Shown here: piece after piece, positions 1 to 64,000 of the stretch
How the letters are laid out: each line of letters starts with the position of its first letter
How positions within the stretch are numbered: position 1 is the stretch's first letter
Assembly: GCA_027307235.1 (NCBI GenBank)
Contig: DAHUXH010000011.1
Location: 27,501 to 91,500, forward strand
DNA length: 64,000 bases
From: Vulcanimicrobiota bacterium
Lineage (GTDB): Bacteria > Vulcanimicrobiota > Vulcanimicrobiia > Vulcanimicrobiales > Vulcanimicrobiaceae
Reading direction: 5' to 3'
Notes under the pieces: model-generated
Database searches by the model: none
Told to the model about the DNA's origin: nothing
Seen by the model: the letters and a program-made list of their open reading frames with translations, nothing else
Made by a program: the position numbers and the translations under genes

Positions 1-1632
<1,632 letters not shown>

Positions 1633-1740
1633 CTACCTATTTTCGCTCTCACCGAACATCACTGGAAGTTCTTCTCTGTGCAGCTTTCCCGCCGCGGCCG
1701 GCTCGAGTTCCGACTCGCCGCTGCGGTCGGGGATCAGGTT

Positions 1741-1856
1741 TCTGGCGCTTATGGCGGCGGGGTTCCACCCGTTCCCATCCCGAACACGGCAGTTAAGCCC
1801 GCCAGCGTCGATGATAGTCGGGCCGCAGGGCCCCTCGAAAGTAGAACGGCGCCAGA
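1741..1856 (+). rRNA. 5S ribosomal RNA
   Basis: The 5S core CCCGTTCCCATCCCGAACAC is present. The ends pair perfectly (TCTGGCGC at 1741-1748 with GCGCCAGA at 1849-1856), which fixes the boundaries and gives 116 nt. It follows the 23S gene by about 110 bases with no tRNA between them, so this is the end of a conventional rRNA operon. Confidence 0.95.
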
Positions 1857-1864
1857 TGAATAGA

Positions 1865-1903
1865 TGAAGAGGACCGGTCGCGTATCGCGGCCGGTCCTCT
1901 TCA
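1865..1903. terminator. Strong rRNA-operon terminator hairpin
   Basis: An 18-bp stem (one G-U pair) with a 3-base loop: GAAGAGGACCGG on the left pairs with CCGGTCCTCTTC on the right. It starts 9 bases after the 5S gene and lies between 5S (+) and the stop codon of a minus-strand gene at 1919, so it probably ends transcription from both sides. There is only a short T-run, so termination may rely mainly on the stem. Confidence 0.8.
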
Positions 1904-1918
1904 CATGTGCGAGCGGCG

Positions 1919-3079
1919 TCAGCGCGACGGCCGGATCCGGTAGATCGCGCCGCTCAGATCGTCGGCGACGAAGAGACTCCCGTCGGGCGCGACGGCGACG
2001 CCCGTCGGCCGCCCGATGCGCTGGATGGTTCCGTTCCCTTGAAAGCCGTCGGCGAAGTCGCGCCATTGCGTGGTCGGTGCGTTCCAGTCGACCGGCGTTT
2101 GCGGCGTGTCACCGTGCATCGCCACAAACGCAACGCGAGGCGGAATGTATCCGGGCAATCCCTGCGGCGGCCCGTGCCACGAGCCATGGAGCGCCACGAA
2201 AGCGCCGCCCCGGTATACGGCGGGAAACGCGTAGCGAGCGCCGGCGGGCGGATCGTAGAACGTCGCGCCGATCGGCGTTTCATACGCGGGGAAGACGACG
2301 CGTGGAATCGCCGTCTGAGAGCAGTCACCCGGCCACTTCGCAAATGCTTTGCGGTTCTCGTAGCACGAAGGCCAGCCGTAGTCGACCGGCGCCGCGTGCG
2401 CGCTCACGTCATCGAAGATGTCGTAGGGGTGGCCGAGCGGAAGATCGTCGGCGCCGGCGACGCCGGCCCACAGCGCATGCGTTCGCGGATTGATCGCGAG
2501 CGCGATCGCATTGCGAATCCGCTTGGCGAGCAACCGCATCGCGCCGCTGCGAAGGTCGATGCGCGCAATCGTGGCGCGCGTCGCGTCGAGGTCGGGCACG
2601 CAGGCATTACATGACGACCCGACGCTCGCGTAGAGGGTGTCACCGTCCACCGCGACCGTCGTGGTGACGTGATCGCGCGAGATACCGGAGGTGCGAACCG
2701 CGGCGATCTTCTGCGGCGCCGTTCGCGCGGTGCGATCGCCCGGATGATAGCCGACGCGATACACGCCGAACTGCGCGCCGATGAAGAGCGTGTCGCCCTG
2801 GAGCGCGACGCCGGCCGCATAGCTGTCGTCGAGGTGAAGAAAGACCGAGGCCGCGCCGGGCGATGAACCTTCGGCGTCGGGAACGACGTAGACGTCGCTA
2901 CCGAGCGTTCCGACGATGAGGTCGCCGTTGGGCGCGACCGCCAGTTCTCGCGCACCATCCACGTGTGCGATGGTGTCGATCGAGAACCCGCTGGGAACAT
3001 GGGGCTGCGAGCCGGCGAGGGAAATCGCCGGGAGAGCCAGCGCGAGGGCGGCCAATGCGATGATCGAAATGCTGCGCAT
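1919..3079 (-). CDS. Secreted sugar (sorbosone/glucose)-dehydrogenase-like beta-propeller
   Basis: A 386-residue protein with a clear signal peptide (residues 1-22, hydrophobic core IIALAALALALPAISLA). The mature part is a beta-propeller with NGDL- and DGSLFVADD-type repeats, typical of the glucose/sorbosone dehydrogenase family of PQQ-dependent or related quinoproteins. Residues 155-160 hold a vicinal Cys pair (SSCNAC), and the region around HPYDIFDDVS...VDYGWPSCYEN matches the family. Its place would be the periplasm or cell surface, oxidising sugars or aldoses. It stands alone, convergent with the rRNA operon and divergent from the HAD gene. Family placement is good, substrate unknown. Many relatives have no demonstrated dehydrogenase activity. 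Confidence 0.75.
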   Translation of the reverse strand: MRSISIIALAALALALPAISLAGSQPHVPSGFSIDTIAHVDGARELAVAPNGDLIVGTLGSDVYVVPDAEGSSPGAASVFLHLDDSYAAGVALQGDTLFIGAQFGVYRVGYHPGDRTARTAPQKIAAVRTSGISRDHVTTTVAVDGDTLYASVGSSCNACVPDLDATRATIARIDLRSGAMRLLAKRIRNAIALAINPRTHALWAGVAGADDLPLGHPYDIFDDVSAHAAPVDYGWPSCYENRKAFAKWPGDCSQTAIPRVVFPAYETPIGATFYDPPAGARYAFPAVYRGGAFVALHGSWHGPPQGLPGYIPPRVAFVAMHGDTPQTPVDWNAPTTQWRDFADGFQGNGTIQRIGRPTGVAVAPDGSLFVADDLSGAIYRIRPSR

Positions 3080-3161
3080 ACAACCTCGTGACGAGACGAC
3101 GTGTTGAGCGTGGTATCAGGCGCGAAGCCGGGACTCACCTGCGCCCGCGGAAGTAGAGCGC

Positions 3162-3623
3162 ATGGGACTGACCTACGCGGCGGTGCTGTTCGACTTGTTC
3201 GGCACCCTGGTCGACGACGAGGGCAACGCGTTCGACGGCGTTATCGACATGCTCTCGGAGCTTCCGTCGGACCGGTGGGCGATCGTGACGTCGTGCAGCC
3301 GCCGGCTGGCCGACGCGTTGATCGCGCGCTCGGGTCTGCCGCAGCCGCGGGCCGTGATCACCGCCGACGACGTGGCGCGCGGCAAACCGGCGCCGGACGG
3401 CTATCTGCTGGCCGCATCGCGGCTGCGCGTCGAGGCCGCGCGCTCGCTCGTCGTCGAGGACTCACCGCAGGGCATCGCCGCGGCGCGCACCGCTGGAATG
3501 GACGTCGTCGCCGTGTTGCGCGGACGCGATGCGGCCTTTGCCGCCGCGGCGCCGTTCACCGTCGAGCGCGCGGCGGCGCTGGTGCTGCGCGCCGGGAGCG
3601 ACGGCATCACCTTCGACGGGTGA
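3162..3623 (+). CDS. Short HAD-superfamily phosphatase, apparently capless
   Basis: A 153-residue HAD hydrolase. Visible motifs: motif I DLFGTLV with nucleophile Asp11 (FGT variant), motif II around Thr43/Ser44, motif III GKPAPD (Lys75), and motif IV VVEDSPQG (Glu99-Asp100). Only about 30 residues separate motifs I and II, where cap-bearing relatives such as beta-phosphoglucomutase carry roughly 100, so the cap domain is absent. It probably dephosphorylates a small phosphometabolite or a macromolecular substrate. The ATG at 3162 puts motif I near the N-terminus, as expected. It ends 3 bases from the convergent pckA stop. Substrate not predictable. Confidence 0.75.
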   Translation: MGLTYAAVLFDLFGTLVDDEGNAFDGVIDMLSELPSDRWAIVTSCSRRLADALIARSGLPQPRAVITADDVARGKPAPDGYLLAASRLRVEAARSLVVEDSPQGIAAARTAGMDVVAVLRGRDAAFAAAAPFTVERAAALVLRAGSDGITFDG

Positions 3624-3626
3624 ACG

Positions 3627-5228
3627 CTATGGCGTAATCGCGATCGCTTTCACGGCGTCGGTGGCGTGCGACGCGAAGCGCTTGAAGTTCTCGAAAAATA
3701 AGCGCGCCAGTTTCTTTGCTTGCGCGTCGTATGCCGCTGTGTCGCTCCATGCGTTGCGCGGATTGAGCACATCTGCGGGAACGTCGGGAACCTGCTCGGG
3801 GACGAGCAAACCGAAGAACGGTTCGCGCGTGAAGGTTCCCGTGATGCGGCCTTCAATCGCGGCATTGACCATCGCGCGCGTGTGCGCGATCGACATGCGC
3901 TTGCCGACACCGTAAGGACCGCCCGTCCAACCGGTATTGACGAGCCAGCACTCGACGTCGTTCTCTTCGATCTTGCGTCCGAGCAGCTTTGAATACACCG
4001 TCGGATGGTGCACCATGAACGGGGCTCCGAAACACGTCGAGAATGTCGCGGTCGGTTCGGTGACGCCGCGCTCGGTGCCGGCGACCTTCGCAGTGTAGCC
4101 GGAAAGAAAATGATACATCGCTTGCTCGCGCGAGAGCTTGGCGATTGGCGGCAGCACGCCGAACGCGTCGGCGGTGAGCATGATGACCGTCTTGGGAACG
4201 CCGCCGCATCCGCTGCGCACGACGTTGGGGATGAAGTCGATCGGATACGCCGCGCGCGTGTTCTCGGTTTTCTCCTCGGAATCGACGTCGAGCGCGCGCA
4301 TTTTCTCGTCGTACACGACGTTTTCGAGCACGGCGGAGAAGCGATGCGACGCAGCCCAAATCTCGGGTTCGGCTTTTTGCGAAAGACGGATGACTTTGGC
4401 GTAGCATCCGCCTTCGAAGTTGAAGACACCGTCGGCAGACCAGGCGTGTTCGTCGTCGCCGATGAGCGGACGATGGGAGTCTGACGACAGCGTCGTCTTG
4501 CCGGTGCCGGAGAGGCCGAAGAAGATGGCGACGTCGCCGTCGGCGCCGACGTTCGCCGAGCAATGCATCGGCAGCGTGTCGCGCAGCGGCAACAGGTAGT
4601 TCATGATCGTGAACACCGACTTCTTGATCTCGCCGGCATATCTCGTTCCACCGATCAAGATCACGCGCTTGGCGAAGTTGATGAGCACGAACGTCGACGT
4701 GCGCGTTCCGTCGCGCGCGGGGTCAGCTTCAAAGAGCGCCGCGTCAACCACGGTGAACGCCGGCGTGAAGCCGGATTCGCGCGTCGGCGGCGTGATGAAC
4801 AGATGATTCGCGAACAGGCTATGCCAGGCGAGTTCCGTGTACACGCGCACCGGAAGACGATAGGCTTCGTCGGCGCCGACAAAGCAATCGACGGAGTAGA
4901 CGTCGCGCTCGGAGAGATAAGTCTGCACGCGATCCCAGAGCCGATCGAACGTGTCCGCGTCGATTGACTGGTTCGTCTCGCCCCAGTCGATGTGCGCCTC
5001 GCTCGACGGCTCCCTGACGAAGAACTTGTCTCTTGGCGAACGGCCGGTGTGCGGGCGCGTGTCGACGATCAGCTGGCCGTCACGCCCGAGCACACCTTCG
5101 CCGCGCCGCAGCGCGTGCTCGACGAGTTCCGCCGGTGAGAGGTTCTCCCACAGGTTGGCGGCGTTGATCTTTTCCGGGGCGGTGAGAATGGCGAAACCTC
5201 TCCAATGGCGGGGGACGAAAGCTCTCAT
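3627..5228 (-). CDS. pckA: Phosphoenolpyruvate carboxykinase (ATP)
   Basis: Catalyses oxaloacetate + ATP to PEP + CO2 + ADP, the entry to gluconeogenesis, in the cytoplasm. The protein is 533 residues from the ATG at 5228, the usual family length. Key motifs are the phosphate loop GLSGTGKT (about 238-245), the metal/ATP segment IGDDEHAWS (about 256) and the N-terminal [12 protein letters not shown]. An upstream in-frame ATG at 5363 exists, but the extra 45 residues are unlike the family and overlap the divergent peptidase gene, so I prefer 5228. The gene is divergent from the DmpA-like gene across 64 bp containing a 12-bp palindrome (5250-5261). It would link the succinate/fumarate genes nearby to sugar synthesis. 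Confidence 0.96.
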
Positions 5229-5292
5229 CTTTTTCTCAAAGTGCGAGTGCGCCTGCAGGCGGCGCGTCCGGTCTGTCCCGAAACGACCCGGC

Positions 5293-6468
5293 ATGCTCAA
5301 TCGCTTGTCCGTGTGCTGTGCAGCGGCGCTGCTTCTGATGTGCTGTGCGCTGGCGAGGGCCAACGCCGTGCTCCCCTTTCAGGTTGGGACGTTTACCCCC
5401 GGGCCGCTGGACGGCATCACCGACGTGCCCGGCGTCGAGGTCGGCAATCTGACGAAGATCGAAGGCAGTTCGATCCGCACGGGAGCCACCGCGATTCTCC
5501 CCAACTCCGATCCGTGGAATCGCAAGGTCTCCGCGGCGTTCGTCTCGCTCAATGGGAACGGCGAGATGACCGGGACACATTGGGTCAACGAGGCAGGCTA
5601 TCTCGAAACGCCGATCGTGCTGACGGACACGCTCGACATCGGCCGCGCTGACGATGGCGTCATCGAATGGATGATCCACAAGTACCCGCACATCGGCGTG
5701 ACCGACGACGTGCCGCTCCCGGTCGTCGCCGAGTGCGACGACCAATTGCTCAACGACATTCAGGCGCGCGCGGTCGGCGCGCAAGACGTCGCCGGATTGC
5801 TCGATCGGGCGTCGACGGGGCAGTTCGAGCGGGGTAACGTGGGTGCCGGCACGGGGATGAAGGCCTTCGGATTCAAAGCCGGCATCGGCTCGGCGTCGCG
5901 CATGCTGCCGGCGGCTCTCGGCGGATACACGGTCGGCGTGTTAGTCAACGACAACACCGGCTCGTCGCGCGACCAGTTGCGCGTCGACGGCGTGGCGGTT
6001 GGACGTGGCCTCGGAAAGCAGGCACTGCCGGTGTTTCCCAAGCGGGTCGCGCTCGTCGGGCGCATGGCGTCGGGCAGTATCGTGGTGGTCGTCGCGACGA
6101 ACGCGCCGCTCGACAACCGTCAACTGCACGCGCTCGCGACGCGGGCAACGCTCGGCATGGCGCGCACGGGCCTGACCTCGGACCTCGGCAGCGGCGATCT
6201 CTTTCTCGCGTTTTCGACCAGTCACGTCTACGCGCGCAGCGCCGATTTCAACGTGCTGGCGCCGACCGTGCAGCCGCTCGAAGACGACGCGACGCTGAAC
6301 GCGCTCTACCGCGCAACGGCCGAAGCCACCGAAGCGGCGATCTACGACGCGCTGTTCTCCGCCAAGACGATGACCGGCCGCGGCGGTGTCACGTTCTTTG
6401 CGTTGCCGCAGGCGCCGGTGCTGCGGATGATCGCGGCGGCGCACGCCGCGACCGCGCAGACGCCTTAG
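5293..6468 (+). CDS. Secreted P1-family (DmpA/BapA-type) aminopeptidase
   Basis: A 391-residue peptidase S58/P1-family enzyme with a signal peptide (hydrophobic [18 protein letters not shown]). These enzymes are Ntn-type hydrolases that cut themselves once at a Gly-Ser bond to free the nucleophilic serine, then remove N-terminal D- or beta-amino acids from peptides. Family segments seen: [12 protein letters not shown] near the mature N-terminus, [15 protein letters not shown], and the processing site [13 protein letters not shown] at Gly261-Ser262. The ATG at 5293 is chosen because it starts the signal peptide; longer in-frame starts run back into the pckA coding region. It ends with a 4-base stop-codon overlap with the convergent aldehyde dehydrogenase. 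Location periplasm or outside; true substrate unknown. Confidence 0.88.
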
Positions 6469-8189
6469 GCGAGCATCGCCAGCAGCGCGATCTTCGCCGC
6501 CGCGATCGGTGACGGCGCGGATTCGAAGCCGACCAGCGCCGCGCCGATCTTGGCCGCGTTGCGATTGGTGACGAACCACGGCGGCTTGGGCAAGAGCGTC
6601 GCGCCATAGCCGAAGAGGCTGCGCGGAAACGGAGCGAACGGCGCGCGCACGACCGATTTCTCGGCGCGACTGAAGAAGTGGCTGTTGTGCACGACGCCGA
6701 TACCGCTGCGAACGTCATTGCGGACATGGCCTGGGAAGGCGCCCCACGTCGTCTCCGTGAGAAGAAAGCCCACGCCGGTCCAGGCATTCACCGCGACGCA
6801 GCCGTATGCGAGACCGGCGATGGCGCGATCGACCGCCGCGCGATGAGTTCGCTCGGTTGCGGGATGGACGATGAGGTTGGCGCCAAGGGAGCCCGATAGG
6901 CGGTCGTTCGCAAAGGCCACGGCCGCCTCGAGATAGGCTTCGGTATCACCCGGAAGTGTGGTGACGACGAGCACGCTGGAAAACACTTCGGTGGTAAAAC
7001 CGGCGGCGGTGACGTCGTGCGCGTCGAGATGTACGATCGTACGCGCGACGAACCCGCCGTCCTCGCGGCCGAAATGCTTGGCGTCGCCGCCCGCTTTCAT
7101 CGCGGCAGCGCGCTGCGCCGCACCCGGATAGTATGCCGGCCGGTCGGCGAGTTCGCGCATCGCCGTCTCGATCGCATCGACCAACGCTCCAGTCTGACTC
7201 CAGTCACGTGGAAGAATCACGACTTGCGCGGCGATACAGTTGCAGCCCGCGTTGTGCATCTTCTGCGTGACGATTTGTTCGGCTTGGAAACGCAGATCGG
7301 CCGCGCTCCACGTGCCGGGCACCACGATCGTCGGGCTCACGTTGCCGAGTTCGCTCGTGATCGGTTTGGCGAGCACCGGATCGTCACGGCGTTTGCGCTC
7401 GGCGGCATCGGGTCCGGTTCCAAAGACGATTGCATCGTGCGTCGTCGCGCTGCCGGTGATATGAATCTCGTCGACGCGCGGGTGCGAGCAGAGGTACTGT
7501 CCGACGTCGGCTCCGCCGTAGACGACGCGCAGAAAGTTGCGTGCGATCAACGGTGCGAAGATCTCTTCGAAGATCGGACCGAGATAGGCGTTCACCGGAT
7601 TCATCTTGAGCACGCATACGCAGCCATCCGCGAGCATCTTGTAGAGCACGTCGAGCGGCGGGATCGCGGCGATGTTGCCGGCGCCGAGCACCAGCGCGAC
7701 CCGGCCGTCGTGCGTGGGATACCGTACGAACGGCTTCATCGACGCGCCAACCGAGGAACGCGTGACGTCGCGCTGCATCCACACTTCGGCGCTCACGCCG
7801 GAAAGGAGCAGCCGATCGTAGAGTCCTGCCGGGAAGACGTCGACCACGACGCGCCCGTCAGGACGCTCGCGAATGCGGCCGGGCGCAAGTTGCGGCATGC
7901 CGGTCGCCGCGCATTCGCGCAAGGTTCGCAGGTAGCGGTTGAGCGCATAGATGAGGGCCCAGGGGCCGCTGATCCACTCTTCGCCGACCAGCGGCGAGTC
8001 GGGAGCAAGCCCCTTCGCCGCGGCGGCTGAATCGACCCAACGGTGCGCGCGCGGCGCAACGCGCAAGCGCACCTCGTCGAGGAGCGGGATGATCTCTGCC
8101 GCAGGCAGCGCCGCCCAGGCGGTGCTGCCTGCGTGCAGGTCCTCGAGGGAGCGGTCGAGTTCGGCGGGTACCGCTGTAGAAAGCGTCAT
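6465..8189 (-). CDS. Aldehyde dehydrogenase family protein
   Basis: A 574-residue NAD(P)-dependent aldehyde dehydrogenase fold. Visible: nucleotide-binding GAGN (169-172), general-base segment SELGNVSPT (Glu280), and NAGCNC, where Cys318 aligns with the catalytic Cys of the usual GQxC motif. It is longer than classic ALDHs (about 480-500) and carries an extra N-terminal helical region, as in a subgroup of long ALDH-like proteins. The ATG at 8189 has no family-like sequence upstream of it. It follows the succinate dehydrogenase E-subunit gene by 41 bp on the same strand and may be co-transcribed. An acyl-CoA-reducing role is possible. Substrate unknown. Confidence 0.85.
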   Translation of the reverse strand: MTLSTAVPAELDRSLEDLHAGSTAWAALPAAEIIPLLDEVRLRVAPRAHRWVDSAAAAKGLAPDSPLVGEEWISGPWALIYALNRYLRTLRECAATGMPQLAPGRIRERPDGRVVVDVFPAGLYDRLLLSGVSAEVWMQRDVTRSSVGASMKPFVRYPTHDGRVALVLGAGNIAAIPPLDVLYKMLADGCVCVLKMNPVNAYLGPIFEEIFAPLIARNFLRVVYGGADVGQYLCSHPRVDEIHITGSATTHDAIVFGTGPDAAERKRRDDPVLAKPITSELGNVSPTIVVPGTWSAADLRFQAEQIVTQKMHNAGCNCIAAQVVILPRDWSQTGALVDAIETAMRELADRPAYYPGAAQRAAAMKAGGDAKHFGREDGGFVARTIVHLDAHDVTAAGFTTEVFSSVLVVTTLPGDTEAYLEAAVAFANDRLSGSLGANLIVHPATERTHRAAVDRAIAGLAYGCVAVNAWTGVGFLLTETTWGAFPGHVRNDVRSGIGVVHNSHFFSRAEKSVVRAPFAPFPRSLFGYGATLLPKPPWFVTNRNAAKIGAALVGFESAPSPIAAAKIALLAMLA

Positions 8190-8230
8190 GGCGTGCTCTT
8201 CGGCGGCCGTGACGCAAGTACCGGGTGGAG

Positions 8231-9181
8231 TTACGAGATGAGTTCGCGCGCGACCAAGGCGCCGCGCGGATCGATGATATGCTTGTTGAGACCGAGTGTG
8301 TCGGCCGGAACGCCCAGTGCGAACGCGACCAGTTGCGGAAGATGGAATGTCGGCAGATCGGTGCGGCCCCAGCGCGCGGCCGAGTCGGCTTGGTAGCCGT
8401 CGAGCGCGAGATGGCAGAGCGGGCACGGCGTGATCACGGCTTCCGCGCCGTTATCTTTGGCCATGCGCATGTTCTGGCCGACCATCGCGGGCGCGATGCC
8501 GTCCTTTTCGAGTTGAATGTGGAAGCCGCAGCAGCGCGTCTTGCCGGCATAGTCGACCGGCTCGCCGCCGATCGCCGTGATCAGATCTTCGAGCGAATGC
8601 GGCTGGCGAGCCGATTCCCAACCGTTGACGCTCTCGGGGCGGATGATGTGACAGCCGTAGAACGGCGCGACCTTCAAACCGTTGAGCGGACGAACGACCA
8701 TCTTCTTCAAGTTGTCCAGGCCGATGTCGTCGATCAGCAGCCAGAGCAGGTGGCGCACCATCACCGAGCCGTTGTACTTTGCGCCGAACTTGCCGAGGAT
8801 GCCGTTGGCGTGCGCCAAACGCTCTTCGGATTCGAGCAGCTCCTTGTTGGCCGCGCGCATGTGGCCGGTGCAGGTCGAGCAGATGGTGATGACGTCGTCG
8901 AGGCCGAGGGCTTCGGCTTGCGCGTAGGTGCGAGCGTTGAGCACGCGCGCGACGTCGCGGTTGGTGTCGTTGACGACCGATGCGCCGCAACACGACGCGG
9001 CGGTCAACTCGATCAACTCGATGCCGATTTTCTCGGCCAGGAGCATCGTCGAGTTGAAGAGTTCCTTGCACGACTCTTTGGCGACGCAGCCGGGGAAGAA
9101 GCCGTAGCGCCGCGTCTGCGCCGAGTGCGACTTGCGGTGCGAGTCGATGGCGCGTTCTTCGGGGAGCAGCGTGGTAGTCAT
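8231..9181 (-). CDS. sdhE: Succinate dehydrogenase/fumarate reductase subunit E (HdrB-like, two CCG domains)
   Basis: A 316-residue protein of the heterodisulfide-reductase-B/SdhE family. There are two cysteine-rich CCG domains: Cys near 31, then SCCGAS, then CSTC; and YGC, then RCCGFH, then CPLC. Each can hold a non-cubane or iron-sulfur cluster. In E-type succinate dehydrogenases and in methylmenaquinol:fumarate reductase this subunit replaces the C/D membrane anchors and handles quinone or thiol electrons. Its ATG overlaps the sdhB stop (TAATG), so translation is coupled. No transmembrane helix is evident, so it would be soluble or peripherally bound. 'sdhE' here means the CCG subunit, not the flavinylation factor of the same name. 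Confidence 0.88.
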   Translation of the reverse strand: MTTTLLPEERAIDSHRKSHSAQTRRYGFFPGCVAKESCKELFNSTMLLAEKIGIELIELTAASCCGASVVNDTNRDVARVLNARTYAQAEALGLDDVITICSTCTGHMRAANKELLESEERLAHANGILGKFGAKYNGSVMVRHLLWLLIDDIGLDNLKKMVVRPLNGLKVAPFYGCHIIRPESVNGWESARQPHSLEDLITAIGGEPVDYAGKTRCCGFHIQLEKDGIAPAMVGQNMRMAKDNGAEAVITPCPLCHLALDGYQADSAARWGRTDLPTFHLPQLVAFALGVPADTLGLNKHIIDPRGALVARELIS

Positions 9182-10140
9182 TAGGAAACAGGAACCTCCA
9201 AGGCATCGAAGATGATGCCGATTTCATCGACCTTCGGAATCGGTTTCATGAAGATCGGCGGAAGCTTGCCGCGGCTGGCCAGACGCAAGCCGAGCGGCGC
9301 GACTTTGATCAAGCCGGTGATGTTGAAACGCCCGACGGTTCCTTGAATGACCTCGGTCTCTTGCAACATGCCGGTTTGGCGGATCGTCTTGTTGACGACC
9401 AGCGCGTGGCGCGGTCCGCGTTCGTTCATCATGACGCGATCCTTGATCGCGGCGCGTTTGACGTCGACGATGCGGTCGTGCGGGTCGACGTGCTTGGGGC
9501 AATACGAACAGGCGTAGCAGTGGGCGCACAGCCACAGGTAGTCGTCGCTGATCTGCGCGATGCGCTCGCCGCGCTGGTCGTCGCGAACGTCTTCAATGAA
9601 GCGGTAGGCGTACGCGATCGCGGCCGGCCCCGCGAACGAGGGATCGACGCTGACCACGGGGCAGAGCGCGTAACACGTGGCGCACATGACGCAGTTGGCG
9701 ACCTGGACCAGCTTCTTCATGTCTTCCGGGTCGACGCGACGCTCGCGTTCGTGATCGCTGTCTTTGTCCTTGGGCTGCAGATACGGTTTGAGGCGCGTGT
9801 ACTTGTCCCAGAACGGGTCCATGTGCACGACGAGGTCTTTCATCGGCTGGAAGTTGGGCATCGGGTCGACGCTGACCACGCCGTTCTCGTCCATGACGGT
9901 GTTGCACGGTGTTTTGCAGGCAAGGCCGGTGACGCCGTTGATGTTCATCGAGCACGATCCGCAGATCGCCGAGCGGCACGAGCGCCGGAACGAAATCGAG
10001 CCGTCGACTTCGGCCTTGGCGGCTTCGAGCGCATCGAGGACGGTGGTGGTCGGAGGCACGTTGACCGCCACTTTGTCGCGGTGCGGCACCGTGTCCGTGG
10101 CTTCGTCGAAGCGGAAGATGTCGAGCGTAATCTGAGCCAT
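9181..10140 (-). CDS. sdhB: Succinate dehydrogenase/fumarate reductase iron-sulfur subunit
   Basis: A 319-residue electron-transfer subunit. The N-terminal 2Fe-2S ferredoxin fold has CRSAICGSC with a later Cys in TGLAC. The C-terminal half carries CVMCATCYALCP (4Fe-4S) and CAHCYACSYCPKH. The last motif has four cysteines where ordinary SdhB binds a 3Fe-4S cluster, which suggests a second 4Fe-4S cluster as described for archaeal E-type enzymes (inference from family knowledge). The protein is longer than standard SdhB (about 235-260). The ATG at 10140 overlaps the sdhA stop by one base (TAATG). An in-frame upstream start at 10227 would add 29 residues unlike the family and lies within sdhA. 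Confidence 0.93.
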   Translation of the reverse strand: MAQITLDIFRFDEATDTVPHRDKVAVNVPPTTTVLDALEAAKAEVDGSISFRRSCRSAICGSCSMNINGVTGLACKTPCNTVMDENGVVSVDPMPNFQPMKDLVVHMDPFWDKYTRLKPYLQPKDKDSDHERERRVDPEDMKKLVQVANCVMCATCYALCPVVSVDPSFAGPAAIAYAYRFIEDVRDDQRGERIAQISDDYLWLCAHCYACSYCPKHVDPHDRIVDVKRAAIKDRVMMNERGPRHALVVNKTIRQTGMLQETEVIQGTVGRFNITGLIKVAPLGLRLASRGKLPPIFMKPIPKVDEIGIIFDALEVPVS

Positions 10141-11825
10141 TAGTACGTTCTCACCTGCGGTTCGTATGTGGTGATCGTGATGCCGCGCGAGTAGTCCAAA
10201 CGCGGCTGTCCTTCGGCCGTGCGCCACGCGAGCGTGTGCTTCATCCAGTTCGCGTCGTCGCGATCAGGGAAGTCCGTGCGCGCTTGCGCGCCGCGAGATT
10301 CCTTGCGCGCGAGCGCTCCGGTCGCGACGCAGAGCGCGGCGTCGATGAGGAAATCGGTTTCGAGCGCACCGACCAGATCGGTGTTGAACGTCGCGGACTT
10401 GTCCATGACGTACGCTTTCTGATCGAACTCTTTGCGCACGGCCACGAGTTCGTCGACGGCCTTGCCGAGTTGCCCCTCGTTGCGGAAGATGAACACGTTC
10501 TCGCTCATTGCGCTGTTCATCGCGGTACGCAGTTTCGGCGCGCGTTCGCCGCCGCTGCGCGCGAGCAATTGGTTGATGCGATCCTGTTCGGCTTTGAGCG
10601 TGCGCTCGGAGGGGCGCACGTCGCCGGCCTTCTTGATGTACTCGACCGCGTGCTTGGCGGCGCGAGCGCCGAAGACGATGGTTTCGAGCAACGAGTTACC
10701 GCCCAGGCGGTTGGCGCCGTGAACGCTGACGCAGGCGCATTCTCCCGCGGCGTAGACGCCGGGCACGCGCGTCGCGCCCCACTTGTCGGTCTCGATGCCG
10801 CCCATGGTGTAGTGCGCGCCGGGAAGAATCGGAATCGGGTCGTTGACGGCATCTTTGCCGGTCGCGTCCAACGCGAGTTCGCGAATCTGCGGCAGGCGCT
10901 CGAGAATCTTCTCGCGGCCGAGGTGACGCATGTCGAGCAGCACGCAGCCGTCCACGCCGCGGCCTTCGAGGATCTCCGTCCATTCGGCGCGCGAAACGAC
11001 GTCGCGCGAGGCAAGTTCGCCCTTGTTCGGCGCGTACTTGAACATGAAGCGTTCGCCCAGCGAGTTGAGCAGATAAGCGCCTTCACCGCGCGCGCCCTCG
11101 GTCATCAGCACGCCGTTTTCCTTGAGCGTCGTCGGATGGAATTGAACGAACTCCATGTCCATCAGCGGGATGCCGGCCTTGAAGGCGATGCCCATGCCGT
11201 CGGCGGTCGATGCGTACCCGTTGGTCGTCTTGAGATACATGCGGCCCGCGCCGCCGGTCGCGAAAATCGTTGCTTTGGCGTTGATCAACTCGAGTTGGCC
11301 GTTGCGCATGTTGTACGCGACGACACCCGAGCCGACGCCGTCCTCGACACACAACGCCGTGCAGAAGTACTCTTCGTAGACCTTGACGTTGAAGCGCTCC
11401 AACTGCTCCCAGAGGGTGTGCAGAATCACGAGGCCGGTCACGTCGGCCGAGTAGCAGGTGCGCGGTGAGCCGGCGCCGCCGAACGGACGCTGTGCGATCC
11501 GGCCGTCGGGCAGGCGCGAGAAGATGCAGCCGCGGTGTTCCAGCCAGATGATCTGGCCGGGAGCGTCCTCGCACATGGCTGCGATCGCATCCTGATCGCC
11601 CAAGTAATCGGAGCCCTTGACGGTGTCGAAGGTGTGGTTGTCGGGGGTGTCGTCATCGCGGTTGCCCAAAGCCGCGTTGATGCCGCCCTGCGCCGCGCCG
11701 GAATGGCTGCGAACGGGGTGCATCTTCGAGACGATGGCAACGTCCGCGCCGAGCTCGGCGGCTTCCACCGCCGCGCGCATACCGGCCAGACCGCCGCCGA
11801 TGACGACGACGTCGTGCTTGATCAC
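10140..11825 (-). CDS. sdhA: Succinate dehydrogenase/fumarate reductase flavoprotein subunit
   Basis: A 561-residue flavoprotein that interconverts succinate and fumarate. The N-terminal FAD-binding motif is [24 protein letters not shown] places His41 at the position that carries covalent FAD in SdhA. Other signature segments are the active-site RGEGAYLLN and the FAD-binding [13 protein letters not shown]. It is first of a three-gene unit A-B-E, with stop/start overlaps at both junctions. No C or D anchor gene occurs before the next unit. There is no Tat or signal peptide, so the enzyme should face the cytoplasm. Whether it works mainly as succinate oxidase or fumarate reductase cannot be told from sequence. 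Confidence 0.95.
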
Positions 11826-11897
11826 GTATTCCTCATGCTTGGGGGATCGAGGCAGTTGCTTTCTTTATACTCTTGCGGCCGTCCGCCCACCACGACA

Positions 11898-13058
11898 TTA
11901 GGGGGAAAGGCCTTCGGCTTGGCTCGCGGCCCCATCGCCGCCGCGGGCGTAGAAGCGGAACTGGTTCTTGCCGCTCTGCTTGGCGCGATAGAGCGCCTCG
12001 TCGGCGCCGAAGAAGAGTGTCTGACTGTCGATTCCGTCGTCGGGAAACATCGCGATGCCGACCGACGTCGACAGGCCGTTGCGGCGGAAGGTCGCCATCA
12101 TCCGCTCCACCCCGCTGACCGCCTGCTCGCGGTCGGTCTGCACCATGACGAGCACGAACTCATCGCCCGCGTAGCGGGCCACGATATCGCCGCGGCGCGC
12201 CGACTTTTTCAGCACTTGCGCGAAGCGCTTGAGCGCCAAGTCGCCCAGGCTGTGGCCGCCGGTGTCGTTGATTTTCTTGAGATCGTCGAGGTCCAGGATC
12301 GCGAAGGCGAACGGTGAGTCGTAACGCTCGGAGTTGTGCAACTCCCGCTCCAGCATCTCGTGCAGCGCGCGGCGGTTCGGAATCCCCGTCAGAACGTCGG
12401 TCAGCGCCAGCCGCTGCGTCTCTTCGAGCAAACGCCGGGTCTCGTCGTAGAGGCGAGCATTCTCTACGGTGACGGCTGCCTGCGACGCAAAGTCGAGCAT
12501 CACGCGCAGCTGATTCTCGGTGATCTCGTCATCTGGAGGATCGTCCGCGTACAACAGGCCGCGCACCACGTCGCGGGCGACCAGCGGCGCGACGCAATAC
12601 CAGCGGCGTCCGTCTTCGAGCGGCGCGTCGTGATCGGCGGACGAGCCGTAGGCAAGCTGCAGCGTGCCCGCGGCGACGTCGTGCAGCGCCGACGGACGGC
12701 GGAACTCAGCGGGATCGACGCTGTGAATGACCTCGCCGAGGTCGTCGCACTCGAGGCGGCGTACGATCTGCTCACCCTCGCCGACGACGTCGAAAAGGAT
12801 GACACGCTTGAATTTTAGGGACTCGCGGACGCCGCGCAGCACCATCGACAGGATGTCGGTGATGTCGAGCGCGGAGTTGATCGTGGAAAAGACTTGCTGG
12901 AGCACGAAGAGTTCGGCGTTCTGCTGGGCGTATTCGTCACGCTCGTCTTCCAGCAGACTGACGCGCTGTTCCAGGCGCTCGATCTCGGCGAGCAGCTCGG
13001 GCACCGTGGCCGGGCGCGGCCTCGGTCCGGGAGGGTCCGGGTACAGGTTCGCAGCCAT
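11898..13058 (-). CDS. GAF-GGDEF diguanylate cyclase (AGDEF variant)
   Basis: A 386-residue cytoplasmic signalling protein that likely makes cyclic di-GMP. Layout: an N-terminal coiled-coil stretch (about 20-50), a GAF sensor domain (about 55-200), and a GGDEF domain (about 215-375). The active-site signature reads AGDEF (297-301) rather than GGDEF; this variant is active in some proteins but needs testing. An inhibitory-site RxxD (Arg288 to Asp291) stands just upstream of it. The ATG at 13058 is chosen over in-frame upstream starts because those lie inside divergent dnaE. Only 24 bp separate the two starts, so their promoters must overlap each other's coding sequence. Confidence 0.9.
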   Translation of the reverse strand: MAANLYPDPPGPRPRPATVPELLAEIERLEQRVSLLEDERDEYAQQNAELFVLQQVFSTINSALDITDILSMVLRGVRESLKFKRVILFDVVGEGEQIVRRLECDDLGEVIHSVDPAEFRRPSALHDVAAGTLQLAYGSSADHDAPLEDGRRWYCVAPLVARDVVRGLLYADDPPDDEITENQLRVMLDFASQAAVTVENARLYDETRRLLEETQRLALTDVLTGIPNRRALHEMLERELHNSERYDSPFAFAILDLDDLKKINDTGGHSLGDLALKRFAQVLKKSARRGDIVARYAGDEFVLVMVQTDREQAVSGVERMMATFRRNGLSTSVGIAMFPDDGIDSQTLFFGADEALYRAKQSGKNQFRFYARGGDGAASQAEGLSP

Positions 13059-13082
13059 GGTGTCGGGTATTCGGTCCGTCGG

Positions 13083-16000
13083 TTGAAAAACTTCGTTCAC
13101 CTCCACGTACACTCGGAGTATTCGCTGCTGGACGGGGCCTGCCGGGTCGACCGGCTCTGCCGCCGCGCAGCCGAAGACGGGGCTCCCGCCGTCGCGCTCA
13201 CCGACCATGGCGTCATGTACGGCTCCATGGAGTTCTACTATTCCGCTCGCGAGCACCGGCTGGCGCCGATCATCGGGTGTGAAGCCTACATCGCCCCGCG
13301 CGGCCGCTCGGACCGCACGGTGCGCGACGAGGCCCACGTCACGCTGCTGGCCGCCGACATCGTCGGCTACCGCAACCTGACCGCGCTGATCTCCAAAGGC
13401 TTCCTGGAAGGCTTCTACTATAAGCCGCGCATCGATCTCGACTTGCTGGCCGAGCATCACGAAGGTCTCATCGTGCTCTCGGGCTGCATGTCCGGGATGG
13501 TCGCCTCACCACTGCTCAAAAACGATCATGAGACCGCGGTCAAGAACGCCAAGACGTTCGTGGACATCTTCGGCGATCGCTTCTATATCGAAGTCATGCG
13601 GCACGGCATGCCCGAAGAAGAGATCATCAACACCGGGTTGATCAAGGTGGCGCGCGAGCTGCATCTGCCGATTGTTGCGACCAACGACTCGCACTATCTC
13701 GACCGGACCGATGCGCCGGCGCACGACGTCCTGCTGTGCATCGGTACCGGGAAGACCGTCGCCGACACGAGCCGGATGAAGTTCTACTCCGACCAGTTCT
13801 ATGTCAAGTCCGCCGAAGAGATGTACGACCTGTGGAGCGATCTTCCAGAAGCATGCGAGAACACGGTCAAGATCGCGGAGCGTATCGACATCCGGATACC
13901 CGAGAAGATGTACTATCTTCCCGAATATCCGGTTCCCAAGACCATCGTCGAACCGGAAAGAACCGCCGAAACCTATCTGCGCGATTTATGTGAGTCCGGC
14001 CTGATCGAGCGGTACGGCGAGGAACGTGCACGCACCGATCACACCCTGCGCGAGCGTCTGGAGTATGAACTCGACGTCATCACGAAGATGGGCTTCGCGT
14101 CCTACTTTCTCATCGTTTGGGATTTCATCAAGTACGCGCGCGATCACGACATTCCGGTCGGTCCGGGACGCGGATCGGCCGTCGGATCGCTGGTCGCCTA
14201 CAGTTTGAAGATCACCGACCTTGATCCGATCAAGTTCAATTTGTTCTTCGAGCGTTTCCTCAATCCCGAGCGCATCTCGATGCCCGACATCGATACCGAC
14301 TTCTGCGTCGAGCGCCGCGACGAAGTGATTGAGTATGTCACGCAAAAATACGGCAGCGATCGGGTCGCGCAAATCATCACGTTCGGCACCATGGCCGCGC
14401 GCGCGGCGGTGCGCGACGCGGGACGCGCGCTCGGCGTTGCGCTACCGGAAGTCGACCGCGTCGCGAAGCTGATCCCCTCGGGACCCGGCGGGATGTCGAT
14501 TCCGCAAGCGCTCGAGCAGATACCCGAACTGAAGCTGATCTACGACACGCGTCCGGACCTTCGCAAGCTGCTCGATACCGCCAAGGCGATCGAGGGGTTC
14601 GCGCGCAACGCCTCGACGCACGCCGCCGGCGTGGTGATCGCGGCCGGTCCGCTCGTCGATTACGCGCCGTTGACGCGTCTGGCCGACGGCAACGTCAACA
14701 CGCAATACGACATGGTGTGGGTCGAAAAGATCGGCCTGCTCAAGATGGACTTCCTGGGGCTGCGCAACCTCACCGTCATGAACAATGCGGTCGCGGAGAT
14801 CCGCCGCACGGTCGATTCGTCGTTCGATCTTGCGCGCATCCCCGAGGACGACCCGAAGACCTTCGAGATGCTTGGCCGCGGCGAGACGGTGGGCGTGTTC
14901 CAGCTTGAATCCGACGGGATGAAGCGCGTTTGCGTCGATCTCAAGCCGTCGCGGCTCGAGGACATCATTGCGCTCGTCGCGCTGTACCGGCCGGGGCCGA
15001 TGGAATGGATACCGCAGTACATCAACAACAAGCATGGTCGCACGAAACCGGTCTATCTGCACCCGAAGCTGGAGCCGATTCTGGCCGAGACGTACGGCGT
15101 TGCGTGCTATCAAGAACAAGTCATGCAGATGGCGCGCGACATCGCCGGGTTTTCGATGGGGCAAGCCGACGAGTTGCGCAAGGTCGTCGGCAAGAAACAA
15201 AAAGAGAAGATTCCCGCGTATCGTGAGAAGTTCATCGAGGGTGCGATGGCGGCGTCGGGGATCGCGCGCAAGCTCGCCGAGGACATCTTCGCGTTCATCG
15301 AACCGTTCGCGGGCTACGGTTTCAACAAGTCGCACGCGGCGGCGTATGCCTGGATCTCCTATCAAACCGCCTACCTCAAGGCCAATCACGCGTTGGCGTA
15401 TTTCGCGGCTTTGCTCACGAGCGTCCATGACAAGACTGACAAGCTGGTGGAGTATCTCGACGAAACCAAGCGCATCGGCGTCGAGGTGCTGCCGCCCGAC
15501 GTCAACGAGTCGCTGATGCAGTTCGCGGTCGTCGAGACGCGCATTCGTTTTGGTCTGGCCGCAATCAAAGGCGTTGGCGAGGAGGCCGTTCGCAGCATCA
15601 TCGACGAGCGCGCCGCCGGCGGCCGGTACAGCGATCTCTTCGATCTCGCCCGCCGTGTCGATGCCAAGAAAGTCAACCGGCGCGTCTTCGAAGCCCTGAT
15701 CAAGTCCGGCGCGCTCGACACGATGCCCGGTCATCGCGCGCAAAAGCTCGACGCGCTCGATCTCGCGCTCGACGTGGCGGCGCGCGCGACGCGCGACGCG
15801 CAACTGGGACAGGCGTCCCTGTTCGCCGAAACGCCGGCGGCTGCGCCGAGCTTGACGCCGGTGTTGCGCGATCTTCCCGCACCCACCAAGACCGAGCAAC
15901 TCCAATGGGAGAAGGAAACGCTCGGCATCTTCGTCTCCGGCCATCCGCTGGCGGACGTGCAGGATGCGCTCGCGCGCTCGGGAGCGACCGCGATACGCGA

Positions 16001-16514
16001 GTTGCGCTCGCTGGAGGACGATGCGAACGTTACCATCGCGGGGATGGTCGTGAGCGTGCGCCGCACGATGACCAAGAGCAATCAGCAGATGCTGATCGCG
16101 CAGATTGAAGATGCGACCGGCCCGGTGGAAGTCGTGGTGTTCGCCAAGCTGTTCGCGCAAGTGAGCGGGCTGTTCCAGAACGATCGGCTGCTCATGATCA
16201 AGGGGCGTCTGCGCTTGCGCGTCGGGCGCGGCGCCGACGACGCGCTCGAACCGTCGGTGACCGCCAACGAGGTGCGTGTCTTTCTGCCGCCCGCACGGCC
16301 GGCCGCGCATGCGTGGCACCTCGATGTGACCACGCGCGAGCAGATCGATCACTTGGCGGCAGTGCTCGACGAATGGCCGGGCGAGACCGCGGTGGTGCTG
16401 CATGCGCAGGGACGCGCGCATCGTCTGCCGCGCACGGTCGATGGGAGCGAGCAGGTGCGCGCGCTGCTCGCCGGCATCTTTGGGGACGAAAACGTTCGCA
16501 GCGGTGCGGCATAG
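13083..16514 (+). CDS. dnaE: DNA polymerase III alpha subunit
   Basis: The 1143-residue replicative polymerase catalytic subunit. The PHP domain starts at once (FVHLHVHSEYSLLDGA). The polymerase catalytic motif PDIDTDF is present, followed by the fingers region, a helix-hairpin-helix tail and a C-terminal OB fold. No sequence before the PHP domain resembles the family. The only plausible start is the TTG at 13083, two residues before FVHLH. Length matches type-I DnaE (about 1160 in E. coli). It is followed after one base by the Cof-type HAD gene, so dnaE, HAD and ftsQ probably share one transcript. Confidence 0.96.
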   Translation: MKNFVHLHVHSEYSLLDGACRVDRLCRRAAEDGAPAVALTDHGVMYGSMEFYYSAREHRLAPIIGCEAYIAPRGRSDRTVRDEAHVTLLAADIVGYRNLTALISKGFLEGFYYKPRIDLDLLAEHHEGLIVLSGCMSGMVASPLLKNDHETAVKNAKTFVDIFGDRFYIEVMRHGMPEEEIINTGLIKVARELHLPIVATNDSHYLDRTDAPAHDVLLCIGTGKTVADTSRMKFYSDQFYVKSAEEMYDLWSDLPEACENTVKIAERIDIRIPEKMYYLPEYPVPKTIVEPERTAETYLRDLCESGLIERYGEERARTDHTLRERLEYELDVITKMGFASYFLIVWDFIKYARDHDIPVGPGRGSAVGSLVAYSLKITDLDPIKFNLFFERFLNPERISMPDIDTDFCVERRDEVIEYVTQKYGSDRVAQIITFGTMAARAAVRDAGRALGVALPEVDRVAKLIPSGPGGMSIPQALEQIPELKLIYDTRPDLRKLLDTAKAIEGFARNASTHAAGVVIAAGPLVDYAPLTRLADGNVNTQYDMVWVEKIGLLKMDFLGLRNLTVMNNAVAEIRRTVDSSFDLARIPEDDPKTFEMLGRGETVGVFQLESDGMKRVCVDLKPSRLEDIIALVALYRPGPMEWIPQYINNKHGRTKPVYLHPKLEPILAETYGVACYQEQVMQMARDIAGFSMGQADELRKVVGKKQKEKIPAYREKFIEGAMAASGIARKLAEDIFAFIEPFAGYGFNKSHAAAYAWISYQTAYLKANHALAYFAALLTSVHDKTDKLVEYLDETKRIGVEVLPPDVNESLMQFAVVETRIRFGLAAIKGVGEEAVRSIIDERAAGGRYSDLFDLARRVDAKKVNRRVFEALIKSGALDTMPGHRAQKLDALDLALDVAARATRDAQLGQASLFAETPAAAPSLTPVLRDLPAPTKTEQLQWEKETLGIFVSGHPLADVQDALARSGATAIRELRSLEDDANVTIAGMVVSVRRTMTKSNQQMLIAQIEDATGPVEVVVFAKLFAQVSGLFQNDRLLMIKGRLRLRVGRGADDALEPSVTANEVRVFLPPARPAAHAWHLDVTTREQIDHLAAVLDEWPGETAVVLHAQGRAHRLPRTVDGSEQVRALLAGIFGDENVRSGAA

Positions 16515-16515
16515 C

Positions 16516-17331
16516 GTGGCTGCGCCGCGCTCGCCGGTCAGATTGGTCGCCTTCGATCTCGACGGGACGCTGATCGGGCGAGACGTGCTGCTGCGCCCGC
16601 GCGTTCTCGAGACGGTCGCGGCCATGCGCGCAGCCGGGATCGCCGGCTGCATCGTCACCGGACGCATGTATCGCGCGGCCGTTCCGTACGTTCGCGCGTT
16701 AGGGTTCGAAGCGCCGATGATCTGCTATCAGGGCGCGGCGATCTTCGATCCGGCAAGCGGCACCGTGATGCGCGAGGTCGCGTTAGAAGCGCCGGTCGTG
16801 CGTACGCTGATCGAAACCGCGCGCGGCGACGGGAAGCATCTGCAGCTCTATCGCGACGATCGCTACTACTGCGAAGCGCGCAACGAATACGCGGCGCTCT
16901 ACGCGCAACTGTCGGGTGTGGAACCGATCGTGGTGCGCTCGCTGCTGGAGACGTTTTCGGAAAGCGGCGCGACCAAGGCCGTGATCGTGGACGATGCAGC
17001 GAGTGCCGAACGCTATCTTCCGCGCGTACGCCAAGCTGTCGGTGACGACGGCTATGTCACGCGTTCGTATCCGGAGTTCATCGAAGTCATCAACCCGCAG
17101 GTTGACAAAGGGCGCGCGCTCACCGACGTCGCGGCTTGGCTCGGTATCACCATGGAGAACGTGGTCGCCATCGGCGACTCGTGGAACGACGAGCCGCTGT
17201 TGCAGGCAGCCGGATTGGGCATCGCGATGGGAAATGCTCCAGCCGAGCTGCGCGAGCACGCGGCGGCGGTGGTGGGCACGGTGGAAGAAGACGGCGTCGC
17301 CGAAGCGCTCGAACGGTACGTGCTTGCGTGA
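16516..17331 (+). CDS. Cof-type HAD-family hydrolase
   Basis: A 271-residue HAD phosphatase of the Cof/YbiV-like IIB class. Motif I is FDLDGTL (Asp14, Asp16), motif III includes DKGRALTDVA, and motif IV is GDSWNDEPLL. A C2-type cap of about 110 residues sits between them. Such enzymes dephosphorylate sugar phosphates, FMN or PLP-like compounds. It starts at GTG, one base after the dnaE stop; upstream in-frame starts lie inside dnaE. Its TGA overlaps the GTG of ftsQ (GTGA), so the two are translationally coupled. Substrate unknown. Confidence 0.88.
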   Translation: MAAPRSPVRLVAFDLDGTLIGRDVLLRPRVLETVAAMRAAGIAGCIVTGRMYRAAVPYVRALGFEAPMICYQGAAIFDPASGTVMREVALEAPVVRTLIETARGDGKHLQLYRDDRYYCEARNEYAALYAQLSGVEPIVVRSLLETFSESGATKAVIVDDAASAERYLPRVRQAVGDDGYVTRSYPEFIEVINPQVDKGRALTDVAAWLGITMENVVAIGDSWNDEPLLQAAGLGIAMGNAPAELREHAAAVVGTVEEDGVAEALERYVLA

Positions 17332-18080
17332 GCCAGCGCGCACGCCGGCATAAGCCGTCAGCGGCCGCGCGTTTGCGACCGTTTCGCCTCCTGTTGCTGC
17401 TCGCGATCGCAGCGGCCGCGTTCGGCGGATACGAAGGTGCGACGTGGCCCGGCTTCTTTCCAACGCGCATCGACGTGGTCGGCAACAGCGTCGTGCCGAG
17501 CAATGAAATCGTGACGCGCGCCGCCCTGGACGCCCACGAAAATATCTGGTTGCAGAACACGCACGCGGCCGCCCGCCGCATCGAGGCTTCCATCCCGTAT
17601 GTCAAGACCGCGGCGATTCACCGCCGATTGCCGGCCGGCGTGACGATCGAGATCGCGGAGCGCACGCCGTTCGCCCTGCTCGTCGCGGGAACGCGGCGTG
17701 TTGTCGTCGATCGCGATCTGCGTGTGTTGGAGGAAGCGAACGCAAACCCGCGCGGGCTCGTCGAGATGCACGTCACGCCGTCGAAACCGCTCGCTCCGGG
17801 GATGTTCCTAACGGATTCTTCCGTCGTCGCCTTGCGTGACGACATCACGACGATGGCGCGGGGCGGTCTGTCGGTCAGAAGCGTTGCCGACGATCGCTTC
17901 GGCGATCTCGTCGCTGTGCTGCCGAGCGGCATCGACGTACTCTTCGGCGATGATAGCCAGCTCGTCAAACGCCTGCCGCTGGTGATGCCGATCCTGGATC
18001 ATGCCGAGCGAGAGGGGCGGGGCGTCACGGCGATCGACCTGCGCGCCCCGACCGCCCCCGTCGTGGTGTTTAGGCGCTAG
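17328..18080 (+). CDS. ftsQ: Cell division protein FtsQ/DivIB (POTRA domain)
   Basis: A 250-residue bitopic membrane protein. It has a short basic N-terminus, one transmembrane helix (about 19-38, [17 protein letters not shown]), then a POTRA domain (about 43-110, starting [15 protein letters not shown]). After that comes the FtsQ beta-domain with RTPFALL and [11 protein letters not shown]. FtsQ scaffolds the divisome with FtsL and FtsB. The GTG start overlaps the preceding HAD stop. Its stop overlaps the convergent chemoreceptor gene by 11 bases. In classic dcw clusters ftsQ directly precedes ftsA and ftsZ; here a reversed 2-kb gene separates them. Confidence 0.85.
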
Positions 18081-20070
18081 CAGATTTCGGCAGCGCCATC
18101 TGCTGTCCGCCGGTTTCGAAGTTGGTCACCATGTCGCGCAGTGCCGAGGCCTCATCGTAGACGTTTTCGGCGCGGTCCGCCATGCCCGCGACTGCCGGTA
18201 CGTTGGCGCTGGCAAGCTCATTCGACTCGCGAAGACGCGCGGCCAGCGAGTCGACGGACGACTGCTGTTCTATCGATGCTCGCGCGACTTGCGCGGTGCG
18301 CTGCTCGATCTCGGAGATGTTCTCGAGGATCTGATTTGACGTGATGGTTTGTTCGCGCATCGTCGCTGCGGCTTCATGCGTCATCGCACCCATCTGTTCG
18401 CTCGCACGCGCGAGTTCTTCGGATGCACGTGCCTGCTCTTGTGTCGCGATGCTGATCTCGCTCACGAGCTGAGCGACGTCGGTGACGCGACGGCTGATCG
18501 TTTCGATCATCGATGTGACGTTGAGCGCGGAATCGGCGTTGTTTTGCACGAGCGAGTTTGCCTTGGCGGTACGTTCGAGAACCGCCGAGGTGCGGCGCTG
18601 GATGTCGGCAACGAGTTGACCGATCTGGCGAACCGAGCTTGCGGAGTTTTCAGCTAGTTTGCGCACTTCGTCGGCGACGACCGCGAAGCCGCGTCCGTGC
18701 TCGCCGGCGCGGGCCGCCTCGATCGCGGCATTGAGCGCCAGCAGGTTCGTCTGGTCGGCGATCTCTTCGATCAAGCCGAGAATCTCGCCGATTTGGCGTG
18801 AGGCGCCGTCGAGTCCCTTCATCTCGGAGACGACCTCGCCGACCGTTTCGCTGATGCTCGACATGCCGCGCGAGAGCGTCTGCACTTCGTTGCGGCCTTC
18901 GCGCACTTGTTGATCGGTGACGTTGGATTCACTGCGCACGCGTTCGGCGCTGCTCGCCACCTGCACGATCGATGCGGACATCTCTTGCGTGTTAGCGACG
19001 GCTTGTTCGACGACGGTCGCAAGACTGAGCAAGTTGCTGTCCATCTCTTGAATCGACGCCGTCATCTGCGCGATCGCGCTGGAGATGTCGGAAACGCGTC
19101 GCGCCACCTGCTCGGCGTTGTCCGCAACCGTTCCCGAGGTGCGAGCGACCGCGTCGGAATACCCCAAGGCGTCCTGCAATGCCAAGCCCTCGCTGTCGAC
19201 GCGCGAGCGCAACTCGCGCACGGCCAGGCGATTGGTGTTGCTGACGTCCTCAACGGCATGTGAGGTGCGCTGAATGCCAGAGACGATATTTGCCAAGCGT
19301 TGCAAATGCTCGTCGATGGCGTTAGCGAGCCGGCCGAGCAAGTCGTCACCGACCCACCCGATGCGCTGCATGAGGTCGCCGCGCTCCATCGCTTCGAGCA
19401 CTTCGACACAGCGTCCGACGCCGCGCAGCATCACCAAGCGCATTCGGTTCATCGCGTAGGCGGTGACGAGCAGCGCGATGATCGCGAGGACGACGAGCAC
19501 GACCGTGCCGATCGTCCGGACGCGCGTGAGTGACTCATAATGCGCGCCGGTCTCCTTCGCTAAACCGGAAGAGAGAGCGGTGACGTCACCTTGCTGGGTG
19601 ATGTACGCGGTGCTGATCGTCGCGATCGCGGACGCAGCGCCCGCCTTGTCGCCTCTTCCGACGGCGCTGATGATGATCATCGACGCATTTTCGAGGTTCA
19701 TTTCGTCGTTTTTGAAGGCATCCGCCGTCGACTTCAGAGCAGGGATGCCCGAAGCGAACGTCTGCAGGCCGGATGCAACGTTGGAGAGATTGGTCAACGT
19801 GGTTTTCGCGTCGGACGCGGAGGCTTTCGCCTGTTTGGCGTCGGGGTTGCTGGCGGCTTGAAGAAGATCGGATTGTAAGGTTTGCGCCAGCGCTGAAACG
19901 TGGGCTGCAGCTAGTTCCCCTTGCACGGTCGTCTCGCGCAGTCCCACGGCTTGGGTGCCGGTTTGGAAGAGCGAAACGAGTGCGACAGCCACCACGAGCA
20001 CCATCGCGACCACAATCAAGATTAAGGTAAAGCCAAGATTTCGTTCGAGCGTAGAGCGCCGTTCGTTCAT
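18070..20070 (-). CDS. Methyl-accepting chemotaxis protein
   Basis: A 666-residue chemoreceptor. TM1 is at about 13-35, followed by a periplasmic four-helix-type sensor region (about 36-183, alanine-rich and lacking cysteine). TM2 is at about 187-206, then HAMP-like linkers and a long coiled-coil signalling domain. The hairpin tip is [20 protein letters not shown], followed by [18 protein letters not shown], which contacts CheA and CheW. No C-terminal CheR-binding pentapeptide is seen. The gene is inserted antisense between ftsQ and ftsA, and no other chemotaxis gene lies in the window. Ligand unknown. Confidence 0.93.
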
Positions 20071-20167
20071 GGGGCCCGCTTCCTTAGTCTGAGCGGGTTC
20101 CCTTTGTTATTTTGGAAAGCTCTGAGAAGCCGCCCGGCCGGCTAAAGAGGCAAGGAAAAAATCCGTT

Positions 20168-20196
20168 CGAATGCCCCTATGGATAGTAGGGATTCG
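20168..20196 (+). promoter_or_regulatory. Hairpin in the ftsA upstream region
   Basis: A 10-bp inverted repeat (CGAAT, 2-base bulge, CCCTA; loop of 7; TAGGGATTCG) about 60-90 bases before the ftsA start, in the 187-bp divergent gap between the chemoreceptor gene and ftsA. It could be an operator or a leader hairpin. No convincing -35/-10 pair was found in this gap. I see nothing else of note there. Confidence 0.3.
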
Positions 20197-20257
20197 CCCC
20201 ATCTAACCCAATATATGGCGGGATGAGGACGAACGACCGGGGCTTGGACGCCTGCCC

Positions 20258-21472
20258 ATGAAAAACGAGACCGTATGCGGCCTCGACATCGGCACTACCA
20301 AGACCTGCGCGGTCGTGGCAACCGACGGCCCGGGCGGCCTCGAGATCATCGGTGTCGGCGAAGCGCCGTCCTTGGGCATGCGCAAAGGCGTCGTCGTCGA
20401 TTTGGAAGAGACCATCAAGTCGATCGAAGCGGCAGTGGAAAAAGCCGAGCGCATGGCCGGCTCGCCCGTACAAGACGTCTTCGTCGGCATCACCGGCGAT
20501 CATATTCGCAGCACGAACAACCGCGCCGTCGTCGCCGTTTCGAGCGAGGACCGCGAGGTCACCGCAAGCGACGTGCGCCGGGTCGTCGATGCCAGCAAGA
20601 TCATCAATTTGCCGACCGATCGCCAGATCGTGCACGCGCTGCCTCGCTATTTTACCGTCGACGGCCAAGACGGCGTGGAAGATCCGGTGGGCATGGCCGG
20701 CGGCCGTTTGGAAGTTGACACGCATATCATCACCGGCGGCTCCACGTTCATCACCAACGTCCTCAAGTGCGTGCATCGTGCCGGCCTTGAAGCATCGGGC
20801 TTGGTCTTCGAACCGCTCGCGAGCTCGGCCGCGACGCTCTTGCCGGAAGAGAAGCAGGTCGGCGTCGTGCTGCTCGACATCGGCGGCGGAACGACCGACA
20901 TCGCCGTGTATTCCAACGGCGGCGCGATCTTCACCGCGACGCTTCCCGTCGGCGGGAACATTCTGACCAATGACATCTCGCTCGGGCTGAAAACGACGCT
21001 CGGCGAAGCCGAGGAGATCAAGCGCACGCGCGGCTCGGGCAGCGACAAAGCCGATGGCGAGAGCTTCAGCGTGAAGATGCTCGATGGGCGCTCGACCAAA
21101 GACGTGACGCCGGCGCAATTGCGTTCGATCGTCGTTCCGCGTGTGGTCGAGACGTTCCGCATGGCACGGACGAAGATCGTCGACAACGTTCCGCGCGATC
21201 TGGTCCTCGGCGAAGTCGTGCTCACCGGCGGCGGCGCGCTGCTCGGCGGGATCGAAGCGCTTGCGGAAGAGGTGTTCGGTTTGCCGGTGCGCGTCGGCAT
21301 TCCGCAGCCGCTCGGCGGGCTCACCGAATCGATGTCGGCACCGCAATACGCGACGGCGATCGGGCTCGTGCTCTTCGGCATGAACGGAGGAATGGAGCAG
21401 GCCCCGTCCGCGCGCCGCGGGGGCAACATGTTCGCGCGCATCCGAACCTGGCTCAGCGATTTGTGGAATTGA
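20258..21472 (+). CDS. ftsA: Cell division protein FtsA
   Basis: A 404-residue actin-like ATPase that tethers FtsZ filaments to the membrane. The N-terminal phosphate-1 loop is CGLDIGTTKTCAVV. The 1C subdomain contains VFVGITGDHIRS. The second phosphate loop is LLDIGGGTTDIAVYS, and the adenosine motif is VVLTGGGALLGGIEAL. The C-terminus (NMFARIRTWLSDLWN) is the amphipathic membrane-targeting helix. The ATG at 20258 fits the family N-terminus. ftsZ follows after about 57 bases. No strong ribosome-binding site precedes the start. Confidence 0.96.
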   Translation: MKNETVCGLDIGTTKTCAVVATDGPGGLEIIGVGEAPSLGMRKGVVVDLEETIKSIEAAVEKAERMAGSPVQDVFVGITGDHIRSTNNRAVVAVSSEDREVTASDVRRVVDASKIINLPTDRQIVHALPRYFTVDGQDGVEDPVGMAGGRLEVDTHIITGGSTFITNVLKCVHRAGLEASGLVFEPLASSAATLLPEEKQVGVVLLDIGGGTTDIAVYSNGGAIFTATLPVGGNILTNDISLGLKTTLGEAEEIKRTRGSGSDKADGESFSVKMLDGRSTKDVTPAQLRSIVVPRVVETFRMARTKIVDNVPRDLVLGEVVLTGGGALLGGIEALAEEVFGLPVRVGIPQPLGGLTESMSAPQYATAIGLVLFGMNGGMEQAPSARRGGNMFARIRTWLSDLWN

Positions 21473-21529
21473 CCGTACACCGTGGACGAACAACCAGAAC
21501 TCTTCATGACGGAGGCAAGAGAAAAGACG

Positions 21530-22594
21530 ATGGCAGATGCACGACGCTTCGTTCCTGAACACGCCGCGACGATCAAGGTGGTCGGTGTCGGCGGCGGCGG
21601 CTGCAATGCCGTCAACCGCATGATCTCGGCGGGACTCTCCGGTGTGGAGTTCTACGCGGTCAATTCCGACGTTCAAGCACTCCGCAACGCCCTCACCGAC
21701 AACACGGTGCAGATCGGCAGCGGTATGACACGCGGTTTGGGCGCGGGTGCGAACCCGGTGCTCGGACGCGAAGCGGCCGAAAACTCGCGCGAGGATCTCG
21801 CGTTGGTCCTCGACGGCGCGGATCTCGTCTTCATCACCGCCGGCATGGGCGGCGGCACCGGCACGGGCGCCGCGCCGGTCGTGGCGGAGATCGCGCGCGA
21901 ATCGGGCGCACTCACGATCGCGGTCGTGACCAAACCGTTCGCGTTCGAAGGCCGTAAGCGCATGCATCTTGCCGAGCAAGGCGTGCAAGAACTCGAAGCC
22001 AAGGTCGACACCCTGATCACGATTCCCAACGAGCGCATCCTGCAAGTGATCGAGAAGAAGACCCCGCTCAACGAGGCCTTCGCCTTCGCAGACGACGTGC
22101 TGCGTCAAGGCATCGCCGGCATCAGCGATCTGATCACGCAGCCCGGATTGATCAATCTCGATTTCGCCGACGTGAAGACGATCATGACCGATGCCGGCTC
22201 CGCGATGATGGGGATCGGCGAAGGCACGGGCGAGCACCGCGCCGCCGACGCCGCGCAGAAAGCGATCGCGTCGCCGCTGCTCGAGACCACCATCGAAGGC
22301 GCGCGCGGCGTGATCTTCAACATCACCGGCGGCCCCGACATGGCGATGTACGAAGTCAACGAGGCAGCCGAGATGATCAGCCGCAGCGTCGATTCAGAAG
22401 CGCAGATTATCTTCGGTGCAAGCGTCGATCCGTCGATGACCGGCCGCGTGCGCGTGACCGTGCTTGCCGCCGGATTCGGTGCGCCGAAGTTCCGGCGCGA
22501 CAGCGGCTACGCGTTCGACACCAAGCTCGACGCCGTCGCGCCTGTGAACCTCGACGATATTGAGGTGCCCGCCTTCCTCCGCTACCGGGGGTAG
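21530..22594 (+). CDS. ftsZ: Cell division GTPase FtsZ with a short C-terminal linker
   Basis: A 354-residue tubulin homologue that forms the division ring. The tubulin signature [10 protein letters not shown] is at about 107-116, the T7 loop [11 protein letters not shown] at about 209-219, and the conserved C-terminal peptide [10 protein letters not shown] at about 342-351, which binds FtsA. The linker between the globular core (ending near residue 316) and this peptide is only about 25 residues. I chose the ATG at 21530, preceded by GGAGG 14 bases upstream; in-frame GTG 21482 and ATG 21506 are alternatives with poorer signals. A structured repeat begins one base after the stop. Confidence 0.96.
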
Positions 22595-22595
22595 G

Positions 22596-22699
22596 AAAAA
22601 CTTTCGGAGATGCGCCATGCCTTCGTTGCGAAGTGCCTCGTGTACCGTAGTACACTTCGGCTCTTCGCGCCTCGGCCTGACGCATCTCTGAAAGTTTTT
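22596..22699. repeat. Structured dispersed repeat, copy 1 (after ftsZ)
   Basis: A 104-nt element with a 19-bp outer stem (22596-22614 with 22681-22699, one G-U). Read on the minus strand it has a 70-nt core that matches the plus-strand core of copy 2 (about 43528-43597) at 62 of 70 positions, without gaps. Inside is a second stem and a terminal hairpin GTGTAC-TACG-GTACAC. Both strands end in a T-run after the outer stem, so this copy may also act as a bidirectional terminator between ftsZ and the convergent dioxygenase gene. Family not named by me; see findings. Confidence 0.85.
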
Positions 22700-22733
22700 G
22701 GTGCTTCCTGGATGGTGCTGGAGAACTCGCTGG

Positions 22734-23885
22734 TTAGGTTAGCCAGGAGCGGTAGTAGGTTTTGTCTTCGGTTTTTTCGGCGGGGTGGGCGATGGCGAGA
22801 GGGGCGAAGGTGTCTACCATGACGGCGATTTCGTCGGTGGAGGTTTTGCCTAGTGAGGCTTCGACCGCGCCGGGCTGGGGGCCGTGCGGCGCACCGGCGG
22901 CGTGCAGCGTGATCGAGCCTTCCTCGACGCCGCGCCGGCTCATGAAGTTGCCGCTGACGTAATAGAGCACTTCGTCGCAGTCTACGCTAGAATGATTGTA
23001 CGGAACCGGAACCGCGAGCGGGTGGTAGTCGAAGAGGCGCGGCACGAACGCGCAGAATGCGGCGCCCGGCGCTTCGAACGTCTGATGCACCGGCGGCGGC
23101 TGGTGTAATGCGCCGGTGATCGGTGCGAACTCGTCGAGATTGAATGCGTACGGATAGCAGTATCCGTCCCAACCGATGAGATCGCATGGATGGTTCTGAA
23201 CGACGTAGATCGCGCTGCGCTCGCGCGCGGCGACGCGAATCTCAAACTCTCCCTGCTCGTCGCGCGGCGCACGCAAAATGGGCGCGCGAAAATCACGCTC
23301 GTAGTAGGGGGCATGCTCGACGAGCTGTCCCGCATCGTTGCGGTATCTGCGCGGAATCTCGATCGCCCCGGACGATTCGTACACGAGCATCGTCGTCGCG
23401 TCGTTCGGAAGCAGGCGGTACGGTGTGCCCGTCGGCACGAGCACGTAATCGTGCGGCCGGTACGCGAGATCGCCGAATGGCGTTTCGATGGTGCCGGTGC
23501 CGCGATGGATGAAGAACAGCTCGTCGCAACCGGCGTTGCGATAGAAGTACGGCATCGGCAGCGTGGCGTGCGCGAGCGACAGCACGAGGTCGTCGTTGCC
23601 GAGCAGCGGCGTGCGCGCGTCGATGGCGTTGCCGCTCGCATCGATCGCGGCGGTCTTGAAATGCCGGTTGCGAACGGGATCGTTCGGAGAAAAACGGATG
23701 TGCGGACGATCCCATGGACGCACGTCGAGCGTCGCGGTCGGCGGTCGAAGATGATAGAGCAGTGAGTACACGCTCTCGAAGCCGCGCGTCGAGAGAAGTT
23801 CTTCGGCGTAGAGACCGCCGTCAGGCCGCCGGAACTGTATGTGCCGCTTCGGCGGAACCTCGCCCGCTCGAATGTATGTCGGCAT
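22734..23885 (-). CDS. Homogentisate 1,2-dioxygenase-like cupin protein
   Basis: A 383-residue protein resembling the short bacterial homogentisate 1,2-dioxygenase family, which opens the ring of homogentisate in tyrosine/phenylalanine breakdown using Fe(II). It has two cupin halves. Near the C-terminus VPYNHSSVDCDEVLYYVSG and HAAGAPHGPQPG supply His/Glu residues suited to metal binding. The N-terminal half includes CDELFFIHRGTG. It is somewhat shorter than the human-type enzyme (about 445). No other homogentisate-pathway gene (maiA, fahA, hppD) is nearby. A CDGSH gene lies immediately upstream on the same strand, 12 bp away. Exact substrate not certain. Confidence 0.72.
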   Translation of the reverse strand: MPTYIRAGEVPPKRHIQFRRPDGGLYAEELLSTRGFESVYSLLYHLRPPTATLDVRPWDRPHIRFSPNDPVRNRHFKTAAIDASGNAIDARTPLLGNDDLVLSLAHATLPMPYFYRNAGCDELFFIHRGTGTIETPFGDLAYRPHDYVLVPTGTPYRLLPNDATTMLVYESSGAIEIPRRYRNDAGQLVEHAPYYERDFRAPILRAPRDEQGEFEIRVAARERSAIYVVQNHPCDLIGWDGYCYPYAFNLDEFAPITGALHQPPPVHQTFEAPGAAFCAFVPRLFDYHPLAVPVPYNHSSVDCDEVLYYVSGNFMSRRGVEEGSITLHAAGAPHGPQPGAVEASLGKTSTDEIAVMVDTFAPLAIAHPAEKTEDKTYYRSWLT

Positions 23886-23897
23886 GCGCGTGCGCCG

Positions 23898-24110
23898 CTA
23901 GACCCTCACGCCCGCTCGCTCGGTGGCGGAAAAGCCTGAGGTTTTATGCGTGCCGTCGCAAAATGGTTTGGTTTGCGAGCCCCCGCAGCGGCACAGCGCC
24001 ACGTTCTCGCCGGTGATCTCGTAGAGGTTGCCGTCTGCGTCGGTCAGCGTGATCGGACCCTTCACTAGATACGGCCCGCTGTCGCGCACTTTGATCGTTA
24101 CATCGCCCAT
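23898..24110 (-). CDS. CDGSH iron-sulfur domain protein
   Basis: A 70-residue single-domain protein of the CDGSH (mitoNEET-like) family. The cluster-binding pattern is complete: Cys40-x-Cys42 and Cys51-Asp-Gly-Thr-His55 (segment CRCGGSQTKPFCDGTH), which binds a pH-labile 2Fe-2S cluster with one His ligand. It has no membrane anchor, so it is soluble. It lies 12 bp upstream of the dioxygenase-like gene and 69 bp from the M3 peptidase stop, all on the same strand. A redox or cluster-transfer role is likely; partner unknown. Confidence 0.9.
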   Translation of the reverse strand: MGDVTIKVRDSGPYLVKGPITLTDADGNLYEITGENVALCRCGGSQTKPFCDGTHKTSGFSATERAGVRV

Positions 24111-24179
24111 GCGTTGCTCATTCGCCTCCGCGCCCGGTCTTCCTCAGGGAAGGACCGGGCGGGCTGCGTTCTGGGAAGC

Positions 24180-26213
24180 CTAGGGGTTCTTGATCCCGAG
24201 CGTCTTGTAGAACGCATCGGGGTTCATCGGGCGGCCGAGGAAGTTCTTGATCTCCACGTCGGGTTCGTAGGTGCGTGCCGGCGCAAGGATGTCCTGACGG
24301 TAGCGCAGGCCGACGGACGGGTTGTCGATGCCGCCGTCTTGGAATGCGGTGAACATATCTTGCGCGTAGACCAGCGCCCACAGATAGCTGTAGTACTGCG
24401 CGTCGTACCCGCTCATGAGATGTCCGAAGGCCGCTTGCGGAACGGTGTTCGGCGCCATCGCTGCCGGGGTGAGCTGCGGAGCGAGCGACGCCCAGACCGC
24501 CGTCGTGTCGACATGCGGGCCACTGGTGTGAAAGGCCTGATCGACGCTGGCGTAGAGGATCTGACCGGTGGTCGCACTCGAGTAGTCGACGTAGCGCGCC
24601 GCGATCATCTTCTGAATCAAGTCATCCGGAAGCGGCTGACCCGTTTTCCAATTCGAACTGACGCTCTTGAGGATGCTCGGTTGCCATGCGAAATTTTCGA
24701 GCATTTGCGAGGGCGCCTCGACGAAGTCTTGGCGGAAGCCGCTCAAGCTTTCGTACGGTGCCGCCGTGAGCAACGCCGCCAAGTCGTGACCGAATTCGTG
24801 AAAGAACGTGATCACGTCGCTGTGGCTGAGCAGGGCCGGCTGCCCCGACGCGGGTTTGGGCCAGTTGCCGACGATGGTGGCGATCGGCGGACGCATCGTG
24901 CCGTTGACGTCGCGTACCGGCAGAATCGGAAAGTTCGCGAAGTGATCGTACTTGCCGGGACGCGGAAAGAGATCGAAGTACGTGTACCCCAACAGCTTCC
25001 CGGTGGCCGTGTCGTCGACGCGGTATTCGAAGACTTGCGGGTCCCAAGCGTCCGAAGGCGTGATCTGCGTGAAGTTCACACCGAGCATGGTGTGATAGAA
25101 ATTGAGGACCGAGTCGAGGACGTGCTGCACCGGGAAGTACTGGCGCACTTGGTCCTCGTCGACCGCGTACTGCGTCTTGCGCAGGTAATTGTCGTAGTAC
25201 GAGGTGTCCCACGGATTGAGCACCGCGTTGGGATCGCCGGTCAGCTTGGCTTTGAGATCGCGCAGGTGTGCGCGCTCTTCCTTGGCTTGCGGCAGAATGG
25301 CGGTATCGACGGTCTTCAGAAATTTCGCGACGCGATCGGGCGAACCGGCCATGCGATCGGCGAGCACGAACGCGGCCCACGTTTCGTATCCGAGCAGATG
25401 CGCGAGCCGGTCGCGCACCGCGATCGCCGATTCAAGCAGCGCGACGTTCTTTTGTCCGCCGCGGTTGGCATAGGCGAAGAAGTACGTCTTGCGCGCATTC
25501 TCGTTGCTCGCATTCAGCATGAACGCGAACGTGCTTTCGTTGACGGGCACGACGTACGAGCCGCCGTCACCGCGCTTATATCCGGCCAAGATGTCTTTCG
25601 GAATCCCGTCGATCTCACTTGGCGAGATGGAAATCGTCGTCGCGTCGTTGGCGAGGTTTTGGTTGAACTGGTTCTGCAGATCGGTGAGCTTGTTCTGCAA
25701 ATTGATAAACTCTTTGCGGTCGGCGTCGCCGAGCCCCGCGCCCGATCGCTTGAGCTGCGTGAGCCAAATCGCCGTGAGCTTCTTGTCGTACACGGTCTTC
25801 GCCGTGTTGCTCTTGGCCGCCGCCGCGACCGCGCGATAGAGTTCCGGGCGAGCGGTGAGTTCGTTGAAGTAGTCGGATTGATCGGTGTCGCACTTCAGCG
25901 ACGCGTCGCGCGAGGCTTTGTCGTCGGCGACATTCACGAGGAACTGCTGCGCGACCGTGTCGTCGTTGAGATCGGCGGTGATGTCTTCGAGCGGCTTCAC
26001 CACGCTCTGAAACGTCGGCCGCGTCTTGCGCGCGAGCATCGCCTTGATGGCGGTGTCGGTGCGCTTGATGTCCGCGTCGCACGTCGAGGCGATGTCGGCG
26101 GCGGCAATCTTCCAGTTGACCGACGTCTGATTCCCGGAGGACGCCGTCGCTGCCCCGAGCAGCGAGGGGAGGCAGACGAGCGCGGCTGCGATGCCCACAA
26201 AGAGATACTTCAT
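24180..26213 (-). CDS. Secreted M3-family metallopeptidase (oligopeptidase F/thimet-like)
   Basis: A 677-residue zinc peptidase of family M3. A signal peptide (KYLFVGIAAALVCLPSLLGAA) indicates export, which is less common in this mostly cytoplasmic family. The zinc site FFHEFGHDLAALL (HExxH, about residue 471) and the downstream ligand segment EAPSQMLENF are both intact. The C-terminal YSYLWALVYAQDMF carries the family's substrate-binding tyrosines. It should cut short peptides in the periplasm. I start at ATG 26213 after a GGGG stretch; a GTG three codons earlier is possible. It is divergent from the SRP RNA gene. Confidence 0.9.
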   Translation of the reverse strand: MKYLFVGIAAALVCLPSLLGAATASSGNQTSVNWKIAAADIASTCDADIKRTDTAIKAMLARKTRPTFQSVVKPLEDITADLNDDTVAQQFLVNVADDKASRDASLKCDTDQSDYFNELTARPELYRAVAAAAKSNTAKTVYDKKLTAIWLTQLKRSGAGLGDADRKEFINLQNKLTDLQNQFNQNLANDATTISISPSEIDGIPKDILAGYKRGDGGSYVVPVNESTFAFMLNASNENARKTYFFAYANRGGQKNVALLESAIAVRDRLAHLLGYETWAAFVLADRMAGSPDRVAKFLKTVDTAILPQAKEERAHLRDLKAKLTGDPNAVLNPWDTSYYDNYLRKTQYAVDEDQVRQYFPVQHVLDSVLNFYHTMLGVNFTQITPSDAWDPQVFEYRVDDTATGKLLGYTYFDLFPRPGKYDHFANFPILPVRDVNGTMRPPIATIVGNWPKPASGQPALLSHSDVITFFHEFGHDLAALLTAAPYESLSGFRQDFVEAPSQMLENFAWQPSILKSVSSNWKTGQPLPDDLIQKMIAARYVDYSSATTGQILYASVDQAFHTSGPHVDTTAVWASLAPQLTPAAMAPNTVPQAAFGHLMSGYDAQYYSYLWALVYAQDMFTAFQDGGIDNPSVGLRYRQDILAPARTYEPDVEIKNFLGRPMNPDAFYKTLGIKNP

Positions 26214-26270
26214 GGGGCCCACATGTTAGAGTCCGGCGTCGCGCATCCTTGCGCTCGAGTGCTTTGATCC

Positions 26271-26301
26271 TTGCGCGCCGGTTGAACGTGCGTGCTATCA
26301 T
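26271..26301 (+). promoter_or_regulatory. Probable promoter of the SRP RNA gene
   Basis: An extended -10 element TGCTATCAT (26293-26301) with a weak -35-like TTGCGC (26271-26276) 19 bases upstream, placed about 7-10 bases before the predicted RNA start. The location in front of a stable RNA gene supports it; the -35 match is poor. Confidence 0.45.
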
Positions 26302-26311
26302 GTGCGAGCCA

Positions 26312-26416
26312 TGACGGGGGTTGGGCTTCACGCGGCGCAAACTCGTGAACTCCGCCAGGACCGGAAGGGAGCAACGGTAAGCGAACCCTTGCGGGTGCCG
26401 TGAACCACTCAACTCT
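26312..26416 (+). ncRNA. ffs: Signal recognition particle RNA, small bacterial (4.5S) type
   Basis: The helix-8 domain is unmistakable: GCCAGGACCGGAAGGGAGCA followed by ACGGTAAGCG, with the GGAA tetraloop and the symmetric and asymmetric loops that bind Ffh. Flanking arms pair (TTCACG with CGTGAA, GTTG with CAAC) to form the long hairpin. A pyrimidine/T-rich tract near 26425-26440 could terminate it. There is no Alu domain. Ends are estimated to within a few bases. Confidence 0.93.
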
Positions 26417-26464
26417 CGTCGTGGTCCTCTTTTCCTTCTCTGCATCGAAGTGTGACGGACGCCA

Positions 26465-26965
26465 ATGACGCCTGAACCTCTGCTCATGCCCTCAGTTGCC
26501 CTGGCGGGCGCGCTGATTGCGCTCGTCCTCTACCACGCGCTGGCGGTGGCGCCGGCCCTGAAACGGCTGCGGGAACTGGCCGCGACCCACGACGACCTGT
26601 TGGGCGGGCCGGGCGGGGCGGCATCCTCGCGGATGGCGGCCTTGGAAGCAGGGTTAACCTCGCTGTCCGGCCGGGCAGAGGGCATTTCGGACCGAGTAAG
26701 CGAACTCGAGGAGCGCTCTCGGAGTGACGTCAGCCGGGTGGGGTTCGTTCGCTACGACGCATTTGAAGATACTGGGTCCGACTTGTCGTATGCGCTGGCG
26801 CTCCTGAATCGTGAGGGGAGCGGCGTCGTGTTGAGCAGTCTTTACTCCCGAACCGACACGCGCACGTACGGCAAGGCGGTCGAGCGCTTCCAACCCGCGG
26901 CAACGGCATCCGAGGAAGAACTGAAGGCAATCGCGCTCGTGCGCGACTCTTTGAAAGCGCAGTGA
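26465..26965 (+). CDS. DUF4446 family membrane protein
   Basis: A 166-residue protein with one N-terminal transmembrane helix (about 9-28), a short coiled-coil stretch (about 55-85), and a conserved C-terminal domain beginning RVGFVRYDAFEDTGSDLSYALALLN, which is the hallmark of DUF4446. The family is widespread in Firmicutes, Actinobacteria and relatives, and its function is unknown. Its TGA overlaps the GTG of the M23 peptidase (GTGA), and it heads a tight six-gene run to the GNAT gene. A cell-envelope role is an inference from this coupling. Confidence 0.85.
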   Translation: MTPEPLLMPSVALAGALIALVLYHALAVAPALKRLRELAATHDDLLGGPGGAASSRMAALEAGLTSLSGRAEGISDRVSELEERSRSDVSRVGFVRYDAFEDTGSDLSYALALLNREGSGVVLSSLYSRTDTRTYGKAVERFQPAATASEEELKAIALVRDSLKAQ

Positions 26966-27885
26966 TAAAAGAACGCTACCATGTGAGAATCGTTCCGCAT
27001 CGCGGTGATGCGGTGCATCGATTCACGGTGACGGGCAAGTTGGTCGCGACGGCGCTCGGGGTGCTCGGCGTGGTCGTGCTTGGTTCATTGCTCTTTGCGC
27101 TCGTTCAAGTGGCGCGAGCCAACGCGCAGGCGAACGCCCTCGCTCATCAGCGGCAATCGGAACAGCGCCGCCTGCAAAGCATCGACCAACAGACCGACGC
27201 CTTGCGCAAGCAGCTCCAGCGTGTCCAGCGCCAGAACAACGAAATTCGCCAGCTCATCGGCGTCGGACCGCCGAAGGGACACGGTACCGCCAAGCGCATG
27301 TCGCTCTCGCGGCCGGCTCGCCGCGATATGAGCGCGCTGGAAACGAAAGTGCAGCTGCTCGCGGCCGTCTCAGCGCAAACGCAACTCGAAGCAGATCAGC
27401 TCCGGCAACTCGCGATGCACGTGCTCAACGTGCGGCATCTGCGCGACATTGAACTGGCGCGCGAGATCGCGTACATTCCCTCCATCGATCCGGTCGCGGG
27501 CGCGCCGGTGACCGGTTGCTACTGCTACCGCACCTATCCGGACGTTGAGTTTCACAAGGGTGTCGATATCGAGGCCGGCTATGGTGAGATCGTCCGGGCC
27601 ACTGCGGCCGGTACGGTCGCATTCGCCGGATGGGACGGCGGGTACGGGATCAAGATCGACCTCGACCACGGTAACGGCTACCATACGTGGTACGCGCACC
27701 TCTCGCACCTCGACATCGTGCAGGGACAGCGCGTCTACAAGGGGCAAGCTATCGGGTTGGTTGGTGCGACGGGGTTCTCAACGGGTCCGCACCTGCACTA
27801 TCAAGTGATGCGAAACGGCAGCGCCGTTGATCCCACGCCGTATCTCGACGGCGTCCCCAAGAGCGCCTTGGCTTCGCTTCCGTAG
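26962..27885 (+). CDS. M23-family peptidoglycan endopeptidase (LytM-like) with coiled coil
   Basis: A 307-residue membrane-anchored cell-wall protein. A transmembrane helix is near residues 23-48, then a Gln/Arg-rich coiled coil (about 50-100), and a C-terminal LytM/M23 domain. Zinc ligands are visible: His198 and Asp202 in HKGVDI, and His279 in the HLH motif (277-279, GPHLHYQV). All are present, so it is predicted to be an active D,D- or glycyl-endopeptidase rather than an EnvC-type degenerate activator. A CYCY motif precedes the domain. The start is a GTG overlapping the DUF4446 stop. Confidence 0.92.
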   Translation: MIKERYHVRIVPHRGDAVHRFTVTGKLVATALGVLGVVVLGSLLFALVQVARANAQANALAHQRQSEQRRLQSIDQQTDALRKQLQRVQRQNNEIRQLIGVGPPKGHGTAKRMSLSRPARRDMSALETKVQLLAAVSAQTQLEADQLRQLAMHVLNVRHLRDIELAREIAYIPSIDPVAGAPVTGCYCYRTYPDVEFHKGVDIEAGYGEIVRATAAGTVAFAGWDGGYGIKIDLDHGNGYHTWYAHLSHLDIVQGQRVYKGQAIGLVGATGFSTGPHLHYQVMRNGSAVDPTPYLDGVPKSALASLP

Positions 27886-27901
27886 CACAGAAAGAAGAAT
27901 C

Positions 27902-28183
27902 GTGTCGGCGATCTCATGCCAGTTCGGACAGGCCGCGGTCATGTTCGTCAACCTCTACACCCTCGTGTTACTCGTCTACGCCGTGGTTTCGTGGATTCCG
28001 GATATCCGAGGGCCTTGGGTCCGGTACGTCAGCATGCTCGTCGAACCGATCCTCAACCCCCTGCGCCGCGTTATTCCTCCGACGGGCGGACTGGATCTTG
28101 CCTTCCTCGTTCTGATTCTGGCGCTCAACTTCGTGCTTCGGCCGTATCTCGCCGACGCCGCGCGTCACCTGTGTTTCGGCTGA
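27902..28183 (+). CDS. YggT family membrane protein
   Basis: A 93-residue protein with two hydrophobic helices flanking the family signature [20 protein letters not shown]. YggT proteins are small inner-membrane proteins linked to cell division or ion homeostasis; no clear biochemical role is known. The GTG at 27902, after AAAGAAG, gives a plausible length, and an ATG at 27941 is the alternative. It sits 16 bp after the M23 gene and 16 bp before lepA. Confidence 0.88.
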
Positions 28184-28199
28184 AAGCCGCGGATTCACG

Positions 28200-30035
<1,836 letters not shown>

Positions 30036-30043
30036 ACGGCAGC

Positions 30044-30628
30044 GTGAAGACCTACGTCGCGACCAAGAATGCCGGGAAGCTCGCGGAACTGCGCGCCATC
30101 TTCGCCGGCTCCGTTCTCGATCTCGACGTGTACCCCGGCTATCGCGACGTCTCCGAAGACGATGCGAGCTACCTCGGCAACGCGCGGCTCAAGGCGCTCG
30201 CGTTGCGCAAGCAACTGCACGCCTGCGGCATCGACGCGGCTGTGCTCGCCGACGACAGCGGGTTGGAAGTCAGTGCGCTCGGCGGGCGGCCCGGCGTGCA
30301 TTCCGCGCGGTATGGCGGATCGATCGATTGGCCGGCGCGCCGCCGTTTGCTCATGGAAGAAGCCGCATCACTGCGCGACCGCCGCGCGCGCTTCGTCTGC
30401 GCGATGGTGCTCGTGCTCCCCGACGGGCAAACGCTGTCGTCGCTCGGCACGATCGACGGCACGCTTGTCGATCGCGAGCGGGGTGAAGCCGGATTCGGCT
30501 ACGATCCGCTCTTTCAGGCGACCGGCGCGGATCGCACCTTCGCTCAGTTGAGCGAGCAGGAAAAAAACGCGATCAGCCACCGCCGTCGCGCCGCCGACGA
30601 ACTGCTTGCGTCGCTCGCGCCGGCATGA
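30044..30628 (+). CDS. rdgB: Non-canonical purine NTP pyrophosphatase (RdgB/HAM1)
   Basis: A 194-residue house-cleaning enzyme that hydrolyses dITP, XTP and ITP to the monophosphates, keeping deaminated purines out of DNA and RNA. N-terminal ATKNAGKLAELRAIF carries the substrate-binding TxNxxK pattern. The metal-site segment LADDSGLEV, then FGYDPLF and ISHRRRA near the end, complete the family set. The GTG start at 30044 gives the standard length. The TGA overlaps the ATG of the GNAT gene (ATGA). Confidence 0.94.
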   Translation: MKTYVATKNAGKLAELRAIFAGSVLDLDVYPGYRDVSEDDASYLGNARLKALALRKQLHACGIDAAVLADDSGLEVSALGGRPGVHSARYGGSIDWPARRRLLMEEAASLRDRRARFVCAMVLVLPDGQTLSSLGTIDGTLVDRERGEAGFGYDPLFQATGADRTFAQLSEQEKNAISHRRRAADELLASLAPA

Positions 30629-31488
30629 GAGAGTCGCGCGTGCGCATCGTTCCGGCGAGCGAGGATGACGTTCTCACCTTTGCGCGTACGCGGTGCGGAA
30701 ACGAGCACGATGCGCGTCTGTATCTCGATCTGGCTGCGCAGGCGTCAAGCGGCGCGTGGGTCGCCAAAGACGACGAGACTCCGATCGCGATTGCGTTCGG
30801 CTACGCATCGGATGGCGAAGTGCAGTTGTGCGAACTGTTCGTCGAACCGAGCTTTCGCGGCAGCGGCATCGCGCGTGCGCTCTTCGAGCGCGTTTTCGAA
30901 GACGATGGCGATGCCCGCGCCGCATTGCAATTCGAACCCTCTGCGACGGGCGCGGTAGCGCTCTGCGCCCGCGCCGGTATCGCAGCGCATGCGCCGGTTT
31001 TTCGCGTCGCCGGAGCGATTCCGCGCGAAGAAGACCTGGCGCGCCTGGCGGCCGGAGAGTACCGATTCGGCGCCGGTCCGATCGATCTCGCCACGCACGG
31101 CTTTGCCGTGGATGGGCTCGACCGCGAGGTGCGCGGAACGTCGCGCCGCGCGCTGCATGCGATGCTCGCCGAACGTGCGAGCGGAATCGCGTTCACCTTG
31201 AACAACGAGCTCGTCGGGTACGCGTATATCTGGCCGAGCGGACGCATCGGTCCGTTCGCGGCCGCGTCGACGGCCTTTGTCGAGCAGTTCTTCGGCTTTG
31301 CGCTGGTCTCGCTGACGCGAACCTACGGCGCGTCCTGGTGTACGGCGTTGATTCCCGGCGCGAACGTCCGGGCGCTGCGGGCGATGCGCCGCGCCGCGCT
31401 GCGCGTGGAGCATGTCAGTATCTTCGCCAGCCGGGCGTTCTCCGGCGACTTCTCGCGGTACTTGGGATGTCACGCCCTGGCGTTCTAG
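30625..31488 (+). CDS. GNAT-family acetyltransferase-like protein (possibly two tandem domains)
   Basis: A 287-residue protein. The N-terminal half shows the GNAT acetyl-CoA site: LCELFVEPSFRGSGIARALFE, matching R/QxxGxG/A. The C-terminal half (about 155-287) has a similar length and a second beta-strand-rich region (GIAFTLNNELVGYAYIWPSGRIGPFAA) that resembles a degenerate GNAT fold, so this may be a tandem-domain GNAT. The acceptor substrate is unknown. It is the last gene of the DUF4446-to-rdgB run and overlaps rdgB by 4 bases. Confidence 0.75.
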   Translation: MRESRVRIVPASEDDVLTFARTRCGNEHDARLYLDLAAQASSGAWVAKDDETPIAIAFGYASDGEVQLCELFVEPSFRGSGIARALFERVFEDDGDARAALQFEPSATGAVALCARAGIAAHAPVFRVAGAIPREEDLARLAAGEYRFGAGPIDLATHGFAVDGLDREVRGTSRRALHAMLAERASGIAFTLNNELVGYAYIWPSGRIGPFAAASTAFVEQFFGFALVSLTRTYGASWCTALIPGANVRALRAMRRAALRVEHVSIFASRAFSGDFSRYLGCHALAF

Positions 31489-31555
31489 GATATGGCCGGT
31501 GGCAGCGTTGCATGATAGGGTGAGCGGTGGTCGGTCGCCAAAGGCGAGCGAGGTT

Positions 31556-31629
31556 CGGGACGTAGCTCAGTTTGGTAGAGCGCTAGCTTTGGGAGCTAGA
31601 AGTCGCTGGTTCGAATCCAGTCGTCCCGA
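31556..31629 (+). tRNA. tRNA-Pro (anticodon TGG)
   Basis: Acceptor CGGGACG pairs with CGTCCCG. The anticodon stem CTAGC/GCTAG encloses TTTGGGA, giving anticodon TGG. The T-arm GGTTCGAATCC is present. It is 74 nt with no CCA encoded. First of a Pro-Arg-His group. Confidence 0.96.
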
Positions 31630-31689
31630 TATTCCACCTCTTGCGCCGCGTGGTATCCTAACGTGGTGCCCTCGCACGGGTGCCCTTGC

Positions 31690-31763
<74 letters not shown>

Positions 31764-31789
31764 TATCTTCGCCCATCTTCGCACGACGC

Positions 31790-31864
31790 GGTGGCTGTAG
31801 CTCAGTTGGTTAGAGCGCTAGACTGTGACTCCAGAGGTCGCGGGTTCGAGTCCCGTCAGCCACC
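31790..31864 (+). tRNA. tRNA-His (anticodon GTG)
   Basis: Acceptor GTGGCTG pairs with CAGCCAC, plus the extra G at -1 paired to C73 that marks tRNA-His. The anticodon loop CTGTGAC gives GTG. CCA follows in the DNA (31865-31867). Confidence 0.96.
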
Positions 31865-31921
31865 CCAGTTTCCTTTAGCGGCGCAGTAGTGCGTCGCACG
31901 GCCCGCGAAAACGGAGAGGGC

Positions 31922-34744
31922 ATGGACGGCCAGGCGAAAGCGGCACAGCATGAGTTGCGCGACTCGCTCGGTATCATCGTCAGCGCCGTTGGCGCGGTCG
32001 TCTTGCTGTTTGTCTTGTGGCAGATTGCCACGTCGGGCGGCGGAGCGGATGAACGCTCGCGTTTGATCGATCGCGGCGCTTCCGATGATCGAGCGCACGA
32101 ACGCGAGTTTGCCGCGATGGGTCTCTATCGCGAAGAAACGGCCCTGCTGCGCGGACTCCAAGACTATCGCGATGCACAAGTAGGCTACGCGCAGCCGCAA
32201 CGGGCCGGGCAATTGCGCGCCGTGGTCGATGCGGACATGCGATCGCTCTTGAACGCCGTGGATCGGGTACAAAGCAAAGGGATCGATCTGCGCGCGCAGA
32301 TGGGTGCGGTGAGCACGGCATGGAAGGCGGCGCGACTAGCGCCGGCGATCGACGGGCTCGGCGAGACCACCGCATCGCTCACGGCGCTGTTCGATGCCAC
32401 CGCGGACACCTCGGGCTTCGAATACGACCAGTCCGTCGTCCTGCAGAATCTCGCGGACTTTCTGTTTTCCGGGCTGCCGAGGGCTAGCGAATCCGCGGCC
32501 GTGGGGCATGCGATCGCGTACAGCGCGGTGACGGGTCACACGATGACGCTTGCACGGCGCCTCATGCTCGCCTCCGATCTCACCTCCATGCGCACGAACT
32601 TCGAGCCCGACGTCACCGATAACATCGGCGACGTTCTTGCCGTCCTCGAGACTCGCGATCCGAATTTCGCGCCGGCCTATCGTCGAGCGGCGGCGATAGC
32701 AGCGGCGATGCCGCAGGCCGGTTCGAACCTGCGCCGTCTGCTGAGTACCCGGGTCCTCATTCCGGCCCGTCCGAGCGTGAGCTTGGCAGCCCTCGACACC
32801 CCGGCGCTGCGCGCGAGGCGCACCGCCGATGCTGCCATCTCCATCTTCCAAACCATTCTGCAGCGCGGTCTCGAACAGCGCGCCGCCGCAGATGCCCTCA
32901 AGGCGCGTGAACTCTACATCGCCGCGCTCGCGGCGGCGGTCGTGCTCGTCGGTCTCATGCTGATGGCGGGGCAGATCGTGGCCAGACGCGATCGTCGCGT
33001 GCTCGCCGCGGCGCAGCGCGAGTCGGAGACGCTCGCCGCGGAACTCGCACGCGAGCGCGCGGAGCGAGCATTGCGCTTGTCGGAGGCGCAGTTTCGCGCG
33101 GTCTTCGACGCTGCCGCGATGGGCATCGCCATTCTTCGCCCGAACGGCGATCTGGTCGACGCCAACGCGGTGTTTCGCGACGTCTATGGGAGCGATGCGC
33201 GCGCGTTGATCGCCGGACGAGCCGACGCGTTCGCCGATCTGATCGCAGGCGAACGCGACGTGCTGCACTTCGAGCATCAGGCATTTGGAGTCGATGGAAA
33301 AGAGACGTGGACCGACGTCTCGCTCTCGAAGGTCGCAGATGAACGCGGCGCGCCGATGTTCGTTATCTGCATGTTCCGCGACATGACGGCGCTTCGTCAA
33401 AGCCAGCGTCGCATCGAGCACTCGCAGACCCACGATGAATTGACGGGCTTGGCAAACCGGGCTGCGTTCGAAGAGCGGGTTCACGGGCGTTTCCTGGAAT
33501 CGGCAGCGAGCGTCGACGCGGTCTTTGCGGTGCTGTTCCTTGATTTGGACAATTTCAAGGAGATCAACGAATCACTCGGGCACAACGCCGGCGATTACGT
33601 GCTGGGACAAGTCGCACATCGCTTACGTATGGCCGTCGACGCCGACGACGTCGTGGCACGCTGGGGCAGCGATGAGTTCGCGGTCTTCGTCGGGTCGCTC
33701 GGCGACATCTTTCAATTGGAGAGCGTCGCGCGGCGCATCCTCAACGCGCTGACCAAACCGATATCGCTCGGCGGACGGTCGGTCTTCGTCACGGCCAGCA
33801 TCGGTATCGCCGTGGCATCGCGAACGAATCCGCGCACGGACGACGTCGTTCGTGACGCGACGGTCGCGATGGAGTTTGCCAAGAGCAGCGGGGGCGGACG
33901 CTACGCGATCTTCGATTCGCACATGGCGGCGCGCGCGCAGCGGCGTCTGCAGCTTGCCACCGATCTGCGGCTCGCCCTCACTCGCGGTGAACTGCACCTG
34001 GTATACCAGCCCATCGTCACCATCGGTGACGGCGTGCCCGTCGGCTGTGAGGCCTTGCTGCGCTGGAATCATCCCGTCGAAGGCCTGATGACTCCCGACG
34101 AGTTCATCGGCATCGTGGAACAGATCGGCATGGCCACGCCGGTCGGCCGTTTTGTCATCGAGAGCGCCTGCAGCCAATACGCCTATTGGATGCAGCGGCG
34201 CGGCAGCAGCGATCCCTTCGTGCTTCACGTCAACGTTTCTCCGTCGCAGTTGCTCGACCCCGATTTTGAAGCGCATCTCGTCACGCAAGTTCACAAACAT
34301 GCCATCCCGCCTGAGGTGATCACCCTTGAGATCACGGAGAATGTCGTCATCGAGGCCAGCTCGCGCGTGACGGCATTGATCGAGAGCCTGCGTCAGCGCG
34401 GCTTCAAAATCTGCATCGACGATTTCGGCACCGGGTATTCGTCGCTGCGTTATCTGCAACAGTTCAAACTGGACGCGATCAAGATCGATCGCACGTTCGT
34501 CTGCGGTCTGGATGGTGAACTCGCCAGCGAGCCGATCGTACGGACGCTCATGACCCTTGCCGAAGCGTTCGGCGTTCACGTCGTCGCCGAAGGACTCGAG
34601 ACCACCCGTCAGCGCGAGGAACTGCGCGCTATCGGCTGTCGCCTGGCGCAAGGCTATTTCTTCTCGCGACCGTTGGGCGCACAGGAGATGGTCGCATCGT
34701 ATCCGGCCATCCTCGGACGGGCGCCTCGCCCGGCAACGCTATGA
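31922..34744 (+). CDS. Membrane PAS-GGDEF-EAL cyclic-di-GMP protein (GSDEF variant)
   Basis: A 940-residue two-TM sensor. TM1 is at about 16-36, a periplasmic helical sensor follows (about 40-330), TM2 at about 334-353, a PAS domain at about 380-490, then GGDEF and EAL. The GGDEF signature is GSDEF (582-586), so cyclase activity is doubtful. The EAL domain looks complete: EALLRW (about Glu710), NVSPSQL, LEITEN, DDFGTGYS, KIDR, AEGLE and QGYFF. I predict a phosphodiesterase that degrades c-di-GMP, with GSDEF as a regulatory GTP site (inference). The start at ATG 31922 follows GGAGAGGG. Its TGA overlaps the next gene's ATG. Confidence 0.93.
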   Translation: MDGQAKAAQHELRDSLGIIVSAVGAVVLLFVLWQIATSGGGADERSRLIDRGASDDRAHEREFAAMGLYREETALLRGLQDYRDAQVGYAQPQRAGQLRAVVDADMRSLLNAVDRVQSKGIDLRAQMGAVSTAWKAARLAPAIDGLGETTASLTALFDATADTSGFEYDQSVVLQNLADFLFSGLPRASESAAVGHAIAYSAVTGHTMTLARRLMLASDLTSMRTNFEPDVTDNIGDVLAVLETRDPNFAPAYRRAAAIAAAMPQAGSNLRRLLSTRVLIPARPSVSLAALDTPALRARRTADAAISIFQTILQRGLEQRAAADALKARELYIAALAAAVVLVGLMLMAGQIVARRDRRVLAAAQRESETLAAELARERAERALRLSEAQFRAVFDAAAMGIAILRPNGDLVDANAVFRDVYGSDARALIAGRADAFADLIAGERDVLHFEHQAFGVDGKETWTDVSLSKVADERGAPMFVICMFRDMTALRQSQRRIEHSQTHDELTGLANRAAFEERVHGRFLESAASVDAVFAVLFLDLDNFKEINESLGHNAGDYVLGQVAHRLRMAVDADDVVARWGSDEFAVFVGSLGDIFQLESVARRILNALTKPISLGGRSVFVTASIGIAVASRTNPRTDDVVRDATVAMEFAKSSGGGRYAIFDSHMAARAQRRLQLATDLRLALTRGELHLVYQPIVTIGDGVPVGCEALLRWNHPVEGLMTPDEFIGIVEQIGMATPVGRFVIESACSQYAYWMQRRGSSDPFVLHVNVSPSQLLDPDFEAHLVTQVHKHAIPPEVITLEITENVVIEASSRVTALIESLRQRGFKICIDDFGTGYSSLRYLQQFKLDAIKIDRTFVCGLDGELASEPIVRTLMTLAEAFGVHVVAEGLETTRQREELRAIGCRLAQGYFFSRPLGAQEMVASYPAILGRAPRPATL

Positions 34745-37212
34745 AGACCGCCGACCCGCCCGCACACTTGAGAATCGGCGTCGCCGGGTCGCCCGCCGAT
34801 GTGCGCGACATCGCCGCGCTGCTGGACGGGCGATTCATCGCCGAAGCCTATGATTCGGACCAAACCGGCCTGAGCGCGGTGGTGGTTTGTCTGGACGCCG
34901 AGGGCAACCCTATCCTGCCGCTGCGCGATCCCCGGCTTCCCGTGGTTGTTTCGTCACGCGCGATGAATGTGGCGACGGTGGAGTATGCCACGCGCGTGGG
35001 CGCGCTCGACGTGGTGCTGCATAGCGACGGGGTCCATCTTCGCGCTGCGATTGAGCGCGCGTCGTCGCTGCTTGCGCCGCTGGACCGGGGCGCGATCGAT
35101 TCGGCTGCTCTGCGAGAAGAGCTGACCTTCAAATTGCTCGACCTCACGCCGAACTACGTCAGCGTGCGCGATCAGAGCGGACGGCTGGTGCTGGTGAGCC
35201 AATCGTTCGCGGATTTCCGCGGAACCACGGTGGAGGCGATGATCGGCGAAGCGATCGGCACCTTCACCACCAGCGCCGCCGAGGTCGAGGCGGAGCTCAA
35301 GGAAGACGCCGAGATCGCCCGCACCCGGCGTTCTCGCGTGGTGGAACGCGACGTCGTTGATCCCTCGGGGGCGGTACGCCGTCTGCATATCATCAAACGG
35401 CCGCTCGCGCTCGACGACGGAAGAAGCGTGCTCGTCATGATGGTCGCGACCGACGTGACGCGCCGCTACCGCATGGAACGTGCGCTCGAACGTGCCAACG
35501 ACTTCTTGGAGAACGTCTTGGAGACGATCACCGAAGCCGTCTTCGCATTGGACGAGAACGGATATTTCACGTTCGTCAATCGTCGCGTGATGGAACTGAC
35601 CGGCTTTCGTCAGCACGATCTCCTCGGATCGCCGTTCGCCGGTATCTTCAGCGATGCGTCGCTGCTCGAGGCTCGGCGCCATTTGGCGGCCGCCATCGGC
35701 GAGCACGGCAAGGAGCAGCACTTCGAAGCGGAACTCGCATCCGCCGATGGGGACACGCGCATCGTCGCCTGCAGCCTGGTGCCGCTATTGGACGGCGAGG
35801 GCCAGCGCGGTGCGGTCGGAACGGCGGAGGACGTCACCGATCGGCGCGCCTTCGAGCGCCAGATCGAGCATCTTGCCTATCACGATCCGCTCACCAATCT
35901 CCCCAACCGGCGTTTGCTCTCCGACCGCCTCCAGGTGGCGATGTCGCAATCGCTGCGCGACGGCCGCAAGATCGCGGTCATCTTCCTGGATCTCGACCGT
36001 TTCAAGAACATCAACGATTCGCTCGGCCACCGCGCGGGCGACACGTTGCTGCAAGAGCTCTCCGCGCGCTTGCGCATGTGCGTGCGAGCCGGCGACACGG
36101 TCGCGCGCATGGGCGGCGACGAATTCGTTTTTGTGCTGCCCGGAATCACCGACGAGTCGGATGCGATCGGCGTTGCCAACAAGATCCTCGAAGCGGTGCG
36201 CGAGCCGTTCATCATCGATGATCGCGCGTTCATCGTGACCGCGTGTTTGGGAATCAGCCTAGCCCCGGACCATGCGGCCGACGCCGATATGCTGATTAAG
36301 CAGGCCGATCTCGCGCTCTTTGAATCCAAGCATCGCGGGCGGGACGCGTGGCGCATCTTCGAACCATCGATGGACGCGCGCTCGATCGAATACTTGCTGC
36401 TCGAAAGCGATCTGCGCCGTGCCATCGCTGCGTCGGAGCTGCGTCTGTACTATCAACCGATCATCGACATGGAGACGGGGCGGCTGCACGCCTTTGAAGC
36501 GCTGGTACGCTGGCAGCATCCCGAACGCGGACTCTTGCTCCCCGATGAGTTCATCCCGCTGGCTGAAGAGAGCGGCATCATCTCGGCGCTCGGCGAGTGG
36601 GTGTTACGCGAGGCTTGCCGCCGCTGCGCCGATTGGCAGACGCGCGGCATCTTGCGCGCGCCGGTCGCCGTCAATCTCTCCGCGCACCAGTTCGACGCGT
36701 CGATCGGCACGCTGGTCCGCGAAGCCCTGGAATCCAGCGGCCTCGCGCCGGAATTTCTGGAACTCGAGCTCACCGAGAGCACGCTGATGCAAAGCATCTC
36801 GTCCTCGACGCAATCGATAGCCCAGCTCAAAGAGCTCGGCGTTCGGTTGTCGATCGACGATTTCGGCACGGGATACTCATCATTGAGCTACCTCGAACGC
36901 TTTCCGATCGCGGCGATCAAGATCGACCGGATGTTTCTCCCGCATGAGAGCGGCCACCGTGAAAGCGGCGTGATTGCCTCAGCGATCATCTCGCTCGCAC
37001 AATCGCTGCAGATAGAAGTGGTCGCCGAAGGGGTTGAAACGATCGCGCAACGTGATTTCCTGATCGCGCGCGGTTGCCGTCGCGGCCAGGGGTTCTTTTT
37101 CTCGGTGCCGCTGGAGGCCGACGACGTCGAGCGGTTAGCCGGCCGCGATGCCGGCCATCGCGCGTTCGCGCAGCACGCGTTTGAGTACTTTCCCGCCGGC
37201 AGTGCGCGGTAG
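34741..37212 (+). CDS. PAS-PAS-GGDEF-EAL cyclic-di-GMP protein (soluble)
   Basis: An 823-residue cytoplasmic protein. The N-terminal 110 residues look receiver-like (hydrophobic strands such as LSAVVVCLDAEGNPILPL) but lack a clear phospho-acceptor set. Two PAS domains follow (about 125-250 and 255-370), then a canonical GGDEF (458-462) and an EAL domain with EALVRW (Glu586), NLSAHQF, ELELTES, DDFGTGYS, KIDR, AEGVE and GQGFFF. Both catalytic sites appear intact. The ATGA overlap with the upstream membrane GGDEF/EAL gene implies coupled synthesis and perhaps a shared local c-di-GMP module. Its last 78 bases overlap the convergent acyl-CoA synthetase. Confidence 0.93.
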   Translation: MKTADPPAHLRIGVAGSPADVRDIAALLDGRFIAEAYDSDQTGLSAVVVCLDAEGNPILPLRDPRLPVVVSSRAMNVATVEYATRVGALDVVLHSDGVHLRAAIERASSLLAPLDRGAIDSAALREELTFKLLDLTPNYVSVRDQSGRLVLVSQSFADFRGTTVEAMIGEAIGTFTTSAAEVEAELKEDAEIARTRRSRVVERDVVDPSGAVRRLHIIKRPLALDDGRSVLVMMVATDVTRRYRMERALERANDFLENVLETITEAVFALDENGYFTFVNRRVMELTGFRQHDLLGSPFAGIFSDASLLEARRHLAAAIGEHGKEQHFEAELASADGDTRIVACSLVPLLDGEGQRGAVGTAEDVTDRRAFERQIEHLAYHDPLTNLPNRRLLSDRLQVAMSQSLRDGRKIAVIFLDLDRFKNINDSLGHRAGDTLLQELSARLRMCVRAGDTVARMGGDEFVFVLPGITDESDAIGVANKILEAVREPFIIDDRAFIVTACLGISLAPDHAADADMLIKQADLALFESKHRGRDAWRIFEPSMDARSIEYLLLESDLRRAIAASELRLYYQPIIDMETGRLHAFEALVRWQHPERGLLLPDEFIPLAEESGIISALGEWVLREACRRCADWQTRGILRAPVAVNLSAHQFDASIGTLVREALESSGLAPEFLELELTESTLMQSISSSTQSIAQLKELGVRLSIDDFGTGYSSLSYLERFPIAAIKIDRMFLPHESGHRESGVIASAIISLAQSLQIEVVAEGVETIAQRDFLIARGCRRGQGFFFSVPLEADDVERLAGRDAGHRAFAQHAFEYFPAGSAR

Positions 37213-38664
37213 GTCAGAGACGCGAAGAACCAGATCGGGGACCTTGTAATCGGCGAGTTTTCCTGCGATCGCCGTGCGAACCGCTTCGATCGGATCGGCG
37301 GGGAACTCGTGGCCTTCGGCGATCGTGACGCACGCGCAAGTCCGCTCGCCCAACACTGCATCCGGAACACCGACGATCGCGACCGCGTCGACCCACGGAA
37401 GCTCGCGCACGTGTTCTTCCACCTCGTTGGGATAGATGTGCATTCCGCCGCGGATGATAATCTCTTTTTGCCGGCCGGCCAGACGCAAACAGCCGTCGTC
37501 GTCGAGATAGCCGAGATCACCGGTACAGAGCCATCCGCCAGGAAGGAGAACGGCTCGCGTCTGCGCCTCGTCGCGGAAATAGCCGGGGAAGACGCCGGGA
37601 CTGCGCACCAATATCTCGCCGAATTCCCCGCCGTCGTCGCGGAATGTCAGTTCAACGCCGGGAAGTGGGCGGCCGACGGTGAGCGTACGCAGATCGATAG
37701 GGTCGTCGAAATCGGTGATCGTGATGCACGGCGACGCTTCGGTCATGCCCCATGCGATTTGAATATCGCAATGCAGGTCGGAACGAATCGCACGCAGGAG
37801 GCCCTCGGCGACCGGCGACCCGCCGATGATGCCGGTTCGCAGCGACGAGAGGTCGCGCGGCGCCCGCCGTTGCGCCGCCAACTCCAGTGTCAGCATGGTC
37901 GGCGTGCCGTGATGAATGGTGATCCGTTCCCATTCGCACAGATCGAGCGCGCCGCCGGCGGTGTGCTCGCGCATGAGAACGCAGCGAGCACCGGCGCACG
38001 CGGCGACGAGGATTCCGGCAGAAAGTCCGAAGATGTGCGTGATTTGCACGGCGAGCAGCAGCGCATCGTCGGCGGTCATGCGCAGCGCGTCGCGCGTGAC
38101 CTGCGCGTTCCACAACAGACCGCGATGGGTGAGCATGACGCCTTTGGGGGCGCCGGTCGTGCCCGACGTGTAGACGATCGCAAACAGATCGTCGGGCGCG
38201 ATGGGTGCGGCGTTTTGGGCGTCGATGGCGCGAGCTTTCGGGAAGAAGTTGGCGACCTCGTCGGCGTTGACGAGAATGAGGTCGTGCGGCAATGCCGCGC
38301 GAATCTCCGGCCGCATGCTCTCGGATACGAAAGCGTACCGGGCAGCCGCGTGCTCAAGGACGGCACGCATGTCGTCATGACCGAGCGAAGGGTTCACCGC
38401 GACGAAGACGACACCCGAGAGAGCGCATGCCCAGTACAGCACGATCGCTTCGATCTGGTTGGGAAGAACGACGGCGATGCGATCGCCCTTGCGCAACCCC
38501 GCTTCGTTGAACGAGGCCCATGCGCCGTAGGCGGCGCGCTGCAACTCGGCCCACGTCATGCGCCGTGTGCCGTCGGAGATGGCCTCGGCTGACGGCGACG
38601 TCGCGCAGAGGTTGCGAAGAACATCGGCGAGGGTCGCCGGTTCCCGCAGTTCGTTGACTCCCAT
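37135..38664 (-). CDS. AMP-dependent acyl-CoA synthetase/ligase
   Basis: A 509-residue ANL-superfamily enzyme that activates a carboxylic acid through an acyl-adenylate to a CoA thioester. Motifs: phosphate-binding YTSGTTGAPKGV, GMTEASP, YLDDDGCLRLAGRQKEIIIRGG, and the C-terminal catalytic lysine in TAGGKVLKR. The whole family length is present. Neighbours give no substrate clue; a medium- or long-chain fatty acid or an aromatic acid is equally possible. It is divergent from the tRNA-Lys pair. The 3' end overlaps the GGDEF/EAL gene by 78 bp, and the overlap encodes only the tails of both proteins. Confidence 0.9.
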   Translation of the reverse strand: MGVNELREPATLADVLRNLCATSPSAEAISDGTRRMTWAELQRAAYGAWASFNEAGLRKGDRIAVVLPNQIEAIVLYWACALSGVVFVAVNPSLGHDDMRAVLEHAAARYAFVSESMRPEIRAALPHDLILVNADEVANFFPKARAIDAQNAAPIAPDDLFAIVYTSGTTGAPKGVMLTHRGLLWNAQVTRDALRMTADDALLLAVQITHIFGLSAGILVAACAGARCVLMREHTAGGALDLCEWERITIHHGTPTMLTLELAAQRRAPRDLSSLRTGIIGGSPVAEGLLRAIRSDLHCDIQIAWGMTEASPCITITDFDDPIDLRTLTVGRPLPGVELTFRDDGGEFGEILVRSPGVFPGYFRDEAQTRAVLLPGGWLCTGDLGYLDDDGCLRLAGRQKEIIIRGGMHIYPNEVEEHVRELPWVDAVAIVGVPDAVLGERTCACVTIAEGHEFPADPIEAVRTAIAGKLADYKVPDLVLRVSDLPRTAGGKVLKRVLRERAMAGIAAG

Positions 38665-38722
38665 AAACTGCGACTTTCTTCGCAGTGTCGAGAAGGGGAC
38701 CTTCGGCGCACATCGTAACCGC

Positions 38723-38751
38723 TTGTCAAAGTGCCAACTGCCGACTACACT
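38723..38751 (+). promoter_or_regulatory. Sigma-70-type promoter for the tRNA-Lys pair
   Basis: TTGTCA (38723-38728), exactly 17 bases, then TACACT (38746-38751), 16 bases before the first tRNA-Lys nucleotide. This is the best canonical promoter seen in the window and shows that the organism uses a standard housekeeping sigma consensus. Confidence 0.7.
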
Positions 38752-38767
38752 GGGACGGTTCTGAAAC

Positions 38768-38840
38768 GCGCCTTTAGCTCAGTCGGTAGAGCAGCGGACT
38801 TTTAATCCGTTGGTCCCGGGTTCGAGTCCCGGAGGGCGCA
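38768..38840 (+). tRNA. tRNA-Lys (anticodon TTT)
   Basis: Acceptor GCGCCTT pairs with AGGGCGC (one G-U). The loop CTTTTAA gives anticodon TTT. The T-arm GGGTTCGAGTCCC is present. It is 73 nt, with discriminator A and no CCA encoded. Confidence 0.96.
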
Positions 38841-38848
38841 GAGAATAC

Positions 38849-38920
<72 letters not shown>

Positions 38921-38987
38921 CCAGCGTTCATGAATCCTCGCGGCGTTCTCGGCGCGAGGATTCTGCCGTTTGCGAGCAAGGACGGGC

Positions 38988-39977
38988 ATGGCTGAGACAA
39001 TCGGCGCACGCACTGCGTTGTACCACCGAATGATTCGCTTGATTGCAGGCCTGATCGCCGTATTCGCCGTCGGCGCGAACGCCGCCGCGCAATCGCAGTC
39101 GCAGTCGCCGTCGCCGGCGTCGTTCATGCGAGATCCGTACGCGATCTTTGCGCGCGCGCGTCAAGCCTGGGAAGCGCAAGCCTATCCCGACCGGATGGAC
39201 TACGACGTGGTCGTCCAGACCGTGCGCGACGGAACGCCGATCACCGAACGCTACGGCGGATACTACGACGCCGCGCACAACGTGATCGACGTCGATCCGG
39301 TCAGCGACTACGAGCGTGCGCATCCGGCGTCCGGACGCGGCGTGAAGTTCACCCTGGTGTTCATTCAAGTCGGGAAACTCGAAGTTCCGGTCGACGTCAT
39401 GGGCGTTCCCGAACTCGCACCGGCCTATTCGTTCGGGATCGCGCATTACGTCGCACCGCGTGCGTCAACGTCATCGGAACTCGTGCATCACATTCGTGAC
39501 GTGTACAACGACCCGTCCGCCCAGCCGACGCCGCTGGTCGTCACCAACGGCATTCCCGTCATCACCAGGGAAGAAGCGACGGCGCGCAGCTATACCATCA
39601 CCCTGGCCGGAGTCGAACTGCTCGACGGCAAGAGCGTCTATCACCTGAAATTGGTTCCCGTGCGCGACCCGCGCCGCTTTCGGCTGCGCGAGATATGGGT
39701 TGACACGAACACCTTTCTCACCTGGCGTCTGGTCAACGACGGGAACTTCTCGAACGGTCCGGGTAGCACGTCGACGTGGACGGTCGACTTCGCCACCGTC
39801 AACGGCGCGCAGTACATCGAACAAGAACACACCGACGCGAAAATGAAGTTCGAACACACCAATCTCGACGGCGCCACGATCCGATTCGAGTCGATCGCGC
39901 CGGAAGACGGTTACCACCTGCACGCGATGTTCTATCCACGTCCCGACCTCACCGTGCTGCGCGAACCCGGCGGCTGA
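38988..39977 (+). CDS. Uncharacterised secreted protein
   Basis: A 329-residue protein I do not recognise. A signal peptide follows the start (hydrophobic MIRLIAGLIAVFAVGANAAAQ), then a low-complexity QSQSQSPSPAS linker and a domain of alternating strands. The fold may resemble lipoprotein-localisation (LolA-like) or outer-membrane-sorting beta-sheets, but no motif proves it. I chose ATG 38988 for the AAGGA sequence about 7 bases upstream; ATG 39030, directly at the signal peptide, is an alternative. It stands alone between two tRNA groups. No lipobox Cys is seen. Confidence 0.6.
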   Translation: MAETIGARTALYHRMIRLIAGLIAVFAVGANAAAQSQSQSPSPASFMRDPYAIFARARQAWEAQAYPDRMDYDVVVQTVRDGTPITERYGGYYDAAHNVIDVDPVSDYERAHPASGRGVKFTLVFIQVGKLEVPVDVMGVPELAPAYSFGIAHYVAPRASTSSELVHHIRDVYNDPSAQPTPLVVTNGIPVITREEATARSYTITLAGVELLDGKSVYHLKLVPVRDPRRFRLREIWVDTNTFLTWRLVNDGNFSNGPGSTSTWTVDFATVNGAQYIEQEHTDAKMKFEHTNLDGATIRFESIAPEDGYHLHAMFYPRPDLTVLREPGG

Positions 39978-40061
39978 CGCGAAAAAATCCGCGCTGGACG
40001 AAAGGAAAAGCAGTCGGGGCGTGATATTTATGGTGGTCGCCGGCGCGCGATCACCGCTTAT

Positions 40062-40143
40062 GGGCAAGTGGCGGAACTGGTAGACGCGCTGGATTTAGGT
40101 TCCAGTGGGGCAACCCGTCAGAGTTCGAGTCTCTGCTTGCCCA
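40062..40143 (+). tRNA. tRNA-Leu (anticodon TAG)
   Basis: Acceptor GGGCAAG pairs with CTTGCCC. The anticodon stem CTGGA/TCCAG encloses TTTAGGT, giving TAG. A long variable arm (GTGGGGCAACCCGTC region) marks a class II tRNA. It is 82 nt with no CCA encoded. Confidence 0.96.
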
Positions 40144-40166
40144 TGGTGAACACAGCACTGCGACGT

Positions 40167-40238
40167 GCGGAAGTAGCTCAGTGGTAGAGCATCGCCTTGC
40201 CAAGGCGAGGGTCGCGAGTTCGAATCTCGTCTTCCGCT
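40167..40238 (+). tRNA. tRNA-Gly (anticodon GCC)
   Basis: Acceptor GCGGAAG pairs with CTTCCGC. The loop TTGCCAA gives anticodon GCC. CCA is encoded (40239-40241). It ends only 24 bases before the trigger factor start, so tig is probably released from a tRNA-mRNA co-transcript. Confidence 0.96.
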
Positions 40239-40262
40239 CCATTTCTTCTTGGAGACCTCTCC

Positions 40263-41570
40263 CTGACTACCTCAACCCTGACCCGCCTCGCTCCAACCGA
40301 GGTGCAGCTCGAGATCGAGATTACCCCCGACGAGCTTGCCGCCGCGCAAGAGCGCGCCTTCCGTAAGCTCGCCCGCAACGTGCGGCTGCCCGGCTTCCGC
40401 CCAGGGAAGATCCCGCGCCGCGTCTTCGAGCAGACCTACGGCACCGACAGCATCGCGAGCCAAGCGATGGAAGACGTCGTGCCCGAAGTCTACGCCAAGG
40501 CGGTTCGGGAACACGATCTCTCACCGGTCGACCGTCCGCACATGGAGATGCTCCCCGAGGAGCCGGGCAAGCCGAGCCGGATCAAGGTCACGGTCGAGGT
40601 GCGGCCCGAGATCACCCTCGGCCAATACAAGGGCATCGCGGTTGCGCGCGAACCGGTTAGCGTGACCGGCGAAGAGGTCGAACGCAGCCTCGAGGCACTT
40701 GCCAAGGAGCGCGCCACGCTGGTGCCGGTCGAACGCGCGGCGCAGCTCGGCGACGTGATCCGCGTGGACTACACGGGACGGATCGACGGCACGCCGTTCG
40801 AGGGCGGCACCGCCACCGGCCAAACCATCGAATTGCTCGAACAGCGCTTCATCCCCGGGTTCGCGAGCGGCATCGCCGGCATGTCGGCGGGCGAGAGCAA
40901 GGACGTCCACGCGACCTTTCCGAGCGAGTATCCGCAACAGGAACTGGCCGGCAAGGAAGCGGTGTTTTCCGTAACCGTGCACGACGTCAAGCAACTCGAG
41001 CTGCCGCCCCTCGACGACGCCTTCGCGAAGACGGTCTCCGACAACGAGACGGTCGAGGCATTGCGCGCCGACATCCGGCGCCGGCTCGAGGCCATGGCGC
41101 AGGCTCGGGCCCGGCGCGATGTGGGCAACCGGGTCATGGAACACCTGCTCGCCGCGCATGACGTCGCTCTCCCCGCGAGCATGGTCGATCGCGAAGTCGA
41201 CCACATGCTGAGCGACCTAGCCTCCAACGCGGCGCGAGCCGGCGTGGAGATGGCCGCCTACCTTGAGCGTGCCGGGAAGACCGAAGAGCAGCTGCGCGCC
41301 GAGTACCGTGGCGATGCGCAGTCGCGCGTCAAAGCCACGCTCCTGATCGAAGCGGTCGCGAAAGCCGAGAATATCGTTGCCACGCCGGCCGACATCGCCG
41401 CCGAATTGGAATCGCTCTCCGAACAGTACGGACAACCGATCGACCGAATCCGCCAGGCGCTCGGGAACAACGTGCTCTCGCTCATGGACGGCATCGTCCG
41501 CAACAAGACCCTGGAATTCTTGATCGACAGCGCCGCCGTTCAAGAAGCAACCGCGACACCTTCGGCGTAG
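40263..41570 (+). CDS. tig: Trigger factor (ribosome-associated chaperone), apparent CTG start
   Basis: A 435-residue chaperone and peptidyl-prolyl isomerase. The N-terminal ribosome-binding domain has the signature GFRPGKIPRRVFEQTYG. The FKBP domain (about 150-240) contains VRVDYTGRIDGTPFEGG-type strands, and a C-terminal helical chaperone domain follows. The family N-terminus (LAPTEVQLEIEI) begins about a dozen codons after 40263, and no ATG, GTG or TTG lies in frame between tRNA-Gly and that point. The CTG at 40263 sits 8 bases after GGAG (40251-40254), so it is the likely start. A TTG at 40197 is inside the tRNA gene and rejected. Operon tig-clpP-clpX. Confidence 0.9.
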   Translation: MTTSTLTRLAPTEVQLEIEITPDELAAAQERAFRKLARNVRLPGFRPGKIPRRVFEQTYGTDSIASQAMEDVVPEVYAKAVREHDLSPVDRPHMEMLPEEPGKPSRIKVTVEVRPEITLGQYKGIAVAREPVSVTGEEVERSLEALAKERATLVPVERAAQLGDVIRVDYTGRIDGTPFEGGTATGQTIELLEQRFIPGFASGIAGMSAGESKDVHATFPSEYPQQELAGKEAVFSVTVHDVKQLELPPLDDAFAKTVSDNETVEALRADIRRRLEAMAQARARRDVGNRVMEHLLAAHDVALPASMVDREVDHMLSDLASNAARAGVEMAAYLERAGKTEEQLRAEYRGDAQSRVKATLLIEAVAKAENIVATPADIAAELESLSEQYGQPIDRIRQALGNNVLSLMDGIVRNKTLEFLIDSAAVQEATATPSA

Positions 41571-41598
41571 TTAGACGCAACGGAGGGAGATTTTCCGC

Positions 41599-42207
41599 AT
41601 GGGTCATTTGGTTCCGATGGTGGTCGAGCAGTCGGCTCGCGGCGAGCGCGCGTACGACATCTATTCCCGGTTGCTCAAAGATCGCATCGTGTTCGTCGGC
41701 GGGCCGATCGACGATCAGATCGCAAACCTGGTCATCGCGCAACTGCTGTTCCTCGAACGCGAAGACCCCGATAAAGACATCGATATGTACATCAACAGCC
41801 CCGGCGGAAGCGTGACCGCGGGTCTGGCGATCTTCGACGCGATGCGCTTCATCAAACCGGACGTCGCGACGATCTGCTGCGGCATGGCGGCCTCGATGGG
41901 GTCGGTCTTGCTGACCGGCGGCAAGAGGGGCAAGCGTATGGCGCTGCCGCACGCGAAAATCCTCATCCACCAGCCTTGGGTCTCCCAGATCGGCGGTCAA
42001 GCCACCGACGTGGAGATCGCCGCTCGCGACCTGATCGCGACCCGGCAGACGATCGCGAGAATCTACGAAGAGACCACCGAGAAACCCCTGGACCGGGTTT
42101 TGAAGGATATTGACCGCGATTATTACATGACGGCAGAGGAAGCCAGAGAGTACGGCATCATCGACACGGTCATCACGGACCGCACATCGCTGGCGCCGGC
42201 ATCCTAG
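41599..42207 (+). CDS. clpP: ATP-dependent Clp protease proteolytic subunit ClpP
   Basis: A 202-residue serine peptidase forming the 14-mer chamber that partners ClpX. The catalytic triad is visible: Ser99 in GMAASMGS, His124 in ILIHQPW and an Asp in the DRDYYM region. The oxyanion-loop GGSVTAG is intact. A GGAGGGAG ribosome site precedes the ATG. It lies 28 bp after tig and 19 bp before clpX. Confidence 0.97.
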
Positions 42208-42226
42208 CGAGGGCGATCGAAGCCAC

Positions 42227-43495
<1,269 letters not shown>

Positions 43496-43510
43496 AAGGG
43501 CGGGCTTCAG

Positions 43511-43614
43511 AGGGAAGGGCTGATTTTCGTCAGGCCGAGGCGCGGAGAGGCGAAGTGTACTATGGTACACGAGCCTCTCCGGAACGACGGCATGGCGAGA
43601 ATCAGCCCTTGCCT
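43511..43614. repeat. Structured dispersed repeat, copy 2 (after clpX)
   Basis: The second copy of the element found after ftsZ, with its conserved core on the plus strand. The outer stem pairs 43515-43529 with 43596-43610 (15 bp, one G-U) and extends 3 bp beyond a mismatch. The inner stem CGGAGAGGC/GCCTCTCCG is perfect, and the terminal hairpin GTGTAC-TATG-GTACAC matches copy 1 except for one loop base. It fills almost the whole gap between clpX and the convergent propeller gene. Confidence 0.85.
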
Positions 43615-43615
43615 T

Positions 43616-44944
43616 TTAGAATTGCGCTTCGCCTAGGCGGATGAACGTTCGGGGCTTCGACAGACCGCGGAGGGTCTTGGTGTCGGTGGGCGGGACGGTC
43701 TCGGTCCAGGCGCCGTAGACACGGCCGGCGTAGGCCGCGAGCGCACTGTAGTCGCCGACGAACTGATGACGGGGGTTCCACGGGCGCGTCGTCCAGGCGT
43801 AATTGGTGAACGTTGCGCCGCCGTCGGTGGAGCGCGCCAAGGTGATCGTCGCCACCAGATTGCGCGGATCGCCGCGACGGTCGTTGAAATCGAGGTAGAC
43901 GTCGCCGGTGGCGCGGTCGACCGCCATCCATTGGTAGAAGTGATCGGCGCCGTTGTGCAGTTCATCATTGTTCACGCGAACCGGCGCGCTCCAGGTGGTG
44001 CCGCCGTCGGTGGACGAAGCGACGAAGACGTCGGCACCACCGTCGCGAGTGTCTGACCAGGCAACGTACAGGCGATGGTTCTTGCGATCGATGTCGATCT
44101 GCGGAAACCCGTTTGCGGTGCGGCCGTCGAATCCTGACAGCGGAAAATTCGCCGCCGGAATGTCGATGATCGGACGCGAGGCCTCAAACGTCTTTCCGCC
44201 GTCACGCGAACGGGTGAAGATAAGATGCGAACCGTCTTGCCACACGACATCGAGCGTCCCGTCGGCGTCGACGGTGCCGTCAAACCCCTCGACGGTGCCG
44301 TTGTCGTCGCGCGGCGTTCCGTTGTTCGTGCTGATGCGCAGCGGTTTCGACCAGGTCGAGCCGCCGTCGGTCGATCGTGAGAACACGATCTGCGCGTCGG
44401 CGATGCGAAACTGCGTCCATCCGACATAGAGATTCCCCGCGTAGGGGCTCCCGGTGTCGTCAGCGACGACGATCGGTTTGTCTTCGAACAGATTCGGGTG
44501 GCCTTCGTGAGCGATGACCGGAATCGCGCGCGACTCCCAATGCGCACCGCCGTCGAGCGACCGGCGGATGTCGATGGCGTTGCGCGTCGCGCCGTGCGCC
44601 CAATACTGATCGCTGCCGAGCCGGTCAAACGCGATGTAGCAGAGGTAGGCGCGACCGCGCGCATAGGCAAGTGAGACGTCGCCGCTCACGGCATAATTGC
44701 GCGGCGCGAGATTGTGCGTGTGCCACGTGCGTCCGCCGTCGGTCGTATTCGCGACGTGCGCACCGACTTGAAAGGCTGCGACGGCATGGCGCGGATCACG
44801 CTCGTCGATGGCGAGCGCCGGCTCCGAGCCGAAGCCGATCGGCGAGATGGTGAGCACGCGTCCGGAGGGAACGCGCGGTAAATGGGCGGGCGCGGCCGCC
44901 GCGATGGCGACGATGAGGGCTGTCAGGACGATCGTTTTTTTCAA
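43616..44944 (-). CDS. Secreted Asp-box (BNR/sialidase-like) beta-propeller protein
   Basis: A 442-residue exported protein. The signal peptide is LKKTIVLTALIVAIAAAAPA. Six Asp-box repeats follow (TDGGRTW, SLDGGAHW, STDGGSTW, SRDGGKTF, STDGGTTW, STDGGATF), as in sialidase-fold propellers. Catalytic sialidase residues (the Arg triad, Tyr/Glu pair) are not evident, so enzyme activity is doubtful; such propellers often bind sugars or proteins. I assign the TTG at 44944, 9 bases after GGGAG and directly at the signal peptide, rather than the long upstream frame that enters valS. It is divergent from valS across 53 bp. Confidence 0.8.
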   Translation of the reverse strand: MKKTIVLTALIVAIAAAAPAHLPRVPSGRVLTISPIGFGSEPALAIDERDPRHAVAAFQVGAHVANTTDGGRTWHTHNLAPRNYAVSGDVSLAYARGRAYLCYIAFDRLGSDQYWAHGATRNAIDIRRSLDGGAHWESRAIPVIAHEGHPNLFEDKPIVVADDTGSPYAGNLYVGWTQFRIADAQIVFSRSTDGGSTWSKPLRISTNNGTPRDDNGTVEGFDGTVDADGTLDVVWQDGSHLIFTRSRDGGKTFEASRPIIDIPAANFPLSGFDGRTANGFPQIDIDRKNHRLYVAWSDTRDGGADVFVASSTDGGTTWSAPVRVNNDELHNGADHFYQWMAVDRATGDVYLDFNDRRGDPRNLVATITLARSTDGGATFTNYAWTTRPWNPRHQFVGDYSALAAYAGRVYGAWTETVPPTDTKTLRGLSKPRTFIRLGEAQF

Positions 44945-44997
44945 GAAGTCATTCTCCCAGGGGCTCGTGCATGACACGCTGAACGCATCGCGCTTCG

Positions 44998-47631
44998 ATG
45001 AGCGCGCCGCACAACAACGCCGAGCTTCCCAAACAATACGACCCCAAGGCCGTCGAGCCCCGGCTCTACCAGGAGTGGGAGCGCAACGGCTATTTTCACG
45101 CGGAGCCCGATCCATCGCGGCCGCCGTTCGTGATCTGCATGCCGCCGCCCAACGTGACCGGCCAGGCGCATTTGGGGCATGGATCGACCTACACGCCGAT
45201 GGACGTGCTCACGCGTTACCATCGTATGCTGGGCGATGACGCAACGTGGTTGCCCGGCCTCGACCACGCGGCGATCGCGACGGAGGCGGTGCTCGTCCGC
45301 CAGTTGGCGACGGAGGGGCTTTCACGTGATTCGTTAGGGCGCGAACGCTATCTCGAACGGGCCTGGGAGTGGGCGCGCACCTACGGCGGCACCATCAACA
45401 CGCAGTTTCGCACGCTCGGATTCGGGCCGGACTGGCAGCGCGAACGGTTCACCATGGACGACGGTCTGTCGGCAGCGGTACGCAAGGTGTTCGTCCAGCT
45501 CTACCGCGAGGGGTTGATCTATCGCGGAAAACGGCTGATCAATTGGGATCCCAAAGCCAAGACGACCATCTCCGATGCGGAGGTGGACTACGTCGAACGC
45601 GACGGCCACCTGTGGCACATCCGGTATCCGTTCTCGCGTGAGGATCGTTCGCACGGCATCGAGGTTGCGACCACGCGGCCCGAAACGATGCTCGGCGACG
45701 TGGCGATCGCCGTGCATCCCGACGACGCGCGCTACGCGCACCTCATCGGAAAGACCGTGTTCGCGCCGCCGCTGCTGCTACGCGAGATTCCGATCATCGC
45801 CGACAGCGCCGTCGACGCGAGTTTCGGAACCGGTGCGGTGAAGGTGACGCCCGCGCACGATCCGACCGACTATGAGATCGGCGAGCGTCACGGTCTTGCG
45901 ATGCCGTCGATCATGGACGAAGACGCACGCATCACCGGCAAAGACGTCGATGTCGGCGCGTATGCCGGACTCGACCGGTACGACGCGCGCGCGCGCATCA
46001 TCGCGGGATTGCGCGACCTCGGGCTGCTCGTCAAAGAAGAATCCTACCGGCATAGCGTCTCGGTGAGCGAGCGTACCGGCGAGGTGATCGAGCCGCTGCT
46101 CTCCGAGCAATGGTTCGCGAAGATGAAGCCGCTTGCCGAGCCCGCGTTGCAAGCCTATCGCGACGGGCGTTTGCGGTTTGTTCCCGAGCGATACGGACGC
46201 ACGTACGAACATTGGCTCGAAAATATCCGCGATTGGAACATCTCGCGCCAGGTGTGGTGGGGCCATCAGCTTCCTGTGTGGTACACGCCCGACGGCGACG
46301 TGATTGTCGCGGAGACGGAAGAAGAAGCGCACACCATTGCACGCGAGCGTTTCGGCGGCGCCGTGTTGACACGCGATCCCGACACGCTCGACACCTGGTT
46401 TTCGAGCGGGCTCTGGCCGTTTTCGATTCTCGGATGGCCGGAGAAAACCGAGGAACTGGCCTGCTGGTATCCTTCGAGCGTATTGATCACCGGCTGGGAG
46501 ATCATCTTCCTCTGGGTCGCGCGCATGGTGATGCTCGGCATGCATGTCATGGGTGACGTCCCGTTTCCGACCGTCTTTATCGCGCCGCTGGTCTTCGATG
46601 CGCAAGGACGCAAGATGAGTAAGTCGCTCGGTAATGCGATCGATCCGATGGATGTGGTCGAGAAGTACGGTGCCGATGCGCTGCGCATGGGGATCCTGCG
46701 GCAGATGCGCGTCGAGGCGCAGGAACTGCGCTTCCAGGAGTCGCGCTGCGAAGAGGCGCGGAATTTCAACAACAAGATTTGGAACGCGACGCGCTTTGCG
46801 CTGGCACTGCCCGAGGGCTTGCCGCCCGCGATGGTGCTTCCGCCGGCTGGAGCGCTGACGATCGCGGATGGATGGGTGCTCGCGCGTCTGCACGACACCA
46901 TCGTCGAGGCCGGCGAGCGGCTCGACGCATTTGATTTCGGCGGTGCGGCCGAGTCGCTGTGGCGCTTCATCTGGTATGAACTGTGCGATTGGTACGTCGA
47001 GGCCGTCAAGACCGAGTCTTCGAAGCCCACGCGCGCGGCGGTGCTCTCATTCGTGCTCAATCATGCCATGCGCTTGCTGCATCCGATCGAACCGTTCATC
47101 ACCGAAGAAGTGTGGCGTTCGCTCCCGCATGACGGCGCAACGATTCTGACCGCAAGCTGGCCCGATCGCCTAGAAGTTCCGGTCGATCGCGACGCCGAGC
47201 GCATCTTCGAAGCGGTGCGCGCCTGCGTCGAGCGTATTCGCAACCTGCGCGCGGAGATGGGCGTCGCGCCAAAGGGGCGCATCGTGCTGTCGGTGCCCGC
47301 CGCGCTGCCGGACAGCGTCGTCGATCTGCTCGCGCAGTTGTGCGGCGGCGAGGTCGAGCGCACCGCGGCACTCGCAGGCGACGACCCGGTCGCATTGCTG
47401 ACGCTGGTGAGCGGAAGGGCCCCGGCGGGAGTGATGCTCGAACGGCTGCGGCGGGAAGCCGCGCGTTTGGTTGCCGAAGTCGAACGCGGCGAGCGTAAAC
47501 TTGCAAGCGACCAGTTCGTCTCCAAGGCCGCCCCCGACGTGGTTGCGAAGGAGCGAGAAAAGCTCCAAGATTATCGGAGCGAACTCGCGCGTGTGCGCGA
47601 AGACCTGGCAGCGATGGAGGCACAGGCATGA
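44998..47631 (+). CDS. valS: Valyl-tRNA synthetase
   Basis: An 877-residue class I synthetase charging tRNA-Val. HIGH-type motif: NVTGQAHLGH (HLGH at 58-61). The KMSKS motif (KMSKSLGNAID) is at 539-543. The editing CP1 domain includes TTRPETMLGDVAIAVHP. The C-terminal coiled-coil arm (about 815-870) is present, so it is full length. The ATG at 44998 gives the typical N-terminus (LPKQYDPKAVEPRLYQEWE). The 53-base upstream gap is too short for a T-box leader. Its TGA overlaps the pyrR ATG. Confidence 0.97.
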   Translation: MSAPHNNAELPKQYDPKAVEPRLYQEWERNGYFHAEPDPSRPPFVICMPPPNVTGQAHLGHGSTYTPMDVLTRYHRMLGDDATWLPGLDHAAIATEAVLVRQLATEGLSRDSLGRERYLERAWEWARTYGGTINTQFRTLGFGPDWQRERFTMDDGLSAAVRKVFVQLYREGLIYRGKRLINWDPKAKTTISDAEVDYVERDGHLWHIRYPFSREDRSHGIEVATTRPETMLGDVAIAVHPDDARYAHLIGKTVFAPPLLLREIPIIADSAVDASFGTGAVKVTPAHDPTDYEIGERHGLAMPSIMDEDARITGKDVDVGAYAGLDRYDARARIIAGLRDLGLLVKEESYRHSVSVSERTGEVIEPLLSEQWFAKMKPLAEPALQAYRDGRLRFVPERYGRTYEHWLENIRDWNISRQVWWGHQLPVWYTPDGDVIVAETEEEAHTIARERFGGAVLTRDPDTLDTWFSSGLWPFSILGWPEKTEELACWYPSSVLITGWEIIFLWVARMVMLGMHVMGDVPFPTVFIAPLVFDAQGRKMSKSLGNAIDPMDVVEKYGADALRMGILRQMRVEAQELRFQESRCEEARNFNNKIWNATRFALALPEGLPPAMVLPPAGALTIADGWVLARLHDTIVEAGERLDAFDFGGAAESLWRFIWYELCDWYVEAVKTESSKPTRAAVLSFVLNHAMRLLHPIEPFITEEVWRSLPHDGATILTASWPDRLEVPVDRDAERIFEAVRACVERIRNLRAEMGVAPKGRIVLSVPAALPDSVVDLLAQLCGGEVERTAALAGDDPVALLTLVSGRAPAGVMLERLRREAARLVAEVERGERKLASDQFVSKAAPDVVAKEREKLQDYRSELARVREDLAAMEAQA

Positions 47632-48170
47632 CCGCGACGACGAACGGGCGCGTGCTCGTCGGCGCCGACGAGATCGAGCGAACGATCGCACGGCTCGCTC
47701 ATCAGATGTTGGAGCCCGAGGACATGCAGCGCGACCTCGTGCTGCTAGGGATCCGGCGTGGCGGCGAAACGCTGGTGCGGCGGCTTGCCGCCCAGATCAG
47801 CCGCATCAGCGGCCGTGCGCCGGCCGTCGGCTTCTTGAACATCACGCTGTATCGCGACGACGCGGTCGCGCATCCGTTGCCCGAGTCGCAGATCCCGGTC
47901 GACGTCACCGACAAAGTGGTCGTCATCGTCGATGACGTGCTCTTCACCGGAAGAACGGTCCGCTCGGCGCTCGACGCGGTCACCGACCTCGGACGTCCGG
48001 CCGCGATTCGTCTGTGCGTGCTGGTAGACCGCGGATTGCGTGAGTTGCCGATTCAAGCAGATTTCATCGGCCGGGTGATTCCAACCAGCCGGCGCGAGCG
48101 CATTACCGTCTCCATCGGTGCCGAACCCAACGCATCCGACGAGGTCTCGATCCATGCGGACGCGTCGTAG
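47628..48170 (+). CDS. pyrR: Bifunctional pyr operon regulator/uracil phosphoribosyltransferase PyrR
   Basis: A 180-residue type-I phosphoribosyltransferase. The PRPP loop VVIVDDVLFTGRTVRSA and the PyrR-typical RRGGETLVRRL, LYRDD and LVDRGLRELPIQADFIG are all present. In Gram-positive bacteria PyrR binds pyr mRNA leaders with UMP and causes attenuation; it also makes UMP from uracil and PRPP. Here the gene overlaps valS by 4 bases and pyrB by 17, leaving no leader RNA around it, so classical attenuation at this junction is not possible. Confidence 0.94.
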   Translation: MTATTNGRVLVGADEIERTIARLAHQMLEPEDMQRDLVLLGIRRGGETLVRRLAAQISRISGRAPAVGFLNITLYRDDAVAHPLPESQIPVDVTDKVVVIVDDVLFTGRTVRSALDAVTDLGRPAAIRLCVLVDRGLRELPIQADFIGRVIPTSRRERITVSIGAEPNASDEVSIHADAS

Positions 48171-49068
48171 CCTCATCGATCTCGACGATCTGAACGCCGA
48201 CGAGATCGAATATCTCTTCGCACGCACGCGTCAGTTCGAATCGCAGCCGCCCGGACATCTGCTCGAAGGGGTGGCGTGTGCCAACATGTTCTTCGAACAG
48301 AGCACGCGTACGTACACCTCGTTCGCGCTCGCGCAGCAGCGTTTGGGAGCCTATTCGATCACGCTTGCGCCGAAGGACTTGAGCCTTGCGACCAAAGGCG
48401 AGACGATGGAAGACACCGCGATCACGCTCGGTGCGATGGGGATCGGCGTGCTCGTCGTTCGTCATCCCGAGCCTGGATTTCCGGCTACCGTGTCACAATG
48501 GTTTGACGGTCACGTGATCAACGCCGGCGACGGCGGGCACGCGCACCCGACGCAGGCTCTGCTCGACATCTACACGATTCGCGACGAATTCGGCCAGCTT
48601 GCGGGACGCTCGGTCGCCATCGTCGGCGATATACTGCACAGCCGCGTCGCGCACTCGACGATTCGCGGGCTGCAGCGCTTGGGCGTCGAGGTCGTGCTGG
48701 TCGGCCCCGAGCCGTTCCTGCCGCACGATTATGCCGGCAAGGGCGTCCGTGTCGAGCGCGACTTCGATGCGGTGCTGCGTTCCTCGGATGCGATCGTGCT
48801 GTTGCGTATTCAACGCGAGCGATTCGCCGAGATGCCGCTCTCGTTCGAAGAGTACGTCCGGAACTATCGCCTGGACGCCAAGCGTCTGGCGAAAGTACGC
48901 AACGAGACGATCGTGATGCATCCCGGTCCGTACAATCGCGGTGTCGAACTCGACGATTCGGTGCTGCTGTATGCGGGCTGGCGGTACGCGAAACAAGTGA
49001 TGCATGGCGTGAGCGTGCGCATGGCCGTGCTCGACTTTCTGTGCAACGGCGTCGCCGTCGCGTCTTGA
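48154..49068 (+). CDS. pyrB: Aspartate carbamoyltransferase catalytic chain
   Basis: A 304-residue enzyme joining carbamoyl phosphate and L-aspartate, the second step of UMP synthesis. The carbamoyl-phosphate loop is FFEQSTRTYTSF (the second Arg of the usual STRTR is Tyr here, a tolerated position). HPTQALLDIYTI and the later HPGPYNRGVEL are family signatures. I start at ATG 48154, 9 bases after a GAGG site, overlapping pyrR by 17. No pyrI regulatory gene is present. pyrC follows after 13 bp. Confidence 0.96.
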   Translation: MRTRRSLIDLDDLNADEIEYLFARTRQFESQPPGHLLEGVACANMFFEQSTRTYTSFALAQQRLGAYSITLAPKDLSLATKGETMEDTAITLGAMGIGVLVVRHPEPGFPATVSQWFDGHVINAGDGGHAHPTQALLDIYTIRDEFGQLAGRSVAIVGDILHSRVAHSTIRGLQRLGVEVVLVGPEPFLPHDYAGKGVRVERDFDAVLRSSDAIVLLRIQRERFAEMPLSFEEYVRNYRLDAKRLAKVRNETIVMHPGPYNRGVELDDSVLLYAGWRYAKQVMHGVSVRMAVLDFLCNGVAVAS

Positions 49069-49081
49069 AGACTCCAGCCTG

Positions 49082-50359
49082 ATGCTCGTTCGCGGCGGCC
49101 GCCTCGTCGATCCCGCCCAGGGAATCGACGCGCGTCTCGACGTTCGCATCCGCGAAGGCGCGGTCGCGGAGATCGGCGAGCATCTGCAGCCGCGCGGCGA
49201 CGAGGACGTTCTCGAAGCGCAGGGATGCATCGTCGCACCCGGCTTCATCGACATGCACGTTCATCTGCGCGAACCGGGTTATGCGGAAAAAGAAACGATC
49301 GAAACCGGAACCGAGGCGGCGGTGCGCGGCGGGTTCACGGCGATCGCGTGCATGCCCAACACGAATCCGGCGCTCGATTCACCCGGCGTGCTGGCATGGC
49401 TGCGCGATGAGGTTGCGCGCCGGGCGCGCTGTCGCGTCTATCCGGTGGCCGCGATCACCCTCGGCCGGCGCGGCGAGGAGCCGGCCGACGCGCACGCGCT
49501 GCGCGCCGCCGGAGCCGTCGCCTTCAGCGACGACGGAAACACGGTGATGAACGCGCGCGTGCTGCGCGATGCTGCGCGCGCGGCGGGGGACCTGCAGACC
49601 GTCTTCATCTCGCATGCCGAAGACGAGCACATCAAAGGTGACGCCGTGATGCACGACGGCGCCGTCTCGCACGAACTCGGCGTTCCGGGGAGTCCGTCGA
49701 TCGCGGAATACGTGATCGTGTCGCGCGATCTGCTGATCGCGCACGAGATGCACGTCCCCTGGCATATCGCGCACCTTTCGTCGCACGTCTCGCTAGCGAT
49801 GGTGCTGCGCGCGCGTGAGTCCGGTGTCAACGTCAGTTGCGAAGTGACGCCGCATCACCTCGTCTTCACCGATGAAACCGTGCGCGATCTCGGCGCCGGG
49901 GCCAAGGTCAATCCGCCGCTGCGACCACAGGACGATGCGCGTGCGTTGCGCGATGCCGTGCGCGCGGGTCAGATCGATGTCTTCGCGACCGATCATGCGC
50001 CGCACACCGCAGCCGAGAAGGCCGGCGACCTGCGCACCGCCGCCGTCGGCTTCACCGGCCTCGAGGTGGCGGTCGGAGCCTACGCGCTCGCCGTCCCCGA
50101 CCTGCCGCCGGAGCGATTCGTTGCCATGTTCTCGACCAATCCGGCGCGCATTCTCGGCGTGGCGGGGGGACGTTTGCGCGTCGGCGATCGGGCCGACGTC
50201 ACGGTCTTCGCCGAGCGGCCGTGGCGTGTCGATGCCACCGCCTTCGCCTCGAAGGGCAAGAGCACGCCGTTTGACGGACGCGTGCTGCCGCGGCGCGTCG
50301 TCGCCACCATCGTCGCAGGCGAAACGCGCTATCGCGACAAAGCGACGGGCCCGACATGA
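49082..50359 (+). CDS. pyrC: Dihydroorotase, class I
   Basis: A 425-residue zinc amidohydrolase that cyclises N-carbamoyl-aspartate to dihydroorotate. The metal-binding HVHLREPGYAEKETI (HxH plus substrate Arg), the segment FISHAEDEHIK, and DHAPH late in the barrel with its catalytic Asp are all present, so it looks active rather than a pyrX-type pseudo-enzyme. It ends with an ATGA overlap to carA. Confidence 0.95.
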   Translation: MLVRGGRLVDPAQGIDARLDVRIREGAVAEIGEHLQPRGDEDVLEAQGCIVAPGFIDMHVHLREPGYAEKETIETGTEAAVRGGFTAIACMPNTNPALDSPGVLAWLRDEVARRARCRVYPVAAITLGRRGEEPADAHALRAAGAVAFSDDGNTVMNARVLRDAARAAGDLQTVFISHAEDEHIKGDAVMHDGAVSHELGVPGSPSIAEYVIVSRDLLIAHEMHVPWHIAHLSSHVSLAMVLRARESGVNVSCEVTPHHLVFTDETVRDLGAGAKVNPPLRPQDDARALRDAVRAGQIDVFATDHAPHTAAEKAGDLRTAAVGFTGLEVAVGAYALAVPDLPPERFVAMFSTNPARILGVAGGRLRVGDRADVTVFAERPWRVDATAFASKGKSTPFDGRVLPRRVVATIVAGETRYRDKATGPT

Positions 50360-51444
50360 CCATTCCCGCCGCGCTCTTCCTCGCCGACGGCAGCCGCTTC
50401 GACGGCGCCGGCCTCCGCCACGAGGGCATCGCGCTCGGAGAGGCGGTTTTCTACACCGGAATGACGGGATACGAAGAGGCGCTCACGGACCCGTCCTATG
50501 CCGGTCAGATTCTCACCTTCACCTATCCGATGATCGGCAACTACGGAGTCTCCGGAACGGCCGCGCAGCATCCGCGCCCCTGCGTCACGGGAACCATCAT
50601 CAAGCGCATCGCACGTCACCCGTCGCACTATTTGAGCAAACGCGATCTTGGCGGGTGGCTCGACGAACAGCGCATTCCGACGATGATCGACGCCGACACG
50701 CGCGCGATCACCATCGCCCTGCGCGAACACGGTACGATTTGGGCGGCGCTCGCCGTCGGTGAGAGCGCCTTGCTCGACGCCGAGCGGCGTCTGGTGGAGT
50801 TTACACGCACCGCTTCGACCAAGGAACTGGTTCCGAGCGTATCGGTGGCGCGCGAGCACCGCGAAGGCGTTCGCGGCGGGCCGCGCATTGCGCTGGTGGA
50901 CTGCGGCGTGAAGCGCGCGATTCTGCGCGATCTCACTGCGCTCGGCGCGGAGATCGACGTTCTCCCGTATGATGCGAGCGCGCAGGACATCCTCGCGCAC
51001 GATCCGCAGGCGATCTTCGTGTCGCCCGGCCCCGGCGATCCGACCGATCTCCCGGGCACGATCGAGACCTTGCGCGCGCTGCTCGGGAAGAAGCCGCTGT
51101 TCGGCATCTGCTTGGGTCACCAGTTGCTCGCGCTGGCATGCGGCGCGCGCACCTACAAGCTTCCCTACGGACATCGCGGTGGGAACCAACCGGTCAAGGA
51201 TCACGTTCGCAACGATGTGATCATCACGGCGCACAATCACGGCTATGCAGTCGATGCTGCCTCGCTGCCGCCGGAGCTGGAAGCGACGATGACCAACCTC
51301 AACGACGGCACCAACGAGGGCTTTCATCATCGCCGCCTGCCGATTGCCGCCGTGCAGTTCCATCCCGAGGCGTCACCGGGACCGTCGGATGCAAAACGTC
51401 TGTTCGCGCAATGGTTTGATCTCGCGGGAATCGCGCACCGCTAG
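50356..51444 (+). CDS. carA: Carbamoyl-phosphate synthase small (glutaminase) subunit
   Basis: A 362-residue subunit that hydrolyses glutamine and passes ammonia to CarB. The N-terminal CPSase_sm domain starts ALFLADGSRFDG. The class I amidotransferase domain has nucleophile Cys in GICLGHQLLALACG and His/Glu in VQFHPEASPGP, with VSPGPGDP upstream. It overlaps pyrC by 4 bases. Its partner carB is about 4.2 kb downstream, separated by the MoxR/VWA cluster and pdxH. Confidence 0.96.
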   Translation: MTIPAALFLADGSRFDGAGLRHEGIALGEAVFYTGMTGYEEALTDPSYAGQILTFTYPMIGNYGVSGTAAQHPRPCVTGTIIKRIARHPSHYLSKRDLGGWLDEQRIPTMIDADTRAITIALREHGTIWAALAVGESALLDAERRLVEFTRTASTKELVPSVSVAREHREGVRGGPRIALVDCGVKRAILRDLTALGAEIDVLPYDASAQDILAHDPQAIFVSPGPGDPTDLPGTIETLRALLGKKPLFGICLGHQLLALACGARTYKLPYGHRGGNQPVKDHVRNDVIITAHNHGYAVDAASLPPELEATMTNLNDGTNEGFHHRRLPIAAVQFHPEASPGPSDAKRLFAQWFDLAGIAHR

Positions 51445-52300
51445 CCGCGTCGCCGCGCGCTGCGCGACGGCGCTGGTGCTCGCGCTTGGTCTCGCCGGAC
51501 TCGCGTGCGCCGATCCGTTGCCGCGGCTGCACATCACCGCCTTGACGCTGGCGAGCGATCGCGCGCGCCCGCAGGCGGAGCGCCCCTTTCACCTGACGAT
51601 GTTCGCTCACGTCAGCGAGCGCATCGACAGTCTCGGCGTCGTGTTGCCGCAACTCTCCGGGCTTGAAATTCTCGGTGATGAACGTCACGTCGTGCATACG
51701 AAAGACGGGACCGACTATCGCGAGTCGTTGACCATCGTCGCGCATGTGTCGGGTCCAATCGACGTGCAGCCCGTCTACGTGGACGCGATCGATGGGCGCG
51801 ACGGCAAGCCCAAGCGATTTCTCTCCAACCCCCTCCACTTGCTGGTAACCGGCGGAATGAGCGCCGCCGCGATTCCGGCGGCCAATGCCTTCGGCGGGAT
51901 ATTCCTATTCGCAGGTGTGTGTGTCGTCGGTGCGCTCGCAGTGGTCTTGGCGCTGCGCCGTCGAGCGCGTCCGGCGGCACCCGTGCACACCGTGCCGGCG
52001 ATGGTGCTGCCGCAGGCGGTGCCGATCCGGTCGGTTCGGGACGAGGCGCGTGATGCGTTTGCCGTACTGCAGCGCGAGCGCACGCGCAGCGCCGCCATGC
52101 GGCTGCGCTCGCTGTTGCGGCGCATGGTGGGAGCCGGCGACGGCGAAACGCTCTCAGAAGTCATGCGTACGCGTCCGGCGCTCGATCCGCGGCAGCGCGC
52201 CGCTCTCACCGCCGCTGAGCGGGCGGTCTTCACCGACGAGACGGGTTTCGCCGGTGCGCTCGATCAGTTGATCGCCTGCGTGCGCGGTCTCGCGTTATGA
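51389..52300 (+). CDS. BatD-like membrane protein of the MoxR/VWA cluster
   Basis: A 303-residue protein with an N-terminal export signal (ATALVLALGLAGLACA), an extracytoplasmic beta-rich domain (about 45-165), one transmembrane helix (about 175-195) ending in RRRAR, and a cytoplasmic helical tail. Layout and position directly before moxR resemble BatD-type proteins, but similarity is by architecture only. The start is uncertain: ATG 51389 overlaps carA by 56 bases, TTG 51416 overlaps by 29 and gives a shorter signal peptide. Its TGA overlaps the moxR ATG. Confidence 0.6.
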   Translation: MQNVCSRNGLISRESRTASRVAARCATALVLALGLAGLACADPLPRLHITALTLASDRARPQAERPFHLTMFAHVSERIDSLGVVLPQLSGLEILGDERHVVHTKDGTDYRESLTIVAHVSGPIDVQPVYVDAIDGRDGKPKRFLSNPLHLLVTGGMSAAAIPAANAFGGIFLFAGVCVVGALAVVLALRRRARPAAPVHTVPAMVLPQAVPIRSVRDEARDAFAVLQRERTRSAAMRLRSLLRRMVGAGDGETLSEVMRTRPALDPRQRAALTAAERAVFTDETGFAGALDQLIACVRGLAL

Positions 52301-53244
52301 GCACGGTGCGTCCGCGCGCGCTGCTCGACGCGATCGCTAGGACGATCGTCGGCCAGCGCGACGTCGTCGAATCGCTTGCAATCGCCTTGATCGCCGACGG
52401 GCACGTGTTGCTCGAAGGTCCGCCGGGACTGGCCAAAACGCTCGCGTGCCTTACGCTTGCCACCGCGCTCTCCGGCGAGTTCAAGCGCATTCAGTTCACG
52501 CCGGACTTGTTGCCGAGCGACGTCGTCGGCACGCGTATCTTCAACCAGCGCGACGCGACGTTCACGACCGAACGTGGGCCGATCTTCGCCAACGTGGTGC
52601 TGGCTGACGAGATCAATCGTGCTCCCGCGAAGGTGCAATCGGCGCTGCTGGAAGCGATGCAGGAACGACAGGTCACGATTCATCGCGAAACGCACGCACT
52701 GCCCGATCCGTTCGTCGTGATGGCAACCATGAATCCGCTCGACAGCGATGGCACGTACGCGCTTCCGTTCGCGCAGATGGACCGCTTTCTGCTGAAAGTC
52801 GACGTTGGGTATCCGTCGCACGACGAAGAGTTGGCGATTCTCGAACGCTTTGCCATGCGCGACACCGTGCCGGCCGGCGGCGTCGCATCGCTGCAGGACG
52901 TTCTGGCGTGGCGCGATGCAGCCCGCGCAATCCACGTCGATGAGAAGATCAAGCGCTACATCGTCGATCTGGTGACGTTGACCCGCCGCGCGCAGACGCT
53001 CGGCGAGAGCGTTGCGCGCTATGTCGAGCGCGGCGCGAGCCCACGCGCGACCTTGGCGCTAGTCAACGTGGCGCGCGCCCGCGCGCTGCTGGACGATCGC
53101 GATTTCGTGCTGCCCGACGACGTTCGTCTCGCAGCCGCCGGCGTGTTCCGTCATCGCATCGGTTTCTCGTACCGGCTGCTCGCCGAGCGCGTCGATCCGA
53201 ATGACATCGTCGATGCGCTGGTGAGCGCCGTCAAGGCGCCGTGA
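52297..53244 (+). CDS. MoxR-family AAA+ ATPase
   Basis: A 315-residue AAA+ chaperone-like ATPase. Walker A is LLEGPPGLAKTL, Walker B VVLADEINRAPAK and sensor 1 VMATMNP, with the MoxR-typical LPFAQMDRFLLK. These ATPases remodel or activate partner complexes, usually with VWA-domain proteins. The next two genes (DUF58 and VWA) are its normal partners. It overlaps both neighbours by 4 bases (ATGA and GTGA), so the module is translated as a unit. Confidence 0.93.
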   Translation: MSTVRPRALLDAIARTIVGQRDVVESLAIALIADGHVLLEGPPGLAKTLACLTLATALSGEFKRIQFTPDLLPSDVVGTRIFNQRDATFTTERGPIFANVVLADEINRAPAKVQSALLEAMQERQVTIHRETHALPDPFVVMATMNPLDSDGTYALPFAQMDRFLLKVDVGYPSHDEELAILERFAMRDTVPAGGVASLQDVLAWRDAARAIHVDEKIKRYIVDLVTLTRRAQTLGESVARYVERGASPRATLALVNVARARALLDDRDFVLPDDVRLAAAGVFRHRIGFSYRLLAERVDPNDIVDALVSAVKAP

Positions 53245-54050
53245 GCGCGCTGCGCGACGCGCTGTTACGCGGTCGCAAGCGTCCGCGCGCGCGCGGTTCG
53301 GGTTCCACCGCGCTGCGGCGCGGCGACGGCTTCGAATTCTCCGAGCTGCGCGCGTACGCGCCGGGCGACGATCCGCGTCGTATCGATTGGGCCGCGACCG
53401 CGCGCACGGGTGACCTGCAGACGCGCGTACTGCACGAAGACGTGTGCCTCGTGCTCGCCGCGATCGTCGACGAATCGCAATCGATGTCGCTCGGACGCAC
53501 GGCGCCGCTGGCGGAAGATGCGGCGGCTGCGCTGCGTGCGTGGTTCGACGCCGCCGACGTCGAGGATCGCTGCATGCGTATCGCCGGCGACACGCTGATC
53601 GCCCCGGCAATGCGCGGTTTGCGCTCGGCGGCCGCCTGCCTGCTCTCGCCGCTCCCCCGCTTCTCGCTGCGCGAAAGTCTTGACCTCGCGCGCGCCGTAC
53701 TTCCGCGCGGCTGCGCGTTGCTCGCGATCAGCGATTTTTTCGACCTCGATGACCCTGACGACGCGATCCTGAGCGAACTCGGTGCGCGCCTGGATTGCAC
53801 GGCGCTGTTGGCTCGCGATCCCTGGATCGACGGGTTGCCGCTGCGCGGGTTCGTCACGCTCGTGGACGCCGAGACACAGGAGGAACAGCGCTTCTACCTC
53901 GGCCGGCGCGAACGCGAGCGTTTCATGCGAGCGGCGTGCGCGCGCGAAGCATCATTGCTCGCGCGCTTCGAAGCCGCGGGTTGGCGCTGCGGCGTGATGG
54001 CCGAAGGTTCCGGAGCGCACGCGCTTTTCGCGGCGTTCGGCTTGCAATGA
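53241..54050 (+). CDS. DUF58 protein (VWA-like partner of MoxR)
   Basis: A 269-residue protein with the DUF58 signature FSELRAYAPGDDPRRIDWAA and the following TGDLQTRVLHED segment, in a von Willebrand-like fold (LAAIVDESQSMSLG keeps a partial MIDAS DxSxS). There is no transmembrane helix, so it is cytoplasmic. The family is nearly always next to moxR; its molecular role is poorly known. GTG start overlapping moxR, TGA overlapping the VWA gene ATG. Confidence 0.9.
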   Translation: MSALRDALLRGRKRPRARGSGSTALRRGDGFEFSELRAYAPGDDPRRIDWAATARTGDLQTRVLHEDVCLVLAAIVDESQSMSLGRTAPLAEDAAAALRAWFDAADVEDRCMRIAGDTLIAPAMRGLRSAAACLLSPLPRFSLRESLDLARAVLPRGCALLAISDFFDLDDPDDAILSELGARLDCTALLARDPWIDGLPLRGFVTLVDAETQEEQRFYLGRRERERFMRAACAREASLLARFEAAGWRCGVMAEGSGAHALFAAFGLQ

Positions 54051-54967
54051 GCATCGAGCGTCCGCTGTGGCTGGTTGTGTGCGCGCTCGCGGCCGTCCTG
54101 TTCTTATGGGCGTTACGCCGCGCACAAGCGCACCGCAGTGCATCGGCGTTGCACTACTCGAACCTCGCCTTTGCGCGCGAAGCGCTGCGCATGCGCCGCT
54201 GGCCGGAGCGCGTGCTTCACGCATTGACCGTTGCGGCGGCGAGTCTGTTGGCGCTCGGCGCCGGGGGACTGCACGTACCGCTGCCGCACGTCGTTCACAA
54301 CGGAACGGTGATGGTGTGCATCGACACGTCGGGGTCGATGGCGGCAACCGACATCGATCCCACACGCTGGTCGGCCGCCCGCGACGCTGCCGCCGCATTC
54401 GTGCACGAAACGCCGAGCGGAACGCGCGTCGGCATCGTCTCCTTCGCAACCGGCGCGCAACTCATCGCTGCGCCGACAGAGAACCGCGATTCGGTTCTTG
54501 CGGCGCTCGACGATCTTCCGAGCCCGAACGGGGCGACCGCCATCGGTGATGCGCTGCAATTGGCGGGCGCGCAGCTACCGCCGGCGGGATCGCGCGCCAT
54601 CATCGTGATCACCGATGGGGTGAACAATCGCGGCGTCGATCCGCTGACCGTCGCGCAAGAACTCGGGGCGCGGCACGTCGCGGTCTACACCGTCGGGATC
54701 GGCACACAGAGCGGCGGCGTGATTCCCGGGACGGGAGAAGAAGCGACCATCGATGAGGACGCGCTGCGCGCCTACGCGCAGGCCGGCGGCGGCGCCTACG
54801 CACGCGTCGATAGCGCCGGCTCGTTGCGCGACGTGCTCGGGCGGCTAGGACGCGCGACCTCGATCGCGATCGCACCGGCGGATGCAACCGCGTTCTGTGC
54901 GTTCGCGAGCGGAATACTGTTTGCGGTGAGCGTACTGTTCGGCATGTGGATCGGACGATTTCCCTGA
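54047..54967 (+). CDS. VWA-domain membrane protein (BatA-like)
   Basis: A 306-residue protein with an N-terminal TM (about 8-24), a second TM (about 55-76), a von Willebrand A domain (about 85-275) and a C-terminal TM (about 280-300). The MIDAS metal site is intact: DTSGS, a Thr region in GATAIGDAL, and ITDGVNNRG. This is the arrangement of BatA proteins in Bat operons (aerotolerance/envelope stress). It overlaps DUF58 by 4 bases and pdxH by 22. Confidence 0.88.
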
Positions 54968-55599
54968 GGCTTGCATCGAGCCGCGTTGATTACACGCGCG
55001 GAGAACTGGACGAGGCAACCGTCGCCGCGGATCCGATCGATCAGCTGCGCGTGTGGATCGCGCAGGCCTACGATGCGCACGGTGAGGATGCCAACGCGAT
55101 GTGCGTGGCGACGGCGAGCGCAAGCGGCATGCCGTCGGCACGCATGGTGCTGCTGCGCGGCTTGGACGCGCGCGGGTTGATTTTTTATTCGTCATATTCA
55201 AGCCGCAAGGGCCATGAGTTGGCGGAAAATCCGAACGCGGCCGCCGTGTTCTATTGGCCGGGTCTCGAACGGCAAGTGCGCGTCGAAGGGGTCGTGTCGC
55301 TTCTTTCGGAGGATGAGTCGGACGCATATTTCGCGACACGACCGCACGGCCATCGGCTCGCATCGTGGGCGTCGGAGCAGAGCGAGCCGGTCGAAGCGCG
55401 CGCGGTGCTGGACGAACGTCTGGCGCATTTCAGCGCCCGTTTTGAGGGTGAGGAGGTTCCGCGGCCGCATTCGTGGGGAGGCTACCTCATCGCGCCGCGA
55501 CGCTTCGAGTTCTGGCAGGGCCGCCCCAATCGCATGCACGACCGCGTCGCCTATGTGCGCACCGCCGCAGGCTGGACGCGCGAACGACTTCAGCCCTAG
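54946..55599 (+). CDS. pdxH: Pyridoxamine 5'-phosphate oxidase
   Basis: A 217-residue FMN enzyme that oxidises pyridoxine or pyridoxamine phosphate to pyridoxal phosphate. The N-terminal [10 protein letters not shown] and the FMN/PLP segments [23 protein letters not shown] and [10 protein letters not shown] are present. The C-terminal [16 protein letters not shown] carries the substrate-binding RxxFWQG and HDR. The GTG start at 54946 overlaps the VWA gene and lacks a clear ribosome site, so it probably relies on coupling. A CGCTCGAGCG palindrome just after the stop (near 55609-55618) could be a weak terminator. Confidence 0.93.
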
Positions 55600-55672
55600 G
55601 TGCCTTCGGCGCTCGAGCGACCTTTCTCGTCTAGGACTTCGTCTCGTTCAGGGCTAACGCTAGCGCTCCAGC

Positions 55673-58600
55673 ATGCCCCCGCGTAGCGTGATGGTACTTG
55701 GTTCCGGGCCGATCGTCATCGGTCAAGCTGCCGAATTTGACTATGCGGGAGTGCAAGCGTGCCGGGCGCTGCGCGAGGAAGGCCTGCGCGTCATCCTCGT
55801 CAATTCCAACCCGGCCACGATCATGACCGATCCGCAGATCGCCGACGCGGTCTACCTGGAGCCGCTGACCGTCGATTCCGTCGAGCGCATCATCGCCAAG
55901 GAGCGCCCCGATGCGCTGCTCCCGACGCTCGGCGGCCAAACCGGATTGAATCTTGCGGTTGAACTCGACGACGCCGGGGTGCTCAACACCTACGGCGTGG
56001 CGCTGCTCGGCACGCCGATTGCGACGATCAAGCTGGCCGAAGACCGCGACCTGTTCAAGAAAAAGATGCTCGAAATCGGCGAGCCGGTCGCCGAGAGTGA
56101 GATCGTCACCGACATCGAGCACGGCGTGCGTTTCGCACGTCGCGCCGGCTATCCGCTGGTGGTGCGTCCCGCATACACGCTGGGCGGCACGGGCGGCGGC
56201 ATCGTGCGCGACGAAACCGAATTGCGCGAGACGCTCGATGCCGGGCTCAACGCGAGTCTCATCGGTCAGGCACTGCTGGAGACCTCGCTCCTCGGTTGGA
56301 AGGAAATCGAGTACGAAGTACTGCGCGACGGTGCCGGCAACTGCATCGTGGTGTGCAACATGGAGAACATCGATCCGGTTGGCGTCCACACCGGCGACTC
56401 GATCGTCGTCGCACCCTCGCAGACCCTCTCCGACGTCGAGTACCAGATGCTGCGCACGGCGTCGATCAACGTCATTCGCGCGCTCAACGTGCAGGGCGGC
56501 TGCAACATTCAGTTCGCGTTGCACCCGGATCGCAGCGAGTACGCGATCATCGAGGTCAATCCGCGCGTCTCCCGCAGTTCGGCGCTTGCCTCCAAAGCCA
56601 CCGGATACCCGATCGCGAAGGTCTCGACGCGCATCGCGCTCGGCCAGACCCTCGACGTTATTCCCAATCCGGTCACCGGCGTCACCACCGCAGCGTACGA
56701 ACCGACGCTCGACTACTGCGTCGTCAAGATTCCGCGCTGGCCGTTCGACAAATTTCCGCTCGCCGACACGCATCTGGGCACCCAGATGAAATCGACCGGC
56801 GAGGCGATGGGCATCGGCCGCACCTTCGGCGATGCGTTGATGAAAGCCGTGCGCGGTCTCGACCTCAAGCGCCAAACGTTGACCTGCGCCGAGTTCAGAT
56901 CGTGGAGCGATGTCGAGCTCAACGACGTCATCGTATATGCGACGCACGAGCGTCTATTCGCGATCGCCGAAGTGCTGCGCCGCGCGGGCACGCAGACCGC
57001 CGCCGCGATCGAACGCATTCATGCAGCCAGCGCGATCGACCGGTTTTGGTTGTATGAATTCGCGGAGATCGTGGCGCAGGAAAGTGCGAAGGTGGAGCTT
57101 CCGCCGGCCGCCTTCCGCATGGTCGACACCGCTGCTGCCGAGTTTCCCGCGCGTTCTCCGTACTATTACATCTCGCGCGGCGAATCCGACGAGATGCGCA
57201 AGACGCCGTCTCAAGCGGTGGTCGTCGTGGGAAGCGGACCGATTCGCATCGGCCAAGGCATCGAGTTCGACTATAGCTGCGTGCATGCGGCCTGGGCGCT
57301 CAAGGCTGCCGGATATTCTCCGGTCGTCATCAACAACAACCCGGAGACGGTGTCGACCGATTTCGACGTCAGCGATGTCCTCGTGTTCGAGCCGCCGGGT
57401 GCCGACGAAGTCGAGGCGGTCTACCGTGCGACCGGCGCGCGCGGCGTGATGCTCGCGTTTGGCGGGCAGACCGCGATCAATCTGGCGGCCGAGTTGAACC
57501 GGCGAGGCGTGACCATCGTCGGCAGCGATCGGGCGAGTCTGGACATGGCCGAGGATCGCGAGCAGTTCGACGCCGCTCTGGCTCGTCTGGGCGTTGCGCG
57601 CCCGCAGGGCAAGGCCGCGCGCAGCTTTCGCGAGGCGCGCGCGATCGCCCGCGAACTCGGGTTTCCGGTGCTGGTGCGCCCGTCGTTTGTGCTGGGCGGA
57701 CGCGCGATGGAGATTGTGTACAACGAAGGACAGCTTGCGTCATACGCGGAGTCGGCGCCGCCGATTCTGCCCGACGCGCCGCTGCTCGTCGACAAGTACC
57801 TGCAGGGCATGGAGGTTGAGGTCGACGCGGTCTTCGACGGCGACGACATCTTGATTCCGGGCATCTTCGAACACATCGAACGGGCCGGCATCCACTCCGG
57901 CGATTCGATCAGCGTCTACCCGACGCAGAGTCTTTCGGATGCGACGCGCGACCGCATCGTCGAGGTCACGACCTCGATCGCGCGCGAACTGCGGATTCGC
58001 GGACTGATCAACATTCAATTCGTGGTGCACGACGGATCGCTCTACATCATCGAAGCCAATCCGCGCGCAAGCCGCACCGTCCCCATCATCCAGAAGGCGA
58101 CCGGCATCAACATCGTCGACGCGGCGACGCGCATCGCGCTCGGTGAGAAGCTGCGCGACATGCCGTACGGCAGCGGACTCAGCCCGCGCGTACCCTTCGT
58201 CGTCGTCAAGATTCCGGTCTTCTCATTTGCCAAGATGCGCGGCGTGGAGACCGTCCTCGGTCCGGAGATGAAATCGACCGGTGAAGTGCTGGGGATCGAT
58301 GCGACCTTTGCGGGCGCGCTGCGCAAAGGTTTCATCGGCGCGGGCATCCGCGTGCCCGATCGCGACGGAAAGATGCTGGTCTCGATCGCGGAAGAAGAGA
58401 AGGCGGCTTCAGTGCCGATCATGCGGCGCTATCGCGAACTGGGCTTTACGTTGTTTGCGACCGACGGAACGCACCGCGTGCTCGCCGCCGCCGGCATCGC
58501 GTGCACGCGCATCAACAAGATCGCGCAGGGCTCGCCGCACGTCGTCGATCTCATTCACGAGCGCGGCGTCGACCTCGTCGTCAACGACGCGAAGGGACCG

Positions 58601-58771
58601 CGCGAGGTCTCCGACGGGTATCGCATTCGCCGCGCGGCCGTCGAGGCGAGCATCGCGTGTCTGACCAGCCTCGACACGGCCAACGCTCTCGCCGAGGCGC
58701 TGGAACATCGCGCCGGACCGCCGCGAAGCCTGCAGGAGTATCACGCGACCACACTTGCTGCTCGCGGCTAA
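55673..58771 (+). CDS. carB: Carbamoyl-phosphate synthase large subunit
   Basis: The 1032-residue ammonia-using, two-ATP subunit. There are two homologous ATP-grasp halves, each opening with a GSGPI loop (VMVLGSGPIVIGQAAEFDY at about residue 6, and VVVGSGPIRIGQGIEFDYS near 520). TLGGQTGLN and FGGQTAINLA repeat accordingly. A C-terminal MGS-like allosteric domain begins near 900. Slightly shorter than E. coli CarB (1073). 73 bp separate it from pdxH and may hold a promoter, though I see no clear one; the ATG has no strong ribosome site. Confidence 0.97.
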   Translation: MPPRSVMVLGSGPIVIGQAAEFDYAGVQACRALREEGLRVILVNSNPATIMTDPQIADAVYLEPLTVDSVERIIAKERPDALLPTLGGQTGLNLAVELDDAGVLNTYGVALLGTPIATIKLAEDRDLFKKKMLEIGEPVAESEIVTDIEHGVRFARRAGYPLVVRPAYTLGGTGGGIVRDETELRETLDAGLNASLIGQALLETSLLGWKEIEYEVLRDGAGNCIVVCNMENIDPVGVHTGDSIVVAPSQTLSDVEYQMLRTASINVIRALNVQGGCNIQFALHPDRSEYAIIEVNPRVSRSSALASKATGYPIAKVSTRIALGQTLDVIPNPVTGVTTAAYEPTLDYCVVKIPRWPFDKFPLADTHLGTQMKSTGEAMGIGRTFGDALMKAVRGLDLKRQTLTCAEFRSWSDVELNDVIVYATHERLFAIAEVLRRAGTQTAAAIERIHAASAIDRFWLYEFAEIVAQESAKVELPPAAFRMVDTAAAEFPARSPYYYISRGESDEMRKTPSQAVVVVGSGPIRIGQGIEFDYSCVHAAWALKAAGYSPVVINNNPETVSTDFDVSDVLVFEPPGADEVEAVYRATGARGVMLAFGGQTAINLAAELNRRGVTIVGSDRASLDMAEDREQFDAALARLGVARPQGKAARSFREARAIARELGFPVLVRPSFVLGGRAMEIVYNEGQLASYAESAPPILPDAPLLVDKYLQGMEVEVDAVFDGDDILIPGIFEHIERAGIHSGDSISVYPTQSLSDATRDRIVEVTTSIARELRIRGLINIQFVVHDGSLYIIEANPRASRTVPIIQKATGINIVDAATRIALGEKLRDMPYGSGLSPRVPFVVVKIPVFSFAKMRGVETVLGPEMKSTGEVLGIDATFAGALRKGFIGAGIRVPDRDGKMLVSIAEEEKAASVPIMRRYRELGFTLFATDGTHRVLAAAGIACTRINKIAQGSPHVVDLIHERGVDLVVNDAKGPREVSDGYRIRRAAVEASIACLTSLDTANALAEALEHRAGPPRSLQEYHATTLAARG

Positions 58772-58800
58772 CGCCGGAGCAGTCATTTGAGCCTTTCGGG

Positions 58801-59580
58801 GTGAACGAGCGCACCGTGGAAGCACAATCCGTCGATGAACGACCCGCGCTGCAGGCCCGTGTGTTCGTGCTGGGTGGAAACGCCAGCACCCTCGCCTTCG
58901 TGCACAATTTTCAAGAGGAGAAGGGCACGATTCCGATTCGGCTCGTGCCGCTCGCGTGGACGCCGATCGGCGTGGTGTGCGGCGACGCCTGGCAGAACGT
59001 CGGCGTCGCGCCCGGCGCGCTCTTGGAGTGGGTGGATCGCACGTTTCCACCCGAAGACGAACGCGCGTTCATGTCGCCGTTGCGTGACGTCGAATTGCTC
59101 CTGCGCATCGGATGGCAAGGCGAGCTTCCGCAGACGCTCGATGCGCAGTCCGTGCTCAACATCGACGACCTGCCCGATGAAATTGCCGACGCGCTCGCGC
59201 ATCCGGCACAATCGCTGGTGCAGTGCGCGGCGTGCCGCCGGTTGTGCGTTCGCGATGATTTCGTCTGGAGCGAGCGGCGGCTATGCGCGTGGGACTACCA
59301 TCAGCAAGTCTTTGGAAAGCGTGGACCGTGGCGCGAGGGCGCCTATGAGAGCCGCCACTTCGAGACGCTGCCGGCGTGCGCGTACGTCGCCGCACCGCTG
59401 CTCGAAGAACTCGACGTGGACGTGGTGCTGTCGGTCCACGACGTCGACGACGGGCTCGCGCGGCGCATTGTCAACGACGTGATCGCCGCTGACGCGAAGC
59501 GGCCGCATTTGGCCGTGCGGCTGGGAGACGGGTACACCGTCATGCGCGAGCGGGGCGCGTCCGTGGAATCGCCCGCATGA
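58801..59580 (+). CDS. Uncharacterised protein with a Cys-rich motif, coupled to a PBP
   Basis: A 259-residue protein I cannot assign. It has no signal peptide or TM. The N-terminal half has Rossmann-like strands (ARVFVLGGNAST). The middle holds Cys142-x2-Cys145-x3-Cys149-x12-Cys162 (segment QCAACRRLCV), a possible zinc or iron-sulfur site. The C-terminal half has alternating hydrophobic strands (LDVDVVLSVHDVDDG). The GTG at 58801 is the best start, 29 bp after carB. Its TGA overlaps the PBP start (ATGA), suggesting a link to the cell wall/kinase unit. Confidence 0.6.
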   Translation: MNERTVEAQSVDERPALQARVFVLGGNASTLAFVHNFQEEKGTIPIRLVPLAWTPIGVVCGDAWQNVGVAPGALLEWVDRTFPPEDERAFMSPLRDVELLLRIGWQGELPQTLDAQSVLNIDDLPDEIADALAHPAQSLVQCAACRRLCVRDDFVWSERRLCAWDYHQQVFGKRGPWREGAYESRHFETLPACAYVAAPLLEELDVDVVLSVHDVDDGLARRIVNDVIAADAKRPHLAVRLGDGYTVMRERGASVESPA

Positions 59581-60983
59581 CCAATCGCGCGCTCGCGCGT
59601 GTGCAATTGCTCCTCGTGGTGCTCTTTGCCGTCTTGGCGGTGCGGCAGTTCTACGTGCAGGTGATCGCGGCGCCGTCGATTGCCGCGCGCCCATTCAATC
59701 CACGCCACCAGATGATGAACGTCAATCGCGGTCGCGTGCTGGCAAGTGACGGCACGGTCCTCGCGCAGACCCGCGATGGAAAGCGCATCTATCCGTTCGG
59801 TCCTGCGCTCGCGCATGCGCTCGGGTACGTCTCGACGCGGTATGGGACGAGCGGACTGGAACGTGCGTATGACGCCGCGCTCAGTCCGGCCGACGAGACC
59901 GGTGACCCGGTCGCGCAGGCCCAACGATTGTGGAACGCGATCGCCGGGACGTCTAACCCGGAACGAGGCGCGGATATCGTCACGACGCTCGAGCCCGCCG
60001 TCCAGCAAGCACTCTACGACCAGCTCTCGCGTCACGCTCGCGGGGCCGGTGTCGTCATCGATCCTCGCAGCGGTGCCGTCCTGGCGCTTGCGAGTGTTCC
60101 GAGTTTCGATCCCAATCGCATTGACGCGGATTTCGCCGGGATCGCCGCTGATGCGTCAAGCCCGCTGCTCGACCGCGCCCTCGACGGATTGTATCCGCCG
60201 GGATCGACCTTTAAAATCGTCACCGCATCGGGCGCGTTGGAGAGCGGCGCGGTCTCGCTGCAGTCGTCGTTCGACGATCCGGGATTCTTCAAGATCGGCA
60301 CCTTCACGCTCCATGACGATGAAGGCGAAGCAACCGGACGGCAGACGCTCGACGGGGCCTTCGCGCTCTCGAGCAACGTTGATTTTGCGCAGATCGCGCT
60401 CAAGATGGGAGCCGATGCCTTCTACGACACGATGACGCGCTGGGGAATCGGAGCGGCGCTCGACTTCCAGTTGCCCGCAAGCCCTGCGCGCATTCCGTCG
60501 AAGGACGCACTGACGCCGGGCGAGCTTGCGCAGATGGGATTCGGGCAGGGCGCGCTGCTGGTCTCGCCGCTGCAGATGGCGCTGATCGCGTCGACCGTCG
60601 CGGCCGACGGCGTTGAACCGCGGCCGTTCATCGTGCGCCAGACGGTGGCAGGTGCACATGCGCGCAGCGTCTTCTCATCTGCGCCGTTGACGACACCCAT
60701 ATCGGCGGATACGGCCGCGCAGGTGAAGAAGATGATGATCGACACCGTGCGATTCGGCACTGGCACGAGCGCGAGGATCGCAGGCGTCGTCGTCGCCGGA
60801 AAGACCGGCACCGCGACCAATCCGTTCGGCCGTGCGCACTCGTGGTTCGTGTGCTTCGCGCCGGCCGATCATCCGCGGGTCGTGGTGGCGGTCATCGTCG
60901 AAAACGCCGGATACGGGGCCGAGGTCGCGGCGCCGATCGCGCGAGAGGTTCTTCGGACGGCATTGCAGAGCAGCACATCGTGA
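59577..60983 (+). CDS. Class B penicillin-binding protein (D,D-transpeptidase, PbpA/FtsI-like)
   Basis: A 468-residue peptidoglycan transpeptidase with an N-terminal TM anchor (about 9-30). The three catalytic motifs are intact: SxxK Ser210-Thr-Phe-Lys213, SxN Ser265-Ser-Asn267, and KTG Lys409-Thr-Gly411. A short N-terminal pedestal domain makes it closer in size to mycobacterial PbpA (about 490) than to FtsI/PBP2 (about 580-630). The usual neighbour rodA/ftsW is missing. GTGA overlap with the PASTA kinase gene suggests the kinase controls wall synthesis, as in PknA/PknB clusters. Confidence 0.93.
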   Translation: MTNRALARVQLLLVVLFAVLAVRQFYVQVIAAPSIAARPFNPRHQMMNVNRGRVLASDGTVLAQTRDGKRIYPFGPALAHALGYVSTRYGTSGLERAYDAALSPADETGDPVAQAQRLWNAIAGTSNPERGADIVTTLEPAVQQALYDQLSRHARGAGVVIDPRSGAVLALASVPSFDPNRIDADFAGIAADASSPLLDRALDGLYPPGSTFKIVTASGALESGAVSLQSSFDDPGFFKIGTFTLHDDEGEATGRQTLDGAFALSSNVDFAQIALKMGADAFYDTMTRWGIGAALDFQLPASPARIPSKDALTPGELAQMGFGQGALLVSPLQMALIASTVAADGVEPRPFIVRQTVAGAHARSVFSSAPLTTPISADTAAQVKKMMIDTVRFGTGTSARIAGVVVAGKTGTATNPFGRAHSWFVCFAPADHPRVVVAVIVENAGYGAEVAAPIAREVLRTALQSSTS

Positions 60984-63037
60984 TCGAACAACGCATCTTC
61001 AACAATCGCTACCGTCTCGAGCACAAGCTCGGCGAGGGCGGCATGGCTACGGTTTTCAGCGGGACCGATACGCTCCTGCGCCGCCGAGTCGCGATCAAGG
61101 TCTTGCGCGATCAATATGCCGCCGACGAAGAATTCGTTCGGCGTTTCTATCAGGAAGCGGAGTCGGCCGCGAAGCTCTCGCATCCCAACATCGTCGCAAC
61201 GTATGACGTCGGCCGCGAAGGCGACGCTTATTACATCGTGATGGAACTCATCGACGGTGCGCCGCTCGCGGAGATCATCGCCGCCGACGGCAAACTTCCC
61301 GAACCGGTCATGATCGACTACGCCGCTCAGGTGTGCAACGGGCTGGCCTATGCACACCGTCAGGGCCTGCTGCACCGTGACATCAAACCTGCGAACATTT
61401 TGGTCACGCGCGACGACGTCGTGAAGCTCTCCGACTTCGGCATCGCACGCGCCGTCTCGCAACAGACGATGGCGATGACCAAGCCGGGTTTGATCATGGG
61501 AAGCGTCTACTACGTCTCGCCCGAGCAGGCGCAAGGAAAGGACCTGCGCGAGTCGTCCGACCTGTACAGCGTCGGCGTCGTGCTGTATCAGATGCTCACC
61601 GGCACCTTGCCGTTCACCGGGGATTCGCCGGTCACCGTCGCGCTCAAACACATCGGCGATCCCGTGCCGATCATCGATCCACACGCGAGCGGAACCAGCC
61701 CGGCGCTCGCCGCAATCGTCAACAAGCTGCTGCAGAAGCAACCCGAGAACCGTTTTCAGTCGGCGAGCGACGTCGCGCGCGCCTTGCGTGAAGCGCGCGA
61801 GCGTCCGACTGAAGCGGCGTTCACACCGCAAAACGACGCTCCAACGCAGCCGTTCGCGGCGCACGCGTTACCGCCGCGCCGTTCTCCGCTACCCGACCGT
61901 TCCGCGCGCCGCACGATCGACGCGGGTGAGCGGCCGCGCCGCGGCGTCGCCAATCTGTTTGTGCTGCTGACCGTGCTCGTTGCCGCGCTCGGCGTCGGCT
62001 ACTTCGCATTCGGTCGCGGCGTTCCGAACTTCGCGGCCACCATCACCCTCGGCGATTTCACCAATCTCACTGACGTGGCCGCGCAGCAACAGATCGTCAA
62101 CGCCGGATTGGTCGCCCACATCATTCAATCGCCGAGCGACGCGGTCGCCGCGAACCACGTGATTCGCCAGAACCCGGCAGCCGGGGCGCGGGTCGAAAAG
62201 CACTCGGTCGTGGAGTTGATCGTCAGCAATGGGTTGCCGCTGGTTGGGTTGCGCGACGTGCGCGGATACACGGTGACCGACGCGCAGCGCGATCTCGTGT
62301 ACGAAAAGTTTCGCGTGAAGATCGTTCGGCGTTTCGATGCTGCTCCCAAGGACAGTGTGATCGACCAGCACCCCAAGGCTGGAGCGAACGTTCGGCAAGG
62401 CTCGACCATCGCGCTGATCGTTTCGGATGGTCCGCGTCCGCTCGCGATGCCGAATTTGGTGTCGATGAGCATCGGCGATGCGCAGGCGCTCGCGCAGAAG
62501 ATGGGCTTCGCGCTCGACGTCACCGAACGTGTCTCCGTTCCGGGTGTGCCGGGCGACGTCATCGCAGCGCAAGACGTGACTGCGGGAACCACGCTCGGCC
62601 CGGCTACCGTCGTCCATCTCACCGTCAGTAGCGGGTCGGACACGCCGCTTACCGGCGTTCCCGACGTGCACGGCAAGCCGTTCGCCGACGCATCGGCGGC
62701 GCTCAAGGCTGCCGGGTTTTCGGTCAATCCGTCCTACGTCGTGCGACCCGGCGGCAGCGGCAACGTCGTCCAGGAACAACCGGCCGCGGGCGCGTCGGCT
62801 CCAGCCGGCTCGGCCGTCACCATCGTCTTGGAGGTTCCCGGCGAAGTTCCCGATACCGAAGGTATGACGGTCGACCAAGCACGACTCACCCTCACGGCGG
62901 CCGGATATCCGGTCGGCGCGACCAGGACGTCGAGCGAAGGTGCGGGCGGACGCGCGATCGGTACCGATCCGCAAGCCGGAACGAGCCTCGCGCCCGGATC
63001 GCTCGTGACGTTGATCGTCAACGGGCCCACGCGCTAG
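60980..63037 (+). CDS. PASTA-domain Ser/Thr protein kinase (PknB/PrkC-like)
   Basis: A 685-residue transmembrane kinase. The kinase domain (about 10-275) has a Gly-rich loop GEGGMATVF, catalytic Lys40, HRDIKPAN with Asp134, and DFG at 152-154. The activation loop ends in YYVSPEQ. A juxtamembrane linker is followed by a TM (about 323-344), then about five PASTA repeats (about 355-685) that in relatives bind muropeptides or lipid II. It starts at GTG overlapping the PBP stop. Its TAG shares one base with the ruvC GTG. It should sense wall precursors and regulate growth or division. Confidence 0.95.
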   Translation: MIEQRIFNNRYRLEHKLGEGGMATVFSGTDTLLRRRVAIKVLRDQYAADEEFVRRFYQEAESAAKLSHPNIVATYDVGREGDAYYIVMELIDGAPLAEIIAADGKLPEPVMIDYAAQVCNGLAYAHRQGLLHRDIKPANILVTRDDVVKLSDFGIARAVSQQTMAMTKPGLIMGSVYYVSPEQAQGKDLRESSDLYSVGVVLYQMLTGTLPFTGDSPVTVALKHIGDPVPIIDPHASGTSPALAAIVNKLLQKQPENRFQSASDVARALREARERPTEAAFTPQNDAPTQPFAAHALPPRRSPLPDRSARRTIDAGERPRRGVANLFVLLTVLVAALGVGYFAFGRGVPNFAATITLGDFTNLTDVAAQQQIVNAGLVAHIIQSPSDAVAANHVIRQNPAAGARVEKHSVVELIVSNGLPLVGLRDVRGYTVTDAQRDLVYEKFRVKIVRRFDAAPKDSVIDQHPKAGANVRQGSTIALIVSDGPRPLAMPNLVSMSIGDAQALAQKMGFALDVTERVSVPGVPGDVIAAQDVTAGTTLGPATVVHLTVSSGSDTPLTGVPDVHGKPFADASAALKAAGFSVNPSYVVRPGGSGNVVQEQPAAGASAPAGSAVTIVLEVPGEVPDTEGMTVDQARLTLTAAGYPVGATRTSSEGAGGRAIGTDPQAGTSLAPGSLVTLIVNGPTR

Positions 63038-63522
63038 TGCGCATCTTAGGCATCGATCCCGCGCTGCGCGTCACCGGCTACGGCGCCATTGCGTATGACG
63101 GCTCGCGCGCGCGTTTGATCGAGGCCGGCGTCGTCGCACCCAATCCACGCGAAGCGCTTCCGGTGCGCTTGGCGCGCTTACATGCCGGGATCGCCGCGAC
63201 CATCTCCGGCGTGCAGCCCGACATCGTCGTTATTGAAGAACTCTACACCACCTATCGCAACCCGTCGACGGCGATCGCGATGGCGCATGCGCGCGGCGTC
63301 ATCTGTCTTGCCTGCGGGCAGGCCGGCCTCGACGTGCGCACCTTGGGACACGCGCACGTGAAGCGCGCTCTGGCCGGCTCGGGCAGCGCTTCCAAGGAGC
63401 AGGTCAACGCGATGGTCGTGCGGCTGCTGGGCTTGCGCGCGGCGCCAAAACCGCTTGACGTCTCCGACGCGCTCGCGCTCGCGCTTGCGTACAGCAACAT
63501 GCACGGTCGGCGCATCGCCTGA
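63037..63522 (+). CDS. ruvC: Holliday-junction resolvase RuvC
   Basis: A 161-residue RNase H-fold endonuclease. The catalytic acidic residues are visible: Asp7 in ILGIDPALRVTGYG, Glu in VVIEELYTTYRN, and the C-terminal DVSDALALALAY pair. It resolves four-way junctions in recombination repair together with RuvAB. The GTG start shares a base with the kinase stop (TAGTG), and the stop overlaps ruvA (TGATG). Confidence 0.96.
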   Translation: MRILGIDPALRVTGYGAIAYDGSRARLIEAGVVAPNPREALPVRLARLHAGIAATISGVQPDIVVIEELYTTYRNPSTAIAMAHARGVICLACGQAGLDVRTLGHAHVKRALAGSGSASKEQVNAMVVRLLGLRAAPKPLDVSDALALALAYSNMHGRRIA

Positions 63523-64000
63523 TGTTCTCACGCATCGCGGGAACGTTGCTGGAACGCACCCCCGACGGCGTCGTGCTCGACGCCGGCGGTTTGGGCTATG
63601 CGGTCATCTTACCGCCGTGCGTCGCGGAGAAGATTACGCAGTCGAGCGGCGAGCGCGTCACGCTCGAGATTCATAGCGTGCTCAACGTCGACGGAAACAG
63701 CGGTCACTTCACCTTCTACGGTTTCACCAACGCGGTCGAGCGGGAGTTCTTCGAAGCGCTCATCAGCGTGGCGTCGATCGGGCCGCGTTCGGCGGCGCGT
63801 GCGTTTTCGCGGCCGATGGCGCAGATCGCGAGCGCCATCGACCGCGGCGACACCGCCTACCTCAAGCAATTGCCCGGCATCGGTCAGCAGAAGGCGCGCG
63901 ACATCGTCGCCAAGCTGCAAGGAAAGATCACGAAGTTCTTGTTGATTCGCGAAGCTCCTCAGCATGAGCCCGCTCCGATGCCCGATTTCGCGAGCGAAGC
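63522..64000 (+). CDS. ruvA: Holliday-junction branch-migration protein RuvA (5' part, runs off the window)
   Basis: The first 159 codons of RuvA. Domain I is the OB fold (FSRIAGTLLERTPDGVVLDAGGLGYAV). FYGFTNAVEREFFEALISV is conserved, and domain II carries the helix-hairpin-helix pair (VASIGPRSAARAFS and LKQLPGIGQQKARDIVAKL). The ATG overlaps the ruvC TGA. The frame is open to the end of the window, where the flexible linker to domain III begins. ruvB is expected next. Confidence 0.95.
   Translation, partial: MFSRIAGTLLERTPDGVVLDAGGLGYAVILPPCVAEKITQSSGERVTLEIHSVLNVDGNSGHFTFYGFTNAVEREFFEALISVASIGPRSAARAFSRPMAQIASAIDRGDTAYLKQLPGIGQQKARDIVAKLQGKITKFLLIREAPQHEPAPMPDFASE

Follow-up and report, generated by a model that had tools for sequence, protein, structure and literature searches.

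A stop-codon-associated hairpin family in Eremiobacterota (Vulcanimicrobiota), possibly a mobile element recognised by its shape

Two hairpins and the genes they adjoin

The window analysed here, the whole stretch of 64,000 nucleotides from a 2.41-Mb Eremiobacterota MAG (Vulcanimicrobiota), contains two long hairpins of about 106 nt, one directly after ftsZ and the other near clpX (Table 1). The question they raise is whether they resemble each other by chance or belong to a family and, if the latter, what moves the copies and what keeps their arms paired. The first-pass annotation had described a gap-free 70-nt core shared at 62 of 70 positions, which was confirmed, and both copies fold far better than their shuffles, with z values of about -11 to -12 (copy 1, -62.5 vs -27.2, z -11.2; copy 2, -75.8 vs -34.4, z -12.0). 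The two compensatory swaps reported for the inner stem are both present, A-T to G-C at core columns 20/54 and C-G to G-C at columns 25/49. The outer stems had been called fully paired and unrelated in sequence; neither description holds, as copy 1 has one A.C mismatch in its outer stem and a consensus is common to the outer stems across the host copies.

The naming of the second hairpin as a twin after clpX is right by position but misleading. The element belongs to the convergent gene at 43616-44977 and not to clpX, because its fixed end adjoins the stop codon of the convergent gene. The BNR-repeat protein encoded there also weakly matches Tli3, a family of T6SS immunity proteins. With regard to the first copy, the host FtsZ is 80-85% identical to the FtsZ of Eremiobacterota MAGs, which places the host in this phylum, and six ftsZ relatives without the element at this site have the same FtsZ C-terminus as the host; therefore the insertion after the stop codon left the FtsZ protein unchanged.

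Table 1. Coordinates of the two hairpins, their parts and the neighbouring genes (window positions)
Feature	Position	Strand	Remark
Copy 1, full hairpin	22595..22700	-	adjoins ftsZ stop codon 22592-22594
Copy 1, conserved 74-nt core	22611..22684	-	
Copy 1, apical hairpin GTGTAC-TACG-GTACAC	22640..22655	-	
Copy 1, internal loop 2, 5' strand GAA	22656..22658	-	partner GA 22638-22639; putative tandem G.A motif
Copy 1, internal loop 1, 5' strand GAGGC	22669..22673	-	partner AACGAA 22622-22627; nearly invariant across the family
Copy 2, full hairpin	43510..43615	+	right end adjoins stop codon (TTA on +) of 43616-44977
Copy 2, conserved 74-nt core	43526..43599	+	
Copy 2, apical hairpin GTGTAC-TATG-GTACAC	43555..43570	+	
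Copy 2, internal loop 1, 5' strand	43537..43541	+	partner 43583-43588
Copy 2, internal loop 2, 5' strand	43552..43554	+	partner 43571-43572
ftsZ	21482..22594	+	stop codon adjoined by copy 1; C-terminus VPAFLRYRG
Homogentisate dioxygenase-like gene (HgmA_N)	22734..23885	-	convergent, far side of copy 1; stop 33 nt off
BNR-repeat protein gene	43616..44977	-	convergent; stop codon adjoined by copy 2
clpX	42227..43495	+	named by its sequence alone; ends 14 nt before copy 2

Copies, fold and orientation in the host genome

A covariance model built on the core (R1) retrieved 72 full-length copies from the host genome, all with E 4e-14 or better. Four partial copies complete the host set of 76; two are cut at contig ends, and two are shortened forms without the tip, picked by eye among the weak matches. 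One more weak R1 match sits within a gene, looks like chance and is kept outside the 76. The window pair is not a coincidence, since the genome holds 72 full-length copies and the covariation described below exceeds that of all 500 shuffles. Four copies carry an exact tandem duplication of their 3' half and another (C2:32165) that of one arm, which indicates hairpin-driven instability at the DNA level. The four gene-side cases might have been taken for 5'-truncated retro-copies reduced to their 3' halves, but they are tandem duplications with identical arms. Three tandem element copies with a spacing of 87-88 bp are also seen at C10:72604-72851 of G000 (L013).

The element is an imperfect palindrome, in which the outer stem (about 27 bp) is followed by internal loop 1, the inner stem (10 bp), internal loop 2 and a tip of 6 bp. 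Mirror pairing continues for about 15 bp past the core and then falls to chance level, and the ends of the element are therefore sharp. The terminal tetranucleotides differ among the copies (CTAG, GTAG, TTAG, ATAG) and are paired. In an alignment of 81 copies from 16 genomes (A4), the two internal loops are nearly invariant, loop 1 being AGG opposite AACGA (or GACGA) and loop 2 CGAAG opposite GAG, and these loops are conserved throughout the phylum, in contrast to the stems, whose letters turn over. Near-identical cores bear arms that differ at up to 22 of 32 positions, many of these being paired double changes. When 44 pairs are counted over the 81 copies, 88.9% of the cells are paired and 40 of the 44 pairs have two-sided changes; the covariation score reaches 0.676, compared with 0.189 (sd 0.007) for the 500 shuffles, all of which lie below it, and 0.10-0.15 for slid controls. 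A non-canonical pair in internal loop 1 also covaries (C.A / A.G). The earlier suggestion that structure is kept besides sequence is thus strongly supported by the covariation and the compensated stems. Judging from their letters, both loops on the element strand may form tandem sheared G.A pairs.

Wobble pairs permit the two strands to be told apart, G.U on one strand being the mirror image of A.C on the other. When counted on the element strand, G.U outnumbers A.C by 95 to 7 in the inner helix and by 54 to 0 in the tip, and the excess declines to 66 vs 36 in the outer arm (pairs 4-16); inheritance accounts for many of these cells, and the number of independent events is therefore lower. In the inner helix the bias persists (51 vs 7) at sites with the opposite strand alone as sense. 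The host outer arms have little or no bias (GU 34, AC 30), and the sequence beyond the element is balanced. Wobble pairs so specific to one strand of the inner helix speak against a simple palindrome of double-stranded DNA. Rather, the inner part appears to be under selection as a fold of the element strand, either RNA or single-stranded DNA, and DNA template switching may be largely responsible for keeping the outer arms paired.

The orientation of the element against genes is equally asymmetric. By the gene calls of a simple codon-usage script, in which single cases may be wrong, the right-hand gene points toward the element in 64 of the 76 host copies; in 52 its stop codon falls between -16 and +6 nt from the right end, compared with 10 such cases at the left end (p 6e-8). 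The relatives behave similarly, with a stop codon at the right end in 47 of 73 copies and at the left end in 6 (p 6e-9). The stop codons adjoining the right end are TAG (31), TGA (10) and TAA (10), and eight TGA cases sit inside the arm itself. Convergent genes flank 42 of the 76 host copies, and divergent genes only one.

Distribution among relatives, old sites and mobile copies

A second model includes the outer arms (R2) and was applied in the wide searches to 26 to 48 candidates from each genome. It detected the element in at least 63 of the order's 81 genomes, all of them MAGs, and in two further families of the phylum, f13 and f15. The phylum includes a cultured genus, Vulcanimicrobium. 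Copies per relative genome range from 0 to at least about 25. The distribution is patchy, most copies are lineage-specific, and copy number amplifies in single lineages.

Several sites are nevertheless old; the names of their genes were partly read from the sequences. The site after tuf and before rpsJ is occupied in three genera and that after rpsD and before rpoA in four, and further sites common to genera follow rpoC, nusG, rpoD and others. At the rpsD site, the outer arms are 88-94% identical among three genera, and the inner stems have been rewritten with their pairing kept. The arm there takes in the two final codons and the stop of rpsD; the protein end VDEQLIVEYYSR is the same in 4/4, and where a codon has changed synonymously the downstream arm carries the matching change, which reflects either selection on pairing or arm-to-arm copying.

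The clearest evidence for mobility and recurrent targeting comes from two f15 genomes of different species, G117 and G119. The copies there are near-identical palindromes of about 163 bp, some with an extra hairpin; they number dozens in one genome and are dispersed in unrelated flanks as is typical of MITEs. These copies mostly end in CTAG, and the TAG stop codons of the neighbouring genes fall exactly there. One gene end carries a type B copy in G117 and a type A copy in the opposite orientation in G119. Most of the copies have CTAG at both ends, but CTAG is its own complement. A target-site duplication of TA or YTAR was considered but is not apparent in the host, where the outer flanks pair as inverted and not direct repeats (GTAG/CTAC, TTAG/CTAA). 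In G117, a cobalamin riboswitch (RF00174, 73.5 bits; L307 2606-2738, minus strand, contig C1) lies a few hundred bases from an element copy.

Several possible vehicles and origins were tried and set aside. The Y1_Tnp/RAYT domain (PF01797) has no match in the host genome and occurs in 2 of 61 genomes of the order and in 5 of 14 controls. Hence, the proposal of a REP-like palindrome moved by a RAYT is right in kind, in that the copies are dispersed 3'-end hairpins in high number and, in one genome, near-identical in unrelated flanks, but the proposed mobiliser is absent from the host. G042 (genus g37) has strong Y1 transposase genes (C11:275383 and C3:270040) and at most one weak element match; therefore no link of RAYT-like genes to element number is seen. 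G117 and G119 have no end pairs enclosing a gene-sized insert, and thus no parent element with a transposase. A virus or plasmid vehicle was likewise rejected, with no exact match for two element patterns in viral contigs and no element match in plasmids. Insertion of the core into pre-existing terminator hairpins was discarded as the general case, because the window has no other such long intergenic hairpin and a consensus is common to most host arms.

Mobile element, RNA element or mutational product

The architecture with its two purine-rich loops is kept, the orientation against stop codons is fixed, and the copies amplify in single lineages and, in one genome, stand in unrelated flanks. 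These properties could be best explained, with about an even chance of being right, by a structure-recognised REP/MITE-like mobile hairpin that is placed at gene ends and of which some copies are kept for function. The loops and stem geometry of the folded element strand (RNA or single-stranded DNA) would be recognised by a putative enzyme, which would place copies at gene ends, with (C)TAG-type stop codons forming part of the end and the host gene remaining intact. Such copies would be tolerated and sometimes retained as 3'-end elements. Two processes would restore the pairing of their stems, namely selection on the folded strand in the inner helix and, in the outer arms, template switching of DNA from one arm to the other. 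Several observations weigh against this explanation. No transposase was found, there being neither a Y1_Tnp in the host nor any pair of G117 ends around a gene-sized insert; a classical target-site duplication is not clear, the outer flanks being inverted repeats; the old copies at rpsD, tuf and elsewhere keep their structure across genera, beyond the need of a purely selfish element; and the host outer arms have little strand bias. A fuller version is more tentative and on balance somewhat doubtful, namely that these are phylum-wide mobile hairpins recognised not by sequence but by shape, with two purine-rich internal loops in a stem of free sequence, and inserted in one orientation at stop codons by a putative non-RAYT enzyme. 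The older copies would then have been exapted at essential genes, the pairing of the stem tying synonymous codons and the stop codon to the arm downstream.

The main rival, considered rather unlikely, is a cis-acting mRNA 3'-end element, i.e., a hairpin at or before the stop codon that stabilises the message or stalls terminating ribosomes. The fixed adjacency to stop codons agrees with it, as do the sites shared between genera, many of them behind genes of translation or transcription (tuf, rpsD, nusG, rpoD, rpoC), and the rpsD stem, in which synonymous changes are matched downstream. There is also a precedent, since ribosome stalling is reported for E. coli REPs at most 15 nt from a stop codon (PMC12306157). 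However, the best-folding strand with its wobbles is the antisense of the adjoining gene, even between co-directional genes, and the patchy, mostly lineage-specific distribution also weighs against it. A multi-copy structured RNA from the element strand, antisense to the adjoining gene and acting as an RNA gene family or antisense regulator, is improbable; the wobble asymmetry, the loops readable in A4 as possible tandem sheared G.A pairs and the covarying pair in loop 1 favour it, whereas Rfam offers no match and 72 near-identical cores in one genome would be unusual for an RNA gene.

Two further readings fare worse. Covariation of purely mutational origin, with template switching copying arm onto arm and no structural selection, is quite improbable. 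The mechanism is documented (PMC8794818), and it would fit the near-identical cores with strongly differing arms and paired double changes, the arm duplications and the lack of wobble bias in the host outer arms; yet the strong strand-specific bias in the inner helix and tip counts against it, and it leaves the phylum-wide conservation of the loop letters unexplained. A bidirectional transcription terminator is highly improbable in spite of the long GC-rich hairpins between convergent genes and the AAAAAC/GTTTTT arms of copy 1. The novel terminator class suggested earlier is not borne out, as only 4 of 145 copies have a U-tract after the hairpin, all four on the same strand; the other strand has it in 0 of 145, which leaves 141 of 145 with none on either side. 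Moreover, termination does not need complex conserved internal loops, and some copies lie 15-65 nt upstream of same-strand genes, e.g., rpsJ after tuf.

The preferred reading of a mobile hairpin invites comparison with known systems. REP/BIME families with a RAYT and a GTAG tag are likewise multi-copy extragenic palindromes near the 3' ends of genes, mostly between convergent or co-directional genes, with lineage-specific amplification (PMC3733652), and in this broad sense the present element is a REP. However, RAYT REPs are hairpins of 20-40 nt with an unpaired GTAG at the foot, while the element measures about 106 nt, has paired and variable ends with no fixed GTAG, and differs further in that its stems vary by covariation while the internal loops are kept. 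It is not filed as a RAYT REP because the RAYT, the tag and the size all disagree. CGTC-tagged REPs, too, are repeated palindromes close to the 3' ends of genes and lack a dedicated transposase (PMC3733652), but theirs is a short hairpin with CGTC as an unpaired end tag, whereas here CGTC lies within the stem, in some subfamilies only, and is absent from most relatives. Bacterial MITEs such as RUP, NEMIS/Correia and Nezha resemble the element in being noncoding, 70-300 bp long, bounded by inverted repeats and beside genes; the element differs in forming a single hairpin as a whole, in end sequences that are not conserved across copies, and in having neither a proven target-site duplication nor a parent transposon. 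With structured RNAs it shares covariation above background. Integron attC sites are hairpin sites in which structure outweighs sequence, lie beside the stop codon of a gene and are active as the fold of one strand. The element appears to agree with them in all three respects, but is scattered at chromosomal housekeeping genes and not in cassette arrays, and its ends have no conserved pair of box motifs.

Neither the element nor its long G117 forms nor those of other relatives have an Rfam match above the gathering score, and the literature search found no description of such repeats in this phylum, though an earlier one may exist. As far as these sources show, the family is undescribed. REP-type hairpins are common, and to our knowledge their mobilisers and functions are mostly obscure outside the RAYT systems. 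The present family offers a clean case, with no RAYT, strict orientation to stop codons, hundreds of copies across the phylum and covariation strong enough for mapping the recognised structure and strand. It also allows selection and template switching to be weighed against each other as the cause of long paired stems, because inner helix and outer arms follow different patterns, and it suggests that the 3' ends of essential genes are being remodelled by a mobile element.

Elsewhere in the window, an 18-bp near-perfect hairpin (1865-1903) lies directly 3' of the 5S rRNA and is probably the terminator of the rRNA operon.
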